DNA from: Pseudonocardia hydrocarbonoxydans
Lineage (GTDB): Bacteria; Actinomycetota; Actinomycetes; Mycobacteriales; Pseudonocardiaceae
Assembly: GCF_006539565.1 (NCBI RefSeq)
Contig: NZ_BJNG01000001.1
Location: 62,001-126,000, forward strand
DNA: 64,000 nucleotides
Direction of reading: 5' to 3'
The notes beneath the pieces were generated by a model. The model did not search any database. It saw nothing but the letters and a program-made list of their open reading frames with translations, and was not told where the DNA came from. The translations under genes were made by a program, and so were the position numbers. Positions 1 to 64,000 of this stretch are shown here, in pieces. The stretch's first letter is position 1; each line of letters begins with the position of its first letter.

Positions 1-804
1 GGGGGCGGTGGTGTCGGTGACGTCGGGGAACCGCGCGGTGACGGCGTCGAGGAAGGCGTTCGAGACGTCGGCACCGGCCAGCTCGGCGTAGAACTTGGCG
101 CCGTGGAACTGACCGGGCCCGATGAGCCGGTCGTTGAGCACGGTCCGCGACACCAGGCCGGACACCGTGGAGTTCAGGCACGCCGAGGCGATCAGCCAGT
201 CGTCGCGGGTGCCGAAGGTGCGGGCGCAGCGGCCCGGGTCGGCGAGCACGGCGAGGTCGGGGTCGAAGGCGGTGCCCTCCAGGGCCGCGGCCAGTTCCCG
301 GTTGATCGCGCCCTTGCCGGTCCAGCCGTCGACGAACACCACCCGCGACGGGTCGTGGTGGGCCGCGAGGTGGTCGAGCGCGACGCGGTCGATGCCGCGG
401 CCCCGCACGATCGACACGGCGTAGTGCGGCAGCTCCAGCCCGTGCCGGGCCGCGGCCCAGCGGCGCAGCAGGATCCCGACCGGCGTGCCGGCGCGGGCCA
501 GCGAGGCCAGCACGACGTCGGGCCCGCGCTCGCGCAGCACCAGCTCGGTGACGGTGCCGACGGCCTGCGCCAGCCGGCCCGCCGTGGCGGCCAGGGCGCC
601 GTCGTAGACCCGCAGATAGGCGGCGTCGGGCTGGAACTCCACCGGCAGCGACTCCGCGTAGTGCGCCCCGCCGCTCTGGATCGCCTCCTCGCGCTCCTCG
701 GTGGGGGTCTCCAGCTCCACCCCGGACAGGTCGGTGAGCAGCCACGCCACCTCGTCGGGGGCGTAGCTGCCGAACGCGGGACCGCGCAGCGGCTCGGGGG
801 TCAC
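1..804 (-). CDS. StiP/PRTase_1-family protein of the Ter operon (3' end cut by window edge)
   Basis: Hand translation from a GTG at 804 gives at least 268 codons that run off the left edge. The protein resembles the StiP family (once called a cysteine protease, later recognised as phosphoribosyltransferase-like). A segment around residue 110 (SLARAGTPVG) looks like a pyrophosphate loop and VVFVDGWTGKGA further on looks like a PRPP-binding loop. The GTG start overlaps the stop of the upstream phosphoribosyltransferase gene as GTGA, so translation is probably coupled. In actinobacteria this family travels with TerD proteins in operons predicted to make a nucleoside-like metabolite. Family assignment is from recognised motifs and context; the substrate is unknown. 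Confidence 0.8.
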   Translation of the reverse strand, partial: MTPEPLRGPAFGSYAPDEVAWLLTDLSGVELETPTEEREEAIQSGGAHYAESLPVEFQPDAAYLRVYDGALAATAGRLAQAVGTVTELVLRERGPDVVLASLARAGTPVGILLRRWAAARHGLELPHYAVSIVRGRGIDRVALDHLAAHHDPSRVVFVDGWTGKGAINRELAAALEGTAFDPDLAVLADPGRCARTFGTRDDWLIASACLNSTVSGLVSRTVLNDRLIGPGQFHGAKFYAELAGADVSNAFLDAVTARFPDVTDTTAP

Positions 805-2195
805 GGGGTGATCACCAGGGTGGTCCTCCGGGTCAGCGGGGCGAGGCGGGCGAGCAGGCCGTCGTGCAGGGCCGGGGTGACCGCGGGCGGGTCGACCACG
901 ACGGCGACGTGGTCCCACGACCCGGGGCCGCCGAGGTTGTAGGCGAACCGCGGGCCCGGTCCGTCGGCGGGGTCGTCGTGGGCCGGGAACTCCAGGCCGC
1001 TGCGCAGGGCGTAGCCCGGTTCGTCCAGGACGACGGCGGGGGAGCGGGTGGTCGTGGAGAACCGGACGGTGCACCCGGCGTCGGCCAGGGTCTGCGCGAG
1101 GCGCAGCGGCAGCGCCATCAGCTCCTCGGTGCCCAGCACCAGCGTCGTCTCCCCGGGGCGGGCGCCCACGGACCGGGCCAGCGCGGGCAGGGCGGTGTCG
1201 AGCCGGGCGTGGTCGGCGGCGCGGAACCCGTGGCGCCCGCCGACCGGGAGCCCGGCGGGCCACCCGTGGTCGGCCAGGCGCACGACGGCGTCGCCCGGGC
1301 CCCGGCCGCCCGGGTCCCGGCCGCCCGAGTCCCGGCCGCCCGGGGACGGGTCCGGGAGGGGTGCCAGGTGGGCTGCCGCGCGCTCGGCGAGGTCGGCGGG
1401 CAGGGCCACCGTCGCCCGGCTCAGCGCCACCACGTCGACGCGGGCACCCAGCGCGCCGACGGCGTCGACGAGGGAGTCGTCGGGGCGGGCGTCCACCAGC
1501 GTCGCCACGACGTAGCGGGCGCGGGGGTGGGCCCGGTGCAGCGCGGTGATCGTGTTGACGACGGTGCGGCCGGTGCTGAGCTCGTCGTCGACCAGTACCA
1601 GGGGCCGGTCGCCGCGCAGCAGGGCGGGATCGGCGGGCAGCAGCAGGTGGTCGGTGGCGTGCGAGTGCTCCTCGGTGAACCCGCCTGCTGCAGCGAACCC
1701 GGCCACCGGGCGGCGGGTGGAGTGCAGGTAGTCGGACTGCAGCGCCTCCGCGACGCAGTGCCCGAGCGCGGTCGCGGTCTCCGCGTAGCCGAGCACCAGC
1801 GCGTCGGCGGGCGAGCGGCCCGCGCCGGCCGTCAGACCGAGGGTGATCGCGGCGCTCCGGTCGCCGCCGACGGCGCCGTGCAGCAGGTCGGTCGGCAGCG
1901 CCCGCGGCTCCCGGCCGGCGAGCACGTCGGCGACCAGTCCGCCCAGGAGCAGCCCGGCCGAGCGGACGAGCCGCGGATCGGTCGGCACGTGCTTGCCCAG
2001 GACCCGGGACACCAGCAGCTGGGCCCGCCGCGGGTTGCGTCGCAGCGCGAGTCCGAGCAGCACCTCCGGGTCGGCGCCCGGCCCGGCCCGGCGCACCCGG
2101 ACGCCGAGGCGGTCGGCGATGGGGGAGGAGGGCGGGGCGGCGTGCTCGGTGGGGGTCACCGGAGCAGTCTGCAAGATCGCGGGAGCACCGTTCAC
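801..2195 (-). CDS. Phosphoribosyltransferase with TRSP-type C-terminus (Ter operon)
   Basis: 464 aa, GTG start overlapping the upstream stop as GTGA. The N-terminal half is a type I phosphoribosyltransferase fold: LVLGYAETATALG around residue 130 and the PRPP loop LVLVDDELSTGRT around residue 200. The C-terminal half matches the TRSP extension found only with this PRTase branch. A Gly/Arg/Asp-rich linker (GGRDS-GGRDP-GGRGP) encoded by a 15-bp tandem repeat separates the halves. It sits between a CitE-like lyase and a StiP-type gene, the usual Ter biosynthetic arrangement. The predicted role is base or ribose-phosphate transfer to a small metabolite; the actual reaction is not known. Confidence 0.85.
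   Translation of the reverse strand: MNGAPAILQTAPVTPTEHAAPPSSPIADRLGVRVRRAGPGADPEVLLGLALRRNPRRAQLLVSRVLGKHVPTDPRLVRSAGLLLGGLVADVLAGREPRALPTDLLHGAVGGDRSAAITLGLTAGAGRSPADALVLGYAETATALGHCVAEALQSDYLHSTRRPVAGFAAAGGFTEEHSHATDHLLLPADPALLRGDRPLVLVDDELSTGRTVVNTITALHRAHPRARYVVATLVDARPDDSLVDAVGALGARVDVVALSRATVALPADLAERAAAHLAPLPDPSPGGRDSGGRDPGGRGPGDAVVRLADHGWPAGLPVGGRHGFRAADHARLDTALPALARSVGARPGETTLVLGTEELMALPLRLAQTLADAGCTVRFSTTTRSPAVVLDEPGYALRSGLEFPAHDDPADGPGPRFAYNLGGPGSWDHVAVVVDPPAVTPALHDGLLARLAPLTRRTTLVITP
1300..1345. repeat. Three-unit 15-bp tandem repeat inside the PRTase gene
   Basis: Three near-identical 15-bp units (core CCGGCCGCCCGGGTC, with GAGTC and GGGAC variants) encode the GGRDS/GGRDP/GGRGP linker between the PRTase and TRSP halves. 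The unit length keeps the reading frame, so copy number can vary without breaking the protein. Confidence 0.75.
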
Positions 2196-3355
2196 CGCGG
2201 CAGGCTGGCGGCGAGCAGGTCGACGAACGACACCCCGTCGCGCGCCACCCCGAACACCTGCGCGCGCAGGGCGGTGACCCGGGCCCAGGCCATGTGCGGC
2301 CGGATCTCGTTCATCTTGTTGCCGTGCCCGGAGGCCATGACCCCGCTGCCGCGGCCCGCGCCGAGCACGGCCGTGGCGTCGCGGTACTCCTCGGAGGACA
2401 CCACCGACAGCGCGTTGACGACCGAGACGTGGCTCGGGTGGATCGCGGTCTTGCCGCGCAGCCCGTTGGCCTTGTCCATCTCCACCTCGCGGATGAGCCC
2501 GTCGATGGCCCGGGAGACCAGGCGGCTGCGCAGCTCACGCTCGTCGTTGACGTCGAACGGGGCCTGCCGCAGCTGCGGCTTGAAGATCCGTTCGGCGGAG
2601 GCGTAGTACTCCCAGACCGGCCCGGTGACGGTGAACCCGGTGCCGTCGGCGCGGCCCAGCACGTTGACGACGTCGGCGATCAGGTTGCTCACCACCTTGA
2701 CGTCGTAGATCGTCAGCTCGGGGGAGCGGCGCAGCCCGTAGAGCGCGCACAGGTCGGTGGCGCCCAGGCGCACGGCCAGGATCCGCGCGCGGTCGCGGTG
2801 CAGCAGCGCCCGCAGCCGGGTGAGCTCGTCGACGCGCGTCTCGGCGTAGAGCACCGCCCCGGACTCGATCACCGGCATGGCGAGCAGCCGGCGGCCGCCG
2901 ATGCGGTCGGCGTCGTCGAGGGCGTGCAGGTAGTCGGTGCCCGACAGGGCCGTGAACTTGGGCAGCACGAAGCCGTCGAGGACGCGCACCGAGCGCCCCA
3001 GGCGGGCCACCAGCGCCGGCATCTGGCGGGGCTCGCGCACCCGCACGAACAGCAGCGGCAGCTCGGCCGCGGCGTCGGCGTGCAGGTCGGCGAGGGCGTG
3101 GACGAGGTTGTCCTCCGCCGCCTCGACGTGCTCGTCGGCGATGGAGTCCTCCAGGCAGACCACCACCGAGGTGACCCCGGCGGCGGCCTGCTTGGTGATG
3201 TCGGCGACCAGCGAGGGCCGGTCGGCCGGGATGTAGAGCGTGGCGCCGAGCGCCACCGAGAGCAGGTCGTGCCCGCTGTCGCGGGTGAACTGCTCCGGTG
3301 GCCGCTCGAAGAGCTCGTCCTGCTCGGACGCGCCCAGGAACCCGAAGTGCCTCAT
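2192..3355 (-). CDS. HpcH/HpaI aldolase / citrate lyase beta-like protein (Ter operon)
   Basis: 387 aa, ATG start at 3355. It has a CitE/HpcH TIM-barrel pattern: TLYIPADRP near residue 40, VVVCLEDSI near residue 65, MPVIESGAVLY mid-protein and KTAIHPSHVSVVNAL near residue 305. Such enzymes cleave or form C-C bonds in acyl-CoA or keto-acid substrates, usually with Mg2+. Its stop overlaps the downstream PRTase start (GTGA), and it follows two TerD-family genes, so it is part of the Ter metabolite module and not of citrate fermentation. The ribosome-binding site lies inside a hairpin directly before the ATG (listed separately). Substrate unknown. Confidence 0.85.
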   Translation of the reverse strand: MRHFGFLGASEQDELFERPPEQFTRDSGHDLLSVALGATLYIPADRPSLVADITKQAAAGVTSVVVCLEDSIADEHVEAAEDNLVHALADLHADAAAELPLLFVRVREPRQMPALVARLGRSVRVLDGFVLPKFTALSGTDYLHALDDADRIGGRRLLAMPVIESGAVLYAETRVDELTRLRALLHRDRARILAVRLGATDLCALYGLRRSPELTIYDVKVVSNLIADVVNVLGRADGTGFTVTGPVWEYYASAERIFKPQLRQAPFDVNDERELRSRLVSRAIDGLIREVEMDKANGLRGKTAIHPSHVSVVNALSVVSSEEYRDATAVLGAGRGSGVMASGHGNKMNEIRPHMAWARVTALRAQVFGVARDGVSFVDLLAASLPR

Positions 3356-3387
3356 CGCAGTGCCTCTCGGTGCGGGAGGCCACTGCG
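3356..3387 (-). promoter_or_regulatory. Hairpin enclosing the ribosome-binding site of the CitE-like gene
   Basis: On the minus strand, CGCAGTGGCCTC pairs with GAGGCACTGCG (11 base pairs, one bulged base, loop about 9 nt). The downstream arm contains the GAGG Shine-Dalgarno element and ends directly against the ATG at 3355. The upstream TerD-family stop codon is 21 nt before the hairpin. The structure is seen; control of translation is inferred. Confidence 0.55.
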
Positions 3388-3408
3388 CTGTGGCCGGGAT
3401 CCGTCAGA

Positions 3409-4104
3409 TCATTTGCGCCCGCGGGCCCATTCCATGCCCCAGCCGTACGCCCGGTCGACGTCGGCCTGCCCGCCACGGATGTAGCGGACCTCCCGGTTGA
3501 CGACGAGCTCACCGCCCCGGTTCTCCAGCAGTGCGATCACGCACGTCGGAGAGCCCGGGTCGGACTCGTCGAGCCGGACCTCGATCTCGGGGCCGGCCGT
3601 CGGGAAGAGCGTGACGACGCCGTCGGCGCTCGCCCAGTTCGGCGTACCCTCGTAGATGAAGGTGAACACCAGGATGCGGCGGATCTCGTCGATCCGCGAC
3701 AGGTCGATGAACATGTTCTCGCCGCCGACGTTCGACCCCGAGCGGTCGTCGCCGTCGAGCCGGATGATCGGCGCGCCCTGGTAGGGCGCCTGGAACGCGT
3801 TGCCCAGGGCCTGCACCACGCCCTTGGAGCCGTCGGTGAACTCCCACAGGCAGGCCAGGTCGAGGTCGACGCCTCCGCCGCCCCCGCCCGTCAGCTTGCT
3901 GAACAGGCCCTTCTTGGCCGGGGCGGCGCCGGTGCTCCACTGCAGGTTGACCCGCAGCTGACCGCTCCCGCCGCCGCCCTTGCGCAGCGAGATGCTGGGC
4001 GCCGACTTCGTCAGGGTGACCTTCGACAGCGACACCCCACCCCCGCTCGCGGGAGCCGGGGGCTGCTCGTTCTTCGAGGGCCGCTTGTTGTAGTCGATGG
4101 CCAC
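3409..4104 (-). CDS. TerD-family tellurium-resistance / stress protein (second copy)
   Basis: 231 aa from a GTG at 4104, chosen because GGGAGA lies about 8 nt upstream and because the longer open frame would run into terD. After a proline/glycine-rich start, the protein has a TerD-type beta-sandwich: DLDLACLWEFTDG, GENMFIDLSRIDEIRRILVF and a Gly/Asp-rich segment DGDDRSGSN that in the family binds Ca2+. Poly-Gly runs (GGGGSG, GGGGGG) link the parts. It lies 16 nt after terD and 53 nt before the CitE-like gene. Its likely role is cytoplasmic metal- or stress-linked scaffolding with TerD; TerA-like is a possible finer label. Confidence 0.85.
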   Translation of the reverse strand: MAIDYNKRPSKNEQPPAPASGGGVSLSKVTLTKSAPSISLRKGGGGSGQLRVNLQWSTGAAPAKKGLFSKLTGGGGGGVDLDLACLWEFTDGSKGVVQALGNAFQAPYQGAPIIRLDGDDRSGSNVGGENMFIDLSRIDEIRRILVFTFIYEGTPNWASADGVVTLFPTAGPEIEVRLDESDPGSPTCVIALLENRGGELVVNREVRYIRGGQADVDRAYGWGMEWARGRK

Positions 4105-4120
4105 GGTGTGGTCTCCCGAC

Positions 4121-4696
4121 TCAGACGTTGACGCCGAAGTCGCGGGCGATGCCCGCCAGACCCGACGCGTAGCCCTGGCCGACCGCGCGGAACTTCCAGT
4201 CGGCACCGTTGCGGTAGAGCTCGCCGAAGACCATCGCGGTCTCGGTGGAGGCGTCCTCGGTGAGGTCGTAGCGGGCGATCTCGGCGCCGCCCGCGGAGTT
4301 CACCACGCGGATGAAGGCGTTGCGGACCTGACCGAAGCTCTGCGAGCGGGCGTCGGCGTCGTAGATGCTGACCGGGAAGACGACCTTGTCGACCTCGGCG
4401 GGCAGGCCGGCCAGGTTGACCTTGACCTGCTCGTCGTCGCCCTCGCCCTCACCGGTGAGGTTGTCGCCGGTGTGCTCGACGGTGCCGTCGGGGCTGGTGA
4501 GGTTGTTGAAGAAGATGAAGTGCTTGTCGGAGACGGCCTTGCCCTCCGCGTTGAGGACGATCGCGGAGGCGTCGAGGTCGAACTCGGTGCCCGTGGTGGT
4601 GCGGACGTCCCAGCCCAGGCCGACGATGACGTCGGTGAGGCCGGGGGCCTCCTTGGTGAGGCTGACGTTTCCACCCTTGGTGAGGCTGACTCCCAC
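4121..4696 (-). CDS. terD: Tellurium resistance protein TerD
   Basis: 191 aa from a GTG at 4696, giving the standard beginning [23 protein letters not shown] is 7 nt upstream. The usual family length is about 190 aa. TerD marks are clear: [41 protein letters not shown] and [20 protein letters not shown] blocks, with acidic Ca2+-binding loops. It is the first gene of the minus-strand Ter operon, behind a good promoter and a G/C hairpin in the 5' leader. Family members take part in tellurite resistance and in stress responses and differentiation of actinobacteria; the exact biochemical role is unresolved. Confidence 0.95.
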
Positions 4697-4718
4697 GTAC
4701 TTGCTCCGAATCTGTCGT

Positions 4719-4736
4719 GGGGGGCTCGTTCCCCCC
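4719..4736 (-). promoter_or_regulatory. G/C hairpin in the terD 5' leader
   Basis: Six G and six C residues flank a 6-nt loop (GGGGGG-AACGAG-CCCCCC on the minus strand), between the terD promoter and its start. It may stabilise the transcript or act as an attenuator. No T-tract follows. Confidence 0.4.
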
Positions 4737-4787
4737 AATCTCGCCCTGCCCATTCTCGCTCTGCACAGCCCGAGTCGAACCGGGCCG

Positions 4788-4819
4788 AGCATATCGGGAC
4801 GGACCGGACCCGCTGTCAA
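4788..4819 (-). promoter_or_regulatory. Promoter of the ter operon
   Basis: On the minus strand a perfect -35 TTGACA (4819-4814) is followed by overlapping -10 candidates GATATG (18-bp spacer) and TATGCT (20-bp spacer). It is about 95 nt upstream of the terD GTG and is the best consensus promoter in the left part of the window. Confidence 0.6.
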
Positions 4820-4856
4820 GGTGCCAAACGGTGAACGACGTCGGGTGGTTCCCCCC

Positions 4857-4862
4857 TACCGT
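4857..4862 (+). promoter_or_regulatory. -10 element TACCGT, leaderless promoter of the GNAT gene
   Basis: TACCGT is followed by 7 nt and then the ATG at 4870, the spacing of actinobacterial leaderless transcripts. It supports that start over the GTG at 4861. Confidence 0.55.
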
Positions 4863-4869
4863 GCCCGGT

Positions 4870-5367
4870 ATGGACCAGTTGCGCGTCGGCCGCCCCGGTC
4901 CGCGGCACGCGGGCGAGCTGTGGACCGTCCAGCGCGCCGCCTACGTCAGCGAGGCCCAGCGCTACGACGCGCCGCGGATCCCGCCGCTGCTGGAGACCCT
5001 CGAGCAGGTCCGCGCCGACCTCGCGGGCGACGTCCCCGCGGCCGCCGCGTGGCTGGGACCGCGGCTGGTCGGCTCGGTGCGCGGGCGCGTCGAGGGCGAC
5101 CGGATGGAGATCGCGCGCCTCACCGTGGCGCCCGACGTCCAGGGCCGCGGCGTCGGGCGGGCCCTGCTGGCGGCGGTGCACGCCGCGGCGCCGGCCGTCG
5201 TCGTCCGGTTCTGGCTGGTCACCGGATCGGCCAGCCACGACAACCGGCGCCTCTACGCCGCCGCGGGCTACCGCGAGGCGGGCACGGCCGTCGACGCCGC
5301 GGGTGTGGAGCTGGTGCGGATGGAGCGGGAGCGCGGGGTATCAGCACGGTGCGGTCACGGTCCTTGA
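4870..5367 (+). CDS. GNAT-family N-acetyltransferase
   Basis: 165 aa. The start is the ATG at 4870, 7 nt after a TACCGT -10 element; there is no convincing Shine-Dalgarno sequence, fitting a leaderless mRNA. The GNAT core is plain: MEIARLTVAPDVQGRGVGRALLAAV contains the V-x-P-x2-Q-x-x-G-x-G/A acetyl-CoA pyrophosphate-binding motif (residues about 78-102), followed by NRRLYAAAGYRE of the fourth motif. It transfers an acetyl group to an amine; the substrate cannot be read from sequence. It is divergent from the ter operon and probably unrelated to it. Confidence 0.9.
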   Translation: MDQLRVGRPGPRHAGELWTVQRAAYVSEAQRYDAPRIPPLLETLEQVRADLAGDVPAAAAWLGPRLVGSVRGRVEGDRMEIARLTVAPDVQGRGVGRALLAAVHAAAPAVVVRFWLVTGSASHDNRRLYAAAGYREAGTAVDAAGVELVRMERERGVSARCGHGP

Positions 5368-5486
5368 TGTGGGCCCGTGCGACGGAAGAGACTTCCCGCT
5401 CGCGGCCCGGTCCTCCGGCCCGCCGTCGGGGTACCTCGTTCGTCGCGTCTGGCCGGGCCCGCGGGGCCGGCGGATCGGAGTGCCGC

Positions 5487-6359
5487 ATGACCACCTCGTC
5501 GGGCCCGCCCCCGGGCTGGTACCGGGCCGCGGACGGCCGCTGGTACCCCCCGCCCGCCGGGTCGCCGGACCCCACCCGGCTGCACGCCGCCCCGCAGTAC
5601 GGGGACACCGGGTACGGGCCGGCTCCGTACGGGCCGGCTCCGTACGGGACGCAGTACGGGGCGTCGGCACCGCCGCCCGCCCCACGCCGGCGTGGCCCGC
5701 GCACGGTGCTGCTCGTCGTCGGCGCCGTCGTGGTGGCCCTGCTCGTCCTCGGCGGGATCGCGCTGAACCGGCTGGTGGCGGGGATCGGGGAGGGCGTGGG
5801 CGGGCTGACCGCGAGCACCGACTGCGACGCCGTCTCGACCGAGGCGGTGAACGGCGCACTGGGCGGCAGCTACGACGTCGTGCAGCTCGGCGGGCTGGCG
5901 GGCACCGCCGGGCCGGTCCTGGACTCCCGGGTGCTGGCCGACGCGCCCACGTGCTGGGCGGTGGAGTCCGGCGACACCGGTGGACGCCTGGCCCGCGTCG
6001 CCCGCTACTCCGGCCCCGACGCCGCGGAGCGGTTCGCCGCCGAGCGGACCGCGGCGATGGGCACCACCGAGGACCGCGGCGACGGGCTGAGCGTGTCGAG
6101 CGCGGCCTACTTCAACAAGGACGTCGAGGCCGGTGACGAGGCGTTCTGCACCACCGGGGACTTCATCGCCTCGGCCGGGGTGCTGCTGCGCACCGGCGAG
6201 CTGCTCGTCTACGTGTCCACGACGGCCGCGGGCGGCGGGGCGGGCACCGTCCCCGACATCGAGTTCGACACCGCGGGCGGCCCGTCGGAGGCGATCCGCT
6301 TCGGCACCGACGACGCCAACTGCGACCTGGCGCTGGCCCTGGCGACCCAGGTGCGGTGA
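5487..6359 (+). CDS. DUF2510-like membrane-anchored protein of unknown function
   Basis: 290 aa; ATG with GGAG 6 nt upstream. The N-terminus PPPGWYRAADGRWYPPP resembles the DUF2510 aromatic motif. It is followed by a Tyr/Gly/Pro-rich repeat (YGPAPYGPAPYG), a basic stretch PRRRGPR, one membrane helix (about residues 72-95) and an extracytoplasmic domain of about 190 aa containing four cysteines that could pair. Topology suggests the short aromatic part is cytoplasmic and the large domain outside. No enzyme motif was recognised. It lies between a GNAT gene and polA with its own ribosome-binding site. Confidence 0.75.
   Translation: MTTSSGPPPGWYRAADGRWYPPPAGSPDPTRLHAAPQYGDTGYGPAPYGPAPYGTQYGASAPPPAPRRRGPRTVLLVVGAVVVALLVLGGIALNRLVAGIGEGVGGLTASTDCDAVSTEAVNGALGGSYDVVQLGGLAGTAGPVLDSRVLADAPTCWAVESGDTGGRLARVARYSGPDAAERFAAERTAAMGTTEDRGDGLSVSSAAYFNKDVEAGDEAFCTTGDFIASAGVLLRTGELLVYVSTTAAGGGAGTVPDIEFDTAGGPSEAIRFGTDDANCDLALALATQVR
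5606..5650. repeat. 15-bp tandem repeat encoding YGPAP
   Basis: Consecutive units with the core TACGGGCCGGCTCCG encode YGPAP repeats in the cytoplasmic part of the membrane protein. Confidence 0.6.
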
Positions 6360-6399
6360 GCGCGGGACGGTGCCGCCGGGTTCTGTCGGGGGTCGGTCC

Positions 6400-6405
6400 T
6401 AGACT
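6400..6405 (+). promoter_or_regulatory. -10 element TAGACT upstream of polA
   Basis: TAGACT lies 9 nt before the polA ATG with no clear -35 and no Shine-Dalgarno, suggesting a leaderless or nearly leaderless transcript. Confidence 0.4.
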
Positions 6406-6414
6406 CTGGCGGCG

Positions 6415-9207
6415 ATGAGCCCCGCAGCCCGCACGCCCGCCGCCCCGCCCGCCACGCCGCCCGTGGCGGCGCCCCCGCCCGCCGCGCGGCGCCTGCTGCT
6501 GCTCGACGGCCACTCCCTGGCCTACCGGGCGTTCTTCGCGTTGCCCGCGGAGAATTTCCGCACCGGCACGGGGCAGACCACCAACGCGGTCTACGGCTTC
6601 ACCTCGATGCTCATCAACCTGCTGCGCGACGAGGCGCCCACCCACCTGGCCGTGGCGTTCGACGTCTCGCGCAAGACGTTCCGGTCGGAGAGGTTCTCCG
6701 AGTACAAGGCCAACCGCTCGTCCACCCCCGACGACTTCCGGGGCCAGGTCGACCTCATCAAGGAGGTCCTGCGCGCCCTGTCCATCCCGTTCTTCGCCGT
6801 CGACAACTTCGAGGCCGACGACGTCATCGCCACCCTGGCCACGCAGGCCGAGGCGCAGGGTTTCCAGGTCGCCATCACCACGGGCGACCGCGACGCGTTC
6901 CAGCTCGTCAGCGACAACGTGATGGTGCTCTACCCGACGCGGGGGGTCTCCGAGCTGGGCCGGATCGACCCGGCCGCGGTGCGGGACCGCTACGGCCTCA
7001 CCCCCGCCCAGTACCCGGACTTCGCGGCGCTGCGCGGCGACCCCAGCGACAACCTGCCCAACATCCCCGGCGTCGGGGAGAAGACGGCGGCGAAGTGGGT
7101 GCGCGAGTACGGCTCGCTCGCCGAGCTCACCGACCGCGTCGACGAGGTGAAGGGCAAGGCGGGCGACGCGCTGCGCGCCAACCTGGCCAACGTGCTGCTC
7201 AACCGCCAGCTCACCGAGCTCGTCCGCGACGTCCCGCTCGAGGCGGCGCCCGCCGATCTCGAGGTGCGCCCCTGGGACCGCGACGCCGTGCACCGGCTGT
7301 TCGACGAGCTGGAGTTCCGGGTGCTGCGCGAGCGCCTGTTCTCCACGCTGGTCTCCGCCGAGCCCGAGGCCGAGGGCGGCATCGAGGTGCAGGGCGGCGC
7401 GGTCGCCCCGGGCGGGGTCCGGGCCTGGCTCGACGCGCACGCCCGCGACGGCCGCCGCGTCGGGCTCGCCTTCCACGGCATCACCGGCGGGGCCACCTCG
7501 GGCGACCTGTCGGGCATCGCGCTGGCGGCGGGCGAGCCGTCGGTGGAGGCCCGCGCGGCCGGGGCCGACGCCGGTGTCCCGCAGGGCGGCTACTTCGACG
7601 TCACCACGCTCACCCCCGACGACGAGGCCGCGCTCGGTGAGTGGCTGGCCGACCCGGGCGTGCCCAAGGCGGCGCACGACGCGAAGTCGGCGCTGCACGC
7701 GCTGCGCGGGCGGGGCTGGACCCTGGCCGGGCTCACCAGCGACACCGCGCTCGCCGCCTACCTGACGCGGCCGGGCCAGCGCAGCTTCGACCTCGCCGAC
7801 CTCGCGCTGCGGCACCTGCGCCGCGAGCTGCGCGTCGAGGGCGAGGACGACGGCGGGCAGCTCTCGCTCCTCGGGGGCGAGGAGGAGGCCGACGCCGCCC
7901 GCGCGAGCGCGCAGATGGTGGCGGCCTCGGCGGTGGCCGAGCTGGCCGACGCGCTCGACGTCGAGCTGGCCGAGAAGGCGGCCACGTCGCTGCTCACCGG
8001 GCTGGAGCTTCCGCTGGAGTACGTGCTGGCCGACCTGGAGACCGCGGGCATCGCGGTCGACGGCGAGGCGCTGGCCGCGCTGGAGGCCGATTTCGCGGGC
8101 CAGGTGAAGCAGGCCGCCCAGGACGCGTACGCCGTCATCGGCAAGGAGATCAACCTGGGCTCGCCCAAGCAGCTCCAGGTGGTGCTGTTCGACGAGCTGA
8201 ACATGCCCAAGACCAAGCGCACCAAGACCGGCTACACCACCGACGCCGACGCGCTGCAGACGCTCTACGAGCAGACCGGCAACGAGTTCCTGCAGCACCT
8301 GCTGCTGCACCGCGACGCCACCCGGCTCAAGGTCACCGTCGACGGGCTGCTCAAGTCCGTCGCCGACGACGGCCGCATCCACACCACCTACAGCCAGACC
8401 ATCGCGGCCACCGGGCGGCTGAGCTCCACCGAGCCCAACCTGCAGAACGTGCCGATCCGCACCGCGGCGGGCCGCCGGATCCGCGAGACGTTCGTCGTCG
8501 GCCCCGGGTACGCCGAGCTGATGACCGCCGACTACAGCCAGATCGAGATGCGGATCATGGCGCACCTGTCGGAGGACACCGCGCTGATCGAGGCGTTCCG
8601 GTCGCAGCACGACTTCCACGCCGAGACCGCGGCCCGGGTGTTCGGGGTCGAGGCCACCGCGGTCACCCCGGCGCAGCGCGCCAAGATCAAGGCGATGAAC
8701 TACGGCCTGGCCTACGGACTGAGCGCGTTCGGCCTGTCCAACCAGCTGCGGATCTCCACCGAGGAGGCCCGCGGTCTGATGGACGACTACTTCGCGGGCT
8801 TCGGCGGGGTGCGCGACTACCTGGCCACGGTCGTCGACAAGGCCCGCAAGGACGGCTTCACCGCCACCATCATGGACCGCCGCCGCTACCTGCCCGACCT
8901 CACCAGCGACAACCGCCAGCGCCGCGAGATGGCCGAGCGGATGGCGCTCAACGCCCCGATCCAGGGCAGCGCGGCCGACATCATCAAGGTCGCGATGCTC
9001 GGGGTGCACCGCGCGCTGGCCGCCGAGGGCCTGCGCAGCCGGATGCTGCTGCAGGTCCACGACGAGCTGGTGCTCGAGGTGGCCGAAGGTGAGCGCGAGC
9101 AGGTCGAGACGCTTGTGCGCCGGGAGATGGCCGCCGCCGCGCAGCTGTCGGTGCCGCTGGAGGTGTCGGTCGGCTACGGCCGCAGCTGGGACGACGCCGC
9201 CCACTGA
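6415..9207 (+). CDS. polA: DNA polymerase I
   Basis: 930 aa family A polymerase for Okazaki fragment maturation and repair. Residues about 25-315 form the 5'-3' flap exonuclease (LLLLDGHSLAYRAFFALP, FEADDVIATLA, GDPSDNLPNIPGVGEKTA). Residues about 330-540 correspond to the 3'-5' exonuclease fold, but the catalytic FDTET-type motif is absent, so proofreading is probably lost, as in mycobacterial PolA. The polymerase domain has motif A DYSQIEMR (about 706), motif B RAKIKAMNYGLAYG with Tyr near 763 where E. coli has Phe762, and motif C LLQVHDELV (about 880). A 25-residue Ala/Pro-rich N-terminal extension precedes the nuclease. Convergent with the next gene. Confidence 0.98.
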   Translation: MSPAARTPAAPPATPPVAAPPPAARRLLLLDGHSLAYRAFFALPAENFRTGTGQTTNAVYGFTSMLINLLRDEAPTHLAVAFDVSRKTFRSERFSEYKANRSSTPDDFRGQVDLIKEVLRALSIPFFAVDNFEADDVIATLATQAEAQGFQVAITTGDRDAFQLVSDNVMVLYPTRGVSELGRIDPAAVRDRYGLTPAQYPDFAALRGDPSDNLPNIPGVGEKTAAKWVREYGSLAELTDRVDEVKGKAGDALRANLANVLLNRQLTELVRDVPLEAAPADLEVRPWDRDAVHRLFDELEFRVLRERLFSTLVSAEPEAEGGIEVQGGAVAPGGVRAWLDAHARDGRRVGLAFHGITGGATSGDLSGIALAAGEPSVEARAAGADAGVPQGGYFDVTTLTPDDEAALGEWLADPGVPKAAHDAKSALHALRGRGWTLAGLTSDTALAAYLTRPGQRSFDLADLALRHLRRELRVEGEDDGGQLSLLGGEEEADAARASAQMVAASAVAELADALDVELAEKAATSLLTGLELPLEYVLADLETAGIAVDGEALAALEADFAGQVKQAAQDAYAVIGKEINLGSPKQLQVVLFDELNMPKTKRTKTGYTTDADALQTLYEQTGNEFLQHLLLHRDATRLKVTVDGLLKSVADDGRIHTTYSQTIAATGRLSSTEPNLQNVPIRTAAGRRIRETFVVGPGYAELMTADYSQIEMRIMAHLSEDTALIEAFRSQHDFHAETAARVFGVEATAVTPAQRAKIKAMNYGLAYGLSAFGLSNQLRISTEEARGLMDDYFAGFGGVRDYLATVVDKARKDGFTATIMDRRRYLPDLTSDNRQRREMAERMALNAPIQGSAADIIKVAMLGVHRALAAEGLRSRMLLQVHDELVLEVAEGEREQVETLVRREMAAAAQLSVPLEVSVGYGRSWDDAAH

Positions 9208-9215
9208 CCCCGCCC

Positions 9216-9239
9216 GCCCGGCCCGCGCCACACCCGGGC
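9216..9239. terminator. Possible terminator between polA and the convergent gene
   Basis: GCCCGG and CCGGGC form a 6-bp stem with a 12-nt loop in the 51-nt gap between the convergent genes. There is no T-tract. Confidence 0.35.
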
Positions 9240-9258
9240 TCCGACGGCGCACGTCCCG

Positions 9259-9663
9259 TCACGCGCGCGGGGACAGGTCCACGCAGATCTCCCCGGCGAC
9301 GGTCTCGGTGAAGCGGCCGTCCGGGTCGCCGGTCCCGGCCAGGCGGAGGGTGCCCGTGGCCCCGGAGAGCCGGCCCGTCCCGGTCATCCCGTTCTCGGTC
9401 GACTTCACGTCGAAGGTGATCGAGCCCGGCGGCCGGGTGGGATCGGCGTCGAGCCGTCCCGTGACCGCCACGGCCAGCGTCGCCCGGTTGACCGTGAACG
9501 TGACGGTTCCCGCGATGAGGGCCCCCGTCGGCGTCGGGGTCGCCTCGGGGAAGTCGCCGACGGTCGTGCCGTTCAGCAGCCCGCCGCCGCGGATCGTGGC
9601 GACGGTGGTCGTCGGGCCGGTCTGCTGGCCCGCTCCCGTCGCGTTGATCCGGTGGCAGGACAC
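9259..9663 (-). CDS. Small beta-rich protein, probably N-terminally truncated secreted protein
   Basis: 134 aa from a GTG (SCHRINATG...). The Gly/Thr-rich sequence (TFTVNRATLAVAVTG, MTGTGRLSGATGTLRLAG, GRFTETVAGEICVDL) resembles a family of secreted actinobacterial proteins of unknown function with a barrel-like fold. Relatives I recall have a signal peptide just before the first Cys. Here the frame upstream of the GTG is only 18 codons long, lacks a hydrophobic core and ends at a stop, so the export signal is missing. With the broken ligase gene next door this suggests a remnant. Two Cys near the ends could form a disulfide. Expression is doubtful. Confidence 0.5.
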   Translation of the reverse strand: MSCHRINATGAGQQTGPTTTVATIRGGGLLNGTTVGDFPEATPTPTGALIAGTVTFTVNRATLAVAVTGRLDADPTRPPGSITFDVKSTENGMTGTGRLSGATGTLRLAGTGDPDGRFTETVAGEICVDLSPRA

Positions 9664-9717
9664 GCCCGCGTGGGCGACCGCGGGTGCGGGGTGTCTCCCG
9701 TCGTCGTGGAGGCCGGG

Positions 9718-10368
9718 TCAGTGGACGGCCCGGTCGGTCCCGGCCCAGTGCGGGGCCCGCAGCTCGCGCTTGAGGACCTTCCCGGCGGGGGAGACGGGAA
9801 GGGCGTCGAGGAACTCGACCGAGCGCGGCGCCTTGTACCCGGCGACCAGACCGGCGCAGTGCTCGCGCAGCTCCTCCGGCGTCACGGTCGCGTCGGGGGC
9901 GAGCACGACGACCGCGTGCACCCGCTCGCCCCACTCGTCGTCGGGCACCCCGATGACGGCGCACGCGGCCACCGCCGGGTGCGCGGCGAGCACGTTCTCG
10001 ACCTCGGCGGAGTACACGTTCTCGCCGCCGGTCACGATCATGTCCTTGATCCGGTCGACGACGAAGACGTAGCCGCGCTCGTCCATGCGGCCCGCGTCGC
10101 CGGTGTGCATCCAGCCGCCGCGCAGCGCCGTCGCGGTCTCCTCGGGCCGGCCCCAGTAGCCGAGCATGACGTGCCCGCCGCGGACCACGATCTCGCCGAC
10201 GGTCCCGTGCGGCACCTCCCGGTCGTCGGGGTCCACGATCCGCACCTCCGCGCAGGTGACGGCCCGGCCCGCCGAGCGGCGCAGCACCGGGTCGGCGTGG
10301 TCGTCCGGGGTCAGCACCGTGGCGACGGGCGACAGCTCGGTCATCCCGTAGGCCTGGGTGAACCCGCG
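9718..10368 (-). pseudogene. Acyl-CoA synthetase (AMP-binding) fragment, C-terminal part only
   Basis: About 215 codons of the C-terminal part of an acyl/fatty-acid-CoA ligase. It begins abruptly at GFTQAYGMTELSP (core motif A5) and keeps the later motifs: GEIVVRGGHVMLGYW, GWMHTGDAGRMDERGY, DRIKDMIVTGGENVYSAEVE and the catalytic-lysine motif PVSPAGKVLKRELR. The first 300 or so residues, including the phosphate-binding loop and substrate pocket, are gone. Upstream the sequence switches to the start of another gene in a different frame. The ATG in YGMTE (10344) overlaps the stop of that fragment, so some translation is conceivable, but the product could not be an active ligase. Confidence 0.85.
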
Positions 10369-10454
10369 GGTCCGAGCAGCGCCCGCATCCCGTCGTGGTT
10401 GGCCGCGTTGAACAGCTCCACCGAGTCGACGGCGCGCTGCCTCAGGTCGGTCAT
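10341..10454 (-). pseudogene. 5' fragment of a SnoaL-like (NTF2-fold) gene fused to the ligase scar
   Basis: A strong Shine-Dalgarno (AGGAGGA, 6 nt spacing) and ATG start a 37-codon frame whose first 28 residues (MTDLRQRAVDSVELFNAANH, then DGMRALLG) look like the first helix of SnoaL/ester-cyclase proteins. After about position 10375 the sequence becomes ligase DNA in a different frame, and translation stops at a TGA at 10343-10341 that overlaps an in-frame ligase ATG. This is the upstream border of a deletion. Confidence 0.65.
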
Positions 10455-10567
10455 GGTCGTTCCTCCTCCGGATGGTCGTGGGCGTGCAGAGTGGGGGAGC
10501 GCGGTCGCGGAGCGGTCGCAATGCGGCCGTGGTCAGCCGCGCGGGCCGGTGAACCCGGGTACGGGGC

Positions 10568-11119
10568 TCAGCGCCCGGTCCCGGTCTCCAGCCGAGCGGG
10601 GCCGACCCGCAGGACGCCGTCGGTCAGCGGCTCGCAGCGCACCCCGCCGCGCCCCCACAGGGCCCGGAACGCACCCGTCCCGAGCACGGTCTCCATCCAC
10701 GCGCAGGGGCTTGCCGGCCGGTGGGCCCGCAACCGGACGGGTCCGTCGCCGGAGTCGAGGGTGAACACCGCGCCGGGCCGGTCCCGGGTGCGGGCCAGCC
10801 CGTCGACGTCGGCGCCGCGCAGCACGATCGTGCGGCGGGTGAGCAACGGGTCGGGCACCGCGGGCAGGCCCAGCACGGCGGCCACGTGCTCCAGCGCCTC
10901 GACGGCGATCACGGTGACGGCGGCCTCGCGGTGGGCCGGGCGCCCGGCGTAGCGGTCGCCGACGGCGCCGTGCCCGGCCCGGATCACGACGTGGTCGCGG
11001 GCACCGCCCTCGGGATCGGGCCGCGGGCCCTCGGCGGGCCGGCCCTCGTAGGCGTGCCGCGGGGAGGTGTGCAACGCGACGATCTCGACCCCCGGCACCT
11101 GTGCGACGCTACCGCGCAT
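10568..11119 (-). CDS. MOSC domain-containing protein
   Basis: 183 aa if started at the ATG at 11119; a GTG at 11098 is an alternative. The MOSC beta-barrel is recognisable: VEIVALHTSPRHAYEGRPAEGP at the start, VVIRAGHGAVGDRYAGR, VTVIAVEALEHVA, LTRRTIVLRGADV and the conserved cysteine in RPASPCAWMETV (about residue 145). MOSC domains handle sulfur carried by molybdenum-cofactor enzymes, and stand-alone members are often of unknown function. It is divergent from the P-loop kinase gene: the two ATG codons overlap on one CATG, so at least one start may be internal. Confidence 0.8.
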   Translation of the reverse strand: MRGSVAQVPGVEIVALHTSPRHAYEGRPAEGPRPDPEGGARDHVVIRAGHGAVGDRYAGRPAHREAAVTVIAVEALEHVAAVLGLPAVPDPLLTRRTIVLRGADVDGLARTRDRPGAVFTLDSGDGPVRLRAHRPASPCAWMETVLGTGAFRALWGRGGVRCEPLTDGVLRVGPARLETGTGR

Positions 11120-11702
11120 GACCTCCGGGTCGACGCCGCTGGCCGCCACCGATCCGCTGCCCCTGCGGCCGCGCCGCGTGCTCGTCACCGGCTGCACCGG
11201 CTCGGGCAAGACGACGCTCGCCCGGTCGGTGGCGGACGTGCTCGGGGTCCCGCACCACGAGCTCGACGCGCTGTTCCACGGCCCGGGCTGGACGCCGCGC
11301 CCGGAGTTCGCCACCGACGTCGCCGCCCTCGCCGCCACCGAGCGGTGGGTCACGGAGTGGCAGTACTCGGCGGTGCGGCCGCTGCTGCTCGCCCGCGCCG
11401 ACCTGCTGGTCTGGCTGGACCTCACCCGCGCCCAGGTCGCCCGCCAGCTCGTGCCGCGCACGGTGCACCGCCGGTTGCGGCGCGTCGAGCTGTGGAACGG
11501 CAACGTCGAGCCGCCGTTGTGGACCGTGTTCACCGATCCCGACCACCTGTTCCGCTGGGGCTGGCGCACGTTCGGGCGCACCGCCGAGCGCGTCGCGGAG
11601 GTGCTCGCGGCCCCGGGCCCACCGGTCGTGGTGCGACTTCGGGGCCGACGCGACGTCCGCACCTGGCTGCACGGCCCGCTGCAGGACGCGGCCGGTCGCT
11701 AG
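11118..11702 (+). CDS. P-loop kinase, adenylate-kinase/FlaR-like
   Basis: 194 aa. The Walker A motif VLVTGCTGSGKTTLA is near residue 22; a DLLVWLDLTRAQVARQLVPRT segment and a C-terminal VVVRLRGRRDVRTWL match the topology-modulation (FlaR) type of small nucleoside-kinase-like proteins, including the LDxLFHGPGWTPRP-style block at residues 45-60. Substrate unknown. The ATG overlaps the divergent MOSC start. Its stop overlaps the convergent methyltransferase end by 4 nt. Confidence 0.8.
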   Translation: MTSGSTPLAATDPLPLRPRRVLVTGCTGSGKTTLARSVADVLGVPHHELDALFHGPGWTPRPEFATDVAALAATERWVTEWQYSAVRPLLLARADLLVWLDLTRAQVARQLVPRTVHRRLRRVELWNGNVEPPLWTVFTDPDHLFRWGWRTFGRTAERVAEVLAAPGPPVVVRLRGRRDVRTWLHGPLQDAAGR

Positions 11703-12271
11703 CGCCGCGCCACCAGCACCCGGGCCGGTGGCAGGTTGGCCCACACCGGCCCGCCGACGGTCACGGCGCCGAACTCGGCGCGCAGCGCGGCCAGCTGTCG
11801 CCGGGCCGGGGGCAGCCACGCCGTCGGCAGCAGCGAGACCTGGGTGAACGTACCGCCGGGCGCCAGCACCGAACCCGCCAGCCGCGCGACGGGCGCCGCC
11901 GCCCACGCCGCCCAGGGCAGCAGGCTGGACACGGCGTCGACGCGGTCGATCCCCAGCCCGCGCAGCAGCGCCGGGAGGTCGCCCGCGTCCCCCGGCACGA
12001 CGGTGACGCCCGGGTGCCGGGCCGCCAGCCGCGCGGCCAGGGCCGGGTTCAGCTCGACGGCGACGTGTCGCCCGCGCCCGCCCAGCGCGCGGGCGAGCGC
12101 GTCGGTGACCCGCCCGGTGCCCGCGCCGAGCTCGACGACGACCGGGTCGTCGCCCTCGAGCGCCGGCGGGGCCAGCATCGCCGCGACCAGCGCGTCAGAG
12201 CTGGCGGTGAGGGTGGCGACGCTCGTGGGCGCGCGCAGGAACTCGCGGAACAGGAGGCGGGAGTCGGACAC
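11699..12271 (-). CDS. Class I SAM-dependent methyltransferase (PmtA/rRNA dimethylase-like)
   Basis: 190 aa, GTG start. Motif I VVVELGAGTGRVTDALA (residues about 44-60), an acidic motif II VAVELNPALAARLA, GDAGDLP and a late LAPGGTFTQVSL show a class I SAM methyltransferase. The start RLLFREFLRAPTSVATLTASS resembles phospholipid N-methyltransferase-type proteins, whose opening helix follows the same pattern. Methyl acceptor unknown. Lies downstream of the SARP regulator on the same strand, 39 nt apart. Confidence 0.85.
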   Translation of the reverse strand: MSDSRLLFREFLRAPTSVATLTASSDALVAAMLAPPALEGDDPVVVELGAGTGRVTDALARALGGRGRHVAVELNPALAARLAARHPGVTVVPGDAGDLPALLRGLGIDRVDAVSSLLPWAAWAAAPVARLAGSVLAPGGTFTQVSLLPTAWLPPARRQLAALRAEFGAVTVGGPVWANLPPARVLVARR

Positions 12272-12310
12272 GGGCCGCAGGGTAGGGAGCGCGGGTGAAC
12301 GGACGATGAC

Positions 12311-15300
12311 CTAGCGACCGGCCGCCGCCGTGCGCCGCGCCCAGCCGGGCATGCCGAGCCGGGAGAACGCGGCCGCGGCCCGGTCGAGCAGCGGCGCGGC
12401 GCGGCCGTGGTCGCCCGCCCTGGCGTGCATCAGCCCCTCGTCGTGGTCGACGACCGCGCGCAGGGGGAGTGCGCCCTGCGCGTCCAGGACGTCACGGGCG
12501 GCGTCGAACCAGCGGTGGGCCTCGTCGCGGCGGCCGTCGAGGGCGCACAGCCGGGCCAACGCCTGCCGGGCGTCGGTCATCGGGAACCGGAAGTCGGCGG
12601 GCAGGGCGCGCTCGCGCAGGGCGCGCTCGACCACGGCGAGGTGGTCGCGCCGGTCGAGCAGCCACAGCACCTCGGCGACCTCGCAGGCCGTGCGGGCGTA
12701 GTTCGGGGCCCACGCGGGACCGTCGCGCAGCGCGCGGACCGGGCGACCGAGCAGGCCCAGCGCCGCCCCGGTGTGCCCGATCCGCGCCTCGGCGCGGGCG
12801 CTGATCGCGTCGATCGCGGCGCTGCCCCAGTGCCGGTCGGGTGCCGGGTCCCGCCAGCGGGCGAAGTCGGCGATCCGCGCGGGCCAGCCCTCGTCGCGGG
12901 CCATCGTGAGCGCGTCCTGGGCGCCCTCGTGGTGCAGCAGCTGCCACCCGGGCCCGAGACCGTGCAGCCGGGCGACCAGCCCGTGGACGTGCGCGATCAC
13001 CGCCGCGCCCCCGTCGAGGTCGCCCAGTGCCACCCGGCACCGCGCCGCGCCGGCGCGGCAGTACACCTCCAGCGCCAGCTGCCCGGTCGCCTCCGCGAGG
13101 TCCGCGTCGCGCTCGAACAGCGGCACCGCGGCGGCGTAGTCGCCGACCAGGAACGCCGCGACCGTCGGGTCGTCGGCCGCCTCCGCCGGGATCGCGGCGC
13201 GGCTGCCGTGCACCGCGGCGACGGCGTAGCGGGCCAGGTCGCCGCGCCCGGCCAGGCGCCCCGACCCCAGCAGCACGCGCAGGGCCTCGCGGCGGCCGGG
13301 GAGGTCGAGCGGGATGCCCGGGTGGTCGGGGTCGGCCGCCTCCCGCCGGTCGAGGTCGAGCAGGGTCAGCGCGGCCCACGCGACGGCGTCCGGCCCGTCC
13401 GGGCCCGTCACGGCGGCGAGCGCGGAGGGGGCGAGCGACCAGGCGTGCCGGTTGCTCCCGGCCTGCGCCAGCACCGAGGCGACCTCGGCGGCCACGCTCG
13501 GCGCCGCGGCGGCCCGGGCCACCTCGACGGCCTCGTCGAAGCGCAGCGCCCAGGCCAGTGCCACCGCCCGGCGCGCCATCAGCTCCGGGCCCCGCTCGTC
13601 CCCGGCGGGGAGCAGGTCCAGCGCGATCCGCAGGAACGCCGCGTCCTCGTCGTGCGCGCCCGTGCGACGGGCCTGCTCGGCCGCGTCCAGTGCCGGGCCG
13701 ACCCCGGCCCCGGCGCCCGGGAGCCCGGCCGCGCGGTGGTACTGCGTGGCGACCTCGGCCGCGGCGACGCGCAGGCCGGCCTCGCGGGCCGCCTGCAGCG
13801 CGACGGCGAGGTCGCGGTGCAGCCGCAGCCGGCGCGAGGGGTTGAGCTCGCGGTGCACCGCGTGCCGGATCAGGGCGTGGGTGAAGTCGTAGCGATCGGG
13901 CCGGCTGTCGGGGACGATGAACCCGGCGCCCAGCGCGTCGTCGAGGGCGCAGAGCGCCTCGGTGTCGTCGAGCCCGGCGACGGCGCGGACCGGCTCGAAC
14001 GGGAACGGCCCCTCGATGCCCGCCGCGGCGTCCAGGAGCCGGTTGGCCCGGTCCGGGAGCCGCGCCCGCCGCCGGGCGACGACCTGCCGGACCCCCTCGG
14101 GCACCGCGGCCAGCGGCAGTCCGGTGCCCAGGCGCCCGTCGCCGTCGGGGCGCAGCGCCCCGTCGTCGGCCAGGTGCCGCACGATCTCGCGGGCGAGGAA
14201 CGGGTTGCCGTCGGTCTCGGCGCGCACCGCGGCGACGAGGTCCGCGGCCACCGGTGCCCCCGCGGTGGCGCCGAGCAGCTCGGCGAGCGCGGCGCCGTCG
14301 ATGCCGCGCAGCCGCAGCTCCCGGCACTCGGCCTCGCTGCGCAGCGCGCCGAGCGCGTCGGCGAGCGGGTGCCGCGCGTCGACCTCCTCGCCGCGGTAGG
14401 CGCCGACGAGCAGCACCGCGGCGTGCCCCGTCACCCGCGCGGTGTGGCGGAGCATCGCGACCGTGCCGCTGTCGGCCCAGTGCAGGTCGTCGAGCAGCAG
14501 CACCAGCGGCGCCGCGGCGGCCAGCGCGCAGACCCGGCGGGCGACGGCGTCGAGCAGCCGGGTGCGCAGCTCGTCGGGGCGCAGGACCTCCGCCGCCTCC
14601 CCGGGCGCGGCGGACACGAGCGCGGCGACGGCCGGATCGTCGGCGCCGTGCTGTCCCTCCGCGCCCTGCTGTCCCAGCGCCTCGGCGAAGGGGTGGAACG
14701 GCAACGCCCCGCCCTCCGGGCAGCGACCGGTCAGGACGCGCGCTCCGCCGGCCTCCGCCGCGGACGCGAGCTCGGCGAGCAGCCGCGTCTTGCCGATGCC
14801 GGGTTCTCCGCGGACCAGGACGACCCCGCCCCGGCCCGCCGCGGCGTCGGCCACGTGCCCGCGCAGCGCGCCGAGTTCACGCTCGCGGCCGACGAACGCG
14901 CCACGACCACCCGGCACGGCCGTGGGGAGCACGGCCAGCGCCGGGTCGTGCGCCAGCACCGCCGCGTGCAGCGCCCGCACGTCGGGACCGGGCTCGACCC
15001 CGAGCTCCCCGGCCAGGACGGCACGCAACCTGCGGTGGGTCTCCAGGGCCTCGGCCTGCCGCCCGTCGCGGTAGAGCGCCAGCATCAGCTGGGCCCACCT
15101 GCGCTCCCGCAACGGGTGGTCGGCGACCATCGCCTCCAGCGCCGCCACCGCCTCCCGGTGGCGGCCCAGCGCGAGCAGCGACGCGACGCGGTCCTCCTCC
15201 GCGGACGCCCGCAGCTCCGCGAGCCGGGCCGCGGTCGTCCGGGCGAAGTCCCGGTCGGCGAACTCGACCAGGCCGGGCCCGCGCCACAGCGCCAGCGCCT

Positions 15301-15706
15301 CGTCGAACGCGGTGACCGCGCCCGCGTGGTCGTCGCGCGCGGCGGCGCGCCGACCCGCCGCGATCCGGGCCTCGGCGAGTGCGGCGTCGGTGTCCGGCGG
15401 GCCGGCGCCCCCGGCGTCGGTGCCGTCGAGCAGGTAGCCGGGTGAGCGGGTGCGGATCGCGACGCCGCCGCCGTCGAGCGCCCGGCGCAGGCGCAGCACG
15501 TAGTTCTGCAGCGTCTTCGCGGCCGTGCGCGGCGGCGACCCGGCCCAGAGCGCCTCGACCAGGCGGTCCTCGGCGACGACCTCGCCGCGGTGCACGGCCA
15601 GCACCGCGAGCAGGCAGCGCCGCTCCTTGGGCCCGACCGGGCGCACCGACCCGTCGCGGCCGAGCACCTCGACCGGCCCGAGGAGTCGCAGTGCCACCGG
15701 CGGCAT
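12311..15706 (-). CDS. SARP/BTAD-family transcriptional regulator with AAA ATPase (AfsR/LAL type)
   Basis: 1131 aa from the ATG at 15706 ([14 protein letters not shown]); upstream in-frame sequence is low-complexity. Residues about 1-95 form an OmpR-like winged helix ([20 protein letters not shown]...VLRLRRAL), about 100-245 the bacterial transcriptional activation domain, followed by an AAA/NB-ARC-like ATPase with Walker [14 protein letters not shown] (about residue 300) and Walker [14 protein letters not shown] (about 410). The remaining 500 residues are Ala/Arg-rich helical repeats, probably TPR-like. Such proteins activate secondary-metabolite or stress genes. No biosynthetic cluster lies beside it; the neighbouring zinc dehydrogenase is a possible target. 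Confidence 0.9.
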
Positions 15707-15770
15707 CCGCACAGCGTCCGCGCCGCCGCGGCCGCTGTCCAGGAGCCGTTCGGCGGGAACCGGCCGGGCG

Positions 15771-16799
15771 CTACGGGACCAGCACCGCACGGCCGTGCGT
15801 ACGGCCGGCCTCGAGATCGGCGAGCGCGTCGGCGAACGCCTCCAGCGGGTAGGTGCGGGTCCGCACGCCCACGCCGCCCGCCGCGGCCAGGGCGATCAGC
15901 TCCCGCAGGTCGTCGTGGGTGCCCACGGCGTTCCCGACGATGCTGATCTCGGGCAGTACCACGTTGAACGTCGGCACCCGCAGTTCGCCGCCGTACCCGA
16001 CGACGAAGTAGGTGCCCCGGGCCCGGACCATCGCCAGCGACGACGCGACCGCGTCCCCCTCGCCGACGAAGTCCAGCACCGCCTCGGCGCCCGCGCCGCC
16101 GGTGAGCTCGGCCACCCGCTCGCCGTGGGTCCCGTCGGCCGGCACGACGTGGTGGGCGCCGCAGTCGGCGGCGAGCTTGAGCGACTCGGGGTCCGGGTCG
16201 ACCGCGACCACCACGGCCGGGGTGAGGGCGCGCAGGCACTGCACCGCGATGTGGCCCAGCCCGCCGACGCCGACCACCACCGCGCAGGTGCCCGGCCCGA
16301 GCAGCGGGACGGCCTTGCGCACGACGTGCATCACCGTGAGCCCGGCGTCGGCCTGCGGGGCGACGGCGGCGGGTTCCAGGCCCGACGGCAGCGGCAGCAC
16401 CGCGCGGTCGGTCGTGCGCATCAGCTCCGCGAAGCCACCCGCGCGGGTGAGGCCGGTGAAGTCCATCCCGCGCACGCAGCGCATGTCGTCGCCGACGCGG
16501 CAGGCCGGACAGGTCCCGCAGGACGACTGCGGATGGCAGATGACGGCGTCGCCGACTGCGACGTTGCCCACCGCGGTCCCGACCTCGTGCACCCAGCCCG
16601 CCGTCTCGTGCCCGAGGACGAGCGGGAGGTCGGTGGGCACGGCCGGGGCGAACCAGCCGTCGCGGATGTGCAGGTCGGTGCGGCACAGGCCCGCCCCGCC
16701 GACGCGGACGACGACGTCGTGCGGTCCGGTCGCGGTGGGCTCGGGCACCTCGTCGAGCTGCGGGGGCTCGCCGTAGGCGTGCAGGCGGACGGCTCTCAT
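15771..16799 (-). CDS. Zinc-dependent alcohol dehydrogenase (MDR family)
   Basis: 342 aa; ATG at 16799 with GGAGG 7 nt upstream. Catalytic zinc ligands are in [13 protein letters not shown] (about residue 38) and LGHETAGWV (about 60). The structural zinc lobe is complete, [15 protein letters not shown] (about 94-108). The Rossmann motif [14 protein letters not shown] lies near residue 175, followed by [11 protein letters not shown], where the aspartate suggests NAD+ preference. It oxidises alcohols or reduces aldehydes/ketones; substrate unknown. Divergent from ruvC across a 154-nt gap holding the ruvC SOS promoter. Confidence 0.9.
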
Positions 16800-16912
16800 G
16801 TCGCGACCTCCATGTCGGGAACGGGGTCCCGAGGGTGGCCCGGGGCGGTCGCGGCCCGGTCGTGCTCCGGTCGCACCCGGCGCGCCCCCGCGGCCCCGGC
16901 CCGGGTCGCCGG

Positions 16913-16918
16913 TAGCGT
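16913..16918 (+). promoter_or_regulatory. -10 element TAGCGT of the ruvC promoter
   Basis: TAGCGT lies in the string GGTAGCGTGCG that recurs, identically placed, before ruvA. The LexA box begins 6 nt downstream, around the expected transcription start, so bound LexA would block initiation. Confidence 0.45.
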
Positions 16919-16924
16919 GCGCAC

Positions 16925-16940
16925 TCGAACGACTGTTCGC
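16925..16940. promoter_or_regulatory. LexA (SOS) box upstream of ruvC
   Basis: TCGAACGACTGTTCGC matches the actinobacterial SOS box (TCGAAC-N4-GTTCGA) at 15 of 16 consensus-compatible positions. It is 13 nt before the ruvC start and overlaps the expected transcription start. Confidence 0.85.
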
Positions 16941-16953
16941 GGAGGGGGTCGGA

Positions 16954-17520
16954 GTGCGGGTGCTCGGAGTCGACCCGGGGCTGACCCGGTGCGGTCTCGG
17001 CGTCGTCGACGGCTCCTCGGGCCGCACGGTGCGCGCCGTCGCCGTCGACGTGGTGCGCACCGCCGCCGACCTGCCGCTGGAGCAGCGCCTGCTCGCCGTC
17101 GGCGCGGAGGTGGAGCGGTGGATCGAGCGGCACCGGCCCGACGTCGTCGCGATCGAGCGGGTGTTCAGCCAGCACAACGTGCGCACCGTGATGGGCACGG
17201 CCCAGGCCAGCGGAGTCGTCGCCCTGCTCGCGGCCCGCGCGGGGCTGCCGGTCGCGTTCCACACCCCCAGCGAGGTCAAGGCCGCCGTCACGGGGGAGGG
17301 CCGCGCGGGCAAGGAGCAGGTGACGACGATGGTCACCAAGGTGCTCGGGCTCGCGCAGGCCCCCCGCCCCGCCGACGCCGCCGACGCGCTCGCCCTGGCG
17401 ATCTGCCACTGCTGGCGGGCCCCCATGCTCGACCGGATGGCGCAGGCGAAGGCCCGCTCCGACGAGCTGGCCAGGGCCCACCGGGCCCGGCTGGCCGCGG
17501 CGGCGAGGGCGGCGCGCTAG
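16954..17520 (+). CDS. ruvC: Holliday junction resolvase RuvC
   Basis: 188 aa from a GTG at 16954 behind GGAGGGGG. RuvC cuts Holliday junctions symmetrically with RuvAB. The four-acid RNase H-like active site is visible: Asp in [11 protein letters not shown] (residue 6), Glu in [12 protein letters not shown] (about 67) and Asp pair in [14 protein letters not shown] (about 140-143). The C-terminus is an Ala/Arg-rich tail of about 30 residues typical of actinobacteria. It leads the ruvC-ruvA-ruvB cluster, with its own SOS box; a large inverted-repeat element separates it from ruvA. Confidence 0.97.
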
Positions 17521-17523
17521 CCC

Positions 17524-17595
17524 GCTCGCACACGGGGTGCGGGGTCGGCACACGGGGCCGGACCTGTGTGCGACCACCGGACGGTGTGTGCGAGC
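17524..17595. repeat. Nested four-arm inverted repeat between ruvC and ruvA
   Basis: Two left arms (GCTCGCACAC at 17524 and GGTCGGCACAC at 17543) and two right arms (GTGTGCGACC at 17566 and GTGTGCGAGC at 17586) can pair as nested hairpins; the outer pair is perfect over 10 bp. Same left-left-right-right design as the element at 33461-33524. May terminate ruvC transcription or mark an intergenic repeat family. Confidence 0.7.
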
Positions 17596-17622
17596 CTCCC
17601 CGCGGGCGGCCGTCGGGGTCGG

Positions 17623-17628
17623 TAGCGT
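17623..17628 (+). promoter_or_regulatory. -10 element TAGCGT of the ruvA promoter
   Basis: Same GGTAGCGTGCG string as before ruvC, directly next to a second LexA box. The -35 region is not recognisable. Confidence 0.45.
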
Positions 17629-17644
17629 GCGAACGGTTGTTCGT
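17629..17644. promoter_or_regulatory. LexA (SOS) box upstream of ruvA
   Basis: GCGAACGGTTGTTCGT keeps the essential GAAC-N4-GTTC core of the actinobacterial SOS box, 19 nt before the ruvA start. Flanking bases are weaker than in the ruvC box. Confidence 0.75.
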
Positions 17645-17663
17645 CGTCGGAGGAGGGTGCTGC

Positions 17664-18266
17664 GTGATCTCGTCGGTGCGGGGTGAGGTGACCGAGATCG
17701 CGCTGGACCACGCCGTCGTCGAGGTCGGCGGGGTGGGGCTCGCGGTCGTCGCGGCCCCGAACACCCTGGCCGGGCTGCGGCGCGGCGAGCAGGCCCGGCT
17801 GTCGACGGTGCTGGTCGTGCGCGAGGACTCCCTGACGCTGTTCGGGTTCGCCGACGCCGAGCAGCGGGAGCTGTTCGGGCTGCTGCAGTCCGTCGCCGGG
17901 ATCGGGCCCCGGCTCGCGCTGGCCACGCTCGCGGTCCTGAGCCCCGACGACGTCACCCGTGCCCTGCTCGACGGTGACACCAAGGTCCTGACGCGGGTGC
18001 CAGGCATCGGGCCGAAGGTGGCGCAGCGGATGGTGCTGGAGCTGCGGGACAAGGTGGTGGCGCACTCCGCCGGACCCTCGGCGTCGGTGCTCCCGACCCC
18101 GGTGTCCGGCACCCGCCGGGACGAGGTCGTCGAGGCGCTGGTCGGGCTCGGGTTCACCGCGCAGCCCGCCGAGACCGCGGTCGACGCCGCGCTGGCCCAC
18201 GACGCCGACGCCGACGCCGCCACGTTGCTGCGCGCCGCGCTGGGCAGCCTGGGCCGGTCCCGGTGA
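17664..18266 (+). CDS. ruvA: Holliday junction DNA helicase subunit RuvA
   Basis: 200 aa; GTG start behind AGGAGG (17651-17656). RuvA binds four-way junctions as a tetramer and loads RuvB. The OB fold begins [24 protein letters not shown]; two helix-hairpin-helix motifs follow, [17 protein letters not shown] (about residue 75) and [19 protein letters not shown] (about 110). The C-terminal domain III ([12 protein letters not shown]...) contacts RuvB. It has its own SOS box, so ruvA-ruvB can be induced separately from ruvC. ruvB follows after 63 nt. Confidence 0.97.
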
Positions 18267-18329
18267 GCGCGTCGCGGAGCGGCGGGTCGGCCGCACCGGT
18301 GCGTATCGGTGCGCAGAGCCGGGGTCGGC

Positions 18330-19355
18330 GTGGGTGAGCTGAGCCCGTCCGTCGAGCCGGACGACGTCGAGGTCGACGCCTCGCTGCGGCCGCGCACCCT
18401 CACCGAGTTCATCGGCCAGCCGCGGGTGCGCGAGCAGCTGGAGCTGGTGCTGCAGGCCGCCCAGGGCCGCGGGACCCCGCCGGACCACATCCTGCTGTCG
18501 GGCCCGCCGGGGCTGGGCAAGACCAGCCTCGCGCTGATCGTCGCCGAGGAGCTGGGTGCGGCCGTGCGGCTGACGTCGGGCCCGGCGCTGGAGCGGGCGG
18601 GCGACCTCGCCGCGATGCTGTCCAACCTCGCCCCCGGCGACGTCCTGTTCATCGATGAGATCCACCGCATCGCCCGCCCCGCCGAGGAGATGCTGTACCT
18701 GGCGATGGAGGACTTCCGGGTCGACGTCGTCGTCGGCAAGGGGCCCGGCGCCACCTCGATCCCGCTCGACATCGCCCCGTTCACCCTGGTCGGGGCCACC
18801 ACCCGGTCCGGCGCGCTGACCGGGCCGCTGCGCGACCGCTTCGGCTTCACCGCCCACATGGAGTTCTACGAGCCGCACGAGCTGGAGCGGGTGCTGCGCC
18901 GGGCGGCGGTGATCCTCGGGGTCGACCTGCACGCGGACGGCGCCGCCGAGATCGCCGGGCGCTCCCGTGGCACGCCGCGCATCGCCAACCGGCTGCTGCG
19001 CCGGGTGCGCGACTTCGCCGAGGTCCGCGCGGACGGGGCCGTCACCCGGGCCGTCGCGCAGGACGCCCTGGCCGTCTACGACGTCGACGAGCTGGGCCTG
19101 GACCGCCTCGACCGCGCGGTGCTCGGCGCACTGGTGCGCTCGTTCGGCGGTGGGCCGGTGGGGGTGTCGACGCTGGCCGTCGCCGTGGGGGAGGAGCCGG
19201 GTACCGTCGAGGAGGTCTGCGAGCCCTACCTCGTACGTGCCGGCATGCTCGCCCGCACGCCGCGGGGCCGGGTCGCCACCGCGTCGGCCTGGGCCCATCT
19301 GGGGCTCACCGCTCCGCCGGACGTCGCACCGGGTGGCCCTCCGCCGTTGTTCTGA
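18330..19355 (+). CDS. ruvB: Holliday junction branch-migration ATPase RuvB
   Basis: 341 aa from the GTG at 18330 ([11 protein letters not shown]...), preferred because the next in-frame GTG upstream (18309) adds only seven unconserved residues. AAA+ motor that drives branch migration with RuvA. Walker A is [16 protein letters not shown] (about residue 58), Walker [11 protein letters not shown] (about 107), sensor 1 LVGATTRSG and the arginine-finger segment GPLRDRFGF. The C-terminal winged helix ends in a Pro-rich tail. Third gene of the ruv cluster; yajC follows. Confidence 0.97.
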
Positions 19356-19408
19356 GGCCGGGCTGGCAGACTCCAGCCAGGCCGACGACGTGCGGAGATA
19401 CGGAGACC

Positions 19409-19747
19409 ATGGACCTCTCGCTGCTGTTCCCCCTGTTCATCCTGCTGCTGTTCATCCCGATCTTCCTGTCGGGGCGCAAGCAGCGCCGGCAGATGGCGGA
19501 GATGCAGCAGATGCAGTCCGAGCTGGCCGTCGGCGACATCGTCGTGACCACCTCGGGGCTGCGCGCCACCGTGGTCGACGCCTCCTACGAGGAGACCGTC
19601 GACCTGGAGATCGCCGACGACGTCGTCACCACCTGGGTGCGGGCCGCGGTCCGGGAGAAGGTCGTGGCCCCGGACGAGCCGGGCACCGACGAGGCGCCGC
19701 CGTCGCTGGTCAAGGACAACGACGCCAACGGCGCCACCCAGAACTGA
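19409..19747 (+). CDS. yajC: Preprotein translocase subunit YajC
   Basis: 112 aa. One N-terminal membrane helix (LLFPLFILLLFIPIFLSGRKQRRQ) is followed by the cytoplasmic YajC domain (MQSELAVGDIVVTTSGLRATVVDAS...VRAAVREKV). It is an auxiliary partner of SecDF at the SecYEG channel. The order ruvB-yajC-secD-secF is the standard actinobacterial arrangement. The acidic tail after residue 90 is not conserved. Confidence 0.95.
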   Translation: MDLSLLFPLFILLLFIPIFLSGRKQRRQMAEMQQMQSELAVGDIVVTTSGLRATVVDASYEETVDLEIADDVVTTWVRAAVREKVVAPDEPGTDEAPPSLVKDNDANGATQN

Positions 19748-19811
19748 GCGCGCCGAGCTGAAAACCCCGCCGCGGCCCCGTGGTCGCGGCGTGACGTCAG
19801 GAAGAGACACC

Positions 19812-21593
19812 GTGGCCACCACCCCGGGGCAGATCCGCCCCTGGCGCTATCTCGCGTCGTTCGTCGGCGTCATCGCCGTCCTGTACTCGCTGGTCTTCTT
19901 CACCGGTGACGGGAACCTCACCCCGAAGCTGGGCATCGACCTGCAGGGCGGCACCCGCGTCACGCTGGAGGCCCGCACCGAGACCGGCGCCCAGGCCCCG
20001 CGCGACCAGCTGCTCCAGGCGCAGGCGATCATCCAGCAGCGCGTCGACGGGCTGGGTGTCGGCGGCTCGGAGGTCGTGCTCGACGGCAACAACCTGACGA
20101 TCACCGTCCCCGGCGACGACGGCGAGCAGGCCCGGTCGCTGGGCCAGACCGCCCAGCTGCGGATCCGCGAGGTCGTCGGCGGGCCGGTCCCGGCCACGGC
20201 CGCCCCGGCCGCCCCCGCCGACCCGGCGGCCCCGGCCGATCCCGCCGCGCCGGAGGAGGCCGCGCCCGCCGACCCGGCCGCCCCCGCCGACCCGGCCGCA
20301 CCCGCGGAGACGCCGCAGGGTGCCGGGCCGCCGGTCGTCGAGACCGACGTGGCGCCGGTGGCGCAGACCACGCCGCTCACGACCCCCACCCCCGAGCCCG
20401 CACCGGAGCCGGCCCCGTCCGATGCGGTCCCGGACGCCCCGGCCGATCCGGAGCTGGCCGCCGCGATCGAGCAGGCCCGGGCGCTGCGCCAGGCCCCGGA
20501 GCTGGTCGACCCCGACCCCGCGATCTCCCAGCCGGCCCAGGCGGCCGCGTTCGCCGCGCTGGACTGCGCCGCGAACGACCCGCTGCAGGGCTACGACGAC
20601 CCGGCGCTTCCCCTGGTGGCCTGCGACGTCGAGGGCACCGCGAAGTACCTGCTGGCCCCCGCGCTGCTGGAGGGCACCGAGATCGCCGGGGCCCAGGCCC
20701 AGCCGGCGGAGGGCGGCATCGGCACGGTCGTGAACGTCCAGTTCACCAGCAGCGGCGCGGCGATCTGGGGCGAGTACACGGCAGCCAACATCGGCCGGAA
20801 CGCGGCGTTCGTGCTCGACGGCGAGGTCGTCTCGGCGCCCACCATCAACTCGGCGATCTACGGCGACACGCGGATCGAGGGTCAGTTCACCCCGGAGGAG
20901 GCCCAGGAGCTCGCGGGCATCCTGCGCTACGGCTCGCTGCCGCTGTCGTTCACCTCGTCGGAGGCGCAGACGGTGTCGGCCACCCTGGGGCTCGCCTCGC
21001 TACAGGCGGGCCTGATCGCCGGCGGCGTCGGGCTGCTGCTGGTGTTCCTGTACTGCCTGGTCTACTACCGCGTCCTGGGGCTGCTGACGATCCTGTCGCT
21101 GATCCTGTCCGGGGCCGTCGTCTACGCGGTGCTGGTGCTGCTCGGGCGCTGGATCGGGTTCACCCTCGACCTCGCGGGCGTCGCCGGGTTCATCGTGGCC
21201 ATCGGCATCACCGCCGACTCGTTCGTGATCTTCTTCGAACGGTTGAAGGACGAGATGCGGGAGGGCCGCACGTTCCGCTCGTCGGTGCCCCGGGCGTGGG
21301 TGCGGGCACGCCGCACGATCCTGGCCGCCGACGCCGTCAGCTTCCTGGCCTCGGTGGTGCTCTACGTGCTCGCGGTCGGACAGGTGAAGGGCTTCGCGTT
21401 CACCCTCGGCCTCTCGACGGTGCTCGACCTGGTCGTGGTGTTCCTGGTGACGCACCCGCTGGTGGCGCTGGCGTCGAACAACAAGGTGTTCGGCAGCTCG
21501 CGGTGGTCCGGCCTCGGGTCGGCCGCCCGGATGGGCGCCGAACGCAAGAAGGCCGTGGCCGGGCGCCCCGTATCGACCTCGAAGGGGGCCTGA
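19812..21593 (+). CDS. secD: Protein translocase subunit SecD
   Basis: 593 aa from the GTG at 19812, preferred because GGAAGAG is 5 nt upstream; a GTG at 19791 adds seven residues. SecD uses the proton motive force with SecF to pull exported proteins out of SecYEG. Features: first helix about residues 14-32, P1 domain with GIDLQGGTRVTLEA, then an inserted Pro/Ala/Asp-rich repeat (about residues 125-200), P1 head, and five C-terminal helices including GVAGFIVAIGITADSFVIFFERLKDE, the conserved SecD transmembrane signature. secF starts one base after its stop. Confidence 0.97.
   Translation: MATTPGQIRPWRYLASFVGVIAVLYSLVFFTGDGNLTPKLGIDLQGGTRVTLEARTETGAQAPRDQLLQAQAIIQQRVDGLGVGGSEVVLDGNNLTITVPGDDGEQARSLGQTAQLRIREVVGGPVPATAAPAAPADPAAPADPAAPEEAAPADPAAPADPAAPAETPQGAGPPVVETDVAPVAQTTPLTTPTPEPAPEPAPSDAVPDAPADPELAAAIEQARALRQAPELVDPDPAISQPAQAAAFAALDCAANDPLQGYDDPALPLVACDVEGTAKYLLAPALLEGTEIAGAQAQPAEGGIGTVVNVQFTSSGAAIWGEYTAANIGRNAAFVLDGEVVSAPTINSAIYGDTRIEGQFTPEEAQELAGILRYGSLPLSFTSSEAQTVSATLGLASLQAGLIAGGVGLLLVFLYCLVYYRVLGLLTILSLILSGAVVYAVLVLLGRWIGFTLDLAGVAGFIVAIGITADSFVIFFERLKDEMREGRTFRSSVPRAWVRARRTILAADAVSFLASVVLYVLAVGQVKGFAFTLGLSTVLDLVVVFLVTHPLVALASNNKVFGSSRWSGLGSAARMGAERKKAVAGRPVSTSKGA
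20205..20310. repeat. PADPAA-encoding repeat inside secD
   Basis: About six degenerate 18-bp units (core GCCGACCCGGCGGCCCCG) encode a PADPAAPADPAA-type stretch in the periplasmic P1 domain. The frame is kept. Confidence 0.7.
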
Positions 21594-21594
21594 C

Positions 21595-22779
21595 ATGACC
21601 GGCAGCGTGTTCTCCCGGCTCTACACCGGCACCGGCGCGTTCGACGTCGTCGGCCGCCGGAGGACGTGGTACGTCGCGTTCGGCGTGCTGATGCTGGTGT
21701 GCGTGCTCTCGATCGTGCTGCGCGGCTTCAACCTGGGCATCGACTTCACCGGCGGCACCCAGATCCAGTTCCCGACGGCGGCCACCAGCACACCCGTCGA
21801 GGTGGAGGCCGTCCGCGCCGTGTACGAGCAGGCCATCGGCGAGGAGCCGGCAACCGTGCAGGTCGCCGGGACCGGCGCCGCCCAGTCGGTGCAGATCCGG
21901 TCCGAGACGCTCGACCCGGCCCAGCTGGTGACGCTCAAGCAGGCCCTGTTCGACACGTTCGGCCCCGCCGGGCCGGACGGCGTGCCGAGCCCGGCCGCGA
22001 TCAGCGACAGCGCCGTCAGCGGCAGCTGGGGCGACCAGATCACCCGCCAGGCGCTCATCGCGCTCGTGGTGTTCCTGGTGCTGGTCACGCTGTTCCTGGC
22101 GTTCTACTTCGAGCGGTCCATGGCGATCGCCGCGCTCGTCGCGCTGGTGCACGACGTCGTCGTCACCGCGGGCATCTACTCGATCGTCGGTTTCGAGGTC
22201 ACCCCGTCCACGGTGATCGGCCTGCTGACGATCCTGGGCTTCTCGCTCTACGACACCGTCGTGGTGTTCGACAAGGTCAAGGAGAACACCCGCGGCCTGC
22301 TCGCCCTCTCGCGGCGCACCTACGCCGAGGCGGCCAACCTCGCGCTCAACCAGACGCTGATGCGGTCGATCAACACCTCGCTGATCGCGGTGCTGCCGGT
22401 GATCGGGCTGCTGGTGATCGGCGTCGGCCTGCTGGGTGTCGGCACCCTCGCCGACCTGGCGCTGGTGCAGATGGTCGGCATCCTCGCCGGCGCGGTGTCG
22501 TCGCTGCTGCTGGCCACGCCGCTGCTCGTCGACCTCAAGCTGCGCGACCCGAAGGTGCGGGACCAGGCGGAGCGGGTGCGGAAGCGGCGCCTGCACGCCG
22601 CCGCGCCCGCGGGCGGCGACCCGGACGCCGACCCCGACCTCACCGACGACGCGACGCTGGCCACCGAGCTGCGCCGGGAGAAGGCCCTCACCGCGGCGTC
22701 CGGGGTGCCCGCGCGCGCCCGCCCGGCCGGCACCGCCCGGCCGCAGGCCAACCGGCCCACCGGTCGGCGGCGGAAGTGA
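21595..22779 (+). CDS. secF: Protein translocase subunit SecF
   Basis: 394 aa. Partner of SecD. The first helix is near residues 22-42, then LGIDFTGGTQIQF of the periplasmic P4 domain, then five helices with the conserved SIVGFEVTPSTVIGLLTILGFSLYDTVVVFDKVKEN block. The last 70 residues are a charged, proline-rich cytoplasmic tail. It starts one base after the secD stop, and its own stop overlaps the apt start as GTGA. Confidence 0.97.
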   Translation: MTGSVFSRLYTGTGAFDVVGRRRTWYVAFGVLMLVCVLSIVLRGFNLGIDFTGGTQIQFPTAATSTPVEVEAVRAVYEQAIGEEPATVQVAGTGAAQSVQIRSETLDPAQLVTLKQALFDTFGPAGPDGVPSPAAISDSAVSGSWGDQITRQALIALVVFLVLVTLFLAFYFERSMAIAALVALVHDVVVTAGIYSIVGFEVTPSTVIGLLTILGFSLYDTVVVFDKVKENTRGLLALSRRTYAEAANLALNQTLMRSINTSLIAVLPVIGLLVIGVGLLGVGTLADLALVQMVGILAGAVSSLLLATPLLVDLKLRDPKVRDQAERVRKRRLHAAAPAGGDPDADPDLTDDATLATELRREKALTAASGVPARARPAGTARPQANRPTGRRRK

Positions 22780-23324
22780 CCGTCGCCGATCCCGAGCTCG
22801 ACGAGGACGGCTCGCTGACCCACGTCGTCGGGTTGGTCCGGGACGTGCCCGACTTCCCCGGCCCGGGGATCCTGTTCAAGGACCTCACCCCGGTGTTCGC
22901 CGACGCGCGCGCGTTCACCACGGTCGCCACCGAGCTGGCGGCCTGCGTGGGCGACGCCGACGTCGTGGCCGGGATCGAGGCGCGCGGTTTCCTGCTCGGG
23001 GCCGCGGTGGCGCTGGTCGCGGGGTTGGGGGTGGTCCCGGTGCGCAAGGCGGGCAAGCTGCCGCGCGTGGCCGGGTCGCGCACCTACGACCTGGAGTACG
23101 GCACGGCCACCCTGGAGCTGCCCGCGGAGACCGTGTCGCCCGGGGCGCGCGTCTTCGTCGTCGACGACGTGCTGGCCACCGGCGGCACCGCGGCCGCGAC
23201 CGCGGCGCTGCTGGCCGACGCGGGCGCCGAGGTGGTCGGGTTCGGGGCGTTGCTGGAGCTCACCGCGCTGTCCGGGCGCCAGGCGCTGGCCCCGCTGCCG
23301 GTGCACGCGTTGCTGCACGCCTGA
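22776..23324 (+). CDS. apt: Adenine phosphoribosyltransferase
   Basis: 182 aa, GTG start overlapping the secF stop. Converts adenine and PRPP to AMP (purine salvage). The N-terminal hood VRDVPDFPGPGILFKDLTPVF, the pyrophosphate loop GIEARGFLLGAAVA, RKAGKLPR, and the PRPP loop VFVVDDVLATGGTAAA (about residue 130) are all present. In actinobacteria apt commonly lies between secF and rel, linking purine salvage with (p)ppGpp synthesis. The rel leader begins 19 nt after its stop. Confidence 0.96.
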   Translation: MTVADPELDEDGSLTHVVGLVRDVPDFPGPGILFKDLTPVFADARAFTTVATELAACVGDADVVAGIEARGFLLGAAVALVAGLGVVPVRKAGKLPRVAGSRTYDLEYGTATLELPAETVSPGARVFVVDDVLATGGTAAATAALLADAGAEVVGFGALLELTALSGRQALAPLPVHALLHA

Positions 23325-23330
23325 AGCGAC

Positions 23331-23336
23331 TATCCT
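23331..23336 (+). promoter_or_regulatory. -10 element TATCCT, leaderless promoter of the rel leader ORFs
   Basis: TATCCT lies 7 nt before the GTG at 23344, the spacing at which the mRNA would begin with that codon. It lies just after the apt stop, giving rel its own promoter besides read-through. Confidence 0.5.
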
Positions 23337-23343
23337 CACCGGG

Positions 23344-23394
23344 GTGACCGAGCCCGCGAGGGCACCGCGCACTGTTTGCGAGGAGTGGGTGTGA
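23344..23394 (+). CDS. Leader mini-ORF A before rel (16 codons)
   Basis: GTG start, peptide [16 protein letters not shown]. It begins 7 nt after TATCCT and so could be the 5' end of a leaderless mRNA. Its TGA overlaps the GTG of mini-ORF B (GTGA, 23391-23394). It has the same first eight codons and the same EEWV end as mini-ORF B but lacks ten codons in the middle, and it carries one Cys. Too short for normal gene finding. A protein product is unproven; coupling to the next ORF is the more likely role. Confidence 0.55.
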
Positions 23395-23471
23395 CCGAGC
23401 CTGCGAGGGCACGGTCGGGCACAGCACCGGCGGGCACGCCGGCGACGAGCGTCAGCGAGGAGTGGGTGTGA
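23391..23471 (+). CDS. Leader mini-ORF B before rel (26 codons)
   Basis: GTG start overlapping the stop of mini-ORF A, and TGA stop overlapping the rel GTG (GTGA at 23468-23471). The peptide starts [10 protein letters not shown] and ends SVSEEWV, with a GAGGAG ribosome-binding site for rel inside its last codons. It has the same length as, and aligns without gaps to, the mini-ORF before sugA (15 of 26 residues identical). Rel synthesis would thus depend on two upstream terminating ribosomes. Confidence 0.6.
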
Positions 23472-25780
23472 CCGAAGTCCAGCCGGCGGCACCCCCGGTC
23501 CCCAGCCCGGACGGACCCGCCAAGCCCTCGGCCACGCGCCGTGTCCGGGCGCGGATCGCGCGCCGGATGACACCCCAGCGCGTGGCGGTGGTGGCGCCGG
23601 TGCTGGAGCCGCTGGCCAGCGTGCACCGCGCCGTGCACCCCAAGGCCGACCTCGCGCTGCTGCAGCGCGCCTTCGACGTCGCCGAGGCCAAGCACGAGGG
23701 CCAGAAGCGCAAGTCGGGCGACCCCTACATCACCCACCCGCTCGCCGTCTCCACGATCCTGGCCGAGCTGGGCATGGACACCACCACGCTGGTCGCGGCG
23801 CTGCTGCACGACACCGTGGAGGACACCGACTACTCGCTGGAACGGCTGCGGGCCGACTTCGGCGACGAGGTCACCCAGCTCGTCGACGGCGTCACCAAGC
23901 TCGACAAGGTCGAGTACGGCAACGCGGCCGAGGCCGAGACGATCCGCAAGATGATCGTCGCGATGGCCCGCGACCCCCGCGTGCTGGTGATCAAGCTGTC
24001 GGACCGGCTGCACAACATGCGCACGATGCGGTTCCTGCCGCCGGAGAAGCAGGCGAAGAAGGCGCGGGAGACCCTGGAGGTCTTCGCCCCGCTGGCGCAC
24101 CGGCTCGGGATGGCCACGGTCAAGTGGGAGCTGGAGGACCTGTCCTTCGCGATCCTGCACCCGAAGAAGTACTCGGAGATCGTGCGGCTGGTCGCCACCC
24201 GCGCGCCCTCGCGCGACACCTACCTCAAGCAGGTCATCGACGAGATCACCGCGCAGCTCGACTCCGCGCGCATCGCGGCCACCGTGGAGGGCCGGCCGAA
24301 GCACTACTGGTCGATCTACCGCAAGATGATCGTCAAGGGTCGCGACTTCGACGACATCCACGACCTCGTCGGCGTGCGCGTGATGGTCGACGACGTGCGC
24401 GACTGCTACGCCGCGATGGGCATGGTGCACGCGCTGTGGCAGCCGATGCCGGGCCGGTTCAAGGACTACATCGCCCAGCCGCGCTTCGGGGTGTACCAGT
24501 CGCTGCACACCACCGTCATCGGGCCGGACGGCAAGCCGCTGGAGTGCCAGATCCGCACCGCGGAGATGCACCGCACCGCCGAGTACGGCATCGCGGCGCA
24601 CTGGCGGTACAAGGAGTCCAAGGGCGCCGTCGGGTCTACGGTCGAGGTCGACGACATGTCCTGGATGCGCCAGCTGCTGGACTGGCAGCGGGAGGCGGCC
24701 GACCCCGGTGACTTCCTGGAGTCGCTGCGCTTCGACCTGGGCACCAAGGAGATCTTCGTCTTCACGCCCAAGGGCGACGTGCTGACGCTCCCGCTCGGCT
24801 CCACCCCCGTCGACCTCGCCTACGCCGTGCACACCGAGGTGGGCAACCGCTGCATCGGCTCGCGCGTCAACGGCCGGCTGGTGGCGCTGGAGCGCAAGCT
24901 CGAGTCCGGCGACGTCGTGGAGATCTTCACCTCCAAGGCCGAGGGGGCGGGCCCCTCGCGCGACTGGCTGGCCTTCGCCGCATCCCCGCGGGCCCGCACG
25001 AAGATCAAGCAGTGGTTCGCCAAGGAGCGCCGCGAGGAGGCGATCGAGGGCGGCAAGGAGGCCATCACCCGCGAGGCCCGCCGCACCGGGGTGCCGCTGC
25101 AGCGGCTGGTCTCCGCCGACGCGATGGCCGCCCTGTCGCGCGAGCTGCACTTCCCGGACCTCTCCGGGCTCTACGCCGCGGTCGGGGAGGGCCACGCCAG
25201 CGCCCGGCACGTCGTGCAGCGGCTCGTCGCGTTGCTGGGCGGGATGGAGGACGCCGAGGAGGAGCTGGCCGAGCGCGCCACCCCGTCGACGATCCGGACG
25301 CGCCGTGCCACCGGTGACGCCGGGGTGGTCGTGCGCGGCGACTCCGCCGACCTGGCCGACCTCTACACCAAGCTCGCCCGCTGCTGCACACCCGTGCCCG
25401 GCGACGAGATCCTCGGGTTCGTCACCCGCGGCGGGGGCATCTCGGTGCACCGCACCGACTGCACCAACGCCACCGAGCTGCAGAGCCGCTCGGAGCGGAT
25501 CGTCGACGTCGCGTGGTCGGTCTCGGCGGGCTCGGTGTTCCTCGTCGCGATCCAGGCCGAGGCGCTCGACCGCCACCGGCTGCTCTCCGACATCACCAAG
25601 GTGCTGGCCGACGAGAAGGTCAACATCCTCTCGGCGTCGGTGACGACCTCGCGCGACCGCGTCGCGGTGTCGCGGTTCAGCTTCGAGATGGCCGACCCCA
25701 AGCACCTCGGGCACGTGCTGAAGGTGGTGCGCAACGTCGAGGGGGTCTACGACGTGTACCGGGTGACGTCGGCGGGCTGA
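23468..25780 (+). CDS. relA: Bifunctional (p)ppGpp synthetase/hydrolase Rel
   Basis: 770 aa from the GTG at 23468 ([10 protein letters not shown]); GAGGAG is 5-6 nt upstream. The hydrolase HD domain is intact ([30 protein letters not shown] about residue 110), as is the synthetase ([18 protein letters not shown] about 275, [15 protein letters not shown] about 340). C-terminal TGS ([32 protein letters not shown]), zinc-finger-like [10 protein letters not shown] and ACT domains follow. This is the single long Rel of actinobacteria, the stringent-response controller. Two coupled leader ORFs precede it. Confidence 0.97.
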
Positions 25781-25790
25781 GCCGCCCCGT
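25771..25790. terminator. Possible terminator at the rel 3' end
   Basis: GGCGG-GCTGAG-CCGCC forms a short GC stem spanning the rel stop codon, in the 10-nt gap to the convergent lipoprotein gene. No T-tract. Confidence 0.3.
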
Positions 25791-26387
25791 TCAGGACCCG
25801 GCCAGCGGCCCGACGTAGGTCCCGGGCCGGGTGGCGCCGTCCTGGCGCAGCACCGGGTCGCCGTTCCACGGCACGGTGAGCTGCGCGGTGTCGCCGGGCG
25901 GGGTCGTCACGAGCTCGGTGGGCACCCAGCCGGTGGAGCCCAGGGTGCCGACGGAGCCGGGGGAGTCGGTGAGGTAGGTGAGCACCGCGACGGCCGCCGC
26001 CCCCGGTTCGAGCGTCACGGTCGTACCGTCGGGTTCCTGGCGCACCACCGAGTAGCTGGGGCCGTTGGGGTCCTCGGGACCGCGCAGGTCGACGCCGGGC
26101 ACCCCGGTCGCCTCGCAGGCCCGGTCGGAGACGTTGGTGTAGACGACCGGCACCGTCCGCTGCCCCTCGCCGGTGGCCTCGCCCAGGGCGACCCGCAGGT
26201 CGGCGGCGACGCAGCGGGCGGCCTGCGTCGCGTCGGCCGTGGCGCGGGCGGTGGAGGTCGATGCCGACGTCGGTGCCGACGGGGTGCCGGACGCCGCGGC
26301 GGGGTCCGGGCTCCGGTCCGCGGAGCCGCAGCCGGCGAGCGCCAGGAGCAGCAGGGGGGCGAGTACGGCGGTCCGCTTGACGATCAT
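25791..26387 (-). CDS. DUF4232-type lipoprotein
   Basis: 198 aa from the ATG at 26387, which gives a clean lipoprotein signal (MIVKRTAVLAPLLLLALAGC) with Cys 20 as the lipidated residue. A Ser/Thr/Ala-rich linker follows, then a domain with RCVAADLRVALGEATGEGQRTVPVVYTN and a second Cys in DRACEATGVPGVDL, the pattern of DUF4232 exported proteins. Function unknown. The ATG lies 6 nt after a TACCGT -10 element, so the mRNA may be leaderless. Convergent with rel. Confidence 0.85.
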   Translation of the reverse strand: MIVKRTAVLAPLLLLALAGCGSADRSPDPAAASGTPSAPTSASTSTARATADATQAARCVAADLRVALGEATGEGQRTVPVVYTNVSDRACEATGVPGVDLRGPEDPNGPSYSVVRQEPDGTTVTLEPGAAAVAVLTYLTDSPGSVGTLGSTGWVPTELVTTPPGDTAQLTVPWNGDPVLRQDGATRPGTYVGPLAGS

Positions 26388-26393
26388 GGCTGC

Positions 26394-26399
26394 ACGGTA
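26394..26399 (-). promoter_or_regulatory. -10 element TACCGT, leaderless promoter of the lipoprotein gene
   Basis: Minus-strand TACCGT followed by GCAGCC and then ATG. Confidence 0.5.
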
Positions 26400-26530
26400 G
26401 TGCCGGCCGTCGGGACGGTCCGGCGGTGGCCGCCGCACGTTCAGGTGTTCCGTCCGCGGTCCCGAGCCGGCGACACCGGAGCCGGGGCGCCACCGGGCGC
26501 AGTCATGATCGTCAGGACCGGGACGTGAGC

Positions 26531-26542
26531 GCCACCGGTGGC
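26531..26542. repeat. 12-bp perfect palindrome GCCACCGGTGGC downstream of the cyclophilin gene
   Basis: Located 22 nt after the stop of the minus-strand cyclophilin gene, in the 177-nt gap before the lipoprotein gene. It may be part of a terminator. Apart from the lipoprotein promoter I see nothing else in this gap. Confidence 0.35.
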
Positions 26543-26564
26543 GGCCGTGTCCCGATCTCGCCGA

Positions 26565-27368
26565 TCACGAGGCGGCGGCCGTCTCGATGGTCGTCGGGAT
26601 CAGCGGTGCGCCGTCACCTGGGCCGTTGGACCCGTCGTTGCCACCGGCCGCGATCGCGTCCAGGGTGGCGAGCCCCTCGTCCCCGATGGAGCCGAACACC
26701 GTGTACTCGGGGGGGAGCACCGAGTCGGCGTAGACCAGGAAGAACTGGCTGCCGGCCGAGTCCGGCGCCGCCGTCTTCGCCATCGCGACGGTGCCGCGCG
26801 GGTAGGTCACGCCGCCACCGGACGGGTCGGGGCTGAGCCCGGTGGGCGGCTCGTCGTTGACGGTGTAGCCCGGCCCGCCGGAGCCTGTGCCCGTCGGATC
26901 CCCGCACTGCAGGACGCTGAGCGACCCCCCGCCGGTGAGGCGGTGACACGGCGTGCCGTCGTAGTAGCCGGCGGTCGTCAGGCTGAGGAAGTTCTCGACG
27001 GCGCACGGGCCCTGCGCACGGTCGAGGGTCAGCGGGACGGCGCCCTGGTCGGTCTGCAGCGTCACCGCGGCGGTGCCCGAGGTCGGGGCGGAGGTGATCG
27101 TCGGCACCGGGGCGGGCTTCGCCGCGGCGTCACCGGGCACGAACGCGCAGTCGCCGAGTGTCGCGGTCGGCGCGGCGGCCTCGGGGGTGGTCTCCTCGCC
27201 CCCGGACAGCGTGGTGAACAGCACGATCCCGACCACCACCACGACCACCACGGCCACCGAGGTGACGACGGCGACGCGCTGGCGCCGCTTCGCCTGCTGC
27301 GCCCGCCGCTCCTGCCGGCGTTCGAGCTTCCGCTTGGCCGCCTCGCGCCGCATCTGGTTGGTCGCCAC
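26565..27368 (-). CDS. Membrane-anchored cyclophilin-type peptidyl-prolyl isomerase
   Basis: 267 aa from a GTG at 27368 with GGAGG 6 nt upstream. The start ([24 protein letters not shown]) is the charged cytoplasmic helix usual for actinobacterial PPIases beside hisS, followed by one membrane helix (about residues 32-52). The extracellular cyclophilin domain has [46 protein letters not shown] and [20 protein letters not shown]. It speeds proline isomerisation in exported proteins. The canonical FHR motif reads PCHRL here, which keeps the catalytic Arg. Divergent from the MBL-fold gene. Confidence 0.93.
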
Positions 27369-27423
27369 CGTGTACCTCCGGGTCCGCCGATCGGCCGCCA
27401 CGATATCCAGCGGCGCCGGGCTC

Positions 27424-27429
27424 TAGGCT
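27424..27429 (+). promoter_or_regulatory. -10 element TAGGCT, leaderless promoter of the MBL-fold gene
   Basis: TAGGCT, 6 nt, then the GTG start at 27436; no Shine-Dalgarno present. Confidence 0.5.
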
Positions 27430-27435
27430 GGTCGG

Positions 27436-28131
27436 GTGCTCGTCGCCGGATTCCCCGCAGGTTCGTTCCAGACCAACTGCTACGTGGTGGCCCAGGGTCC
27501 GGGGGAGGCGTGCGTCGTGGTCGATCCCGGCCAGGACGCCGTGGAGCCCCTCGACGCCCTGCTCGCCGAGCACCGCCTGACCCCGGTGGCGGTGCTGCTC
27601 ACCCACGGGCACTTCGACCACACCTTCAGCGTCACCCCGGTCTGCGACGGCCACGACATCGCGGCCTGGATCCACCCCGAGGACCGCGAGATGCTCGCCG
27701 ACCCGATGAAGGGCCTGTCGACGGAGTCGGCGGCGTTCTTCGGCGGGCGGCTGGAGATGCGGGAGCCGCGCTCGGTGGAGGAGATGACCGACGGCGCCAC
27801 GCTGGATCTCGCCGGGCTCACGCTGCGCGTCGACCACACCCCGGGCCACACCCGCGGCTCGGTGATCTTCACCCCGACCTCGGCCGCCGACGGGGGGCAG
27901 GGCACCGAGGTGATCATCGCCGGCGACACGCTGTTCGCCGGGTCGATCGGGCGCACCGACCTCCCCGGCGGCGACCACGGCCAGATGCTGGCCAGCCTGC
28001 GCGACAAGCTGCTCACCCGCTCCGACGACGCGCTGGTGCTGCCCGGGCACGGCGCCACCACGACGATCGGGCGCGAGCGGGCGTCCAACCCGTTCCTGCA
28101 GGGTCTCCCGGTCCCGGGGCGTGGCCTGTGA
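27436..28131 (+). CDS. MBL-fold metallohydrolase (glyoxalase II family)
   Basis: 231 aa. The binuclear-metal motif [12 protein letters not shown] (residues about 55-66) and the later [25 protein letters not shown] and [10 protein letters not shown] segments mark a glyoxalase II-type hydrolase. The start [15 protein letters not shown] is typical for the stand-alone actinobacterial member encoded next to hisS. Probable thioester or small-ester hydrolase; substrate unknown. The stop overlaps the hisS start (GTGA), so the two are coupled. Confidence 0.92.
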
Positions 28132-29393
28132 GCGCCTCGTTCGCCGCACCCAAGGGCATCCCGGAGTACACCCCGCCCGAGTCCGCGGCGTTCGCCTGCG
28201 TCCGCGACACCCTCGTCGCGGCCGCCACGCGCGCCGGCTACGGGCTGCTGGAGCTGCCGGTCTTCGAGGACACCGGGCTCTACGCGCGCGGGGTCGGCGA
28301 GTCGACCGACGTCGTCAGCAAGGAGATGTACACCTTCGCCGACCGCGGGGAGCGCTCGGTGACGCTGCGCCCCGAGGGCACGGCGGGCGTCGTCCGGTCG
28401 GTGATCGAGCACGGGCTCGACCGCGTCGGGCTGCCGGTCAAGGTCCACTACGCGGGCCCGTTCTTCCGCTACGAGCGCCCGCAGGCCGGCCGCTACCGCC
28501 AGCTCCAGCAGGTGGGCGTCGAGGCGATCGGCGTCGACGACCCGGCCCTGGACGCCGAGGTCATCGCCGTCGCCGACGAGGGCTACAAGGCGCTGGGCCT
28601 GCGCGGCTACCGCCTGGAGCTGACCTCGCTGGGCGACGACGAGTGCCGCCCGGCCTACCGCGACCTGCTCACCGACTTCCTGTCGCGCCTGGACCTCGAC
28701 GAGGCCACCCGCGAGCGGGCCCGGGTCAACCCGCTGCGGGTGCTCGACGACAAGCGCCCCGAGGTCCGCGCGCTCACGGCCGACGCGCCGCTGCTGCTGC
28801 ACCACCTCTCGCCCGCGGCGAAGGACCACCACGCCGCGGTCAAGGAGCACCTCGACGACCTCGGCATCGCCTACGTGGAGAACCCGCGGATGGTGCGCGG
28901 CCTGGACTACTACACCAAGACGACCTTCGAGTTCGTCCACGACGGGCTCGGGGCGCAGTCCGGGATCGGCGGCGGCGGGCGCTACGACGGGCTGATGGCC
29001 ACGCTCGGCGGGCAGCCGCTGTCGGGCGTCGGGTTCGGGATCGGCGTCGACCGCACCCTGCTGGCCTGCCGCGCCGAGGGCGTCACGCCCTGGACGGACG
29101 CGCGCGTCGAGGTGTTCGGGGTGCCGCTGGGCGACGCCGCGAAGCGCCGGCTCGTCGTGCTCGCCGGGGCGCTGCGCCGGGCCGGGGTGCGCGTCGACCT
29201 GGCCTACGGCGGGCGCGGGCTCAAGGGCGCGATGAAGGCGGCCGACCGCTCCGGCGCCCGCTACGCCCTCGTGCTCGGCGACCGCGACCTCGACGCCGGC
29301 ACCGTGGGCGTCAAGGAGCTGGGGTCGGGGGAGCAGCGGTCGGTGCCGCTGGACGCGGTCGTCGACGAGCTGGTCGCGCTGCTCGGTGGGTGA
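28128..29393 (+). CDS. hisS: Histidyl-tRNA synthetase
   Basis: 421 aa class II synthetase. GTG start overlapping the previous stop. Motif 1 lies in [21 protein letters not shown], motif 2 in [24 protein letters not shown] (about residue 108), the histidine-specific block in [15 protein letters not shown] (about 258) and motif 3 in [14 protein letters not shown] (about 303). The anticodon-binding domain is the last 100 residues. Usual length. A methyltransferase gene overlaps its 3' end by 8 nt. Confidence 0.97.
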
Positions 29394-29916
29394 CACGTCC
29401 CCGGACGCGGCCCGCTGGGACGCCCGGCACGCCGTCGCCGGGCCCGGCGTCCCGATGCCGCCCGGCGCACTGCGCGGGCGCGAGCACCTGCTGCCCGCCG
29501 GCGGCCGGGCGCTGGACGTCGCGTGCGGGCGGGGGGCGGTGGCCGCGTGGCTGGCCGGTCGCGGGTTCGCCGTCGACGCGGTCGACGTCTCGCCGGTGGG
29601 GCTGGCGGCGGGCGCCGCGCTCGCGCCGGACGTCACCTGGATCGAGCACGACCTGAGCACCGGGCTGCCGGTGTCGGGGCCCTACGACGTGGTGGTCTGC
29701 CAGCGCTACCGCGACCCGGCGCTCTACCCGGCGCTGGCCGCCGTGCTGGCTCCCGGTGGGCTGCTGGTGCTCACCGTGCTGTCGTCGGTGGGCGACTCCG
29801 GTGGCGCGTTCCGGGCCGCGCCGGGCGAGCTGGCGGCGGCGTTCCCCGACCTGGAGCAGCTCGTCCACGTCGAGGCCGACGGCGAGGCGACGCTGGTGGC
29901 CCGCCGGCCCGGGTGA
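29386..29916 (+). CDS. Class I SAM-dependent methyltransferase (TehB-like)
   Basis: 176 aa, GTG start inside the hisS 3' end. [29 protein letters not shown] (residues about 43-71) is motif I with the acidic ribose-binding residue, and [34 protein letters not shown] is the usual motif IV-V region. Short TehB/UbiE-like enzyme acting on an unknown small molecule. The first residues ([14 protein letters not shown]) match the W-[DN]-x-R/E start of TehB-like proteins. Confidence 0.85.
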
Positions 29917-29931
29917 TCGTGACCGGCCCCG

Positions 29932-31374
29932 TCAGACGCGCAGGGCCTCCGGCGACTCCCGGCGCGCCACCACCGCGGCGAGCGCCGTGGTGATCGGCAC
30001 CGACGCGACCAGCCCGATGCTCCCGACCAGCGTCCGCACGATCTCGGTGGCCACCGCCTGCGAGGTGGCGACGTCGCCCAGCGTCTGCCCGGACAGCGAG
30101 AACAGCAGCAGCAGCGGGAGCGAGGCGCCCGCGTAGGCGAGCACCAGGGTGTTGACGGCCGACGCGACGTGGTCGCGCCCGATCCGCATGGCCGCGGTGA
30201 ACAGCCCGGCCGCGCTCATCCCCGGGTCGGCGCGCCGCAGCTCCCACACCGCGCTGGTCTGGGTGACCGTGACGTCGTCGAGGACGCCCAGCGCCCCGAT
30301 GACGACCCCGGCGAGCAGCAGTCCGCGCGCGTCGACGCCGGTGCCGAGCGAGGCGATCAGGGTGGTGGTCTGCTCGTCCAGGCCGGTGAGCCGGGCGGCG
30401 ACGGAGAACAGGGCGCCCAGCACCCCGATCAGGGCCAGGGACACCAGGGTGCCCAGCACGGCGGTGGACGTGCGCGCGGAGGGCCCGTGCGTCAGGTAGA
30501 GCACCGCGAACATGATCACGCAGGACCCGGTGACGGCGACGGCGAGCGGGTCGCGCCCGTCGAGGATCGCGGGCAGGACGAACCCCAGCAGCACCACGAA
30601 GCTCAGCACCAGCGCGCCGAGCGCGGCGAGGCCCCGCCAGCTCCCCAGCACCAGGACGGCGGCGGCGAACAGCACGGTGAGCCACACCAGCGCCCCGCTG
30701 CGCTGGAAGTCGACGACCTGGTAGGAGCCCGGATCGGTGGGGTCGCCGCCGGAGAAGCCCAGCACGACGTCGTCGCCGACCCCGAAGGTCGGGGTGCTGG
30801 GCTCGACCGGCACGACCTGCACGAGGTCGCGGCCGGGCAGCGGCCCGTCGGCCATCCGGACGACCAGCGCGACGCAGCCGCCCTCGCCCGAGCCGGGCGT
30901 GCAGTCCGTGGCCTGCGCCGCGGTGACCTCGGCGCGCACCGGGGTCTGCGCGGTGGCGGGCGGGGCCGTGGCGACCCCGTCCGGCCACAGCACCACCAGC
31001 CCGATCAGCGTGGCCAGCGCGCACGGCACCAGCAACGCCGCGATCAGCAGCCGCACCCGGCGGCCCGCGGGGGCGGTCGGGCCGCCGTGGGAGTGCCCGT
31101 GCCCGGTGACCGGCGCCCGCCGCCCGGCCCGGGCCCGCCGGGCCGCGGCGCGGCCCACCGCGGGGGACCCGGCCGCCGTGTCCGGGGCCGCGGAGGGGGG
31201 CGCGGACGTCGGCGGGTCGGCGGGGTCCGGGTCCGGCGCCGCCGGAGGACCGTCGACGCCGGGTACCGCGCGGATCGGCCCGGTCGGGGCGTCGGGATCG
31301 TGGGGTGGTCGCCGGGCGGACCCGCCGGGTTCGCGGGCCGCGCCGGCCGGAGGGGGAGCGCCGGGTACGGACAC
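29932..31374 (-). CDS. YibE/F-family membrane protein
   Basis: 480 aa from a GTG at 31374. The first 110 residues are Pro/Ala/Asp-rich, with a His-rich GHGHSHGG just before the first helix, suggesting a cytoplasmic metal-binding or flexible segment. After the first helix comes an extracytoplasmic domain of about 130 residues, then seven or so further helices with LGVLDDVTVTQTSAVWELR, the YibE/F signature (about residue 360), and NTLVLAYAGASLPLLLLF. A transporter-like role is suspected but unproven. Its 5' part overlaps the extended end of the broken gluconate permease gene. Confidence 0.9.
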   Translation of the reverse strand: MSVPGAPPPAGAAREPGGSARRPPHDPDAPTGPIRAVPGVDGPPAAPDPDPADPPTSAPPSAAPDTAAGSPAVGRAAARRARAGRRAPVTGHGHSHGGPTAPAGRRVRLLIAALLVPCALATLIGLVVLWPDGVATAPPATAQTPVRAEVTAAQATDCTPGSGEGGCVALVVRMADGPLPGRDLVQVVPVEPSTPTFGVGDDVVLGFSGGDPTDPGSYQVVDFQRSGALVWLTVLFAAAVLVLGSWRGLAALGALVLSFVVLLGFVLPAILDGRDPLAVAVTGSCVIMFAVLYLTHGPSARTSTAVLGTLVSLALIGVLGALFSVAARLTGLDEQTTTLIASLGTGVDARGLLLAGVVIGALGVLDDVTVTQTSAVWELRRADPGMSAAGLFTAAMRIGRDHVASAVNTLVLAYAGASLPLLLLFSLSGQTLGDVATSQAVATEIVRTLVGSIGLVASVPITTALAAVVARRESPEALRV

Positions 31375-32814
31375 GGACCCATCCTGACCTGTGCGCCCCG
31401 CCACCGGGCGCCCGCCCCGGCGCTCTCGAGGACCAGGCTCGCCACGAACGCCAGCGCGAAGCCGACGAGACCGATCAGCGTCTCCATCACCGTCCAGGTC
31501 CGCAGCGTGGTGCGCACGTCCATCCCGAGGAACCGGCCCACCAGCCAGAACCCCGAGTCGTTGACGTGGGAGAGCACGGTCGACCCGGCCGCGATCGCGA
31601 TGACGACCAGCGCGACGTCGATCCCGCTCAGCGCCTCCGCGGCCACGACCGGGGCGACCAGGCCCGCGGTCGTGGTGAGCGCGACGGTGGCCGAGCCCTG
31701 GGCGACGCGCAGCGCGGTGGCGATGAGGAACGCCGCGACGATCACCGGCAGACCGACGGCGTCGAGCGACTGCGCGAGCGCGTCGCCGATGCCGCTGGTC
31801 CGCAGCACGCCGCCGAACGCCCCACCGGCCCCGGTGATGAGGATGATGGCGCAGACCGGGCCGAGCGAGGAGTTGACGATCGACTCGGCCTCGGCCCGGC
31901 TGAACCGTTCCCGGCCCAGCACGACCAGCGCGACCAGCACGGTGATGAGCAGGGCGACCGGGGTCTGACCCAGCAGCCGCAGCGCGCCGACGGTGGTGGT
32001 GTCGCCGTCGACGACGCCGGCCGTCGCGAGGGTGTTGAGCCCGGTGTTGAGCAGGATCAGCACCAGCGGCAGCAGCAGCAGGGCCAGCACCGTGGAGAAC
32101 CGCGGCGGCGCCGTGCGGACCTCCGTGCGGACGGCGCCCCCGGCGGGCCCGTCGGCGGAGAGCAGCTCGGGCACCGGCACGTCGTCGCGTCGCCCGCTCC
32201 ACAGGCCGAACAGGTACGAGGCGACGTACCAGGTGGGCAGGCCGATGACCAGGCCGACGACGAGCACGAGACCGATGTCGGCCCCCAGGATCCCGGCCGC
32301 GCCGACCGGTCCCGGGTGCGGCGGCACGAACGCGTGCATGACGGCGAACGCCCCGGCCGAGGGCAGCGCGTAGGTCAGGACCGACCCGCCGAAGCGCCGC
32401 GCCACGCTGAAGATGATCGGCAGGAACACGACGAACCCGGCGTCGAAGAAGATCGGGAAGCCGAACAGCAGCGAGGCCACGCCAGCGCGAGCGGTGCGCG
32501 CCGCTCCCCGAAGCGCCCGACGAGCGTGTCGGCCAGCACCTGCGCCCCGCCGGTCACCTCCAGCAGCTTCCCGATCATGGCCCCCAGCCCGACCAGCAGC
32601 GCGACGCTGGCCAGGGTGGTGCCGAAGCCGTCGAGCAGGGCGGGAACGGCCTGGTCGACGGGGATGCCCGCGGCCAGCGCGGTGAGCAGCGTGACGCCGA
32701 TCAGCGCGACGAAGGCAGCCGCAGCGCCATGATCAGCACGAGCAGCAGCGCGACCGCGCCCACGGCGATCAGCAGTAGCACGGCGGTGCCGTGCACGGGT
32801 ACGAAGTCGTCCAT
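31044..32814 (-). pseudogene. gntP: Gluconate/H+ symporter (GntP family) with two frameshifts
   Basis: The ATG at 32814 overlaps the gluconokinase stop and gives 37 residues of a normal GntP start (HGTAVLLLIAVGAVALLLVL) before a TGA at 32703. The homology continues in a second frame (FVALIGVTLLTALAAGIPVD...LEVTGGAQVLADTLVGRFGE) and in a third frame from about 32480 (ASLLFGFPIFFDAGFVVFLP to the end). The first shift corresponds to loss of 1 or 4 nt at CGGCTGCCTTC, the second to loss of one G at CTGGCGTG. The frame also runs about 110 codons past the natural end into yibE. Either a young pseudogene or two assembly errors. Confidence 0.8.
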
Positions 32815-33386
32815 CAGCGGGTCCCGTCCTCGGCGGTGTCGGTGTCGGTGTCGGCCCCGGTGTCGGGGCGCGGGTCGACGTCCAGGGCGGCGAGTGCGCG
32901 GGCCGCGACGTCACCGGGGCTCCCGGTGGTCTCGACGCGCACGCCCGGCTCGTCGTCCTGCAGCGGTTCGAGCGTCGCGAGCTGGCTGCCCAGCAGCGAC
33001 GCCGGCATGTAGTGGCCCCGGCGGGCGGTCAGCCGCTCGGAGATCAGCGGCTCCGGGGCGAGCAGGTGGACGAAGCGCACGGACGGGTGGCCGTCGCGGA
33101 GCAGGTCGCGGTAGGACCGTTTCAGCGCCGAACAGGTGAGCACAGCGCCGGTCCCGGCCGCCTCCCGCTCCCCGATCCAGGCCGCGATCCGCCGCAGCCA
33201 GGGCCACCGGTCGTCGTCGTCGAGGGGGTGGCCGGCCGCCATCTTGGCCCGGTTGGCCTCGGGATGGAGGTCGTCCCCCTCGACGAAAACCCATCCCGTG
33301 CGCCGCACCAGCTCCGCGGCGACGGAGGTCTTGCCCACCCCCGACACCCCCATGACGACCACGGTGCGGACGGTGCTGTCGGACAT
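32814..33386 (-). CDS. gntK: Gluconokinase
   Basis: 190 aa GntK/IdnK-type kinase that phosphorylates gluconate to 6-phosphogluconate. Walker A is VVVMGVSGVGKTSVA (residues about 9-23), followed by the diagnostic EGDDLHPEANRAKMAAGHPLDDDDRWPWL block and VLTCSALKRSYRDLLR. The last 20 residues are Asp/Thr-rich and unconserved. Its stop overlaps the start of the frameshifted GntP gene (ATGA), so the pair formed a two-gene gluconate operon. Confidence 0.96.
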   Translation of the reverse strand: MSDSTVRTVVVMGVSGVGKTSVAAELVRRTGWVFVEGDDLHPEANRAKMAAGHPLDDDDRWPWLRRIAAWIGEREAAGTGAVLTCSALKRSYRDLLRDGHPSVRFVHLLAPEPLISERLTARRGHYMPASLLGSQLATLEPLQDDEPGVRVETTGSPGDVAARALAALDVDPRPDTGADTDTDTAEDGTR

Positions 33387-33460
33387 ACCTCGCAGCGTGC
33401 ACCAGAGCCACCCGGCGCGCCGCGCGGGGGAGGTGGTGTCCGACGGCTCGGGTGGGCCCC

Positions 33461-33524
33461 GGCGCGCACGCTGTGGCCCGGCGCGCACCCTCGACGGTGC
33501 GCGTGCGGGGGCGCGGTGCGCGCC
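33461..33524. repeat. Nested four-arm inverted repeat upstream of the LexA-controlled radical SAM gene
   Basis: Left arms GGCGCGCAC (33461) and GGCGCGCACC (33480), right arms GGTGCGCG (33496) and GGTGCGCGCC (33515). The inner arms pair over 8 bp around CTCGAC. Arm spacing is 19 and 19 bp, close to the 19 and 20 bp of the ruvC-ruvA element. It fills much of the gap between gntK and the SOS box. Confidence 0.6.
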
Positions 33525-33593
33525 GGTCGGGCCGCGGGCGCGCGGCGCCACCCCGGCACCGGCCGTCCGGCGCGGGACGGGCTTGCGGTGGGA

Positions 33594-33609
33594 TCGAACA
33601 CATGTTCGA
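33594..33609. promoter_or_regulatory. Perfect LexA (SOS) box upstream of the intein-bearing radical SAM gene
   Basis: TCGAACACATGTTCGA is a perfect 16-bp palindrome and an exact match to the actinobacterial SOS consensus, ending 8 nt before the ATG. The mycobacterial homolog Rv2578c also belongs to the LexA regulon, as I recall. Confidence 0.92.
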
Positions 33610-33617
33610 ATAGCGGC

Positions 33618-35663
33618 ATGCGGTGGAGCGGGCAGCAGGTGAGGGACGAGGGCGTGGGTCCGGCGGCGGTGCTGCCGGGGATGCGTGGGCTGCTCCGGTC
33701 GGTCCGGGTGCCGGAGTTCGCGGGCACGGTGTTCCACGAGGTGGAGGCGCGCTCGGCGCTCAACCGGGTGCCGGGCACGTCGCCGGTGCCGTTCCGGTGG
33801 ACGGTCAACCCCTACCGGGGGTGCTCGCACGCGTGCGTCTACTGCCTCGCCGGTCCCACCCGGGTCCTGATGGCCGACGGGTCGACGCGGCCGATCGCGG
33901 AGCTGCGCGTCGGCGACGCGGTCGTGGGCACCGAGCGGGCCGGCGGGCGCCGCCGATACGTGCGCACCACCGTGCTGGCCCACTGGTCGACCGTCCGGCC
34001 CGCGGTGCGGCTGCGGCTCACCGGCGGCACCGAGATCGTCACGAGCGGCGAGCACCGGTTCCTCACCGGCTCCGGGTGGCGCCACGTCACCGGGGGCTGG
34101 TGCCGGTCCGGGCGCCGTCCCCGGCTGCGGGTCGGGGGCACGGTCCTCGGGCCGGGCCCGTTCGCCGCGCAGCAGGCCGGCCCGCCGACACCTGGCTACC
34201 GGCGCGGCTACCTGGCCGGGCTGGTCCGCGCCGACGGCCCCACCCCCGCCGAGCCCGACCGCTGCTTCCCGTCGGTGCACCTGGAGCTGGAGGCGCTGGG
34301 GCGGGCGCACCACTACCTGGCCGAGCTCGGGCGGGCGCCGCGCACCCGGGAGCCGGTCGCCGTCGGCGCCGTGGTCGACGGCCGCATCGCCCCTCCGCCG
34401 CGCCGCGCCGCCGGAGCGGGGATCGCTCCCGTCGCCGAGGTCGCCCGCTGGCCACGGGACGCGGGTGCCGACTGGTGCGCGGGGTTCCTCGCCGGGGTCG
34501 TCGACGCGCGGGGCTCGGTGTCGTGCGGTGAGCTGCGGGTCCGGCACTCCGACGAGGAGGTGGTCGGGCGCGTGGCCGGGGCGCTGCACCGGCTGGGCCT
34601 CGGGTTCGCGATGGAGTCGGCCGAGCGCGGGGAGCGGGTCGTGCGGCTCACCGGCGGGCCGGCGGCACTCGCGCGGTTCCTGCAGCTCACCGGCCCCGCG
34701 GTGGGGCGGCGACGGGACCTGTCGGGCGGCCCGGTCGGGGTCGCCGCCGAGGTGGTGGCGATCGAGCCCACGGGGCGCACCGAGCCCATGTTCGACATCA
34801 CCACCGGCACCGGCGACTTCGTGGCCGAGGGGGTCGTGAGCCACAACTGCTTCGCGCGGGGCACCCACACCTACCTCGACCTCGACGCCGGGGCCGACTT
34901 CGACTCCCAGATCGTCGTCAAGGTCAACGTCGGCCGGGTCCTCGACCGCGAGCTGCGGCGCCCGCGATGGGCCCGCGAGCCGGTCGCGATGGGCACCAAC
35001 ACCGACCCCTACCAGCGCGCGGAGGGTCGCTACCGGCTGATGCCGGGCATCATCGACGCCCTGGCGCGGTCGGGCACCCCGCTGTCGTTGCTGACGAAGG
35101 GCACGGTGCTGGCCCGCGACCTGCCGCGCCTCGCCGCCGCCGCCCGCGACGTCCCCGTCGGGCTCGGCGTCTCCGTCGCGCTGCTCGACCGGGCCGTGCA
35201 GGCGGGGCTGGAACCCGGCACACCCTCCCCGCGGGCCCGCCTCGACCTGGTCCGCCGGATCACCGACGCCGGGCTCGCCTGCGGGGTGATGGTGGCGCCC
35301 GTGCTGCCCCTGCTCACCGACTCCGACGACGCGCTCGACGCCCTGTTCGGCCGGATCCGCGCGGCCGGCGCCACCGGGGTGAGCGTGCTGGCGCTGCACC
35401 TGCGCCCGGGGGCCCGTGAGTGGTTCCTCGCCTGGCTCTCGCGCGAGCACCCGGGGCTGGTGGAGCCCTACGCCCGGCTCTACCGGCGCGGGTCCTACGT
35501 CGACGCGGCGTACCGGCGGGGTCTGGCGGCCCGGGTCGCGCCGCTGCTGCGCCGGCACGGACTCACCGCGTCCACCGGCGTCGTGCGGGCGGGGCCCGAC
35601 CCGTCCGAGCTGGCCCGCAGCGCGGTGCACGCCCCCGAGGCCGAACAGCTGAGCCTGCTGTGA
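33618..35663 (+). CDS. Rv2578c-family radical SAM protein containing an intein
   Basis: 681 aa precursor; removal of the 335-residue intein leaves about 346 aa, close to the intein-free family length. The N-extein (residues 1-75) ends PYRGCSHACVY and the C-extein begins CFARGTHTYLDLD, so splicing joins them into C-x3-C-x2-C, the radical SAM [4Fe-4S] motif. Later blocks VAMGTNTDPYQRAEGRYRLM, LLTKGTVLARDLPRL and GVMVAPVLPLLTDSDDAL match the SplB/Rv2578c type. The family is linked to the SOS regulon, and the reaction is unknown; spore-photoproduct-lyase-like repair is a guess. A perfect LexA box precedes it. Confidence 0.93.
   Translation: MRWSGQQVRDEGVGPAAVLPGMRGLLRSVRVPEFAGTVFHEVEARSALNRVPGTSPVPFRWTVNPYRGCSHACVYCLAGPTRVLMADGSTRPIAELRVGDAVVGTERAGGRRRYVRTTVLAHWSTVRPAVRLRLTGGTEIVTSGEHRFLTGSGWRHVTGGWCRSGRRPRLRVGGTVLGPGPFAAQQAGPPTPGYRRGYLAGLVRADGPTPAEPDRCFPSVHLELEALGRAHHYLAELGRAPRTREPVAVGAVVDGRIAPPPRRAAGAGIAPVAEVARWPRDAGADWCAGFLAGVVDARGSVSCGELRVRHSDEEVVGRVAGALHRLGLGFAMESAERGERVVRLTGGPAALARFLQLTGPAVGRRRDLSGGPVGVAAEVVAIEPTGRTEPMFDITTGTGDFVAEGVVSHNCFARGTHTYLDLDAGADFDSQIVVKVNVGRVLDRELRRPRWAREPVAMGTNTDPYQRAEGRYRLMPGIIDALARSGTPLSLLTKGTVLARDLPRLAAAARDVPVGLGVSVALLDRAVQAGLEPGTPSPRARLDLVRRITDAGLACGVMVAPVLPLLTDSDDALDALFGRIRAAGATGVSVLALHLRPGAREWFLAWLSREHPGLVEPYARLYRRGSYVDAAYRRGLAARVAPLLRRHGLTASTGVVRAGPDPSELARSAVHAPEAEQLSLL
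33843..34847 (+). mobile_element. Intein with LAGLIDADG endonuclease remnant
   Basis: 335 codons, residues 76-410 of the precursor. It begins with Cys 1 in CLAGPTRVLMADGSTRPIAE (block A), has block B GGTEIVTSGEHRFLTG with the Thr and His, and ends VAEGVVSHN with the terminal His-Asn before Cys+1 (blocks F and G). Between them are two LAGLIDADG-like helices: YLAGLVRADG keeps the catalytic acid, while FLAGVVDARG has Arg in its place, so homing activity is probably lost although splicing residues are intact. The base composition is like the host's, so it is not a recent arrival. Confidence 0.92.
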
Positions 35664-35740
35664 CGGGGCTCGCGCACCGGTCGCGCGGAGGTGACCGGAG
35701 GTAGGGGAAACCTGCTGGCCGGGCGCCGGGGGCCGCCGGA

Positions 35741-35746
35741 TAGCCT
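35741..35746 (+). promoter_or_regulatory. -10 element TAGCCT, leaderless promoter of aspS
   Basis: TAGCCT, 7 nt, then GTGATG at 35754-35759. An mRNA starting at the GTG would be leaderless. Confidence 0.5.
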
Positions 35747-35756
35747 CGACGCCGTG

Positions 35757-37565
35757 ATGCGATCCCACCCCGCCGGCACGTTGCGCGCCGAGCACGCCGG
35801 ACAGTCCGTGACCCTCGCCGGGTGGGTGGCCCGCCGCCGTGACCACGGCGGAGTGATCTTCGTCGACCTCCGCGACGCCTCCGGGTCGGCGCAGGTCGTG
35901 TTCCGCGAGGGCGAGATGGCCCGGCCGGAGTTCGCCCAGCGGGCCCACCGGCTGCGCTCGGAGTTCTGCGTGCAGGTCACCGGCGAGGTCGTCGTGCGCC
36001 CCGAGGGCAACGAGAACCCCGAGCTGCCCACCGGCGCCGTCGAGGTCACGGTCACCGACTTCACCGTGCTGTCGGAGTCGGCGCCCCTGCCCTTCCCGGT
36101 CGACGAGCACGCCGAGGTGGGCGAGGAGACCCGCCTGCGGCACCGCTACCTCGACCTGCGCCGCAGCGGACCGGCCGCGGCGATGCGCCTGCGCAGCTCC
36201 GTCAACAAGGCCGCCCGCGCGGTGCTCGACGCCCGCGAGTTCGTCGAGGTCGAGACCCCGACGCTGACCCGTTCCACCCCCGAGGGCGCGCGGGACTTCC
36301 TGGTCCCGGCCCGCCTGCGCCCGGGCAACTGGTACGCGCTGCCGCAGAGCCCACAGCTGTTCAAGCAGCTGCTGATGGTCGGCGGGCTGGAGCGCTACTA
36401 CCAGATCGCCCGCTGCTACCGCGACGAGGACTTCCGCGCCGACCGCCAGCCGGAGTTCACCCAGCTCGACATCGAGATGAGCTTCGTCGAGCAGGACGAC
36501 GTCATCGAGCTGGCCGAGGCGATCCTGGCCGCCCTGTGGGAGCTGATCGGGTACGAGATCCCGCGGCCCATCGCGCGGATGACCTACGCGGAGGCGATGC
36601 GCCGCTTCGGCTCGGACAAGCCCGACCTGCGCTTCGGCATCGAGCTCACCGAGATGACGGAGTACTTCGCCGACACGCAGTTCCGGGTCTTCCAGAACCC
36701 CTACGTCGGCGCGGTCGTCATGCCCGGGGGTGCCTCGCAGGCCCGCCGCGCGCTCGACGCCTGGCAGGACTGGGCCAAGCAGCGCGGCGCGCGGGGTCTG
36801 GCCTACGTGCTGATCGGCGAGGACGGCACCGTCGACGAGCGCGGCCCGGTGGTCAAGAACCTCTCCGAGGCCGAGCGCGAGGGGCTGGCGAAGGCCGTCG
36901 GCGCGGCGCCGGGGGACTGCATCTTCTTCGCCGCCGGGTCGGCCAAGGACGCCCGCGCGTTGCTGGGCGCGGCCCGCGGGGAGATCGCGCGGCGCACCGG
37001 GCTGCTCGACGAGTCGGCGTGGTCGTTCGTCTGGATCGTCGACGCCCCGATGTTCGAGTCCACCGCGGAGACCGACGACGTCGCCGTCGGCAGCGGCCAG
37101 TGGACCGCGCTGCACCACGCGTTCACCTCGCCCACCGCCGAGTGGATCGACACCTTCGAGTCCGACCCGGGCAACGCGCTGGCCTACGCCTACGACATCG
37201 TCTGCAACGGCAACGAGATCGGTGGCGGGTCCATCCGAATCCACCGCGCCGATGTGCAGAAGCGGGTCTTCGAGATCATGGGGCTGGGCGAGGAGGAGGC
37301 CCAGGAGAAGTTCGGCTTCCTGCTCGACGCGTTCGCGTTCGGCCCGCCCCCGCACGGCGGCATCGCGTTCGGCTGGGACCGGATCACCGCGCTGCTGGCC
37401 GGGGTCGACTCGATCCGTGAGGTCATCGCGTTCCCCAAGACCGGTGGCGGTTACGACCCGCTCACCGCCGCACCCGCCGCGATCACCCCGGAGCAGCGCA
37501 GGGAGGCCGGGGTGGACGCCAAGCCCGCCCGCCCCGCCGCGGCCCCCGCGCCCGACGCGCGGTAG
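35757..37565 (+). CDS. aspS: Aspartyl-tRNA synthetase
   Basis: 602 aa from the ATG at 35757 (the GTG directly before it is also possible). N-terminal OB fold ([23 protein letters not shown]), class II core with [49 protein letters not shown], the motif 2 [20 protein letters not shown] (about residue 220), the bacterial GAD insertion (about 290-420) and motif 3 [14 protein letters not shown] (about 540). Charges tRNA-Asp; in related actinobacteria the enzyme can also misacylate tRNA-Asn, which cannot be judged here. Followed by a DUF389 gene after 6 nt. Confidence 0.97.
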
Positions 37566-37571
37566 CCCGCG

Positions 37572-38513
37572 GTGCAGCACCTGCGGGTCATCTCCCCGGC
37601 GGCGTCGACCGCCGCCGTCCGCGACCTGCTGGTCGCGGAGCCGGGGGCCACCCACGTCACGGTGCTGGCCGGGGCGGCGATCCAGCCGGCCGGGGACGTC
37701 GTCGAGGCCGACGTCACCCGCGAGGCGGTCGACTCCGTGCTCGACGGGCTGTGCGCCCTGGGCGTCGACCGCTCCGGCGGGGTGACCCTGGAGGCCATCG
37801 ACACCACGCTGTCCGACGCCGCCGACACCGCCGAGGAGGTGGTGCCGGGCGACCCGCAGGACGCCGTCATCTGGGACGAGGTCGTGGCGCGCACCGGGGA
37901 GGACTCCCGGCTGTCGATCAGCTTCCAGATCTTCCTCACCGTCGCCTGCCTGCTCGCGGCGATCGGCGCGATCACGAACTCGCCGGTCACGGTGGTGGGC
38001 GCGATGGTGCTCGGCCCCGAGTTCGGGCCGCTGGCCGCCGTCGCCGTCGGCGTCGTCCTGCGGCGCGGCGACCTCGTCCGCCGGGGCGGGATCGCGCTCG
38101 CCGCAGGCTTCCCGCTCGCCATGGCCGTGACGGCCGTGGCCACGCTGGCGTTCGACGCGCTCGGCCTGCTCGACGCCACCACCCTCGACACCCTGGACCA
38201 GGTCGACTTCATCTACCAGGTCGGCTGGTTCTCCCTCATCGTCGCGCTGCTGGCCGGGGCCGCCGGGATGCTGGCCCTGACCTCGGCGAAGTCGGCGTCG
38301 CTGGTGGGCGTGTTCATCTCCGTCACCACCGTGCCCGCGGCCGCCTTCGCCAGCGTGGCGCTGGTCGAGGGTCGCTTCGCCGAGGCGGCGGGCTCGGTCA
38401 CGCAGCTGGTCGTGAACCTCGTCGGGATCGTGCTCGCCGCGGTGGTGGTGCTGCTGCTGTCCCGCCGGGCCCGGGGGCGGCGCCACCGGCTGAGGCGGCT
38501 GTCCACGGGGTAG
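37572..38513 (+). CDS. DUF389 membrane protein
   Basis: 313 aa, GTG start 6 nt after aspS. A soluble N-terminal ferredoxin-like part (residues 1-110: QHLRVISPAASTAAVRDLLVAEPGATHVTVL) is followed by six or so membrane helices. The DUF389 signature is plain: IFLTVACLLAAIGAITNSPVTVVGAMVLGPEFGPLAAVAVG (about residues 117-157). The family is widespread in bacteria and archaea, with no proven function. Its stop codon forms the beginning of the TAGTGT -10 element of the next gene. Confidence 0.92.
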   Translation: MQHLRVISPAASTAAVRDLLVAEPGATHVTVLAGAAIQPAGDVVEADVTREAVDSVLDGLCALGVDRSGGVTLEAIDTTLSDAADTAEEVVPGDPQDAVIWDEVVARTGEDSRLSISFQIFLTVACLLAAIGAITNSPVTVVGAMVLGPEFGPLAAVAVGVVLRRGDLVRRGGIALAAGFPLAMAVTAVATLAFDALGLLDATTLDTLDQVDFIYQVGWFSLIVALLAGAAGMLALTSAKSASLVGVFISVTTVPAAAFASVALVEGRFAEAAGSVTQLVVNLVGIVLAAVVVLLLSRRARGRRHRLRRLSTG

Positions 38514-38516
38514 TGT
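38511..38516 (+). promoter_or_regulatory. -10 element TAGTGT overlapping the DUF389 stop
   Basis: TAGTGT followed by 8 nt and ATG at 38525. The TAG is also the stop of the preceding gene. Confidence 0.4.
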
Positions 38517-38524
38517 CGCGGGCG

Positions 38525-39718
38525 ATGGTCAGCAACCTGGGCGCCTTCCCCAGACCGGTGCTCATGGCGCTGGCTGCAGCCGAACGCCTGCTCACCCGCC
38601 GGGCGGGGGCGAGCGTCGTCCTGGCCGACCCGGAGGACCTGGGCGGCAGCGACCGGTCGGTGGTGGCCCGGGCGCGGGTGGCCCGCAACCCGTTCTCCCT
38701 GCCGCGCACGCTGGTGGTCAAGCACTACCTGGCCGACCCCGAGCCGGGCAGGCCCGACCCGTTCCACCACGAGGTCGCGAGCTGCCAGCTGTTCACCGCC
38801 CTGCCCTCCGAGGCCCGCGCCAGCCCGGAGCTGATCGCCCACGACCCGCAGGCTCGGCTGCTGGTCCTGGAGGACCTGGGGCGCAGCTCCACCCTCGCCG
38901 ACGCCCTGTTCGGCCCCGACCCCGCCGCCGCGCAGCGCTGCCTGCTGGGGTGGGCCCGCGGCCTGGGCCGGATGCAGGCCACCACGGCCGGCCGGGAGAA
39001 CGACTTCGGGGCGCTGCTGCGCCGGCTGGGGGAGCGGTCCTGGCGCGACCCCGTCGCCGAGGACGCCCGCGCCGCGCTGGCCGGGGTCTCGGCGATGCTC
39101 ACCGACGTGCTCGGCGTGCCGGTGCCGGACGCGGCGCTGCGCGACGCCCAGGGCTCCGCGCGGCTGCTCGGCGGCACCCGCTACCGCGCGTTCAGCCCGT
39201 CGGACACCTGCCCGGACAACAACCTCGTCACCAGCCGCGGGGTGCGGTTCGTCGATTTCGAGGGCGGCTGCTTCCGCGACGTCGCGCTGGACGCCGCCTA
39301 CTTCCGCGTGCCGTTCCCGGCCTGCGAGGCGAGCTTCGCGCTGCCGCCCGGGGTGACCGCGGTGATGCTGGATGCCTGGCGCAACGAGATCTCCGGGGTG
39401 TGGCCCGATCTCGACGACCCGGAGCTGCTCGGGCGCCGGCTGCTCGACGCGCAGCTGCTGTGGGTGTGGCTGTGCACGTGGTGGCTGCTGCCGCGGATCC
39501 GTGGCCGTGACGCCCTGCTGGGGCCCGACCCGACCCGCACCCCGCGGATCAGCACCGTGCTCGCGCACTACTGGCGCGAGATGGCCGCGTCCGCGGCGGC
39601 GGCCGGGCGCCACGCGAGCGCCGACCTCGGCGTCGCGGTCGCCGAGGTGCTGCGGGACCGGCACATCGACGCCCCGGACGAGCTCGCGGTGTACCCGGCG
39701 TTCCGGTCGGTCGCCTGA
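38525..39718 (+). CDS. Aminoglycoside-phosphotransferase-like kinase
   Basis: 397 aa. The C-lobe has a kinase-like catalytic segment SPSDTCPDNNLVTSRGVRFVDFEGG (about residues 222-246): Asp, Asn and the DFE aspartate are kept, but the usual HGDLHPGN histidine-glycine is replaced. The N-lobe has TLVVKHYL with the ATP-binding lysine (about residue 66), and RLLVLEDLGRSSTLADAL is the hinge. It probably phosphorylates a small molecule; nothing supports antibiotic resistance specifically. Convergent with sugC across a strong hairpin. Confidence 0.8.
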   Translation: MVSNLGAFPRPVLMALAAAERLLTRRAGASVVLADPEDLGGSDRSVVARARVARNPFSLPRTLVVKHYLADPEPGRPDPFHHEVASCQLFTALPSEARASPELIAHDPQARLLVLEDLGRSSTLADALFGPDPAAAQRCLLGWARGLGRMQATTAGRENDFGALLRRLGERSWRDPVAEDARAALAGVSAMLTDVLGVPVPDAALRDAQGSARLLGGTRYRAFSPSDTCPDNNLVTSRGVRFVDFEGGCFRDVALDAAYFRVPFPACEASFALPPGVTAVMLDAWRNEISGVWPDLDDPELLGRRLLDAQLLWVWLCTWWLLPRIRGRDALLGPDPTRTPRISTVLAHYWREMAASAAAAGRHASADLGVAVAEVLRDRHIDAPDELAVYPAFRSVA

Positions 39719-39738
39719 GCCTCGGAAACCTGGGCGGC

Positions 39739-39786
39739 GGGGCGCGGCGGGTGCGGCCCGGGATGGACCGGCACCCGCCGCGCCCC
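39739..39786. terminator. Bidirectional terminator between the APH-like gene and sugC
   Basis: A perfect 16-bp stem (GGGGCGCGGCGGGTGC with GCACCCGCCGCGCCCC) and 16-nt loop fill the 72-nt convergent gap. There is no T-tract, as is common in high-GC actinobacteria. Confidence 0.8.
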
Positions 39787-39790
39787 GGGC

Positions 39791-41032
<1,242 letters not shown>

Positions 41033-41040
41033 GACTTCTC

Positions 41041-41874
41041 CTAACCCTTGACCGCGCCGTTGGTGAGACCGGCGACGATGCGCCGTTGGAAGAACAGGAC
41101 CAGGATGATCACCGGGATGGTGACGACCACCGCGGCCGCCGCGATCGCGCCCGTCGGGTCCTCGAACTGCGACGCGCCCGAGAACAGCCCGAGCGCGGCC
41201 GGGACCGGTCGGGCGGCCCCGGTGGAGGTCAGCGAGATCCCGTAGACGAAGTCGTTCCAGGCCAGGAAGAACGCGATGATCGCGGTGGTGAACACCCCGG
41301 GCGCCGCCAGCGGCACGATGACCTTGCGGAACGCCTGCCAGGTGGTGGCCCCGTCGACCTGGGCCGCCTGCTCCATCTCCCACGGGATCTCCCGGAAGAA
41401 CGCCGACATCGTCCAGATCGAGATGGGCAGCGTCAGCGACAGGTAGGGGATGATCAGGCCGGGCCAGGTGTCGTAGAGCCCGATCTGGCGCCACAGGTTG
41501 AACAGCGGCGTGACGATCGAGATCACCGGGAAGATCGCCACGGCCAGCGCGGTGGACAGGATGATCTTCTTGCCGGGGAAGTCGAGCCGGGCGATCGCGT
41601 AGGCGGCGAACATCGCCAGCAGGCAGGACAGGAACGTGGCGATCAGGCAGATCCCGAACGAGTTGAGCAGGGCGGGCAGGAACAGCTCGCTCGCGTCCCC
41701 GGTGAGGATCAGCGAGTAGTTCTCCCAGGTGAACACGGTCGGCAGGAACTGGCCGTTGGCGATGTCGGCGGGCGCCTTGAACGACAGCGACACGATCCAG
41801 GCGATCGGGAACAACGCGTAGAGGATGATCCCGATGCCCGCGACGATCCACCAGTTGCGTTCTCGTGTGGACAT
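41041..41874 (-). CDS. sugB: ABC sugar importer permease (SugB)
   Basis: 277 aa, six predicted membrane helices. The EAA loop, EMEQAAQVDGATTWQAFRKVIVPLAAPGVF (about residues 180-208), is the contact point for SugC. Its start directly follows the sugA stop (no gap), and sugC follows after 8 nt. Family CUT1 (MalG-like). Confidence 0.95.
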   Translation of the reverse strand: MSTRERNWWIVAGIGIILYALFPIAWIVSLSFKAPADIANGQFLPTVFTWENYSLILTGDASELFLPALLNSFGICLIATFLSCLLAMFAAYAIARLDFPGKKIILSTALAVAIFPVISIVTPLFNLWRQIGLYDTWPGLIIPYLSLTLPISIWTMSAFFREIPWEMEQAAQVDGATTWQAFRKVIVPLAAPGVFTTAIIAFFLAWNDFVYGISLTSTGAARPVPAALGLFSGASQFEDPTGAIAAAAVVVTIPVIILVLFFQRRIVAGLTNGAVKG

Positions 41875-42837
41875 CTACTTCTCCCCCCTGGCCTGCGACA
41901 GGTCCACCTTGAACCCCTTGATGAACCCGAACGCGATGAGCACGACCGACAGGAACAGCAGCACCGACACCGCGGAACCCAGGCCGATCTCGAGTCGGGC
42001 GATGGTCTGGCGGTAGGCCAGGAACGACACCGTCTCGGTGCCGTTGGCCCCCGCCGTCATGACGAAGACGCTGTCGAACACGCGGAACGCGTCGAGCGTG
42101 CGGAACAGCAGGGCCACCATGATCGCGGCCTTCATGTTCGGGATGGTCACCTTGCGCATCCGCTGCCACCAGGTCGCCCCGTCGACCTGGGCGGCCTCCT
42201 GCAGGACGTCGGGGACCTGCGCGAGGCCCGCGAGCAGCAGCAGCGAGATGAACGGGGTGGTCTTCCAGATCTCGGCCAGGCAGATCACCAGCAGCGAGGT
42301 GCCGGTGCCGCCGAACCAGTCGGTGTCGGCCGAGACCCCCGGCAGCCACGCGAACCAGGTGTTCACGAAGCCCGAGGTGAGGTCGAAGGCGAACTGCCAG
42401 GCGAACGCCGAGACGACGGTGATGATCGCGTAGGGCAGCAGGATCGCCGCGCGCAGGATCGGCCGCAGCCCCTTGAGGGCCTTGAGCATCACCAGTGCGA
42501 GGGCGAAGCCGAGCACCAGCTCCACGGCCACGGTGACGACGGTGATCAGGACCGTGACGCCGAAGGACTGCCACCACAGCGTGTCGGTGAGCACGACCCA
42601 GTAGTTGCCCAGGCCCACGAAGGACCGGTTGCCGGGGTCGGTGAGCCGGTAGGAGAACAGCGAGTCGTAGACGGCCTGGACGATCGGGTACGCGGTGACC
42701 AGCAGCATCACCGCGAACGCCGGGCCGGCCAGGATCCAGCCCAGGCGCCGCTCCGCGCGGACGCGGTCGCTGGCCCCACCGGTCGGCGCCGGACGGCCGG
42801 TGGCGACGTCGGTGGGCGGGGGTGCGGTGGTGGTCAC
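41875..42837 (-). CDS. sugA: ABC sugar importer permease (SugA)
   Basis: 320 aa from a GTG at 42837 (VTTTAPPPTDVA). The GTG overlaps the stop of a 26-codon mini-ORF as GTGA. Six or so membrane helices (WILAGPAFAVMLLVTAYPIVQ first) and an EAA loop VLQEAAQVDGATWWQRMRKVTIPNMKAAIM (about residues 210-238) identify a CUT1 MalF-like permease. It forms the membrane channel with SugB. A GAGGAG ribosome-binding site lies within the mini-ORF's last codons. Confidence 0.94.
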   Translation of the reverse strand: MTTTAPPPTDVATGRPAPTGGASDRVRAERRLGWILAGPAFAVMLLVTAYPIVQAVYDSLFSYRLTDPGNRSFVGLGNYWVVLTDTLWWQSFGVTVLITVVTVAVELVLGFALALVMLKALKGLRPILRAAILLPYAIITVVSAFAWQFAFDLTSGFVNTWFAWLPGVSADTDWFGGTGTSLLVICLAEIWKTTPFISLLLLAGLAQVPDVLQEAAQVDGATWWQRMRKVTIPNMKAAIMVALLFRTLDAFRVFDSVFVMTAGANGTETVSFLAYRQTIARLEIGLGSAVSVLLFLSVVLIAFGFIKGFKVDLSQARGEK

Positions 42838-42914
42838 GACTCCTCCTCGCTGGCGCTCGTCGGAGCCGTTCCGTGGGTCGCTGTGTCGAATGGTGCCCTC
42901 GCAAGCTCGGTCAC
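42834..42914 (-). CDS. Coupling mini-ORF between lpqY and sugA (26 codons)
   Basis: GTG start at 42914 overlaps the lpqY stop (GTGA), and its TGA overlaps the sugA start (GTGA). The peptide begins VTELARAPFD and ends SASEEES. It has the same length as the mini-ORF directly before rel, and 15 of 26 residues are identical without gaps. It occupies the whole intergenic space between two genes that would otherwise be 73 nt apart. Whether the peptide itself matters is unknown. Confidence 0.6.
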   Translation of the reverse strand: MTELARAPFDTATHGTAPTSASEEES

Positions 42915-44209
42915 AGCAGCTCCTCCCCGGACAGGACGGCACGGATCAGCTCGGCCGCGGCCGGGCCGGTGACGTCGGGTGTGACGGCGGTCGGCGGGTG
43001 GTAGATGCGCTGCAGGCTGCCGGAGACCTCGCTGTAGTACGCCGTCTGCGGCCGGGGGGCCGCCTGCTGCAGGGACTGCGCGATCACCGGGGCCATCGGG
43101 AACTCCGCGACGACCTCCGGGTCCTCGAACACCGCGAGGCTGGCCGCCGGGTTGCCGTTGGACACGAAGTAGTAGGCCTGGTTCTCGTCGGAGGTGATGC
43201 ACTGCGTGGCCTGGTAGGCCAGGTCGGGGTGGCGACTCGACGCGCCGACCCCCAGGTTGATGCCGCCGTAGGGCGGCGCGCTCGGCGTGCCCGCCTCGAC
43301 CTGCGGGTACACCGCCCAGCCGTAGTCGTCGACGACGGACTGGTCCAGGGTGCCGCCCTCGACGCCGCTGCCCGCCCGGCCCCACACGAACGGCCAGTTG
43401 ACCATGAAGGAGGCGTCGCCGTTCTCGAACGACGCGACGCTCTCGTCCTCGCCCGCGGTGGTGAACGCCGGGCCGACCGCCCCGCTGTCGGCCACCGCGC
43501 GCATGACCTCCGCCGCGCGTGCGGCCTGCGGGGTGTCGAGCCCCAGCTGGATGTCGGCGGGGTCGTCGGCGGTCTGCGCGATCACCGCGCCGCCCGCGGA
43601 GGCGATCAGCGCGTTGAACCACACGACCAGCGACTCGGCACGCCGGCCCTGGGCCGCGATCTGGGTGTCCTGCTCCTGCGCCGCGGTGACCAGCTGGTCC
43701 CAGGTGACGGGCTGGGTCATGTCCAGCCCGGCCGCCTCGGCGACGGACTTCTTGTACCAGAGCAGCTGGGTGTTGGCCCAGAACGGCACCGTCACCAGCT
43801 GCCCGTCCCAGGTGGCACCGTCGATCGCGCTCTGCACCACGCCGTCGGAGACGTCGCTCGCGACCTCGGGCGGCATCGGGGCGAGGAACCCGGCCTGGGC
43901 GAACTCCGGGATGTAGGGCGGGTCCAGGCTCATGATGTCGATCGAGGAGTCACCGGCCGCGAGGCGCCGCACGAGCTGCTGGCGCTGCTCGGAGGACTCG
44001 CGCGGCAGCACCGAGACGTCGATGTCGTAGGCGCCGCCCGCCGCGGCGGAGCAGCGGGCGGCGATCTCCTCCTGGCCGCCCGAGTCGGGGTTGATGTACC
44101 AGGTCAGAGTGGGCGGCCCAGGGTCGGAGACCCCGCATCCGGCCAGGCCGCACAGGGCCAGCGCGGCCACAGCCGCGGTGCCCAGGCGACGCCGTCGTCG
44201 TTGACGCAT
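42911..44209 (-). CDS. lpqY: Trehalose/sugar-binding lipoprotein LpqY
   Basis: 432 aa, with ATG behind GGAGGAG. A lipoprotein signal ends LALCGLAGCG (Cys 25). The extracellular solute-binding fold closely follows mycobacterial LpqY: LPRESSEQRQQLVRRLAAGD, IDIMSLDPPYIPEFAQAGF, FWANTQLLWYKKSVAE, GRRAESLVVWFNALIASAGGAVI, FMVNWPFVW and APPYGGINLGVG. It should capture trehalose or a related disaccharide and deliver it to SugABC. First gene of the operon; palindromic half-sites lie upstream. Confidence 0.93.
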   Translation of the reverse strand: MRQRRRRRLGTAAVAALALCGLAGCGVSDPGPPTLTWYINPDSGGQEEIAARCSAAAGGAYDIDVSVLPRESSEQRQQLVRRLAAGDSSIDIMSLDPPYIPEFAQAGFLAPMPPEVASDVSDGVVQSAIDGATWDGQLVTVPFWANTQLLWYKKSVAEAAGLDMTQPVTWDQLVTAAQEQDTQIAAQGRRAESLVVWFNALIASAGGAVIAQTADDPADIQLGLDTPQAARAAEVMRAVADSGAVGPAFTTAGEDESVASFENGDASFMVNWPFVWGRAGSGVEGGTLDQSVVDDYGWAVYPQVEAGTPSAPPYGGINLGVGASSRHPDLAYQATQCITSDENQAYYFVSNGNPAASLAVFEDPEVVAEFPMAPVIAQSLQQAAPRPQTAYYSEVSGSLQRIYHPPTAVTPDVTGPAAAELIRAVLSGEELL

Positions 44210-44298
44210 GCTGCTCCTCCATCGGGTCGACGGTCGATCACCCGGACAGCCTCGACCCTGCGGACGGGTTCGGCGAATCGGAGAGATCCATCACGTCA

Positions 44299-44348
44299 TG
44301 CAACCCGGCATCCCGGACAAAATCCAGGGTTGCGGCCCATCCGCAACC
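44299..44348. promoter_or_regulatory. Putative operator half-sites upstream of lpqY
   Basis: Three copies of one half-site: TGCAACCC (44299-44306), GGGTTGCGG (44327-44335) and CCGCAACC (44341-44348). The last two form a perfect 8-bp inverted repeat around CCCAT, as expected for a LacI/ROK-type sugar regulator. No regulator gene is adjacent. Confidence 0.45.
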
Positions 44349-44383
44349 GAGCGACCGGAGGAAGGCCGCGTTCCGGACGGCCC

Positions 44384-44581
44384 TCAGGCGGCGCGGCGGG
44401 ACGGCACCGGCGCCGCGGGCGCCCACGGCGTCGCGAACGTCAGGCCGGCCTCGATGAGCCAGAGCTGCGCCCGGGTGCAGGTCGGGCAGATCCGGGTGAT
44501 GGAGCCGTCGACCTCGTGCTGGCTGCTCCAGGCCAGGTCGCCGGGGGTGTGGGGGAGGGCGCACAGGGGGCAGGTGTCCAT
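44384..44581 (-). CDS. Small zinc-ribbon-like protein
   Basis: 65 aa. Two C-x2-C pairs, MDTCPLCALPHTPGDLAW at the start and SITRICPTCTRAQLWLIE mid-protein, could bind one zinc ion; the tail is Ala/Pro/Arg-rich. No further domain. It is downstream of the aminotransferase gene on the same strand, 73 nt away. Proteins of this size and pattern occur in actinobacteria without known function. Confidence 0.65.
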   Translation of the reverse strand: MDTCPLCALPHTPGDLAWSSQHEVDGSITRICPTCTRAQLWLIEAGLTFATPWAPAAPVPSRRAA

Positions 44582-44654
44582 GGCGTCGAGCCTGGCCGCC
44601 CCGCTTTTCCGGTGTGTGAACGGCGCGGGAAACCTGCAGTGCGTGGACGTCCGA

Positions 44655-45803
44655 CTACCCGGCGTTCAGGAACCTCGCGATGCGCACCAGCGCCTCCTCC
44701 AGCTGCGGCAGCGCCGTGGCGTAGGAGCAGCGGATGTGCCCCTCACCGGACGGGCCGAACACGTTGCCCGGCACCACGGCCACGCTCTCGGCGTGCAGCA
44801 GCCGCTCGGCGAAGGTCTCCGAATCGAGACCCGAGGAGCGGATCGAGGGGAACGCGTAGAACGCGCCGCCGGGCTCGGGGCAGTCCAGCCCGATCTCGCG
44901 CAGGCCCTTGACGAACACGCGACGGCGGCGGTCGTAGTCGGCCACCATGGCGTCGACGTCGTCGTCCGGGCCGGACAGCGCCTCCACCGCGGCGAGCTGC
45001 GAGACGTGCGGCGCGCACAGCATCGTGTACTGGTGCACCCGCACGCACAGCTCGGCGACGGCCTGCGGCGCGCAGATCCAGCCGACGCGCCAGCCCGTCA
45101 TCGCGTGGGCCTTGGAGAAGCCGCCGAGCAGCACGGTGCGCTCGGGGGCCAGCGTGCCGAGGCAGGTGTGCGCCCCGTCGTAGGTCAGCCGGTCGTAGAT
45201 CTCGTCGGAGACCAGGTACAGGTCGTGCTCGCGGGCGAGGCGGACCAGCGCGTCGAGGGCGGCGCGGGGCTGCACGGCGCCGGTCGGGTTGGCGGGCGAG
45301 CCGATCAGGATCGCCTTGGTGCGCGGGGTGATCGCGGCGGCGACGACGTCGGCGTCGATCGCGAAGTCGTCCTCCCAGCGCGTCGGCACCCGCACCGGGG
45401 TGCCGCCGGCGAACCCGACGCACGGCTCGTAGGCCACGTAGCACGGCTCCGGCACGATCACCTCGTCACCGGGCTCGAGCAGCACGCGGAGCACGAGGTC
45501 CAGGCCCTCGGAGACGCCGGTGGTGATCAGGCACTCCTCGCGCGGGTCGTAGGTCGCGCCGTAGCGGGTGGCCAGGTCGTCGCAGATCAGCTCGCGCAGC
45601 CTCGGCAGGCCCGCGTTGGAGGTGTAGGTGGTATAGCCGTGTTCCAGGGCGTAGATCCCGGCCTCGCGGATGCGCCACGGCGTCACGAAGTCGGGCTCGC
45701 CGACGCCGAGGGAGATGACGTCGTCCATCTCGGCCGCGATGTCGAAGAACCGCCGGATCCCCGACGGCGGGCACGCCGCGATGACCGGGTTGAGCGGCCT
45801 CAC
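44655..45803 (-). CDS. Class I/II PLP-dependent aminotransferase
   Basis: 382 aa aspartate-aminotransferase fold. VISLGVGEPDFVTPWRIREAG at the start, ILIGSPANPTGAVQPRAALDALV with the cofactor-binding Asn-Pro, DEIYDRLTYDG, and the PLP lysine in VLLGGFSKAHAMTGWRVGWICAP (about residue 235). IRCSYATAL holds the substrate-carboxylate Arg. Resembles the actinobacterial enzymes encoded beside an Lrp gene. Substrate pair unknown. Lies 10 nt after lrp, third gene of an aminotransferase-Lrp-aminotransferase operon. Confidence 0.92.
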   Translation of the reverse strand: MRPLNPVIAACPPSGIRRFFDIAAEMDDVISLGVGEPDFVTPWRIREAGIYALEHGYTTYTSNAGLPRLRELICDDLATRYGATYDPREECLITTGVSEGLDLVLRVLLEPGDEVIVPEPCYVAYEPCVGFAGGTPVRVPTRWEDDFAIDADVVAAAITPRTKAILIGSPANPTGAVQPRAALDALVRLAREHDLYLVSDEIYDRLTYDGAHTCLGTLAPERTVLLGGFSKAHAMTGWRVGWICAPQAVAELCVRVHQYTMLCAPHVSQLAAVEALSGPDDDVDAMVADYDRRRRVFVKGLREIGLDCPEPGGAFYAFPSIRSSGLDSETFAERLLHAESVAVVPGNVFGPSGEGHIRCSYATALPQLEEALVRIARFLNAG

Positions 45804-45813
45804 TGTGTCCTCC

Positions 45814-46305
45814 TCACGGGGTCACCGGCAGGCGGTGGTCGGCCTCGGGGGTGGCGAAGGAGTCGCCGTCGCGCTTGTAGGTCTTGAGCACGAAGTGTGT
45901 GGCCGTGGCGCGCACCCGGTCGATCGTGGACAGCTTCTGGGAGACGAAGTCCGACACCGCGCGGATGGTGCGGCCCTCCACGGTGCAGCGCAGGTCCTGG
46001 CTGCCCGAGACCAGGTACACGCTGCGCACCTCGGGGAACCGGGCGATGCGCTCGGCCACGTCGTCGAAGCCGACGCCGCGGGCCGGGGCCAGCGAGACGT
46101 CGATGAAGGCGGTGACGGTCTCGGCCGTGGAGTCGCCGTCGACGGCGTCCCAGTCGACCACGGCCTTGTAGCGCCGGATCGCGCCGGAGGACTCCCATGC
46201 CGCGATCGCCGCGCTCACCTCGGCCACCGGGATGCCCGTCATCGTGGCGAGGGTGTCGTGGGAGAGCTGGGCGTCGCGTTCCAGCAGTTCGAGGATCTGG
46301 CGCAC
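45814..46305 (-). CDS. Lrp/AsnC-family transcriptional regulator
   Basis: 163 aa from a GTG at 46305. N-terminal winged HTH (RQILELLERDAQLSHDTLATMTGIPVAEVSAAIAAWESSGAIRRYKAVVDW) and C-terminal RAM ligand domain (TAFIDVSLAPARGVGFDDVAERIARFPEVRSVYLVSGSQDLRCTVEG). It should sense an amino acid and control its own operon of two aminotransferases. The start lies 10 nt after the preceding stop. Confidence 0.92.
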   Translation of the reverse strand: MRQILELLERDAQLSHDTLATMTGIPVAEVSAAIAAWESSGAIRRYKAVVDWDAVDGDSTAETVTAFIDVSLAPARGVGFDDVAERIARFPEVRSVYLVSGSQDLRCTVEGRTIRAVSDFVSQKLSTIDRVRATATHFVLKTYKRDGDSFATPEADHRLPVTP

Positions 46306-46315
46306 GTCGGCGACC

Positions 46316-47464
46316 CTACGTCGCGGCCCGTGCGAGCCGGCGCACCGCCTCGGTGACCACCGGTTCGGGGTGTGAGACGACGCAGCACCGCAGCGAGTGC
46401 GGCTGCTGGGTGTCCACCGCGAACGCGCTGCCGGGCACGAACCCGACCCCGTGCCCGAGCGCCCGGGGGAGCAGCGCGGTGGTGTCGACGCCGGGCAGCT
46501 CCAGCCAGCAGAACATCCCGCCGGCCGGGACCGAGCAGCTCGCGCCCGGTAGGTGCCCGGCGACGGCGGCGGTGAAGGCCGCGGCACGCGCCGCGGTGGC
46601 GTCGCGGACCCGGCGCAGGTGCGCGTCGAACCAGGCGGGGTCGCCGAGCAGGTCGGCGGTGATCGTCTGGGTCAGCGACGAGGTGCACAGGTCGGTGCAC
46701 TGCTTGAGCCGCTCCACGGCGGCGAGCAGCTCGGGCGGCCCGGACAGCCACCCCACGCGCAGGGCCGGGGCCAGCACCTTCGACGCGCTCCCCAGCCGCA
46801 CCACGCGGTCGGAGTGGGCCGCGACCGGCACCGGCGGCACGCCGTCGAAGGCGAGCAGGCCGTACGGGTCGTCCTCCACGACGAGGAAGCCGAACCGCTC
46901 GGCCAGCGCGGCGAGCCGGACGCGCCGCTGCGCGGACAGGGTGACCCCCCGCGGGTTGTGGAACGTCGGGACGGTGTGCACCAGCCGGGGGCGCAGCCCG
47001 TCGCGCAGGCGGCGCTCCAGCACGTCGACCTGCAGGCCGTCGGCGTCGAGCGGGACGGGGTGCATCGCGGCGCCGGCGGCCTGGAACACCTGCAGGGCCC
47101 CGACGTAGGCCGGTTCCTCCACGACCACCGGGTCACCGGGGTCGAGCAGGGCGCGGGCGACGAGGTCGAGGCCCTGCTGCGACCCCGAGGTGACGACCAC
47201 GTCGGTGACCGGGCGGCCGCAGAGGGCCGTCTCGTGGGCGGTGAGGACGGCGCGCAGGGACGGCAGCCCGGCGGTCTCGCCGTACTGCACCGCCGCGGGG
47301 TCGGTGAGCGCCGCCGCCGCGGCGGCGGCGATCCGCTCGCGGGGCAGCAGGTCGGCGGCGGGCAGGCCCCCGGCCAGGCTGATCACCTCCGACCGGGAGG
47401 TGAGCGAGAGCAGGTCGCGGATCGCGGAGCCGCGCACGGCGCGGGACGCGGTGGACAGGTGCAC
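46316..47464 (-). CDS. PLP-dependent aminotransferase (2-aminoadipate/MocR-like catalytic domain)
   Basis: 382 aa, GTG start. VISLAGGLPAADLLPRERIAAAA and the QYGETAGLPSLRAVLTAHE block mark the LysN/MocR catalytic branch, but there is no N-terminal GntR HTH. TVPTFHNPRGVTLSAQRR holds the Asn-Pro, and the PLP lysine is in RVVRLGSASKVLAPALRVGWLSGP (about residue 228). Usual substrates are 2-aminoadipate or aromatic/branched amino acids. It leads the operon with Lrp and a second aminotransferase. Confidence 0.9.
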   Translation of the reverse strand: MHLSTASRAVRGSAIRDLLSLTSRSEVISLAGGLPAADLLPRERIAAAAAAALTDPAAVQYGETAGLPSLRAVLTAHETALCGRPVTDVVVTSGSQQGLDLVARALLDPGDPVVVEEPAYVGALQVFQAAGAAMHPVPLDADGLQVDVLERRLRDGLRPRLVHTVPTFHNPRGVTLSAQRRVRLAALAERFGFLVVEDDPYGLLAFDGVPPVPVAAHSDRVVRLGSASKVLAPALRVGWLSGPPELLAAVERLKQCTDLCTSSLTQTITADLLGDPAWFDAHLRRVRDATAARAAAFTAAVAGHLPGASCSVPAGGMFCWLELPGVDTTALLPRALGHGVGFVPGSAFAVDTQQPHSLRCCVVSHPEPVVTEAVRRLARAAT

Positions 47465-47563
47465 GGGACGCCTTCCGTCCGATCGGGGCGTCCTGGATCG
47501 GCAGGGCGGTGACGGGTGCGGGCGCGGGGTGGCGGGCCCTCACCGATGCTCCCGCACCGTCCC

Positions 47564-47590
47564 GTTCTACGGAACCGACATCTCATTCAA
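47564..47590 (-). promoter_or_regulatory. Putative promoter/operator of the aminotransferase-Lrp operon
   Basis: Minus strand TTGAAT (-35, 47590-47585) and TAGAAC (-10, 47569-47564) are 15 bp apart in an A/T-rich patch unusual for this region. The -10 is part of GTTC-TACG-GAAC, an inverted repeat that may bind the Lrp protein. No coding frame is supported elsewhere in the 195-nt gap before rarA. Confidence 0.35.
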
Positions 47591-47659
47591 TGGGAACGAG
47601 GTCGGGAGCGGGGCGTGGGTGCCGCGGGAACGGTCGTGCGCCGGTGGCAGGCTGGTGGC

Positions 47660-49012
47660 GTGACCACCGACGCGGACGGGCTGTTCGAGCTCGACGGGCC
47701 CGCGCCCACGGCACGGGCGGAGGCGCCGCGCGCGACCGCCCCGCTGGCCGCCCGGATGCGCCCCCGCACGCTCGACGAGGTCGTCGGCCAGGCCCACCTG
47801 CTCGCCCCCGGCGCCCCGCTGCGCCGCCTCGTCGAGGGCGGGGCGGCGGCGTCGGTGCTGCTCTACGGCCCGCCCGGCACCGGGAAGACCACGATCGCGC
47901 GGCTGCTCTCGCAGGTCGGCTCCCGGCACTTCGTCGCGCTGTCCGCGCTGTCGTCGGGGGTCAAGGAGCTGCGCGAGGTGATCGCCGACGCCCGGCGCCG
48001 GCGCGACCACCACGAGCAGCAGACCGTCCTGTTCATCGACGAGGTGCACCGCTTCTCCCGGACCCAGCAGGACGCCCTGCTCGGCGCCGTCGAGGACCGG
48101 CTGGTGCTGCTCGTCGCGGCCACCACGGAGAACCCGTCGTTCTCGGTGGTCTCGCCGCTGCTGTCGCGTTCGCTGGTACTGCAGCTGCAGTCGCTCACCG
48201 AGGACGACGTGCGCGCGCTGCTGCGCCGGGCGGTCGCCGACCCGCGGGGCCTCGCGGGTGCCGTCGCGCTGGCGCCGGACGCGGAGGACGCGCTCGTGCG
48301 CCTGGCCGCGGGCGACGCCCGGCGCGCGCTCACCGCCCTGGAGGCCGCCGCGGACGGGCTGGCCGGCGCCGGGGGCTCGGTGATCGACGTGCCGGCCGTC
48401 GAGCGGGCCGTCACCGAGGCCACCGTGCGCTACGACCGCCAGGGCGACCAGCACTACGACGTCATCAGCGCGTTCATCAAGTCGATCCGGGGTTCGGACC
48501 CCGACGCCGCGCTGCACTACCTCGCCCGCATGATCGTGGCGGGGGAGGACCCGCGGTTCATCGCGCGGCGGCTGGTGGTGCACGCGAGCGAGGACATCGG
48601 GCTCGCCGACCCCACCGCGCTTCTCGCAGCGGTCGCCGCCGCGCAGACCGTGCAGCTCATCGGGATGCCCGAGGCCCGCCTCGCGCTGGCCCAGGCCACG
48701 GTGCACCTGGCGACGGCGCCGAAGTCGAACGCGGTGATCGTCGGCATCGACGAGGCGATGGCCGACGTCCGGGGCGGCGCGGTCGGCGCGGTGCCGCCGC
48801 ACCTGCGCGACGGGCACTACGCCGGGGCGGAGAAGCTGGGCAACGCGGTGGGCTACCGCTACCCGCACGACTCCGGTGACGGCGTGCTCGCCCAGCAGTA
48901 CCCGCCCGACGCACTGGTCGGGAGGGACTACTACCGGCCCACCCCGCACGGCGGCGAGCGGACCCTGGGCGAGCGCCTGGCCCGGCTGCGCCGCGCCGTC
49001 CGCGGCCGCTGA
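47660..49012 (+). CDS. rarA: Replication-associated recombination protein RarA (MgsA)
   Basis: 450 aa from the GTG at 47660, 6 nt after CAGGCT. Clamp-loader-like AAA+ ATPase acting at stalled forks. [28 protein letters not shown], Walker [18 protein letters not shown] (about residue 73), Walker [21 protein letters not shown] (about 125), sensor 1 AATTENPSF, and the C-terminal tetramerisation block [31 protein letters not shown]...[10 protein letters not shown]. Convergent with the DUF4185 gene. In many bacteria it is near alaS. Confidence 0.96.
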
Positions 49013-49061
49013 CCCCGCGAGTCGGGACATCCGTGCGACCGAGTCCGCCGGCCGCTGCGGG

Positions 49062-50099
49062 TCAGGCCCCGGTCAGGTCGGTGCGGAACTGCATCGCCCG
49101 GTACGGCCAGTTCCGCGCGGTGTTCCACTGGCTCACCACCAGGTGCAGGTCGTCGAGCCGGGACCCGGGCAGGACGTAGCCGCCGTAGAGCTGGGCCACC
49201 CGGCCGCCGGCGTGGTCCTCGTGCTCCCACGCGCAGCCGTCGAGGACCGTCACGCGGCGGGCGGTGTGCAGGTCGTCGAGCGGGGAGGCGAGGTCGAGCA
49301 CGTCGATGCGGTAGTTCCCGGCGTCGAACGCCGACAGCAGCCAGCGGTCCTGCACCCGGCGCAGGCTCAGCTCGCCGTAGGCGCCGGGCAGCGCGACGGT
49401 CGGGGGCAGGCCCCACGCCCACCCCTGCCCGGGGACGAAGCCCCAGCTCTCCCAGGCGCCCGGGGTGGTGAGGCGGTCGGCCGGCACCCGGTGCAGCACC
49501 AGCCCGTGCGCGCGCTGGAACCCGGTGGTGAACGCGTACACCCAGCCGTCGTCGCCGAGCTCCCAGGTGAGCATCTGGAACAGGCCGCCGAGGTGCCCGC
49601 CGGGCCAGCGCACCCCGGTGGGCCGCCACGTGACGCCGTGGTCGCGCGAGGAGTGGATCTCCGTCCAGTGCACGTGGCCCAGCTCGCGGCACACCATGAC
49701 GTGCAGGTACATCGTGTCGCCGACGGTCAGGACGTCGGTCGGCAGGACGGTCGTGACGCGGCGGGGCCTGCGGGCGAACCAGCGCGGGAACTGGTGCAGG
49801 TAGCGCACCACCTGCCGGGCCCGGGGCCCGCGTCCGGCGCTGCCCGTCCAGCGCACGCCCGTGGGGACCGAGGCCGGGTCGCCGAACAGCACGACCGGTG
49901 AGCGCCAGCCCCGCCCGCCCGCGCGGGGCGAGGCGAAGGTGTCGCCGAAGACCGACACCAGCCGCCCGTCCGGGGCCGTGGTGGTGGTCCCGAGGTCGGT
50001 GCCGCCGATGCCGAACGCGTCGGTGTGCCCCGGCCCGGTGAGGTCGGCGACCTTGGTGGCCGGGGCCCGGAGCACGGGGGACCCGCTCGCCGCGTTCAT
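49062..50099 (-). CDS. DUF4185 domain-containing protein
   Basis: 345 aa. A beta-propeller-like pattern with GIGGTDLGTTTTAPDGRLVSVFGDTFA at the start, SPVVLFGDP, MYLHVMVCRELGHVHWTEIHSSRDHGVTW, FQMLTWELGDDGWVYAFTTGFQR and QLYGGYVLPGSRLDDLHLVVSQWN; this matches DUF4185, related to glycoside-hydrolase five-bladed folds. No signal peptide is visible from the ATG, although family members are often exported. Substrate unknown. Confidence 0.85.
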   Translation of the reverse strand: MNAASGSPVLRAPATKVADLTGPGHTDAFGIGGTDLGTTTTAPDGRLVSVFGDTFASPRAGGRGWRSPVVLFGDPASVPTGVRWTGSAGRGPRARQVVRYLHQFPRWFARRPRRVTTVLPTDVLTVGDTMYLHVMVCRELGHVHWTEIHSSRDHGVTWRPTGVRWPGGHLGGLFQMLTWELGDDGWVYAFTTGFQRAHGLVLHRVPADRLTTPGAWESWGFVPGQGWAWGLPPTVALPGAYGELSLRRVQDRWLLSAFDAGNYRIDVLDLASPLDDLHTARRVTVLDGCAWEHEDHAGGRVAQLYGGYVLPGSRLDDLHLVVSQWNTARNWPYRAMQFRTDLTGA

Positions 50100-50130
50100 G
50101 CCGGCGAGCCTCCCACGCCCGGCGGCGGGG

Positions 50131-51414
50131 TCAGACGCCGTCCCGCTGGATCGGGCAGCTCATGCACCGCGGCCCGCCGCGGCCGCGGCCCAGCTCCCCG
50201 CCGGGGATGTCCAGCACCTCGACGCCGTGGCGGCGCAGGAAGGTGTTGGTCGTGACGTTGCGCTCGTAGGTGACGACGACGCCGGGCGCGACGGCCAGCA
50301 CGTTGCACCCGTCGTCCCACTGCTCGCGCTCGGCGGCGTGCACGTCCTGCTCCGCGGTGAGCACCCGGATCCCCGGCAGCCCGAGCGCCTCGGCGATGGC
50401 CGCGTGCATGCCGTCCGGGGCGTGGTCGGTGACGTGCAGCTCCTTCTCGTTGTCGCCCGGGCGCACCGTGTACGCCGGGAGCATCCCGAGCCCGGCGTAC
50501 TTGGTGAAGGTCTCCGGGTCGACCATCGTCATCACGGTGTCCAGGTGCATGAGCGCGCGCGTCTCGGGCATCCGCAGCGCGACGATCCGGTCGACGTCGC
50601 CCCCCGCGAACAGCGCCCTGGCCAGCCGTTCGACGCCCGCGGCCGTCGTCCGCTCGCTCATGCCGACCAGCACGGCGCTCCCGCCCCCGTCGACAGAGGC
50701 GCCGAGCACCAGCATGTCGCCGCCCTCGGTGGTGGCCACCCCGTTCTCCGATCCCGCCGACCAGACGCGGAACCCGGCGTCGGCGAACAGCGGGTGCCAC
50801 CGGTAGACCGCCTCGTAGTGCACGGTCTCCCGGATCCGCGCCTGCTTGCGCATGCTGTTGATCGCCACGCCGCCGCCGATCCATGCCGAGGTGTCGCGGG
50901 TGTAGAGGTGGTTGGGCAGCGGCTCGAGCACGAAGTCGTCGGGGTCCAGGACGTGGAAGGCCACCGACCGGGGCTCGGGGATGCGGTCGAGGACCTCGCG
51001 CTTGGTGATCCCGCCGACCAGGTGCGCGGTGAGCGTGTCGAGGTCCATCGCGTCGAAGCAGTTGCGCAGGGCGTCGATCGCCATCGGCCCGTACACGCGC
51101 TCGTCGAAGATGCGGTCCAGCACGTGGGCGTGCGCCTCCGGGATCCCGACGGTCGTGCGCAGCAGCTCACCGAACAGGTGCACGGTGACACCGCGCTGCG
51201 TGAGCACCTGCGCGAACCGGTCGTGCTCCTCCTGCGCGCGCTGCACCCACAGCACGTCGTCGAAGAGCAGGCGGTCCTTGTTGCCCGGCGTCAGCCGTTT
51301 CAGCTCCAGGCCGGGGCGGTGCAGGATGACCTGGCGGAGCTGCCCGACCTCGGAGTCGACGCGGAAGGACCCTGCGCTGGAGGACTCTGCGCGCAGGGAT
51401 TCGGGGCGGGACAT
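50131..51414 (-). CDS. arcA: Arginine deiminase
   Basis: 427 aa from the ATG at 51414 ([12 protein letters not shown]); an ATG at 51423 is also in frame. Hydrolyses arginine to citrulline and ammonia. [65 protein letters not shown], the histidine block [11 protein letters not shown] (about residue 270) and the catalytic Cys near the C-terminus in [16 protein letters not shown] are present. No ornithine carbamoyltransferase or carbamate kinase is encoded nearby, so it is not a classic ADI energy operon. It is divergent from an Lrp gene followed by rocD. Confidence 0.95.
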
Positions 51415-51892
51415 GCGTGACATCCTGCACCGCGTGGACCTCGACCGGCTCGACGAGCAGATCGTGGCCCTGCTCGTCGACGACGGCCGCCGCAGCTACG
51501 CCGACCTCGGGCAGCGGGTGGGACTGTCGGCGTCGGCGGTGCAGCGGCGCGTCGACCGGCTGCGCCGGGGCGGGGCGATCACCGGGTTCACCGTGACGCT
51601 GGATCCCGGCGCGCTCGGCTGGACGGTCGAGGGGTACGTCGAGCTGTTCTGCCGCATGCGCACCCCGCCCGCGACGATCCGGGCCGCGGTCGCACGCTTC
51701 CCCGAGGTCGTCGACGCGAGCACCGTGTCCGGCGAGGCCGACGCCGTGCTGCGGATACTGGCCGCGGACATGAGGCACTTCGAGCAGGTGCTCGAGCAGA
51801 TCGGCGCCGAGCCGTTCGTGGCGCGGACCAGGAGCGTGCTGGTGCTCAGCCCGCTGATCCGGCGCCCCGCGGCCCCCCAGCCCCCGACCTGA
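51413..51892 (+). CDS. Lrp/AsnC-family regulator of arginine/ornithine catabolism
   Basis: 159 aa from an ATG that shares CATG with the arcA start; a GTG at 51434 would give a more usual start ([20 protein letters not shown]). [40 protein letters not shown] domain: [42 protein letters not shown]. Located between arcA and rocD, as the AsnC-type regulator is beside rocD in mycobacteria, so it probably responds to arginine or ornithine. Confidence 0.92.
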
Positions 51893-51896
51893 CCCG

Positions 51897-51910
51897 CCCG
51901 CCACGGCGGG
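51897..51910 (+). terminator. Short GC hairpin after the Lrp gene
   Basis: CCCGCC-AC-GGCGGG lies 5 nt after the stop. Compact, no T-tract. The remaining gap to rocD (about 150 nt) has no coding frame I can support. Confidence 0.3.
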
Positions 51911-52065
51911 AGCGGCGAACCCCGGGTACGCAACGTTCCGGCGCGATCAGCCGGATGTGCGCGCGGATCGTGCGCGGGCAGGCGTCGGATGGCGATTGTC
52001 GGGCGTCGGCGGCGTTCCTACCGTGGAGGTGTCCCGTCCCCGTCGGAGACCCCGGAGGTACGACC

Positions 52066-53292
52066 GTGACGACCCTGGAGTCCCGCACCGCGGAGCACGA
52101 GCGGCTCATGGCCGAGCACTCCGCGCACAACTACCACCCGCTGCCGGTCGTCGTCGCGCACGCGCGGGGCGCCTGGGTCACCGACGTCGAGGGCAGGCGC
52201 TACCTCGACTGCCTGGCCGGCTACTCGGCGCTGAACTTCGGCCACGGCCATCCGGCGCTCCTGGCCGCGGCGCACGCCCAGCTCGACCGGGTGACGCTGA
52301 CCGGCCGCGCGTTCGGCAACGACCGCATCGGCCCGTTCTGCGCCGCCCTCGCCGCGCTGGTGGGCAAGGACATGGTGCTGCCGATGAACACCGGCGCCGA
52401 GGCCGTCGAGAGCGGGATCAAGGTGGCCCGCAAGTGGGGGTACGAGGTGAAGGGCGTGCCCCCGGGCCGGGCCCGCGTCGTCGTCGCCGACGGCGGCTTC
52501 CACGGCCGCACGACCACGATCGTCGGCTTCTCCACCGATCCCGACGCCCGCGGCGGCTTCGGCCCGTTCACCCCCGGCTTCGACGTCGTGCCCTACGGCG
52601 ACGCGGACGCGCTGGCGGCGGCGATCACGCCGGACACCGTCGCGGTGCTGCTCGAGCCGGTGCAGGGGGAGGCCGGGGTCGTCGTCCCGCCGCCGGGCTA
52701 CCTGGCCGCCGTCCGCGCGGCCTGCACCGCGCACCGCGTGCTGTTCGTCGCCGACGAGGTGCAGTCCGGCCTCGGGCGCACCGGGCACGTCCTCGCGACG
52801 CGGGCCGCGGGCGTCGACGCCGACGTCTACCTGCTCGGCAAGGCCCTCGGCGGCGGGATCGTGCCGGTCTCGGCCGTGGTGGCCGACCGGGAGGTGCTCG
52901 GCGTCCTGCGACCGGGCCAGCACGGCAGCACGTTCGGCGGCAACCCGCTGGCCTGCGCCGTCGGGCTCGCGGTGCTGGACCTGCTCGCCGACACCGGGCC
53001 CGAGGGCATGCTCGCCCGGGCCGCCCGGCTCGGGGCGGAGCTGCACGCCCGGCTCGGCGACCTCGTCGGGCACGGCGTCACCGCGGTGCGCGGGACGGGC
53101 CTGTGGGCCGGTGTCGACGTCGACCCCCGGGCCGGGACCGGCCGCGCGGTGAGCGAGGCGCTGGCGCGGTGCGGGGTGCTGGTCAAGGACACCCACGGGC
53201 CGACGGTCCGGTTCTCCCCGCCCCTGGTCGTGGAGCCCGGGGAGATCCGGTTCGCCGTCGACGCGCTGGCGGGCGTGCTCAGCCGAGCGTGA
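52066..53292 (+). CDS. rocD: Ornithine aminotransferase
   Basis: 408 aa from a GTG at 52066 with GGAGG 7 nt upstream. Class III aminotransferase converting ornithine and 2-oxoglutarate to glutamate semialdehyde. AEHSAHNYHPLPVVVAHARGAWVTDVEG, YLDCLAGYSALNFGHGHP, MNTGAEAVESGIKVARKWGY, LFVADEVQSGLGRTG and the PLP-lysine segment DVYLLGKALGGGIVPVSAVVADREVL (about residue 260) are typical. It forms a catabolic set with arcA and the Lrp regulator. Its 3' end overlaps the convergent secreted-protein gene by 14 nt. Confidence 0.95.
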   Translation: MTTLESRTAEHERLMAEHSAHNYHPLPVVVAHARGAWVTDVEGRRYLDCLAGYSALNFGHGHPALLAAAHAQLDRVTLTGRAFGNDRIGPFCAALAALVGKDMVLPMNTGAEAVESGIKVARKWGYEVKGVPPGRARVVVADGGFHGRTTTIVGFSTDPDARGGFGPFTPGFDVVPYGDADALAAAITPDTVAVLLEPVQGEAGVVVPPPGYLAAVRAACTAHRVLFVADEVQSGLGRTGHVLATRAAGVDADVYLLGKALGGGIVPVSAVVADREVLGVLRPGQHGSTFGGNPLACAVGLAVLDLLADTGPEGMLARAARLGAELHARLGDLVGHGVTAVRGTGLWAGVDVDPRAGTGRAVSEALARCGVLVKDTHGPTVRFSPPLVVEPGEIRFAVDALAGVLSRA

Positions 53293-54427
53293 TCTCCAGG
53301 TTCGGCACGTTCGGGCTCTCCGCCGACCCGAGCCGCTTCCAGCCCAGCGGGGAGGTCTCGTCGGCGGCGCGCAGCATCATCGTCCCGGACGGGACGCCCG
53401 CCGCGGTCCAGGCCCGCACCAGCTCGGTGACGTCGACCTGGACCCAGCCGGGCGCGCAGGCGGCGGCGTTGCCACGGGTCTCGGTGCTGGTCGCCCACAT
53501 CCGGTCGGCGGCGGGCTGGGTGGCGAACCGGGTCGCGGGGCCGACGGCCGGGGCCGACCACACCTCCCACGCCGCCGGGGCGCACGACGATGACCAGTCC
53601 TGGTGCACCCGCAGCGTCGCCGAGCCGACGGGGCGACCGGTCACCCCGGTGAGGTCCCAGGTGAGGAAGCTGCGCGCCACCGCGACGCCGTCGTAGCTGC
53701 CCAGGCGCAGGTCGGGGTCGCCCGAGGCGTCGCTGCGCAGGATCGTCGACTGGACGGTCGTGTCGAAGGGCGCCGGCGTCGCGCCGCTCACCGGGGCGGC
53801 GGCGACGACGCGGCTGACGGCGGACTCGGTGGCCAGCCCCTCGGCGGCCAGGCCCTCGGCGCCCAGGCCCTCGGTGACCGGGCCCCCGGCCGCGCCCTCG
53901 GTGCCGGCGGCGGTCGTCGTCAGCGCGAGGACCGGGGCCGGGCCGGTCGGGGTGCCCGCCCGGCGGATCGACGCGGCGAACCCGGCGCGGGTGGCCTCGA
54001 CGACGAGGTCGTAGCCCGGCGCCGCCTGCGGGTAGGTGGCGCGGTGCCCGGCCAGCGCGGGCGGCGGGAGCGGGCCGGGGCCGATCGGGGCGAGGGCGGC
54101 CGATCCGCCGCCCGCCCAGCGCACGACCGGGCCGGTCGGGGTGAGGACGAGGTCGTGCGGCGCCGCGGCGGGCCGGACGAGACCGTCCGGACCTGAACCG
54201 AGAGTGAGGTCGACGGGTACCCACTCGGCCCCGCGACGCAGCTGGACCGGCCCGGCGAACAGCGTGACGGCGCGGGACCCGTCGACGCGGGCGACGCTCG
54301 TGCTGGTCTCGGTGCGGGTGTCGGGGGTGACCGGCTCGTCCGCCGCTGCGGTGCCCGGGACGGCCAGTGCGAGCGCGGCACCGAGGATGATCGCGGTGCG
54401 TGCCGCGTGAGTCTTCATGATCGTCAT
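53279..54427 (-). CDS. Secreted DNRLRE-domain protein
   Basis: 382 aa. A signal peptide (MTIMKTHAARTAIILGAALALAVPGTAAA) is followed by a region with GPVQLRRGAEWVPVDLTL, an Ala/Gly/Glu-rich linker with EGL-AAEGL repeats, and a C-terminal DNRLRE-like domain (STILRSDASGDPDLRLGSYDGVAVARSFLTWDLTGV...VDVTELVRAWTAAGVPSGTMMLRA). Such domains occur in cell-wall and spore-surface proteins and often bind carbohydrate or peptide. An ATG at 54418 is an alternative start. Confidence 0.85.
   Translation of the reverse strand: MTIMKTHAARTAIILGAALALAVPGTAAADEPVTPDTRTETSTSVARVDGSRAVTLFAGPVQLRRGAEWVPVDLTLGSGPDGLVRPAAAPHDLVLTPTGPVVRWAGGGSAALAPIGPGPLPPPALAGHRATYPQAAPGYDLVVEATRAGFAASIRRAGTPTGPAPVLALTTTAAGTEGAAGGPVTEGLGAEGLAAEGLATESAVSRVVAAAPVSGATPAPFDTTVQSTILRSDASGDPDLRLGSYDGVAVARSFLTWDLTGVTGRPVGSATLRVHQDWSSSCAPAAWEVWSAPAVGPATRFATQPAADRMWATSTETRGNAAACAPGWVQVDVTELVRAWTAAGVPSGTMMLRAADETSPLGWKRLGSAESPNVPNLEITLG
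53838..53880. repeat. 15-bp tandem repeat encoding EGLAA
   Basis: Three imperfect units of GGCCAGGCCCTCGGC type encode EGLGA-EGLAA-EGLAT in the linker of the secreted protein. Confidence 0.6.
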
Positions 54428-54551
54428 AAGTAGGGGTCGTGACACCGGGTCGACAAGATCGACGGCCCATTCGCACCCACACCGGTGACGGCGTCCATCC
54501 CATCGGGGTCTTCGGTCACCGGAGATCGCCCGGCGGTACACCCGGACGGGG

Positions 54552-55244
54552 TCAGGAGCGGCGGCGGAACGGCCGGTCGTCGGCTGGGCCGTTCAGCAGC
54601 AGCTCCGGCCGGAGTGCGCCGAAGAGCACGGTCAGCAACAGCTCGGCGCGGGCGTCCGCCGACTCGTCGGGGCGGTTCATCGTCCGCGTGAGCAGGGTGT
54701 TGACGATCATCGCGCTGATGTCGGCCGCCGGGGGGAAGGCGCGCAGCTCGCCGGTGCTCTGGCCGTGCTCGACCAGCAGCCGGATCGAGTCGGGGACCGG
54801 GGCCAGCAGACGGGGGTCGATCTCGTCGGTGGGGTCGGCCGGGCCCTCGACACGGATCGTGTAGTCCTGCACGGCCGAGAAGAACGACGCGCTGAGCTCG
54901 CGGTGCCGCGCCGCGGTGCGCGCGAGGGCCCTGACCTGGTCCTCCAGCGCGGCGACCGACGGGCGTCCGGCGGCGACGTCGCGTTCGGCCTGCACGAACA
55001 GCGGGCGCACCAGCGGCGCGTAGACGTGCCCGATGAGCGAGTGCTTGGACGGGAAGTGGTTGTAGGCGGTGGCGGCGGAGACGCCGGCCGCGGCCGCGAT
55101 GTCCTCGATGCGGGTCCGCGCCCAGCCCCGTGAACCGAACGTGGCGTCCGCTGCGTCGAGCAGCGCACGTCGCGTGCGGTCACGTTTGGTCTGGGCGGCC
55201 CGGGCTCGGGGATCGGCCGCTCGGGGTTCGTCGGCGGAGGACAT
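54552..55244 (-). CDS. TetR-family transcriptional regulator
   Basis: 230 aa from the ATG at 55244, 7 nt after TACTCT, so probably leaderless. HTH: RRALLDAADATFGSRGWARTRIEDIAAAAGVSAATAYNHFPSKHSLIGHVY (about residues 26-76). The C-terminal ligand domain is unassigned. Two 15-bp palindromes lie directly upstream and overlap its promoter and a divergent one, suggesting autorepression and control of the neighbouring sigma-factor transcript. The 125-nt gap to the secreted-protein gene has no further feature. Confidence 0.92.
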   Translation of the reverse strand: MSSADEPRAADPRARAAQTKRDRTRRALLDAADATFGSRGWARTRIEDIAAAAGVSAATAYNHFPSKHSLIGHVYAPLVRPLFVQAERDVAAGRPSVAALEDQVRALARTAARHRELSASFFSAVQDYTIRVEGPADPTDEIDPRLLAPVPDSIRLLVEHGQSTGELRAFPPAADISAMIVNTLLTRTMNRPDESADARAELLLTVLFGALRPELLLNGPADDRPFRRRS

Positions 55245-55251
55245 TGAGCGC

Positions 55252-55257
55252 AGAGTA
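55252..55257 (-). promoter_or_regulatory. -10 element TACTCT, leaderless promoter of tetR
   Basis: Minus-strand TACTCT, 7-nt spacer, then the ATG. The first TetR palindrome begins 5 bp upstream. Confidence 0.5.
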
Positions 55258-55261
55258 ACCA

Positions 55262-55298
55262 ACTTCGGGCCGAAGTGCCCTTGACTCCAACTTGGAGT
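55262..55298. promoter_or_regulatory. Twin 15-bp palindromic operators for the TetR protein
   Basis: ACTTCGGGCCGAAGT (55262-55276) and ACTCCAACTTGGAGT (55284-55298) are both perfect palindromes with a single central base, centred 22 bp apart (two helical turns). They fit one consensus ACTYCRR-N-YYGRAGT. They lie across the tetR promoter, and the second overlaps a rightward TTGACT/CAAAAT promoter. Confidence 0.7.
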
Positions 55299-55310
55299 GT
55301 CACCCAAAAT
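55281..55310 (+). promoter_or_regulatory. Rightward promoter candidate towards the sigma-factor gene
   Basis: TTGACT (55281-55286) and CAAAAT (55305-55310) with an 18-bp spacer. It shares DNA with the second TetR palindrome. The resulting leader would be about 240 nt. Confidence 0.45.
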
Positions 55311-55378
55311 GCGTACTTGAAAGATGAACGAGTTCGCTCAGCAGGGCACAGCAGGGCGGGTTCGGGAGGGTTCCGAGC

Positions 55379-55402
55379 CGCGAGCGTCGGGGGACGCTCG
55401 CG
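55379..55402 (+). terminator. Strong hairpin in the sigma-factor leader
   Basis: CGCGAGCGTC and GACGCTCGCG form a perfect 10-bp stem around GGGG, followed by TATCTCG. Located about 70 nt after the rightward promoter and 160 nt before the sigma gene, so it could attenuate transcription or simply terminate an upstream transcript. Confidence 0.5.
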
Positions 55403-55542
55403 TATCTCGCGGCCATCGAGACCTTCCACGACAGGCAGCCACCACCGCCGTCCCCGGGCCCCGGGGTCGCGGCGGAAGCCGCAGGACGTCGGTGCCGTCA
55501 CACCGCTGGTGTCGCAGCGCCGACCTGGGAGGGGACCCCACG

Positions 55543-55563
55543 ATGAACGAGAACGTCCGATGA
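55543..55563 (+). CDS. Leader peptide MNENVR overlapping the sigma-factor start
   Basis: ATG-AAC-GAG-AAC-GTC-CGA-TGA, 8 nt or so after GGGAGGGGA, the only good Shine-Dalgarno here. Its TGA overlaps the sigma-factor ATG (ATGA at 55560-55563). This suggests the sigma factor is translated by re-initiation. Too short for homology. Confidence 0.4.
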   Translation: MNENVR

Positions 55564-56234
55564 CCGCCGCGATGGTGCTGGAGCTCGTACCCGCCGACGG
55601 GCCCGACGAGGTGGACGAGCCGCCGCAGCCGGCGGAGCGCACCCTGGAGTCGATGGTCGCCGCGGCCGTCGCAGGGGAGGACAGGGCCCAGGACCGGTTG
55701 CTCGCCGAGATTCACCCGTTCGTGTTGCGGTACTGCCGCGGCCGGCTCGGCCGGCAGGAGTGCGTCACGGGCTCGGCCGACGACGTCGCGCAGGAGGTCT
55801 GCCTCGCGGTGGTCAGCGCGCTGCCCGCCTACAAGATGCGCGGCCTGTCGTTCCGGGCCTTCGTCTACGGGATCGCCGCGCACAAGGTCACCGACGCCTT
55901 CCGGGTCATCGGCCGCAACCGCACCGAGCCGGTGCCGGAGCTGCCCGACTCCCCGATGGCCGACGACGGGCCCGAGCACCGGCTGCTCGCCTGCGAGCTC
56001 GGCGAGCAGCTCGGCGAGCTGCTGCACATCCTCACGCCCCGCCAGCGCGAGGTGCTGGTGCTGCGCGTCGCGGTCGGGCTGAGCGCGGAGGAGACCGCGG
56101 CGGCCGTGCGCTCGACGCCGGGCGCCGTCCGGGTGACCCAGCACCGGGCGCTCAACCGCCTCCGGGCGGCACTGGGCCAAGCCACCGACGACGTCGTGCT
56201 GCCGGATCCGCGGACCCCGGCCGGCGTCGGCTGA
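55560..56234 (+). CDS. ECF-type RNA polymerase sigma factor (SigD/ShbA-like)
   Basis: 224 aa from the ATG at 55560; a second ATG at 55572 is possible. Region 2: AEIHPFVLRYCRGRLGRQECVTGSADDVAQEVCLAVVSALPAYKMRGLSFRAFVYGIAAHKVTDAFR (about residues 48-115). Region 4: HRLLACELGEQLGELLHILTPRQREVLVLRVAVGLSAEETAAAVRSTPGAVRVTQHRALNRLRAAL. The pattern fits the mycobacterial SigD/Streptomyces ShbA group. No anti-sigma gene is adjacent. Control probably involves the twin TetR operators and the long leader. Confidence 0.88.
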   Translation: MTAAMVLELVPADGPDEVDEPPQPAERTLESMVAAAVAGEDRAQDRLLAEIHPFVLRYCRGRLGRQECVTGSADDVAQEVCLAVVSALPAYKMRGLSFRAFVYGIAAHKVTDAFRVIGRNRTEPVPELPDSPMADDGPEHRLLACELGEQLGELLHILTPRQREVLVLRVAVGLSAEETAAAVRSTPGAVRVTQHRALNRLRAALGQATDDVVLPDPRTPAGVG

Positions 56235-56252
56235 GCACCGGCGGCACCCGGC

Positions 56253-56269
56253 CCGGTGATCGTCACCGG
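56253..56269 (+). terminator. Hairpin after the sigma-factor gene
   Basis: CCGGTGA-TCG-TCACCGG, a perfect 7-bp stem with a 3-nt loop, 19 nt after the stop. Confidence 0.45.
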
Positions 56270-56317
56270 CCGGGCGCCGCGGGCCCGACCCGGGAGGGCG
56301 GGCCCACCCCCGCGCGG

Positions 56318-56323
56318 TAGCCT
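56318..56323 (+). promoter_or_regulatory. -10 element TAGCCT upstream of the DUF948 gene
   Basis: TAGCCT lies 44 nt before the GTG; AGGAGG precedes the start, so this transcript has a leader. Confidence 0.35.
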
Positions 56324-56367
56324 GACCGTCCATCACACCCTGTCGTCGGACGGTTCGAGGAGGCTTC

Positions 56368-56787
56368 GTGTCGGCTGGTCAGATCGCCGCGCTCATCGCC
56401 GCGGGGGCGTTCGTCGTCCTCGTGCTGCTGCTGGCGGTCCCGCTGCTCAAGCTCGGGCGCACGCTCGACGAGGCGACCGTCGCCATCCGCAAGGCGCACG
56501 AGGGCAGTGCGCCGCTGCTCGACAACGCCCAGACCACGCTGCACCAGGTCAACACCCAGCTCGAGCGCGTCGACGGCATCACCTCCAGCGCGCGCACCGT
56601 CACCAGCAACGTCTCGGTGCTCACCTCACTGTTCACCGCGACGATGGGCGGGCCGCTGGTCCGGGCCGCGGCGTTCTCCTACGGGCTGAACAAGGCCGTC
56701 AAGGCCCGGCGCGCCGGGCGCGACGCCGGCGCCCACTCGCTGCAGACCCGCCCGGGTCGGCTGCGCCGGCGGGGGAGGAAGACGTGA
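56368..56787 (+). CDS. DUF948 membrane-anchored protein
   Basis: 139 aa, GTG behind AGGAGG. One N-terminal membrane helix (QIAALIAAGAFVVLVLLLAVPLLKL) is followed by a helical domain (TLDEATVAIRKAHEGSAPLLDNAQTTLHQVNTQLERVDGITSSARTVTSNVSVLTSLF), typical of DUF948, and a basic Arg/Lys tail. The equivalent gene lies before alaS in most actinobacteria. Function unknown; the stop overlaps the next start (GTGA). Confidence 0.9.
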   Translation: MSAGQIAALIAAGAFVVLVLLLAVPLLKLGRTLDEATVAIRKAHEGSAPLLDNAQTTLHQVNTQLERVDGITSSARTVTSNVSVLTSLFTATMGGPLVRAAAFSYGLNKAVKARRAGRDAGAHSLQTRPGRLRRRGRKT

Positions 56788-57080
56788 AGAGGCTGTTCTG
56801 GCTCGGCGTCGGCGCGGTCGCCGGCTCCTACCTCACCCGGCGCGCCACCCGCGCCGCGCACGCCGTCAGCCCGGCCGGGCTCGGCGAGAACCTCGCCGAG
56901 GGCCTGCGCGAGCTCGGGGCCGGGCTGGGCGCGTTCGGCGCCGAGGTCCGCGCCGGCATGGACGCCCGCGAGCGCGAGCTGACCGAGCTCGTCGAGCGGC
57001 GCACCGGCGGCCACGTGCCCACCTACTCCGAGGCGCTGGCCGAGCCCGCCCCGGGACGAGCGCCCCGGGCAGGGCACTAG
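56784..57080 (+). CDS. Small DUF6167-like protein upstream of alaS
   Basis: 98 aa, GTG overlapping the DUF948 stop. [44 protein letters not shown] is the recurring start of a small actinobacterial family found between DUF948 and alaS; a short hydrophobic stretch could anchor it in the membrane. Function unknown. alaS follows after 49 nt. Confidence 0.85.
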
Positions 57081-57129
57081 CCAGCCCTGCCGCTCCGCCC
57101 CATTCCTTCCCGGTAGAGAGCCGTTTGTC

Positions 57130-59787
57130 GTGCAGACCCACGAGATCGTCCGCCGCTTCATCGACCACTTCGTCGCCGCGGGCCACACCCGCGTGCCCAG
57201 CGCGTCGCTCATCCTCGACGACCCGAACCTGCTGTTCGTCAACGCCGGGATGGTGCAGTTCAAGCCCTACTTCCTCGGCGAGGTGCCCCCGCCGTACCCG
57301 ACCGCGACGTCGATCCAGAAGTGCGTGCGCACCGGCGACATCGACGAGGTCGGCCGCACGACCCGGCACAACACGTTCTTCCAGATGGCCGGCAACTTCT
57401 CCTTCGGCGACTACTTCAAGGCCGGCGCGATCGAGCTGGCCTGGACGCTGATCACGGAGTCCTACGGGTTCGACCCGGAGCGCCTGTGGGCCACCGTCTA
57501 CCTCGACGACGACGAGGCCGAGCAGCTCTGGCGCCGGTACCTGCCCGCCGAGCGCATCCAGCGCCGCGACGGCAAGGACAACTACTGGGACATGGGCGTG
57601 CCCGGCCCCGGCGGGCCCTGCTCGGAGATCTACTACGACCGCGGGCCGGAGTACGGCGTCGACGGCGGCCCGGTCGCCGACGAGAACCGCTACCTGGAGA
57701 TCTGGAACCTGGTCTTCATGCAGGACGTCCGGGGCGAGCTCTCCCCGAAGGACGGCCATCCCCCGATCGGGAAGCTGCCCCGGCCCAACATCGACACCGG
57801 CATGGGCGTCGAGCGGGTCGCCACGCTGCTGCAGGGCGTGGCCAACGTCTACGAGACCGACCTCGTGCGCCCGGTCATCGCCCGCGCCGAGGAGCTCTCC
57901 GGGCGGCGCTACGGCGCCGGCGGCCCGTCGGGGGAGGAGGACGACGTCCGCTTCCGCGTCATCGCCGACCACGCCCGTTCCGGCGTCATGATCATCGCCG
58001 ACGGCGTGACCCCCGCGAACGACGGCCGCGGCTACGTCCTGCGCCGGCTGCTGCGCCGCATCGTGCGCTCGGCGCGGCTGCTCGGTGTCACCGAGCCGGT
58101 GCTCGGCGCGTTCGCCGAGGTCGTGCGCGACGCGATGGCGCCCTCCTACCCCGAGCTCGTCACCGACTTCGAGCGGATCTCCGCGGTCGTGCGTGCCGAG
58201 GAGGAGGCGTTCCTGCAGACGCTCACCGCGGGTGAGCGGATCTTCGACACCGCCGTGGCCGAGACCCGGAGGACCGGCGCCACGGTGCTCGCGGGCGACC
58301 GGGCGTTCCAGCTGCACGACACCTACGGCTTCCCGATCGACCTCACGTTGGAGATGGCCGCCGAGGCCGGGCTGGAGGTCGACAGGGACCGGTTCGCCGC
58401 CCTGATGACCGAGCAGCGCACCCGGGCGAAGGCCGACGCGGCCAAGCACAAGGTCGGCCACGGCGGCGACGGCTCGATCTACCGCGCCCTGCTCGACACC
58501 CACGGCACGGTCGACTTCCTCGGCTACACCGAACTGGCCGCCGAGGGCACCGTCATCGGGCTGCTCGTCGACGGGGTCCCGGCCCCGGCCGCGGGCGAGG
58601 GCGCCGCGGTGGAGGTCGTGCTCGACCGCACCCCGTTCTACGCCGAGGCCGGTGGCCAGCAGGCCGACACCGGTGAGCTGCGCGGGGCGTCGTTCACCGT
58701 CCGCGTCGACGACGTGCAGTCGCCCGTGGCGGGGCTGCGGGTGCACCGCGGCACGGTCACCGCGGGCGAGGTCACCCTGGACGCGGCCGTCGTCGCCTCG
58801 GTGGACACCGCGCGCCGCGCGTCGATCTCGCGGGCGCACACCGCCACGCACCTGGTGCACGCGGGCGTCCGCGGCGCGCTGGGCCCCTCGGCCGCCCAGG
58901 CCGGTTCGCTCAACGCCCCCGGCCGCATGCGCTTCGACTTCACCTCGCCCGGCGGAGGGGTGTCCCCGGCCGCGCTCGCCGAGATCGAGGACGAGGTCAA
59001 CACCGTCCTGCAGGAGGACCGCGCCGTCGAGTCCTACGAGACCACGCTGGACGAGGCGCGCGCGCTCGGCGCGATGATGCTGTTCGGCGAGAAGTACGGC
59101 GACCGCGTGCGCGTGGTCGACATGGGCGCGTACTCCCGCGAGCTCTGCGGCGGCACCCACGTCGGGCGCACCGGTGAGATCGGCATGATCAAGGTGCTGT
59201 CGGAGGGCTCGATCGGCTCCGGTGTGCGCCGCGTCGACGCCCTCGTCGGGCTCGACGCGTTCCGGTTCCTCTCGCGCGAGCACCTGCTGCTGTCGAACCT
59301 GGCCGAGCAGCTCAAGACCCGGCCCGAGGACCTCCCGGAGCGGATCGGCGGCCTGGTCGAGCGGCTGCGCACCGCCGAGCGCGACCTGGAGAAGGTCCGC
59401 GCCGACGCCGTCCTGTCCTCGGCGGGGGCCCTGGCCGACGGGGCCGAGGACGTCGGGGGCGTCGCCCTGGTCGCCGTCGCCGCGCCGGACGGGCTGGGCG
59501 GCAACGACCTGCGCGCACTGGCCTCCGACGTCCGCGGGCGGCTCGGCTCGCGGCCCGGCGTGGTCGCGCTGTTCTCCGGGGACGGGGAGAAGGTGGCCTT
59601 CGTCGTGGCCACCACCGCCGCCGCCCGGGACGCGGGGCTCGCGGCCGGGAAGCTGATCGGGGCGTTCGCCCCGGCCGTCGGCGGGCGGGGTGGCGGCAAG
59701 CCCGACCTCGCCCAGGGCGGCGGCGCCGACCCGGCCGGGATCCCGGCAGCGGTCGACGCGCTGCGGGCGCACCTCCGTGCGCGGTAG
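57130..59787 (+). CDS. alaS: Alanyl-tRNA synthetase
   Basis: 885 aa, GTG start ([27 protein letters not shown]). Class II catalytic core: [65 protein letters not shown] and [17 protein letters not shown]. The editing domain has the metal ligands [12 protein letters not shown] (about residue 575) and [21 protein letters not shown] (about 674). The C-Ala domain ends [12 protein letters not shown]. Charges tRNA-Ala and clears Ser/Gly mischarging. ruvX overlaps its end by 11 nt. Confidence 0.98.
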
Positions 59788-60199
59788 ACGCCTGGGCATC
59801 GACGTGGGCGCGGTCCGCGTCGGGGTCGCCTCGTGCGACCCCGACGGGCTGATCGCGACCCCGCTGCTCACCGTCCCGCGCGACGTGGAGGGGGGCACCG
59901 ACGTCACCACGATCGCCGCGCTGGTGGCCGAGCACGAGGCCGTCGGGGTGGTGGTGGGGCTGCCGCGCACGCTCGCCGGGCGCGAGGGCCCCGCGGCCGA
60001 GGCGGCGCGCGCGTTCGTCGCGGCGCTGGAACCCGCGCTGGACGTGCCGGTGGAGCTGTCCGACGAGCGGCTGACGACCGTCCTCGCCACCCGTCAGATG
60101 CGGGAGAGCGGGCGCTCGGGACGCCGGCAGCGGGCCGTCGTCGACCAGGTCGCCGCGGTCGGCATCCTGCAGGGCTGGCTCGACCGCCATCGCCGCTGA
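59777..60199 (+). CDS. ruvX: Putative pre-16S rRNA nuclease (RuvX/YqgF)
   Basis: 140 aa from the GTG at 59777, overlapping the alaS end by 11 nt. RNase H-like fold: [20 protein letters not shown] at the start with the first catalytic Asp, [38 protein letters not shown] and [17 protein letters not shown] with the last Asp. It trims the 5' end of 16S rRNA in E. coli. Standard order alaS-ruvX-mltG. Confidence 0.94.
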
Positions 60200-60236
60200 T
60201 CGGACATCCGGTGGGGTACCGGACAGCCCGGACCGG

Positions 60237-61571
60237 GTGAGCGCTCAACCCCCGTCCGATACCGGGCCCGCCCGATCGTTACCCTCCGATGCTGTGGACA
60301 TCGACGGCCCGACCACCCGGCTGCGTGCCGTCCACGGATCGCCCGCCGATCCCGCGGGCGAGGAGCCGACCGCGCCCATCCCGGTCGTCACGTCCCGTGC
60401 CGACCGCGACGGAGACGGAGACGGCGAGGCGGAGCCCGCCGCGCCCGCCCCGCGGCGCGGCCGCCGCGGTGCGGTCCTGCTGCTCGCCGTCGCCGTGCTG
60501 CTGGTGGCGCTGCTGGGCGGCGCGGCCTACCTCTACCGGTCGCTGACCGCGGCGCCGGACTTCGAGGGCGCGGGCGAGGGCGACGTGATCGTGCAGGTCG
60601 CGGGCGGCGACTCGACCGCCGCGATCGGCCGCACCCTGGAGAGCGCCGGGGTCGTGGCGAGCGTGCAGGCGTTCCTGCGCGCGGCCGAGCAGGACGACCG
60701 GATCCTGGGCGTGCAGCCCGGCTCGTACCAGATGCGGTCACGGATGTCGGGCGCCGCGGCGGTGGAGCGCCTGCTCGACCCGCAGGCCAGGGTGGGGCAG
60801 CTGGAGATCCGCGGGGGCGTGCAGCTCGACGACACCAGCGCGCCCGACGGCACCGTCGCCCCCGGGGTGCTCACGCTCATCTCGCGGGCCACCTGCGCCA
60901 CGCTCGACGGCGCCGAGTCCTGCGTGTCGGTCGACGACCTGCGCGCGGCGATGGCCGGGACCGACCCGGCCGAGCTCGGTGTGCCCGAGTGGGCCCGCGA
61001 GGCGGTGGCGGCCGCCGACCCTGTGCGCCGCCTGGAGGGGCTGCTCGTGCCCGGGCTCTACGAGGTCGAGCCCGGCCGCTCGGCCGTCGAGGTGCTGCAG
61101 GGCCTGCTCGCCGTCTCGACCCCCCGCCTGGAGGAGAGCGGCCTCCTCACCGAGGCCGCGGCCACCGGCTACACCCCCTACGAGGTGCTGATCATCTCCT
61201 CGCTGGTGGAGAAGGAGGGGATCACGCCCGACATGCCGAAGGTCGCCCGGGTCGTCTACAACCGCCTCGGCATCGGCCAGCGCCTCGAGCTGGACTCCAC
61301 CGTCAACTACCCGCTGGACCTGCAGGCCCTGCGCACCACCGCCGAGGACCGCGGCACCCCGGGCCCCTACAACAGCTACGCGACCGCGGGCCTGCCGCCC
61401 ACGCCGATCGCCGCGCCCGGCCGCGACGCGCTGGCCGCCGCGCTCGACCCGGAGCCCGGGCCGTGGTTCTTCTTCGTGCGCTGCCAGACCGACGGCACCT
61501 CGTGCTTCGCCGAGACCTTCGACGAGCACACCGCGAACGTCACCCTGGCCCGGGAGAACGGCGCGTTCTGA
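60237..61571 (+). CDS. mltG: Endolytic transglycosylase MltG
   Basis: 444 aa from the GTG at 60237; the GTG at 60294, placed 8 nt after TACCCT, would give 425 aa. The variable acidic cytoplasmic N-terminus is followed by one membrane helix (RGAVLLLAVAVLLVALLGGAAYLY, about residues 77-100), a LysM-like part (VIVQVAGGDSTAAIGRTLESAGVVAS) and the YceG domain: LEGLLVPGLYEVEPGRSAVEVLQ, LIISSLVEKEGITPDMPKVARVVYNRL with the catalytic Glu (about residue 325), LELDSTVNYPL and GPYNSYATAGLPPTPIAAPG. It cleaves nascent glycan strands. Confidence 0.94.
   Translation: MSAQPPSDTGPARSLPSDAVDIDGPTTRLRAVHGSPADPAGEEPTAPIPVVTSRADRDGDGDGEAEPAAPAPRRGRRGAVLLLAVAVLLVALLGGAAYLYRSLTAAPDFEGAGEGDVIVQVAGGDSTAAIGRTLESAGVVASVQAFLRAAEQDDRILGVQPGSYQMRSRMSGAAAVERLLDPQARVGQLEIRGGVQLDDTSAPDGTVAPGVLTLISRATCATLDGAESCVSVDDLRAAMAGTDPAELGVPEWAREAVAAADPVRRLEGLLVPGLYEVEPGRSAVEVLQGLLAVSTPRLEESGLLTEAAATGYTPYEVLIISSLVEKEGITPDMPKVARVVYNRLGIGQRLELDSTVNYPLDLQALRTTAEDRGTPGPYNSYATAGLPPTPIAAPGRDALAAALDPEPGPWFFFVRCQTDGTSCFAETFDEHTANVTLARENGAF
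60280..60285 (+). promoter_or_regulatory. -10 element TACCCT within the 5' part of mltG
   Basis: TACCCT followed by 8 nt and an in-frame GTG at 60294. It may give a leaderless shorter MltG. Confidence 0.35.
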
Positions 61572-61607
61572 GAGCCAGCGGTTCTGGGGGGCCACCGGTT
61601 CCGGGGG

Positions 61608-62450
61608 CTACCGGCCGAAGAACCCCTCCGGGGGCAGCGGCGAGGGGTCCGCGGTGCGGTCGGTCGGGGCCACGGCGTCCCCGGCGAGCGCCCGCACCGC
61701 CGCGGCGTCGAGCACCCGCGCGGGGAACGGGTCGGCCGCCGTGCGGCGCGCCAGCCCGGCGACCGGGAGCTCGCCGTGGCCCGCGACCAGCAACAGGTTG
61801 CCGAACCGGCGCCCGCGCAGCACGGTGGGCGCGGCGACCAGCGCCAGCTCCCCGAACACCGCGGCGGCGGCCGCGCACTGGGCGCGCGCGAACGGCAGCG
61901 CGCCGCCGTCGGCGAGGTTGGCCACGTGCACCCCGCCGGGGGCGAGCACCCGGTCGACGGCGGCGAGGAAGTCGGTCGAGGTCAGGTGGGCCGGGATGCG
62001 GGCGCCGGCGAACACGTCGAGGACCACCAGGTCCGCCGACGCCGCGGGCGCCTCGGCCAGTCCCGCCCGCGCGTCGGCGACCGTCACCTCGATGCCGAGA
62101 CCGTCGGCGGGCAGCCGCCCGGCCACGAGATCGACCAGCGCGCCGTCGATCTCCACGACCCGCTGCGCCGAGCCGGGCCGGGTGGCGGCGACGTAGCGCG
62201 GCAGCGTCCACGCCCCGCCGCCCAGGTGCAGCACGCGCAGCGGGGCGGTGGGCGCGGCGAGGAGGTCGACGAGGTGGGCGAGGCGGCGCACGTACTCGAA
62301 CTCGAGGTGGGTGGGGTCGTCGAGGTCGACGTGGGACTGCGCGGTGCCGTCGACCAGCAGCGTCCAGCCCTGGGGCCGGTCGGGGTCGCCGACCAGCTCC
62401 GCGCTGCCGTGGTCGACCTCGGCCCGCACCACCGCCCGGGCCCGGTTCAC
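61608..62450 (-). CDS. Spermidine-synthase-like methyltransferase-fold protein
   Basis: 280 aa, GTG start. WTLLVDGTAQSHVDLDDPTHLEFEYVRRLAHLVD, LRVLHLGGGAWTLPRYVAATRPGSAQRVVEIDGALVDL and SADLVVLDVFAGARIPAHLTSTDFLAAVDRVLAPGGVHVANLADGG match the SpeE-like fold. The conserved GGGD/E substrate aspartates of true spermidine synthases are changed (GGGAWTLPRY), so aminopropyl transfer is doubtful. It stands where aroE usually lies. Product unknown. Confidence 0.85.
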   Translation of the reverse strand: MNRARAVVRAEVDHGSAELVGDPDRPQGWTLLVDGTAQSHVDLDDPTHLEFEYVRRLAHLVDLLAAPTAPLRVLHLGGGAWTLPRYVAATRPGSAQRVVEIDGALVDLVAGRLPADGLGIEVTVADARAGLAEAPAASADLVVLDVFAGARIPAHLTSTDFLAAVDRVLAPGGVHVANLADGGALPFARAQCAAAAAVFGELALVAAPTVLRGRRFGNLLLVAGHGELPVAGLARRTAADPFPARVLDAAAVRALAGDAVAPTDRTADPSPLPPEGFFGR

Positions 62451-62468
62451 CGCCCCATCCTGCCCGGC

Positions 62469-62897
62469 TCACCCGGCGGGCGGCACCCTCCCGTACACGC
62501 GGTCGACCACGGCGGTGAGCAGGACCCGGCGCTCGGCGACCATCGCGGCGCGGTACTCGTCCCAGTCGGGGTGCTCGCCGCGCACGTCGCGGTAGTAGGC
62601 GACCAGCGCCTCGACCGTGTCGTCGTGCGGGTCGGCCGCGGCCGCCGTCAGCTCGGCGGTGGCCTCGCCCACGGCGTAGGCGGACAGGTCGGGGCGGGTG
62701 ACCTGGTAGCTGCACCGCGGGTCGCGACGCAGGTTGCGGGTCTTGGCCCGGCCCTCGGTGACCGAGATCCGCAGGGTGCGGGTGTCCGGGTCGAACGCGT
62801 GGGTCACCACCGAGGACTGGGCGCGCCCGTCGCGCTTGAGCGTGATCAGGGTGCCGCCGGGGATGTCGGTGAACAGGTCGAGCAGGTGGGGGTCCAT
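62469..62897 (-). CDS. Pyridoxamine-phosphate-oxidase-fold protein, F420/FMN-binding class
   Basis: 142 aa, ATG behind AGGAG. GGTLITLKRDGRAQSSVVTHAFDPDTRTLRISVTEGRAKTRNLRRDPRCSYQVTRPD is the split beta-barrel signature of the TIGR03618-type F420-dependent family; WDEYRAAMVAERRVLLTAVVDRVYG is its usual end. Likely an F420H2-dependent reductase or cofactor-binding protein. Substrate unknown. It is 18 nt upstream of the SpeE-like gene on the same strand. Confidence 0.88.
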   Translation of the reverse strand: MDPHLLDLFTDIPGGTLITLKRDGRAQSSVVTHAFDPDTRTLRISVTEGRAKTRNLRRDPRCSYQVTRPDLSAYAVGEATAELTAAAADPHDDTVEALVAYYRDVRGEHPDWDEYRAAMVAERRVLLTAVVDRVYGRVPPAG

Positions 62898-63062
62898 GGG
62901 GCTCCTGTCGGTCGGTGCCCCGGGCTTACCACAGCGGACCGTCACCGGCGCGGACGCGGACGCGGGCCGTCCACCTCGGTGCCGGCCCGTCCACAGGCGG
63001 CGGTGGGGGCCTGGTGCGGGTGGGCGGGCCGGTCGAGGCTGGTCGGGGACGGGGGAGGCGAC

Positions 63063-63701
63063 GTGGGGGTGTGTGTGACGGTGGCCGGCGGGGTGGTGGC
63101 CGGGGTGGGGGCCGGGTCGGTGGCGCGGTGGCTGTTGGGCCGGATGGCGCGCGGGACGCGGGTGCGGATCCCGGTGTGCGAGGTGCTGGTCGCGCTGCCG
63201 TGGGCCGGGATCGCGGGCGGCTGGGCGGCGGGGGTGCTGCCAGGGCGGTGGGTGCCGGTGCTGCTCGGGCTGGCCTGGTTCGCGGCCGCCGCCGGGCCGG
63301 TCGACGCCCGGCACCGCCGCCTCCCCGACGCGCTCACCCTGCCCGCGGTCCCCGCCGCGCTGGTGCTGGTCGCGCCGTTGGGTGCGGGGGCGCTCGGGCG
63401 GGCGGGGCTCGGGGTGCTGCTCGCCGCGGGGGTGCACGCCGCGGTGCACCTCGCCGCGCCCGGCGCGCTGGGGGCGGGTGACGTCAAGCTGGCGGCGTCG
63501 CTGGGGGCGCCGCTGGCGGTGGTGTCGTGGCCCGCGCTCGTCGTCGCGGCGGTGGGCGCGTCGCTGCTGACGGCGCTGCTGGCCCTGGTGACCGGCGCCG
63601 GGCGCCGCGGGCGCGGGCCCGCGGTGCCGCACGGGCCGTCGATGCTGGTGGCGACGGCGGTCGTGGTCGTGGCCGCGGCGGGCGCCGGGGGTCCGTGGTG
63701 A
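63063..63701 (+). CDS. A24 family prepilin peptidase (no methylase domain)
   Basis: 212 aa from the GTG at 63063 behind GGGGGAGG; GTGs at 63069 and 63075 are alternatives. Five or six membrane helices. The two catalytic aspartates are in GPVDARHRRLPDALTLP (about residue 78) and LGAGDVKLAASLG (about 141, the G-x-G-D motif). The N-terminal cysteine-rich methylase domain of PilD is absent, as in the TadV/archaeal type. Its pilin substrates are not in the window. In actinobacteria this gene normally sits between aroE and aroC. Confidence 0.9.
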   Translation: MGVCVTVAGGVVAGVGAGSVARWLLGRMARGTRVRIPVCEVLVALPWAGIAGGWAAGVLPGRWVPVLLGLAWFAAAAGPVDARHRRLPDALTLPAVPAALVLVAPLGAGALGRAGLGVLLAAGVHAAVHLAAPGALGAGDVKLAASLGAPLAVVSWPALVVAAVGASLLTALLALVTGAGRRGRGPAVPHGPSMLVATAVVVVAAAGAGGPW

Positions 63702-63713
63702 GAGGATGGTCCG

Positions 63714-64000
63714 GTGCTGCGCTGGATGACCGCCGGGGAGTCCCACGGTCCTGCGCTGGTCGCCGTGCTGGAGGGCATGGTCGCCGGTGTCGGGATCACC
63801 ACCAAGGAGCTGAACGCCGAGCTGGCCCGGCGGAAGCTGGGCCACGGCCGGAGCCCGCGGATGGCGTTCGAGGCCGACGAGCTCGAGGTGATCGGGGGCC
63901 TGCGGCACGGGCTGACCCAGGGCGGCCCGGTGGCGGTGCGCATCGCCAACACCGAGTGGCCGAAGTGGGAGACCGTCATGGCGGCCGACCCCGTCGATCC
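63714..64000 (+). CDS. aroC: Chorismate synthase (5' part, cut by window edge)
   Basis: The first 95 codons, GTG start behind [35 protein letters not shown] is the standard beginning with the GESHG signature, then [44 protein letters not shown]. Last enzyme of the shikimate pathway, forming chorismate from EPSP with reduced FMN. Confidence 0.97.

Follow-up and report, generated by a model that had tools for sequence, protein, structure and literature searches.

What occupies the junction between lpqY and sugA in Pseudonocardia hydrocarbonoxydans, and by what rule might it have arrived there? In the stretch of DNA analysed here (64,000 nt, hereafter the window), a previous reading made from the sequence alone had described a 26-codon ORF joined to both genes by GTGA overlaps, and the coordinates confirm this (Table 1). 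The stop codon of lpqY is the TGA within the first GTGA, so that the GTG of the mini-ORF overlaps it, and the stop of the mini-ORF overlaps the GTG of the second GTGA, at which sugA begins. No curated NCBIfam model scored above its cut-off for either flanking protein; the names lpqY and sugA therefore rest on the sequence-only reading and on resemblance.

Table 1. Features of the lpqY-sugA junction and of the related copies near rel, in window coordinates.
Feature	Position	Strand	Basis or remark
77-nt inserted unit (GTGACC ... GAGGAGGAGTC)	42838..42914	minus	no insert at the 26 further lpqY-sugA junctions of the genus that were examined
26-codon ORF (VTELARAPFDTATHGTAPTSASEEES, then stop), GTG start at 42914, stop ending 42834, GTGA overlaps at both ends	42834..42914	minus	sequence
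lpqY, ABC sugar-binding protein, upstream gene	42911..44209	minus	Pfam SBP_bac_1
sugA, ABC permease, downstream gene	41875..42837	minus	Pfam BPD_transp_1
GAGGAG, ribosome-binding-site-like, 5 nt before sugA GTG	42843..42848	minus	sequence
Left hairpin region, element positions 0-6 with 17-23, tandem G.A at 7-8/15-16	42892..42915	minus	covariation, 114 copies
Right hairpin region, element positions 41-53 with 72-84	42831..42874	minus	covariation, 114 copies
rel mini-ORF B, second full copy in window	23391..23471	plus	before RelA/SpoT gene
RelA_SpoT domain	23468-25777		Pfam, downstream of rel mini-ORF B
Shortened 16-codon copy, tandem, just before rel mini-ORF B	23344..23394	plus	

The insert is absent from all 26 other lpqY-sugA junctions that were examined across the genus, of which 25 read GTGA and one TGATG. 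For this comparison 30 sugA loci were fetched for 62 genomes and 27 were used, the window's own included; three at 54-55% identity were left out, and one that was used (L104) is 67% identical in SugA. Because these 26 junctions lack the insert, the 77-nt unit is an insertion. In close relatives the junction is CTGCT-GTGACC-ACC; its counterpart in the window is CTGCT-[GTGACC ... GAGGAGGAGTC]-GTGACC-ACC.

The khpA junction, which was matched in 60 of the 62 genomes, provides a second series of occupied and empty sites. Among 30 loci fetched there, three are occupied by family copies, 25 have RTGA starts without a copy, and two carry other short extra sequence. In none of the three copies are the left and right GTGASC identical. 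Since it is the right-hand version that most empty sites agree with, it is taken to be the target's own, and the left-hand one to have been brought by the element. Empty sites read GTGAC in the four non-occupied loci nearest to the window's protein and GTGAG in most others, L239 excepted. At least two of the three khpA insertions look independent. The occupied loci (L229, L234 and L246) have GC just before GTGA, versus TC in most empty sites. Empty sites at the two junctions thus show insertion, and with it the spread between genes that had been proposed from the sequence.

The similarity between the window ORF and rel mini-ORF B, reported earlier as 15 of 26 residues without gaps, was reproduced by count and exceeds chance. 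When the junction was compared by blastn with the entire genome (89 contigs, 5.29 Mb), it matched itself and three more places, with E-values of 7e-17, 9e-12 and 3e-8, and the window contains two occurrences of the 19-nt 3' motif where 0.13 would be expected. A 17-mer scan allowing two mismatches gave 20 sites in the genome versus 2 in the control; all 20 were inspected and seven were kept as copies on that basis. Three of the seven are shortened or degraded, and the degraded copy on contig 9 yet keeps 26 codons and both GTGA. Other copies lie before khpA (KH_KhpA-B) and between dhaK and dhaL (Dak1; TIGR02365). The copy before a ParA-like gene (L024:1449-1517, contig 53, minus strand) has lost its in-frame stop, and forms an N-terminal extension of the ParA-like reading frame. 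Neither the window stretch 22700-23323 nor the 100 residues before khpA matched a Pfam family; rpsP, before khpA, and the gene before rel carry provisional names given by reading only.

These copies bear directly on how the unit is coupled to its neighbors. In a set of 32 copies not selected for the 3' junction, RTGA follows GAGGAG at exactly 5 nt in every case, against a background of 0.0047 per position, which upholds the ribosome-site-like motif at the element end; the 5' GTGA was built into the search patterns and so gives no independent count for that junction. The unit supplies a GTGASC of its own on the 5' side and a GAGGAG on the 3' side, and for this reason both junctions remain GTGA. 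A ribosome ending lpqY could then restart on the mini-ORF and afterwards on sugA, and this may be why the insertion is tolerated. A stop/start overlap need not exist beforehand, because the first rel copy occupies a start codon where the upstream gene, as read, ends earlier. Thus the picture of a dispersed coupling cassette stands insofar as the unit spreads between genes, sits on stop/start junctions and ends in GAGGAG; the notion of a peptide as its unit does not, and the claim that such a cassette is undescribed fails.

A strict pattern for the family matched 59 of 397 sampled genomes of the order, with no match for a reversed-pattern control; by our own count 5 of these belong to the window's family, 54 to Geodermatophilaceae, and none to the sampled Mycobacteriaceae. 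One Geodermatophilaceae genome (G299) has 25 strict matches, and 32 of 62 Pseudonocardia genomes match (control 0). Named records carrying the family are from Kutzneria, Solihabitans, Sciscionella, Pseudonocardia, Modestobacter and Blastococcus. A class-wide spread was rejected, the strict pattern having matched 2 of 394 genomes across the class, both inside the order. The 3' motif by itself was found in Mycobacteriaceae at 12 places in 11 of 151 genomes, versus 14 control matches (own count). At the stated limits, the window unit had no match among phages, and neither it nor one Mycobacterium unit had a match among plasmids; no Rfam family was found in the window.

Mycobacterial interspersed repetitive units (MIRUs) underlie standard tuberculosis typing, yet to our knowledge neither their movement nor their choice of sites has an established explanation. 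According to a 2025 review (PMC12548453), they appear mobile, insert at start codons and couple by a -4 nt overlap. In another report, a 77-nt class I MIRU is the 5' UTR of M. bovis parA (PMC4128351), and according to a third, M. tuberculosis H37Rv carries units of 40-100 bp at 41 locations (PMC2734929). This kind of element was therefore already described, contrary to the sequence-only reading. Set against those descriptions, the family here is likewise a short interspersed repeat with tandem copies, an ORF coupled by -4 nt overlap, and insertion at start codons. The 77-nt unit falls within the 40-100 nt range and recurs in many copies; its same-direction ORF overlaps RTGA at both flanks; tandem copies appear as a 77-nt spacing in relatives and as the tandem rel copies in the window; and start-codon insertions are matched by empty sites in relatives. 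Unlike MIRUs, the family here occurs in other genera and families, and its 3' loop is GACGAGCGYCAGCGAGGAG, versus CCGAGCNNGCGAGG in the Mycobacterium units found here. Membership in the MIRU type rests on these Mycobacterium relatives together with the literature, the M. tuberculosis units being known here by description, not sequence. We conclude that the window ORF very probably belongs to a MIRU-type family of interspersed repeats, of which this Pseudonocardia carries a 77-nt unit exactly at the lpqY/sugA overlap. A MIRU-type family thereby extends beyond Mycobacterium.

The Mycobacterium relative is a 65-nt unit of the same design, with RTGA at both ends, and its homology was established by weak model matches and then by a pattern. 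Under strict filters and with few candidates scored per genome, a structure model (R2) gave one match in 248 Mycobacterium genomes, which was taken as chance, being without RTGA ends. At E up to 1, the model gave 39 weak matches in 20 chosen Mycobacterium genomes. Among 30 of these loci read, L307, L308 and L316 were kept by eye as units; with E of 0.07-0.21, these three proved to be 65-nt units with RTGA ends. The remaining loci look like chance, apart from L296, where a related GAGCTCGCGAGC unit is repeated in tandem, again in Mycobacterium. A pattern built from the three units matched 33 of 396 genomes (control 0). Of 37 such units read, 36 are 69 nt with the overlap included, in frame and free of internal stops, the pattern itself having demanded the final TGA. 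We infer, in part from an MMPL-family gene that lay below its cut-off in a truncated ORF, that the unit-bearing genomes belong to the genus Mycobacterium.

To examine the two ends of the element, we used 114 copies of 81 nt with non-redundant downstream flanks, drawn from 176 elements (156 once inner tandem copies were removed). The left pair 5-18 is Watson-Crick in 112 of 114 copies (56 expected) and the right pair 43-82 in 107 of 114 (53 expected), where base 82 falls in codon 2 of the downstream gene. RNAalifold drew 17 pairs, all within the two helices of Table 1, of which the right one extends 3 bases beyond GTGA into sugA in the window. The helices also contain weak pairs: 44-81 is unpaired in 82 of 114 copies and 45-80 in 43 of 114. 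The window copy is itself imperfect, with 4-19 and 0-23 unpaired on the left and positions 41, 42, 44 and 45 unpaired on the right. In the loops, tandem G.A mismatches lie at 7-8 with 15-16, 54-55 with 70-71, and 57-58 with 67-68. Because the search patterns demanded GTGA[CG]CGAGC..GCGAG (1-10, 13-17) and AGCGAGGAG (64-72), conservation of the left G.A mismatches, like that of the right-hand 3' sides, follows from the search itself; the unfixed 5' sides at 54, 55, 57 and 58 are G, A, G and A in 109-111 of 114 pairs. The sequences indicate that each end of the element is able to fold into a hairpin that contains tandem G.A mismatches.

The pattern placed no constraint on the covarying columns 18, 41-52, 73-77 and 82-84, and it limited column 5 to C or G. 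Paired cells amounted to 84.3%, versus 74.8% after shuffling and at most 41.9% in slid versions, and cells with double changes numbered 280 versus 113. Paired cells, double-change cells, further pair types and the covariation score were each higher than in any of the 500 shuffles or of the slid versions. For pairs with double changes the count of 11 did not exceed the shuffles, since 142 of 500 reached it, and one slid version equalled it. Relatedness of the copies inflates the double-change and covariation counts; better evidence for the hairpins comes from the slid controls and from the second genus. In that genus, Mycobacterium, the first base of the left start pairs with position 23, and that of the downstream start pairs with position 37, each in 29 of 29 non-redundant units; the four paired columns there were free of the pattern, while the G.A loops were mostly fixed by it. 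Thus the hairpin arms covary with the downstream gene, either at its start codon or at codon 2 (107/114; Mycobacterium 29/29). Within a single genome the arms vary strongly from copy to copy, which would not be expected of a young element whose sequence is fixed. A.C cells fell to 36 versus 76 shuffled and G.T cells to 71 versus 88; because A.C cells drop far more, the sense strand is probably the pairing one. G.A mismatches are, as far as is known, stable only on the sense strand.

These properties resemble a known design. IS200/IS605-type and REP/RAYT elements have hairpin ends and internal guides complementary to the target or cleavage site, and act in a strand-specific manner. The family here likewise has hairpin ends and strand specificity, and guide bases complementary to the target at 43-82, 42-83 and 41-84, with a putative role in cleavage; the likeness in the guide is one of complementarity alone. 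Unlike in those elements, the guide pairing here extends the hairpin itself, and the element has its target on its 3' side, read along the sense strand. New here are the G.A-mismatch hairpins at both ends, with arms matched to the downstream start codon or codon 2. Among the literature matches listed, none described such a family outside mycobacteria or such hairpins; Supply 1997, the key MIRU paper, lies outside that coverage.

Does the guide belong to the element or to its target? In 24 of 144 copies (81 nt, related copies included) the left end differs from the target, and in those 24 the guide base is complementary to the target 18 times, to the left end 4 times and to neither of them twice. 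The guide thus goes with the target junction. In tandem arrays, which are mostly near-identical duplications, the guide of the inner copy suits the left end of the copy that follows in 17 of 18 cases. As the most likely target step we propose, tentatively, that the sense strand folds into two hairpins and that guide 41-47 must pair with target RTGASCN, in which case the element would land on matching start codons. A still more tentative generalization would treat MIRU-type repeats, over the range from Mycobacterium to Geodermatophilaceae, as mobile DNA with hairpin ends that homes to start codons by pairing an internal guide with RTGASCN, the guide being matched anew at every target. Counting against our best explanation as a whole, a MIRU-type insertion with a guided target step, are the T to G change two bases upstream of GTGA in the three occupied khpA loci, the imperfect hairpins of the window copy and the variability of the arms among copies of one genome. 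Paired ends matched to the target start codon and codon 2 offer a testable rule for insertion and coupling, and folded ends that match the start codon they occupy hint at how such repeats choose landing sites.

The same pairing could have another reason, one compatible with guided insertion and somewhat less probable than it: the hairpins may act in the mRNA, where the start codons of the mini-ORF and of the downstream gene would be held until the upstream ribosome opens them, as a coupling device under selection. The drop in A.C relative to G.T cells, which places the pairing on the sense strand, the location of the start codon and GAGGAG inside the right hairpin, and the identical RTGA spacing in the 32 copies all fit such a device. 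However, single copies are not clearly better folded than shuffles (z -1.95 to +1.46, five copies), and a conserved fold from single copies was rejected; out-of-frame copies persist; and pairing ends sharply after 41-84, with 40-85 at chance across the 114 copies. We take guided insertion as most likely, the mRNA coupling hairpin next, and templated mutation third.

This third explanation, an improbable one, holds that the arms became complementary through mutation alone, by template switching in an imperfect palindrome and without function. It would account for a match that declines outward (107, 95 and 72 of 114 at 82, 83 and 84), for a second stretch (37-39) that copies target bases, and for arms that vary around constant loops. 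It sits poorly with the consistency of the match before many different genes, at 43-82 here and at 37-66 in all 29 Mycobacterium units, and with the pattern-free 5' G.A sides, which stay G or A although correction should erase mismatches.

There remains the peptide, which the sequence-only reading had regarded as an in-frame, equal-length unit. Of the 176 elements 155 are in frame, one of those with an internal stop, and 21 are out of frame; the 155 are in frame mainly because 144 share the length of 81. Among length variants, 11 of 32 are in frame (11 of 31 unique), the one-third that chance predicts, and entropy is about equal across codon positions (0.684, 0.689 and 0.653). No coding constraint is seen on the peptide, and what is conserved is the DNA. 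The family is real, as proposed, but the moving unit is 77 nt of DNA and not the peptide. That the mini-ORF is a real small-protein family travelling as a coding cassette is, despite the many in-frame copies with a single internal stop, very improbable given the length variants, the even entropy and the one copy that continues in frame into the ParA-like gene. The unit would move as DNA, with a peptide that itself probably has no function.

In the 81-nt copies, element positions 36-39, adjoining the guide, are identical to target bases ASCN, with 37 equal to 82 in 101 of 114. One Mycobacterium unit (L332:1500-1568) lies between an LpqY-like gene (31% identical) and a SugA-like gene (50% identical); because the unit there is of the other type, it is taken as an independent hit on the lpqY-sugA junction.
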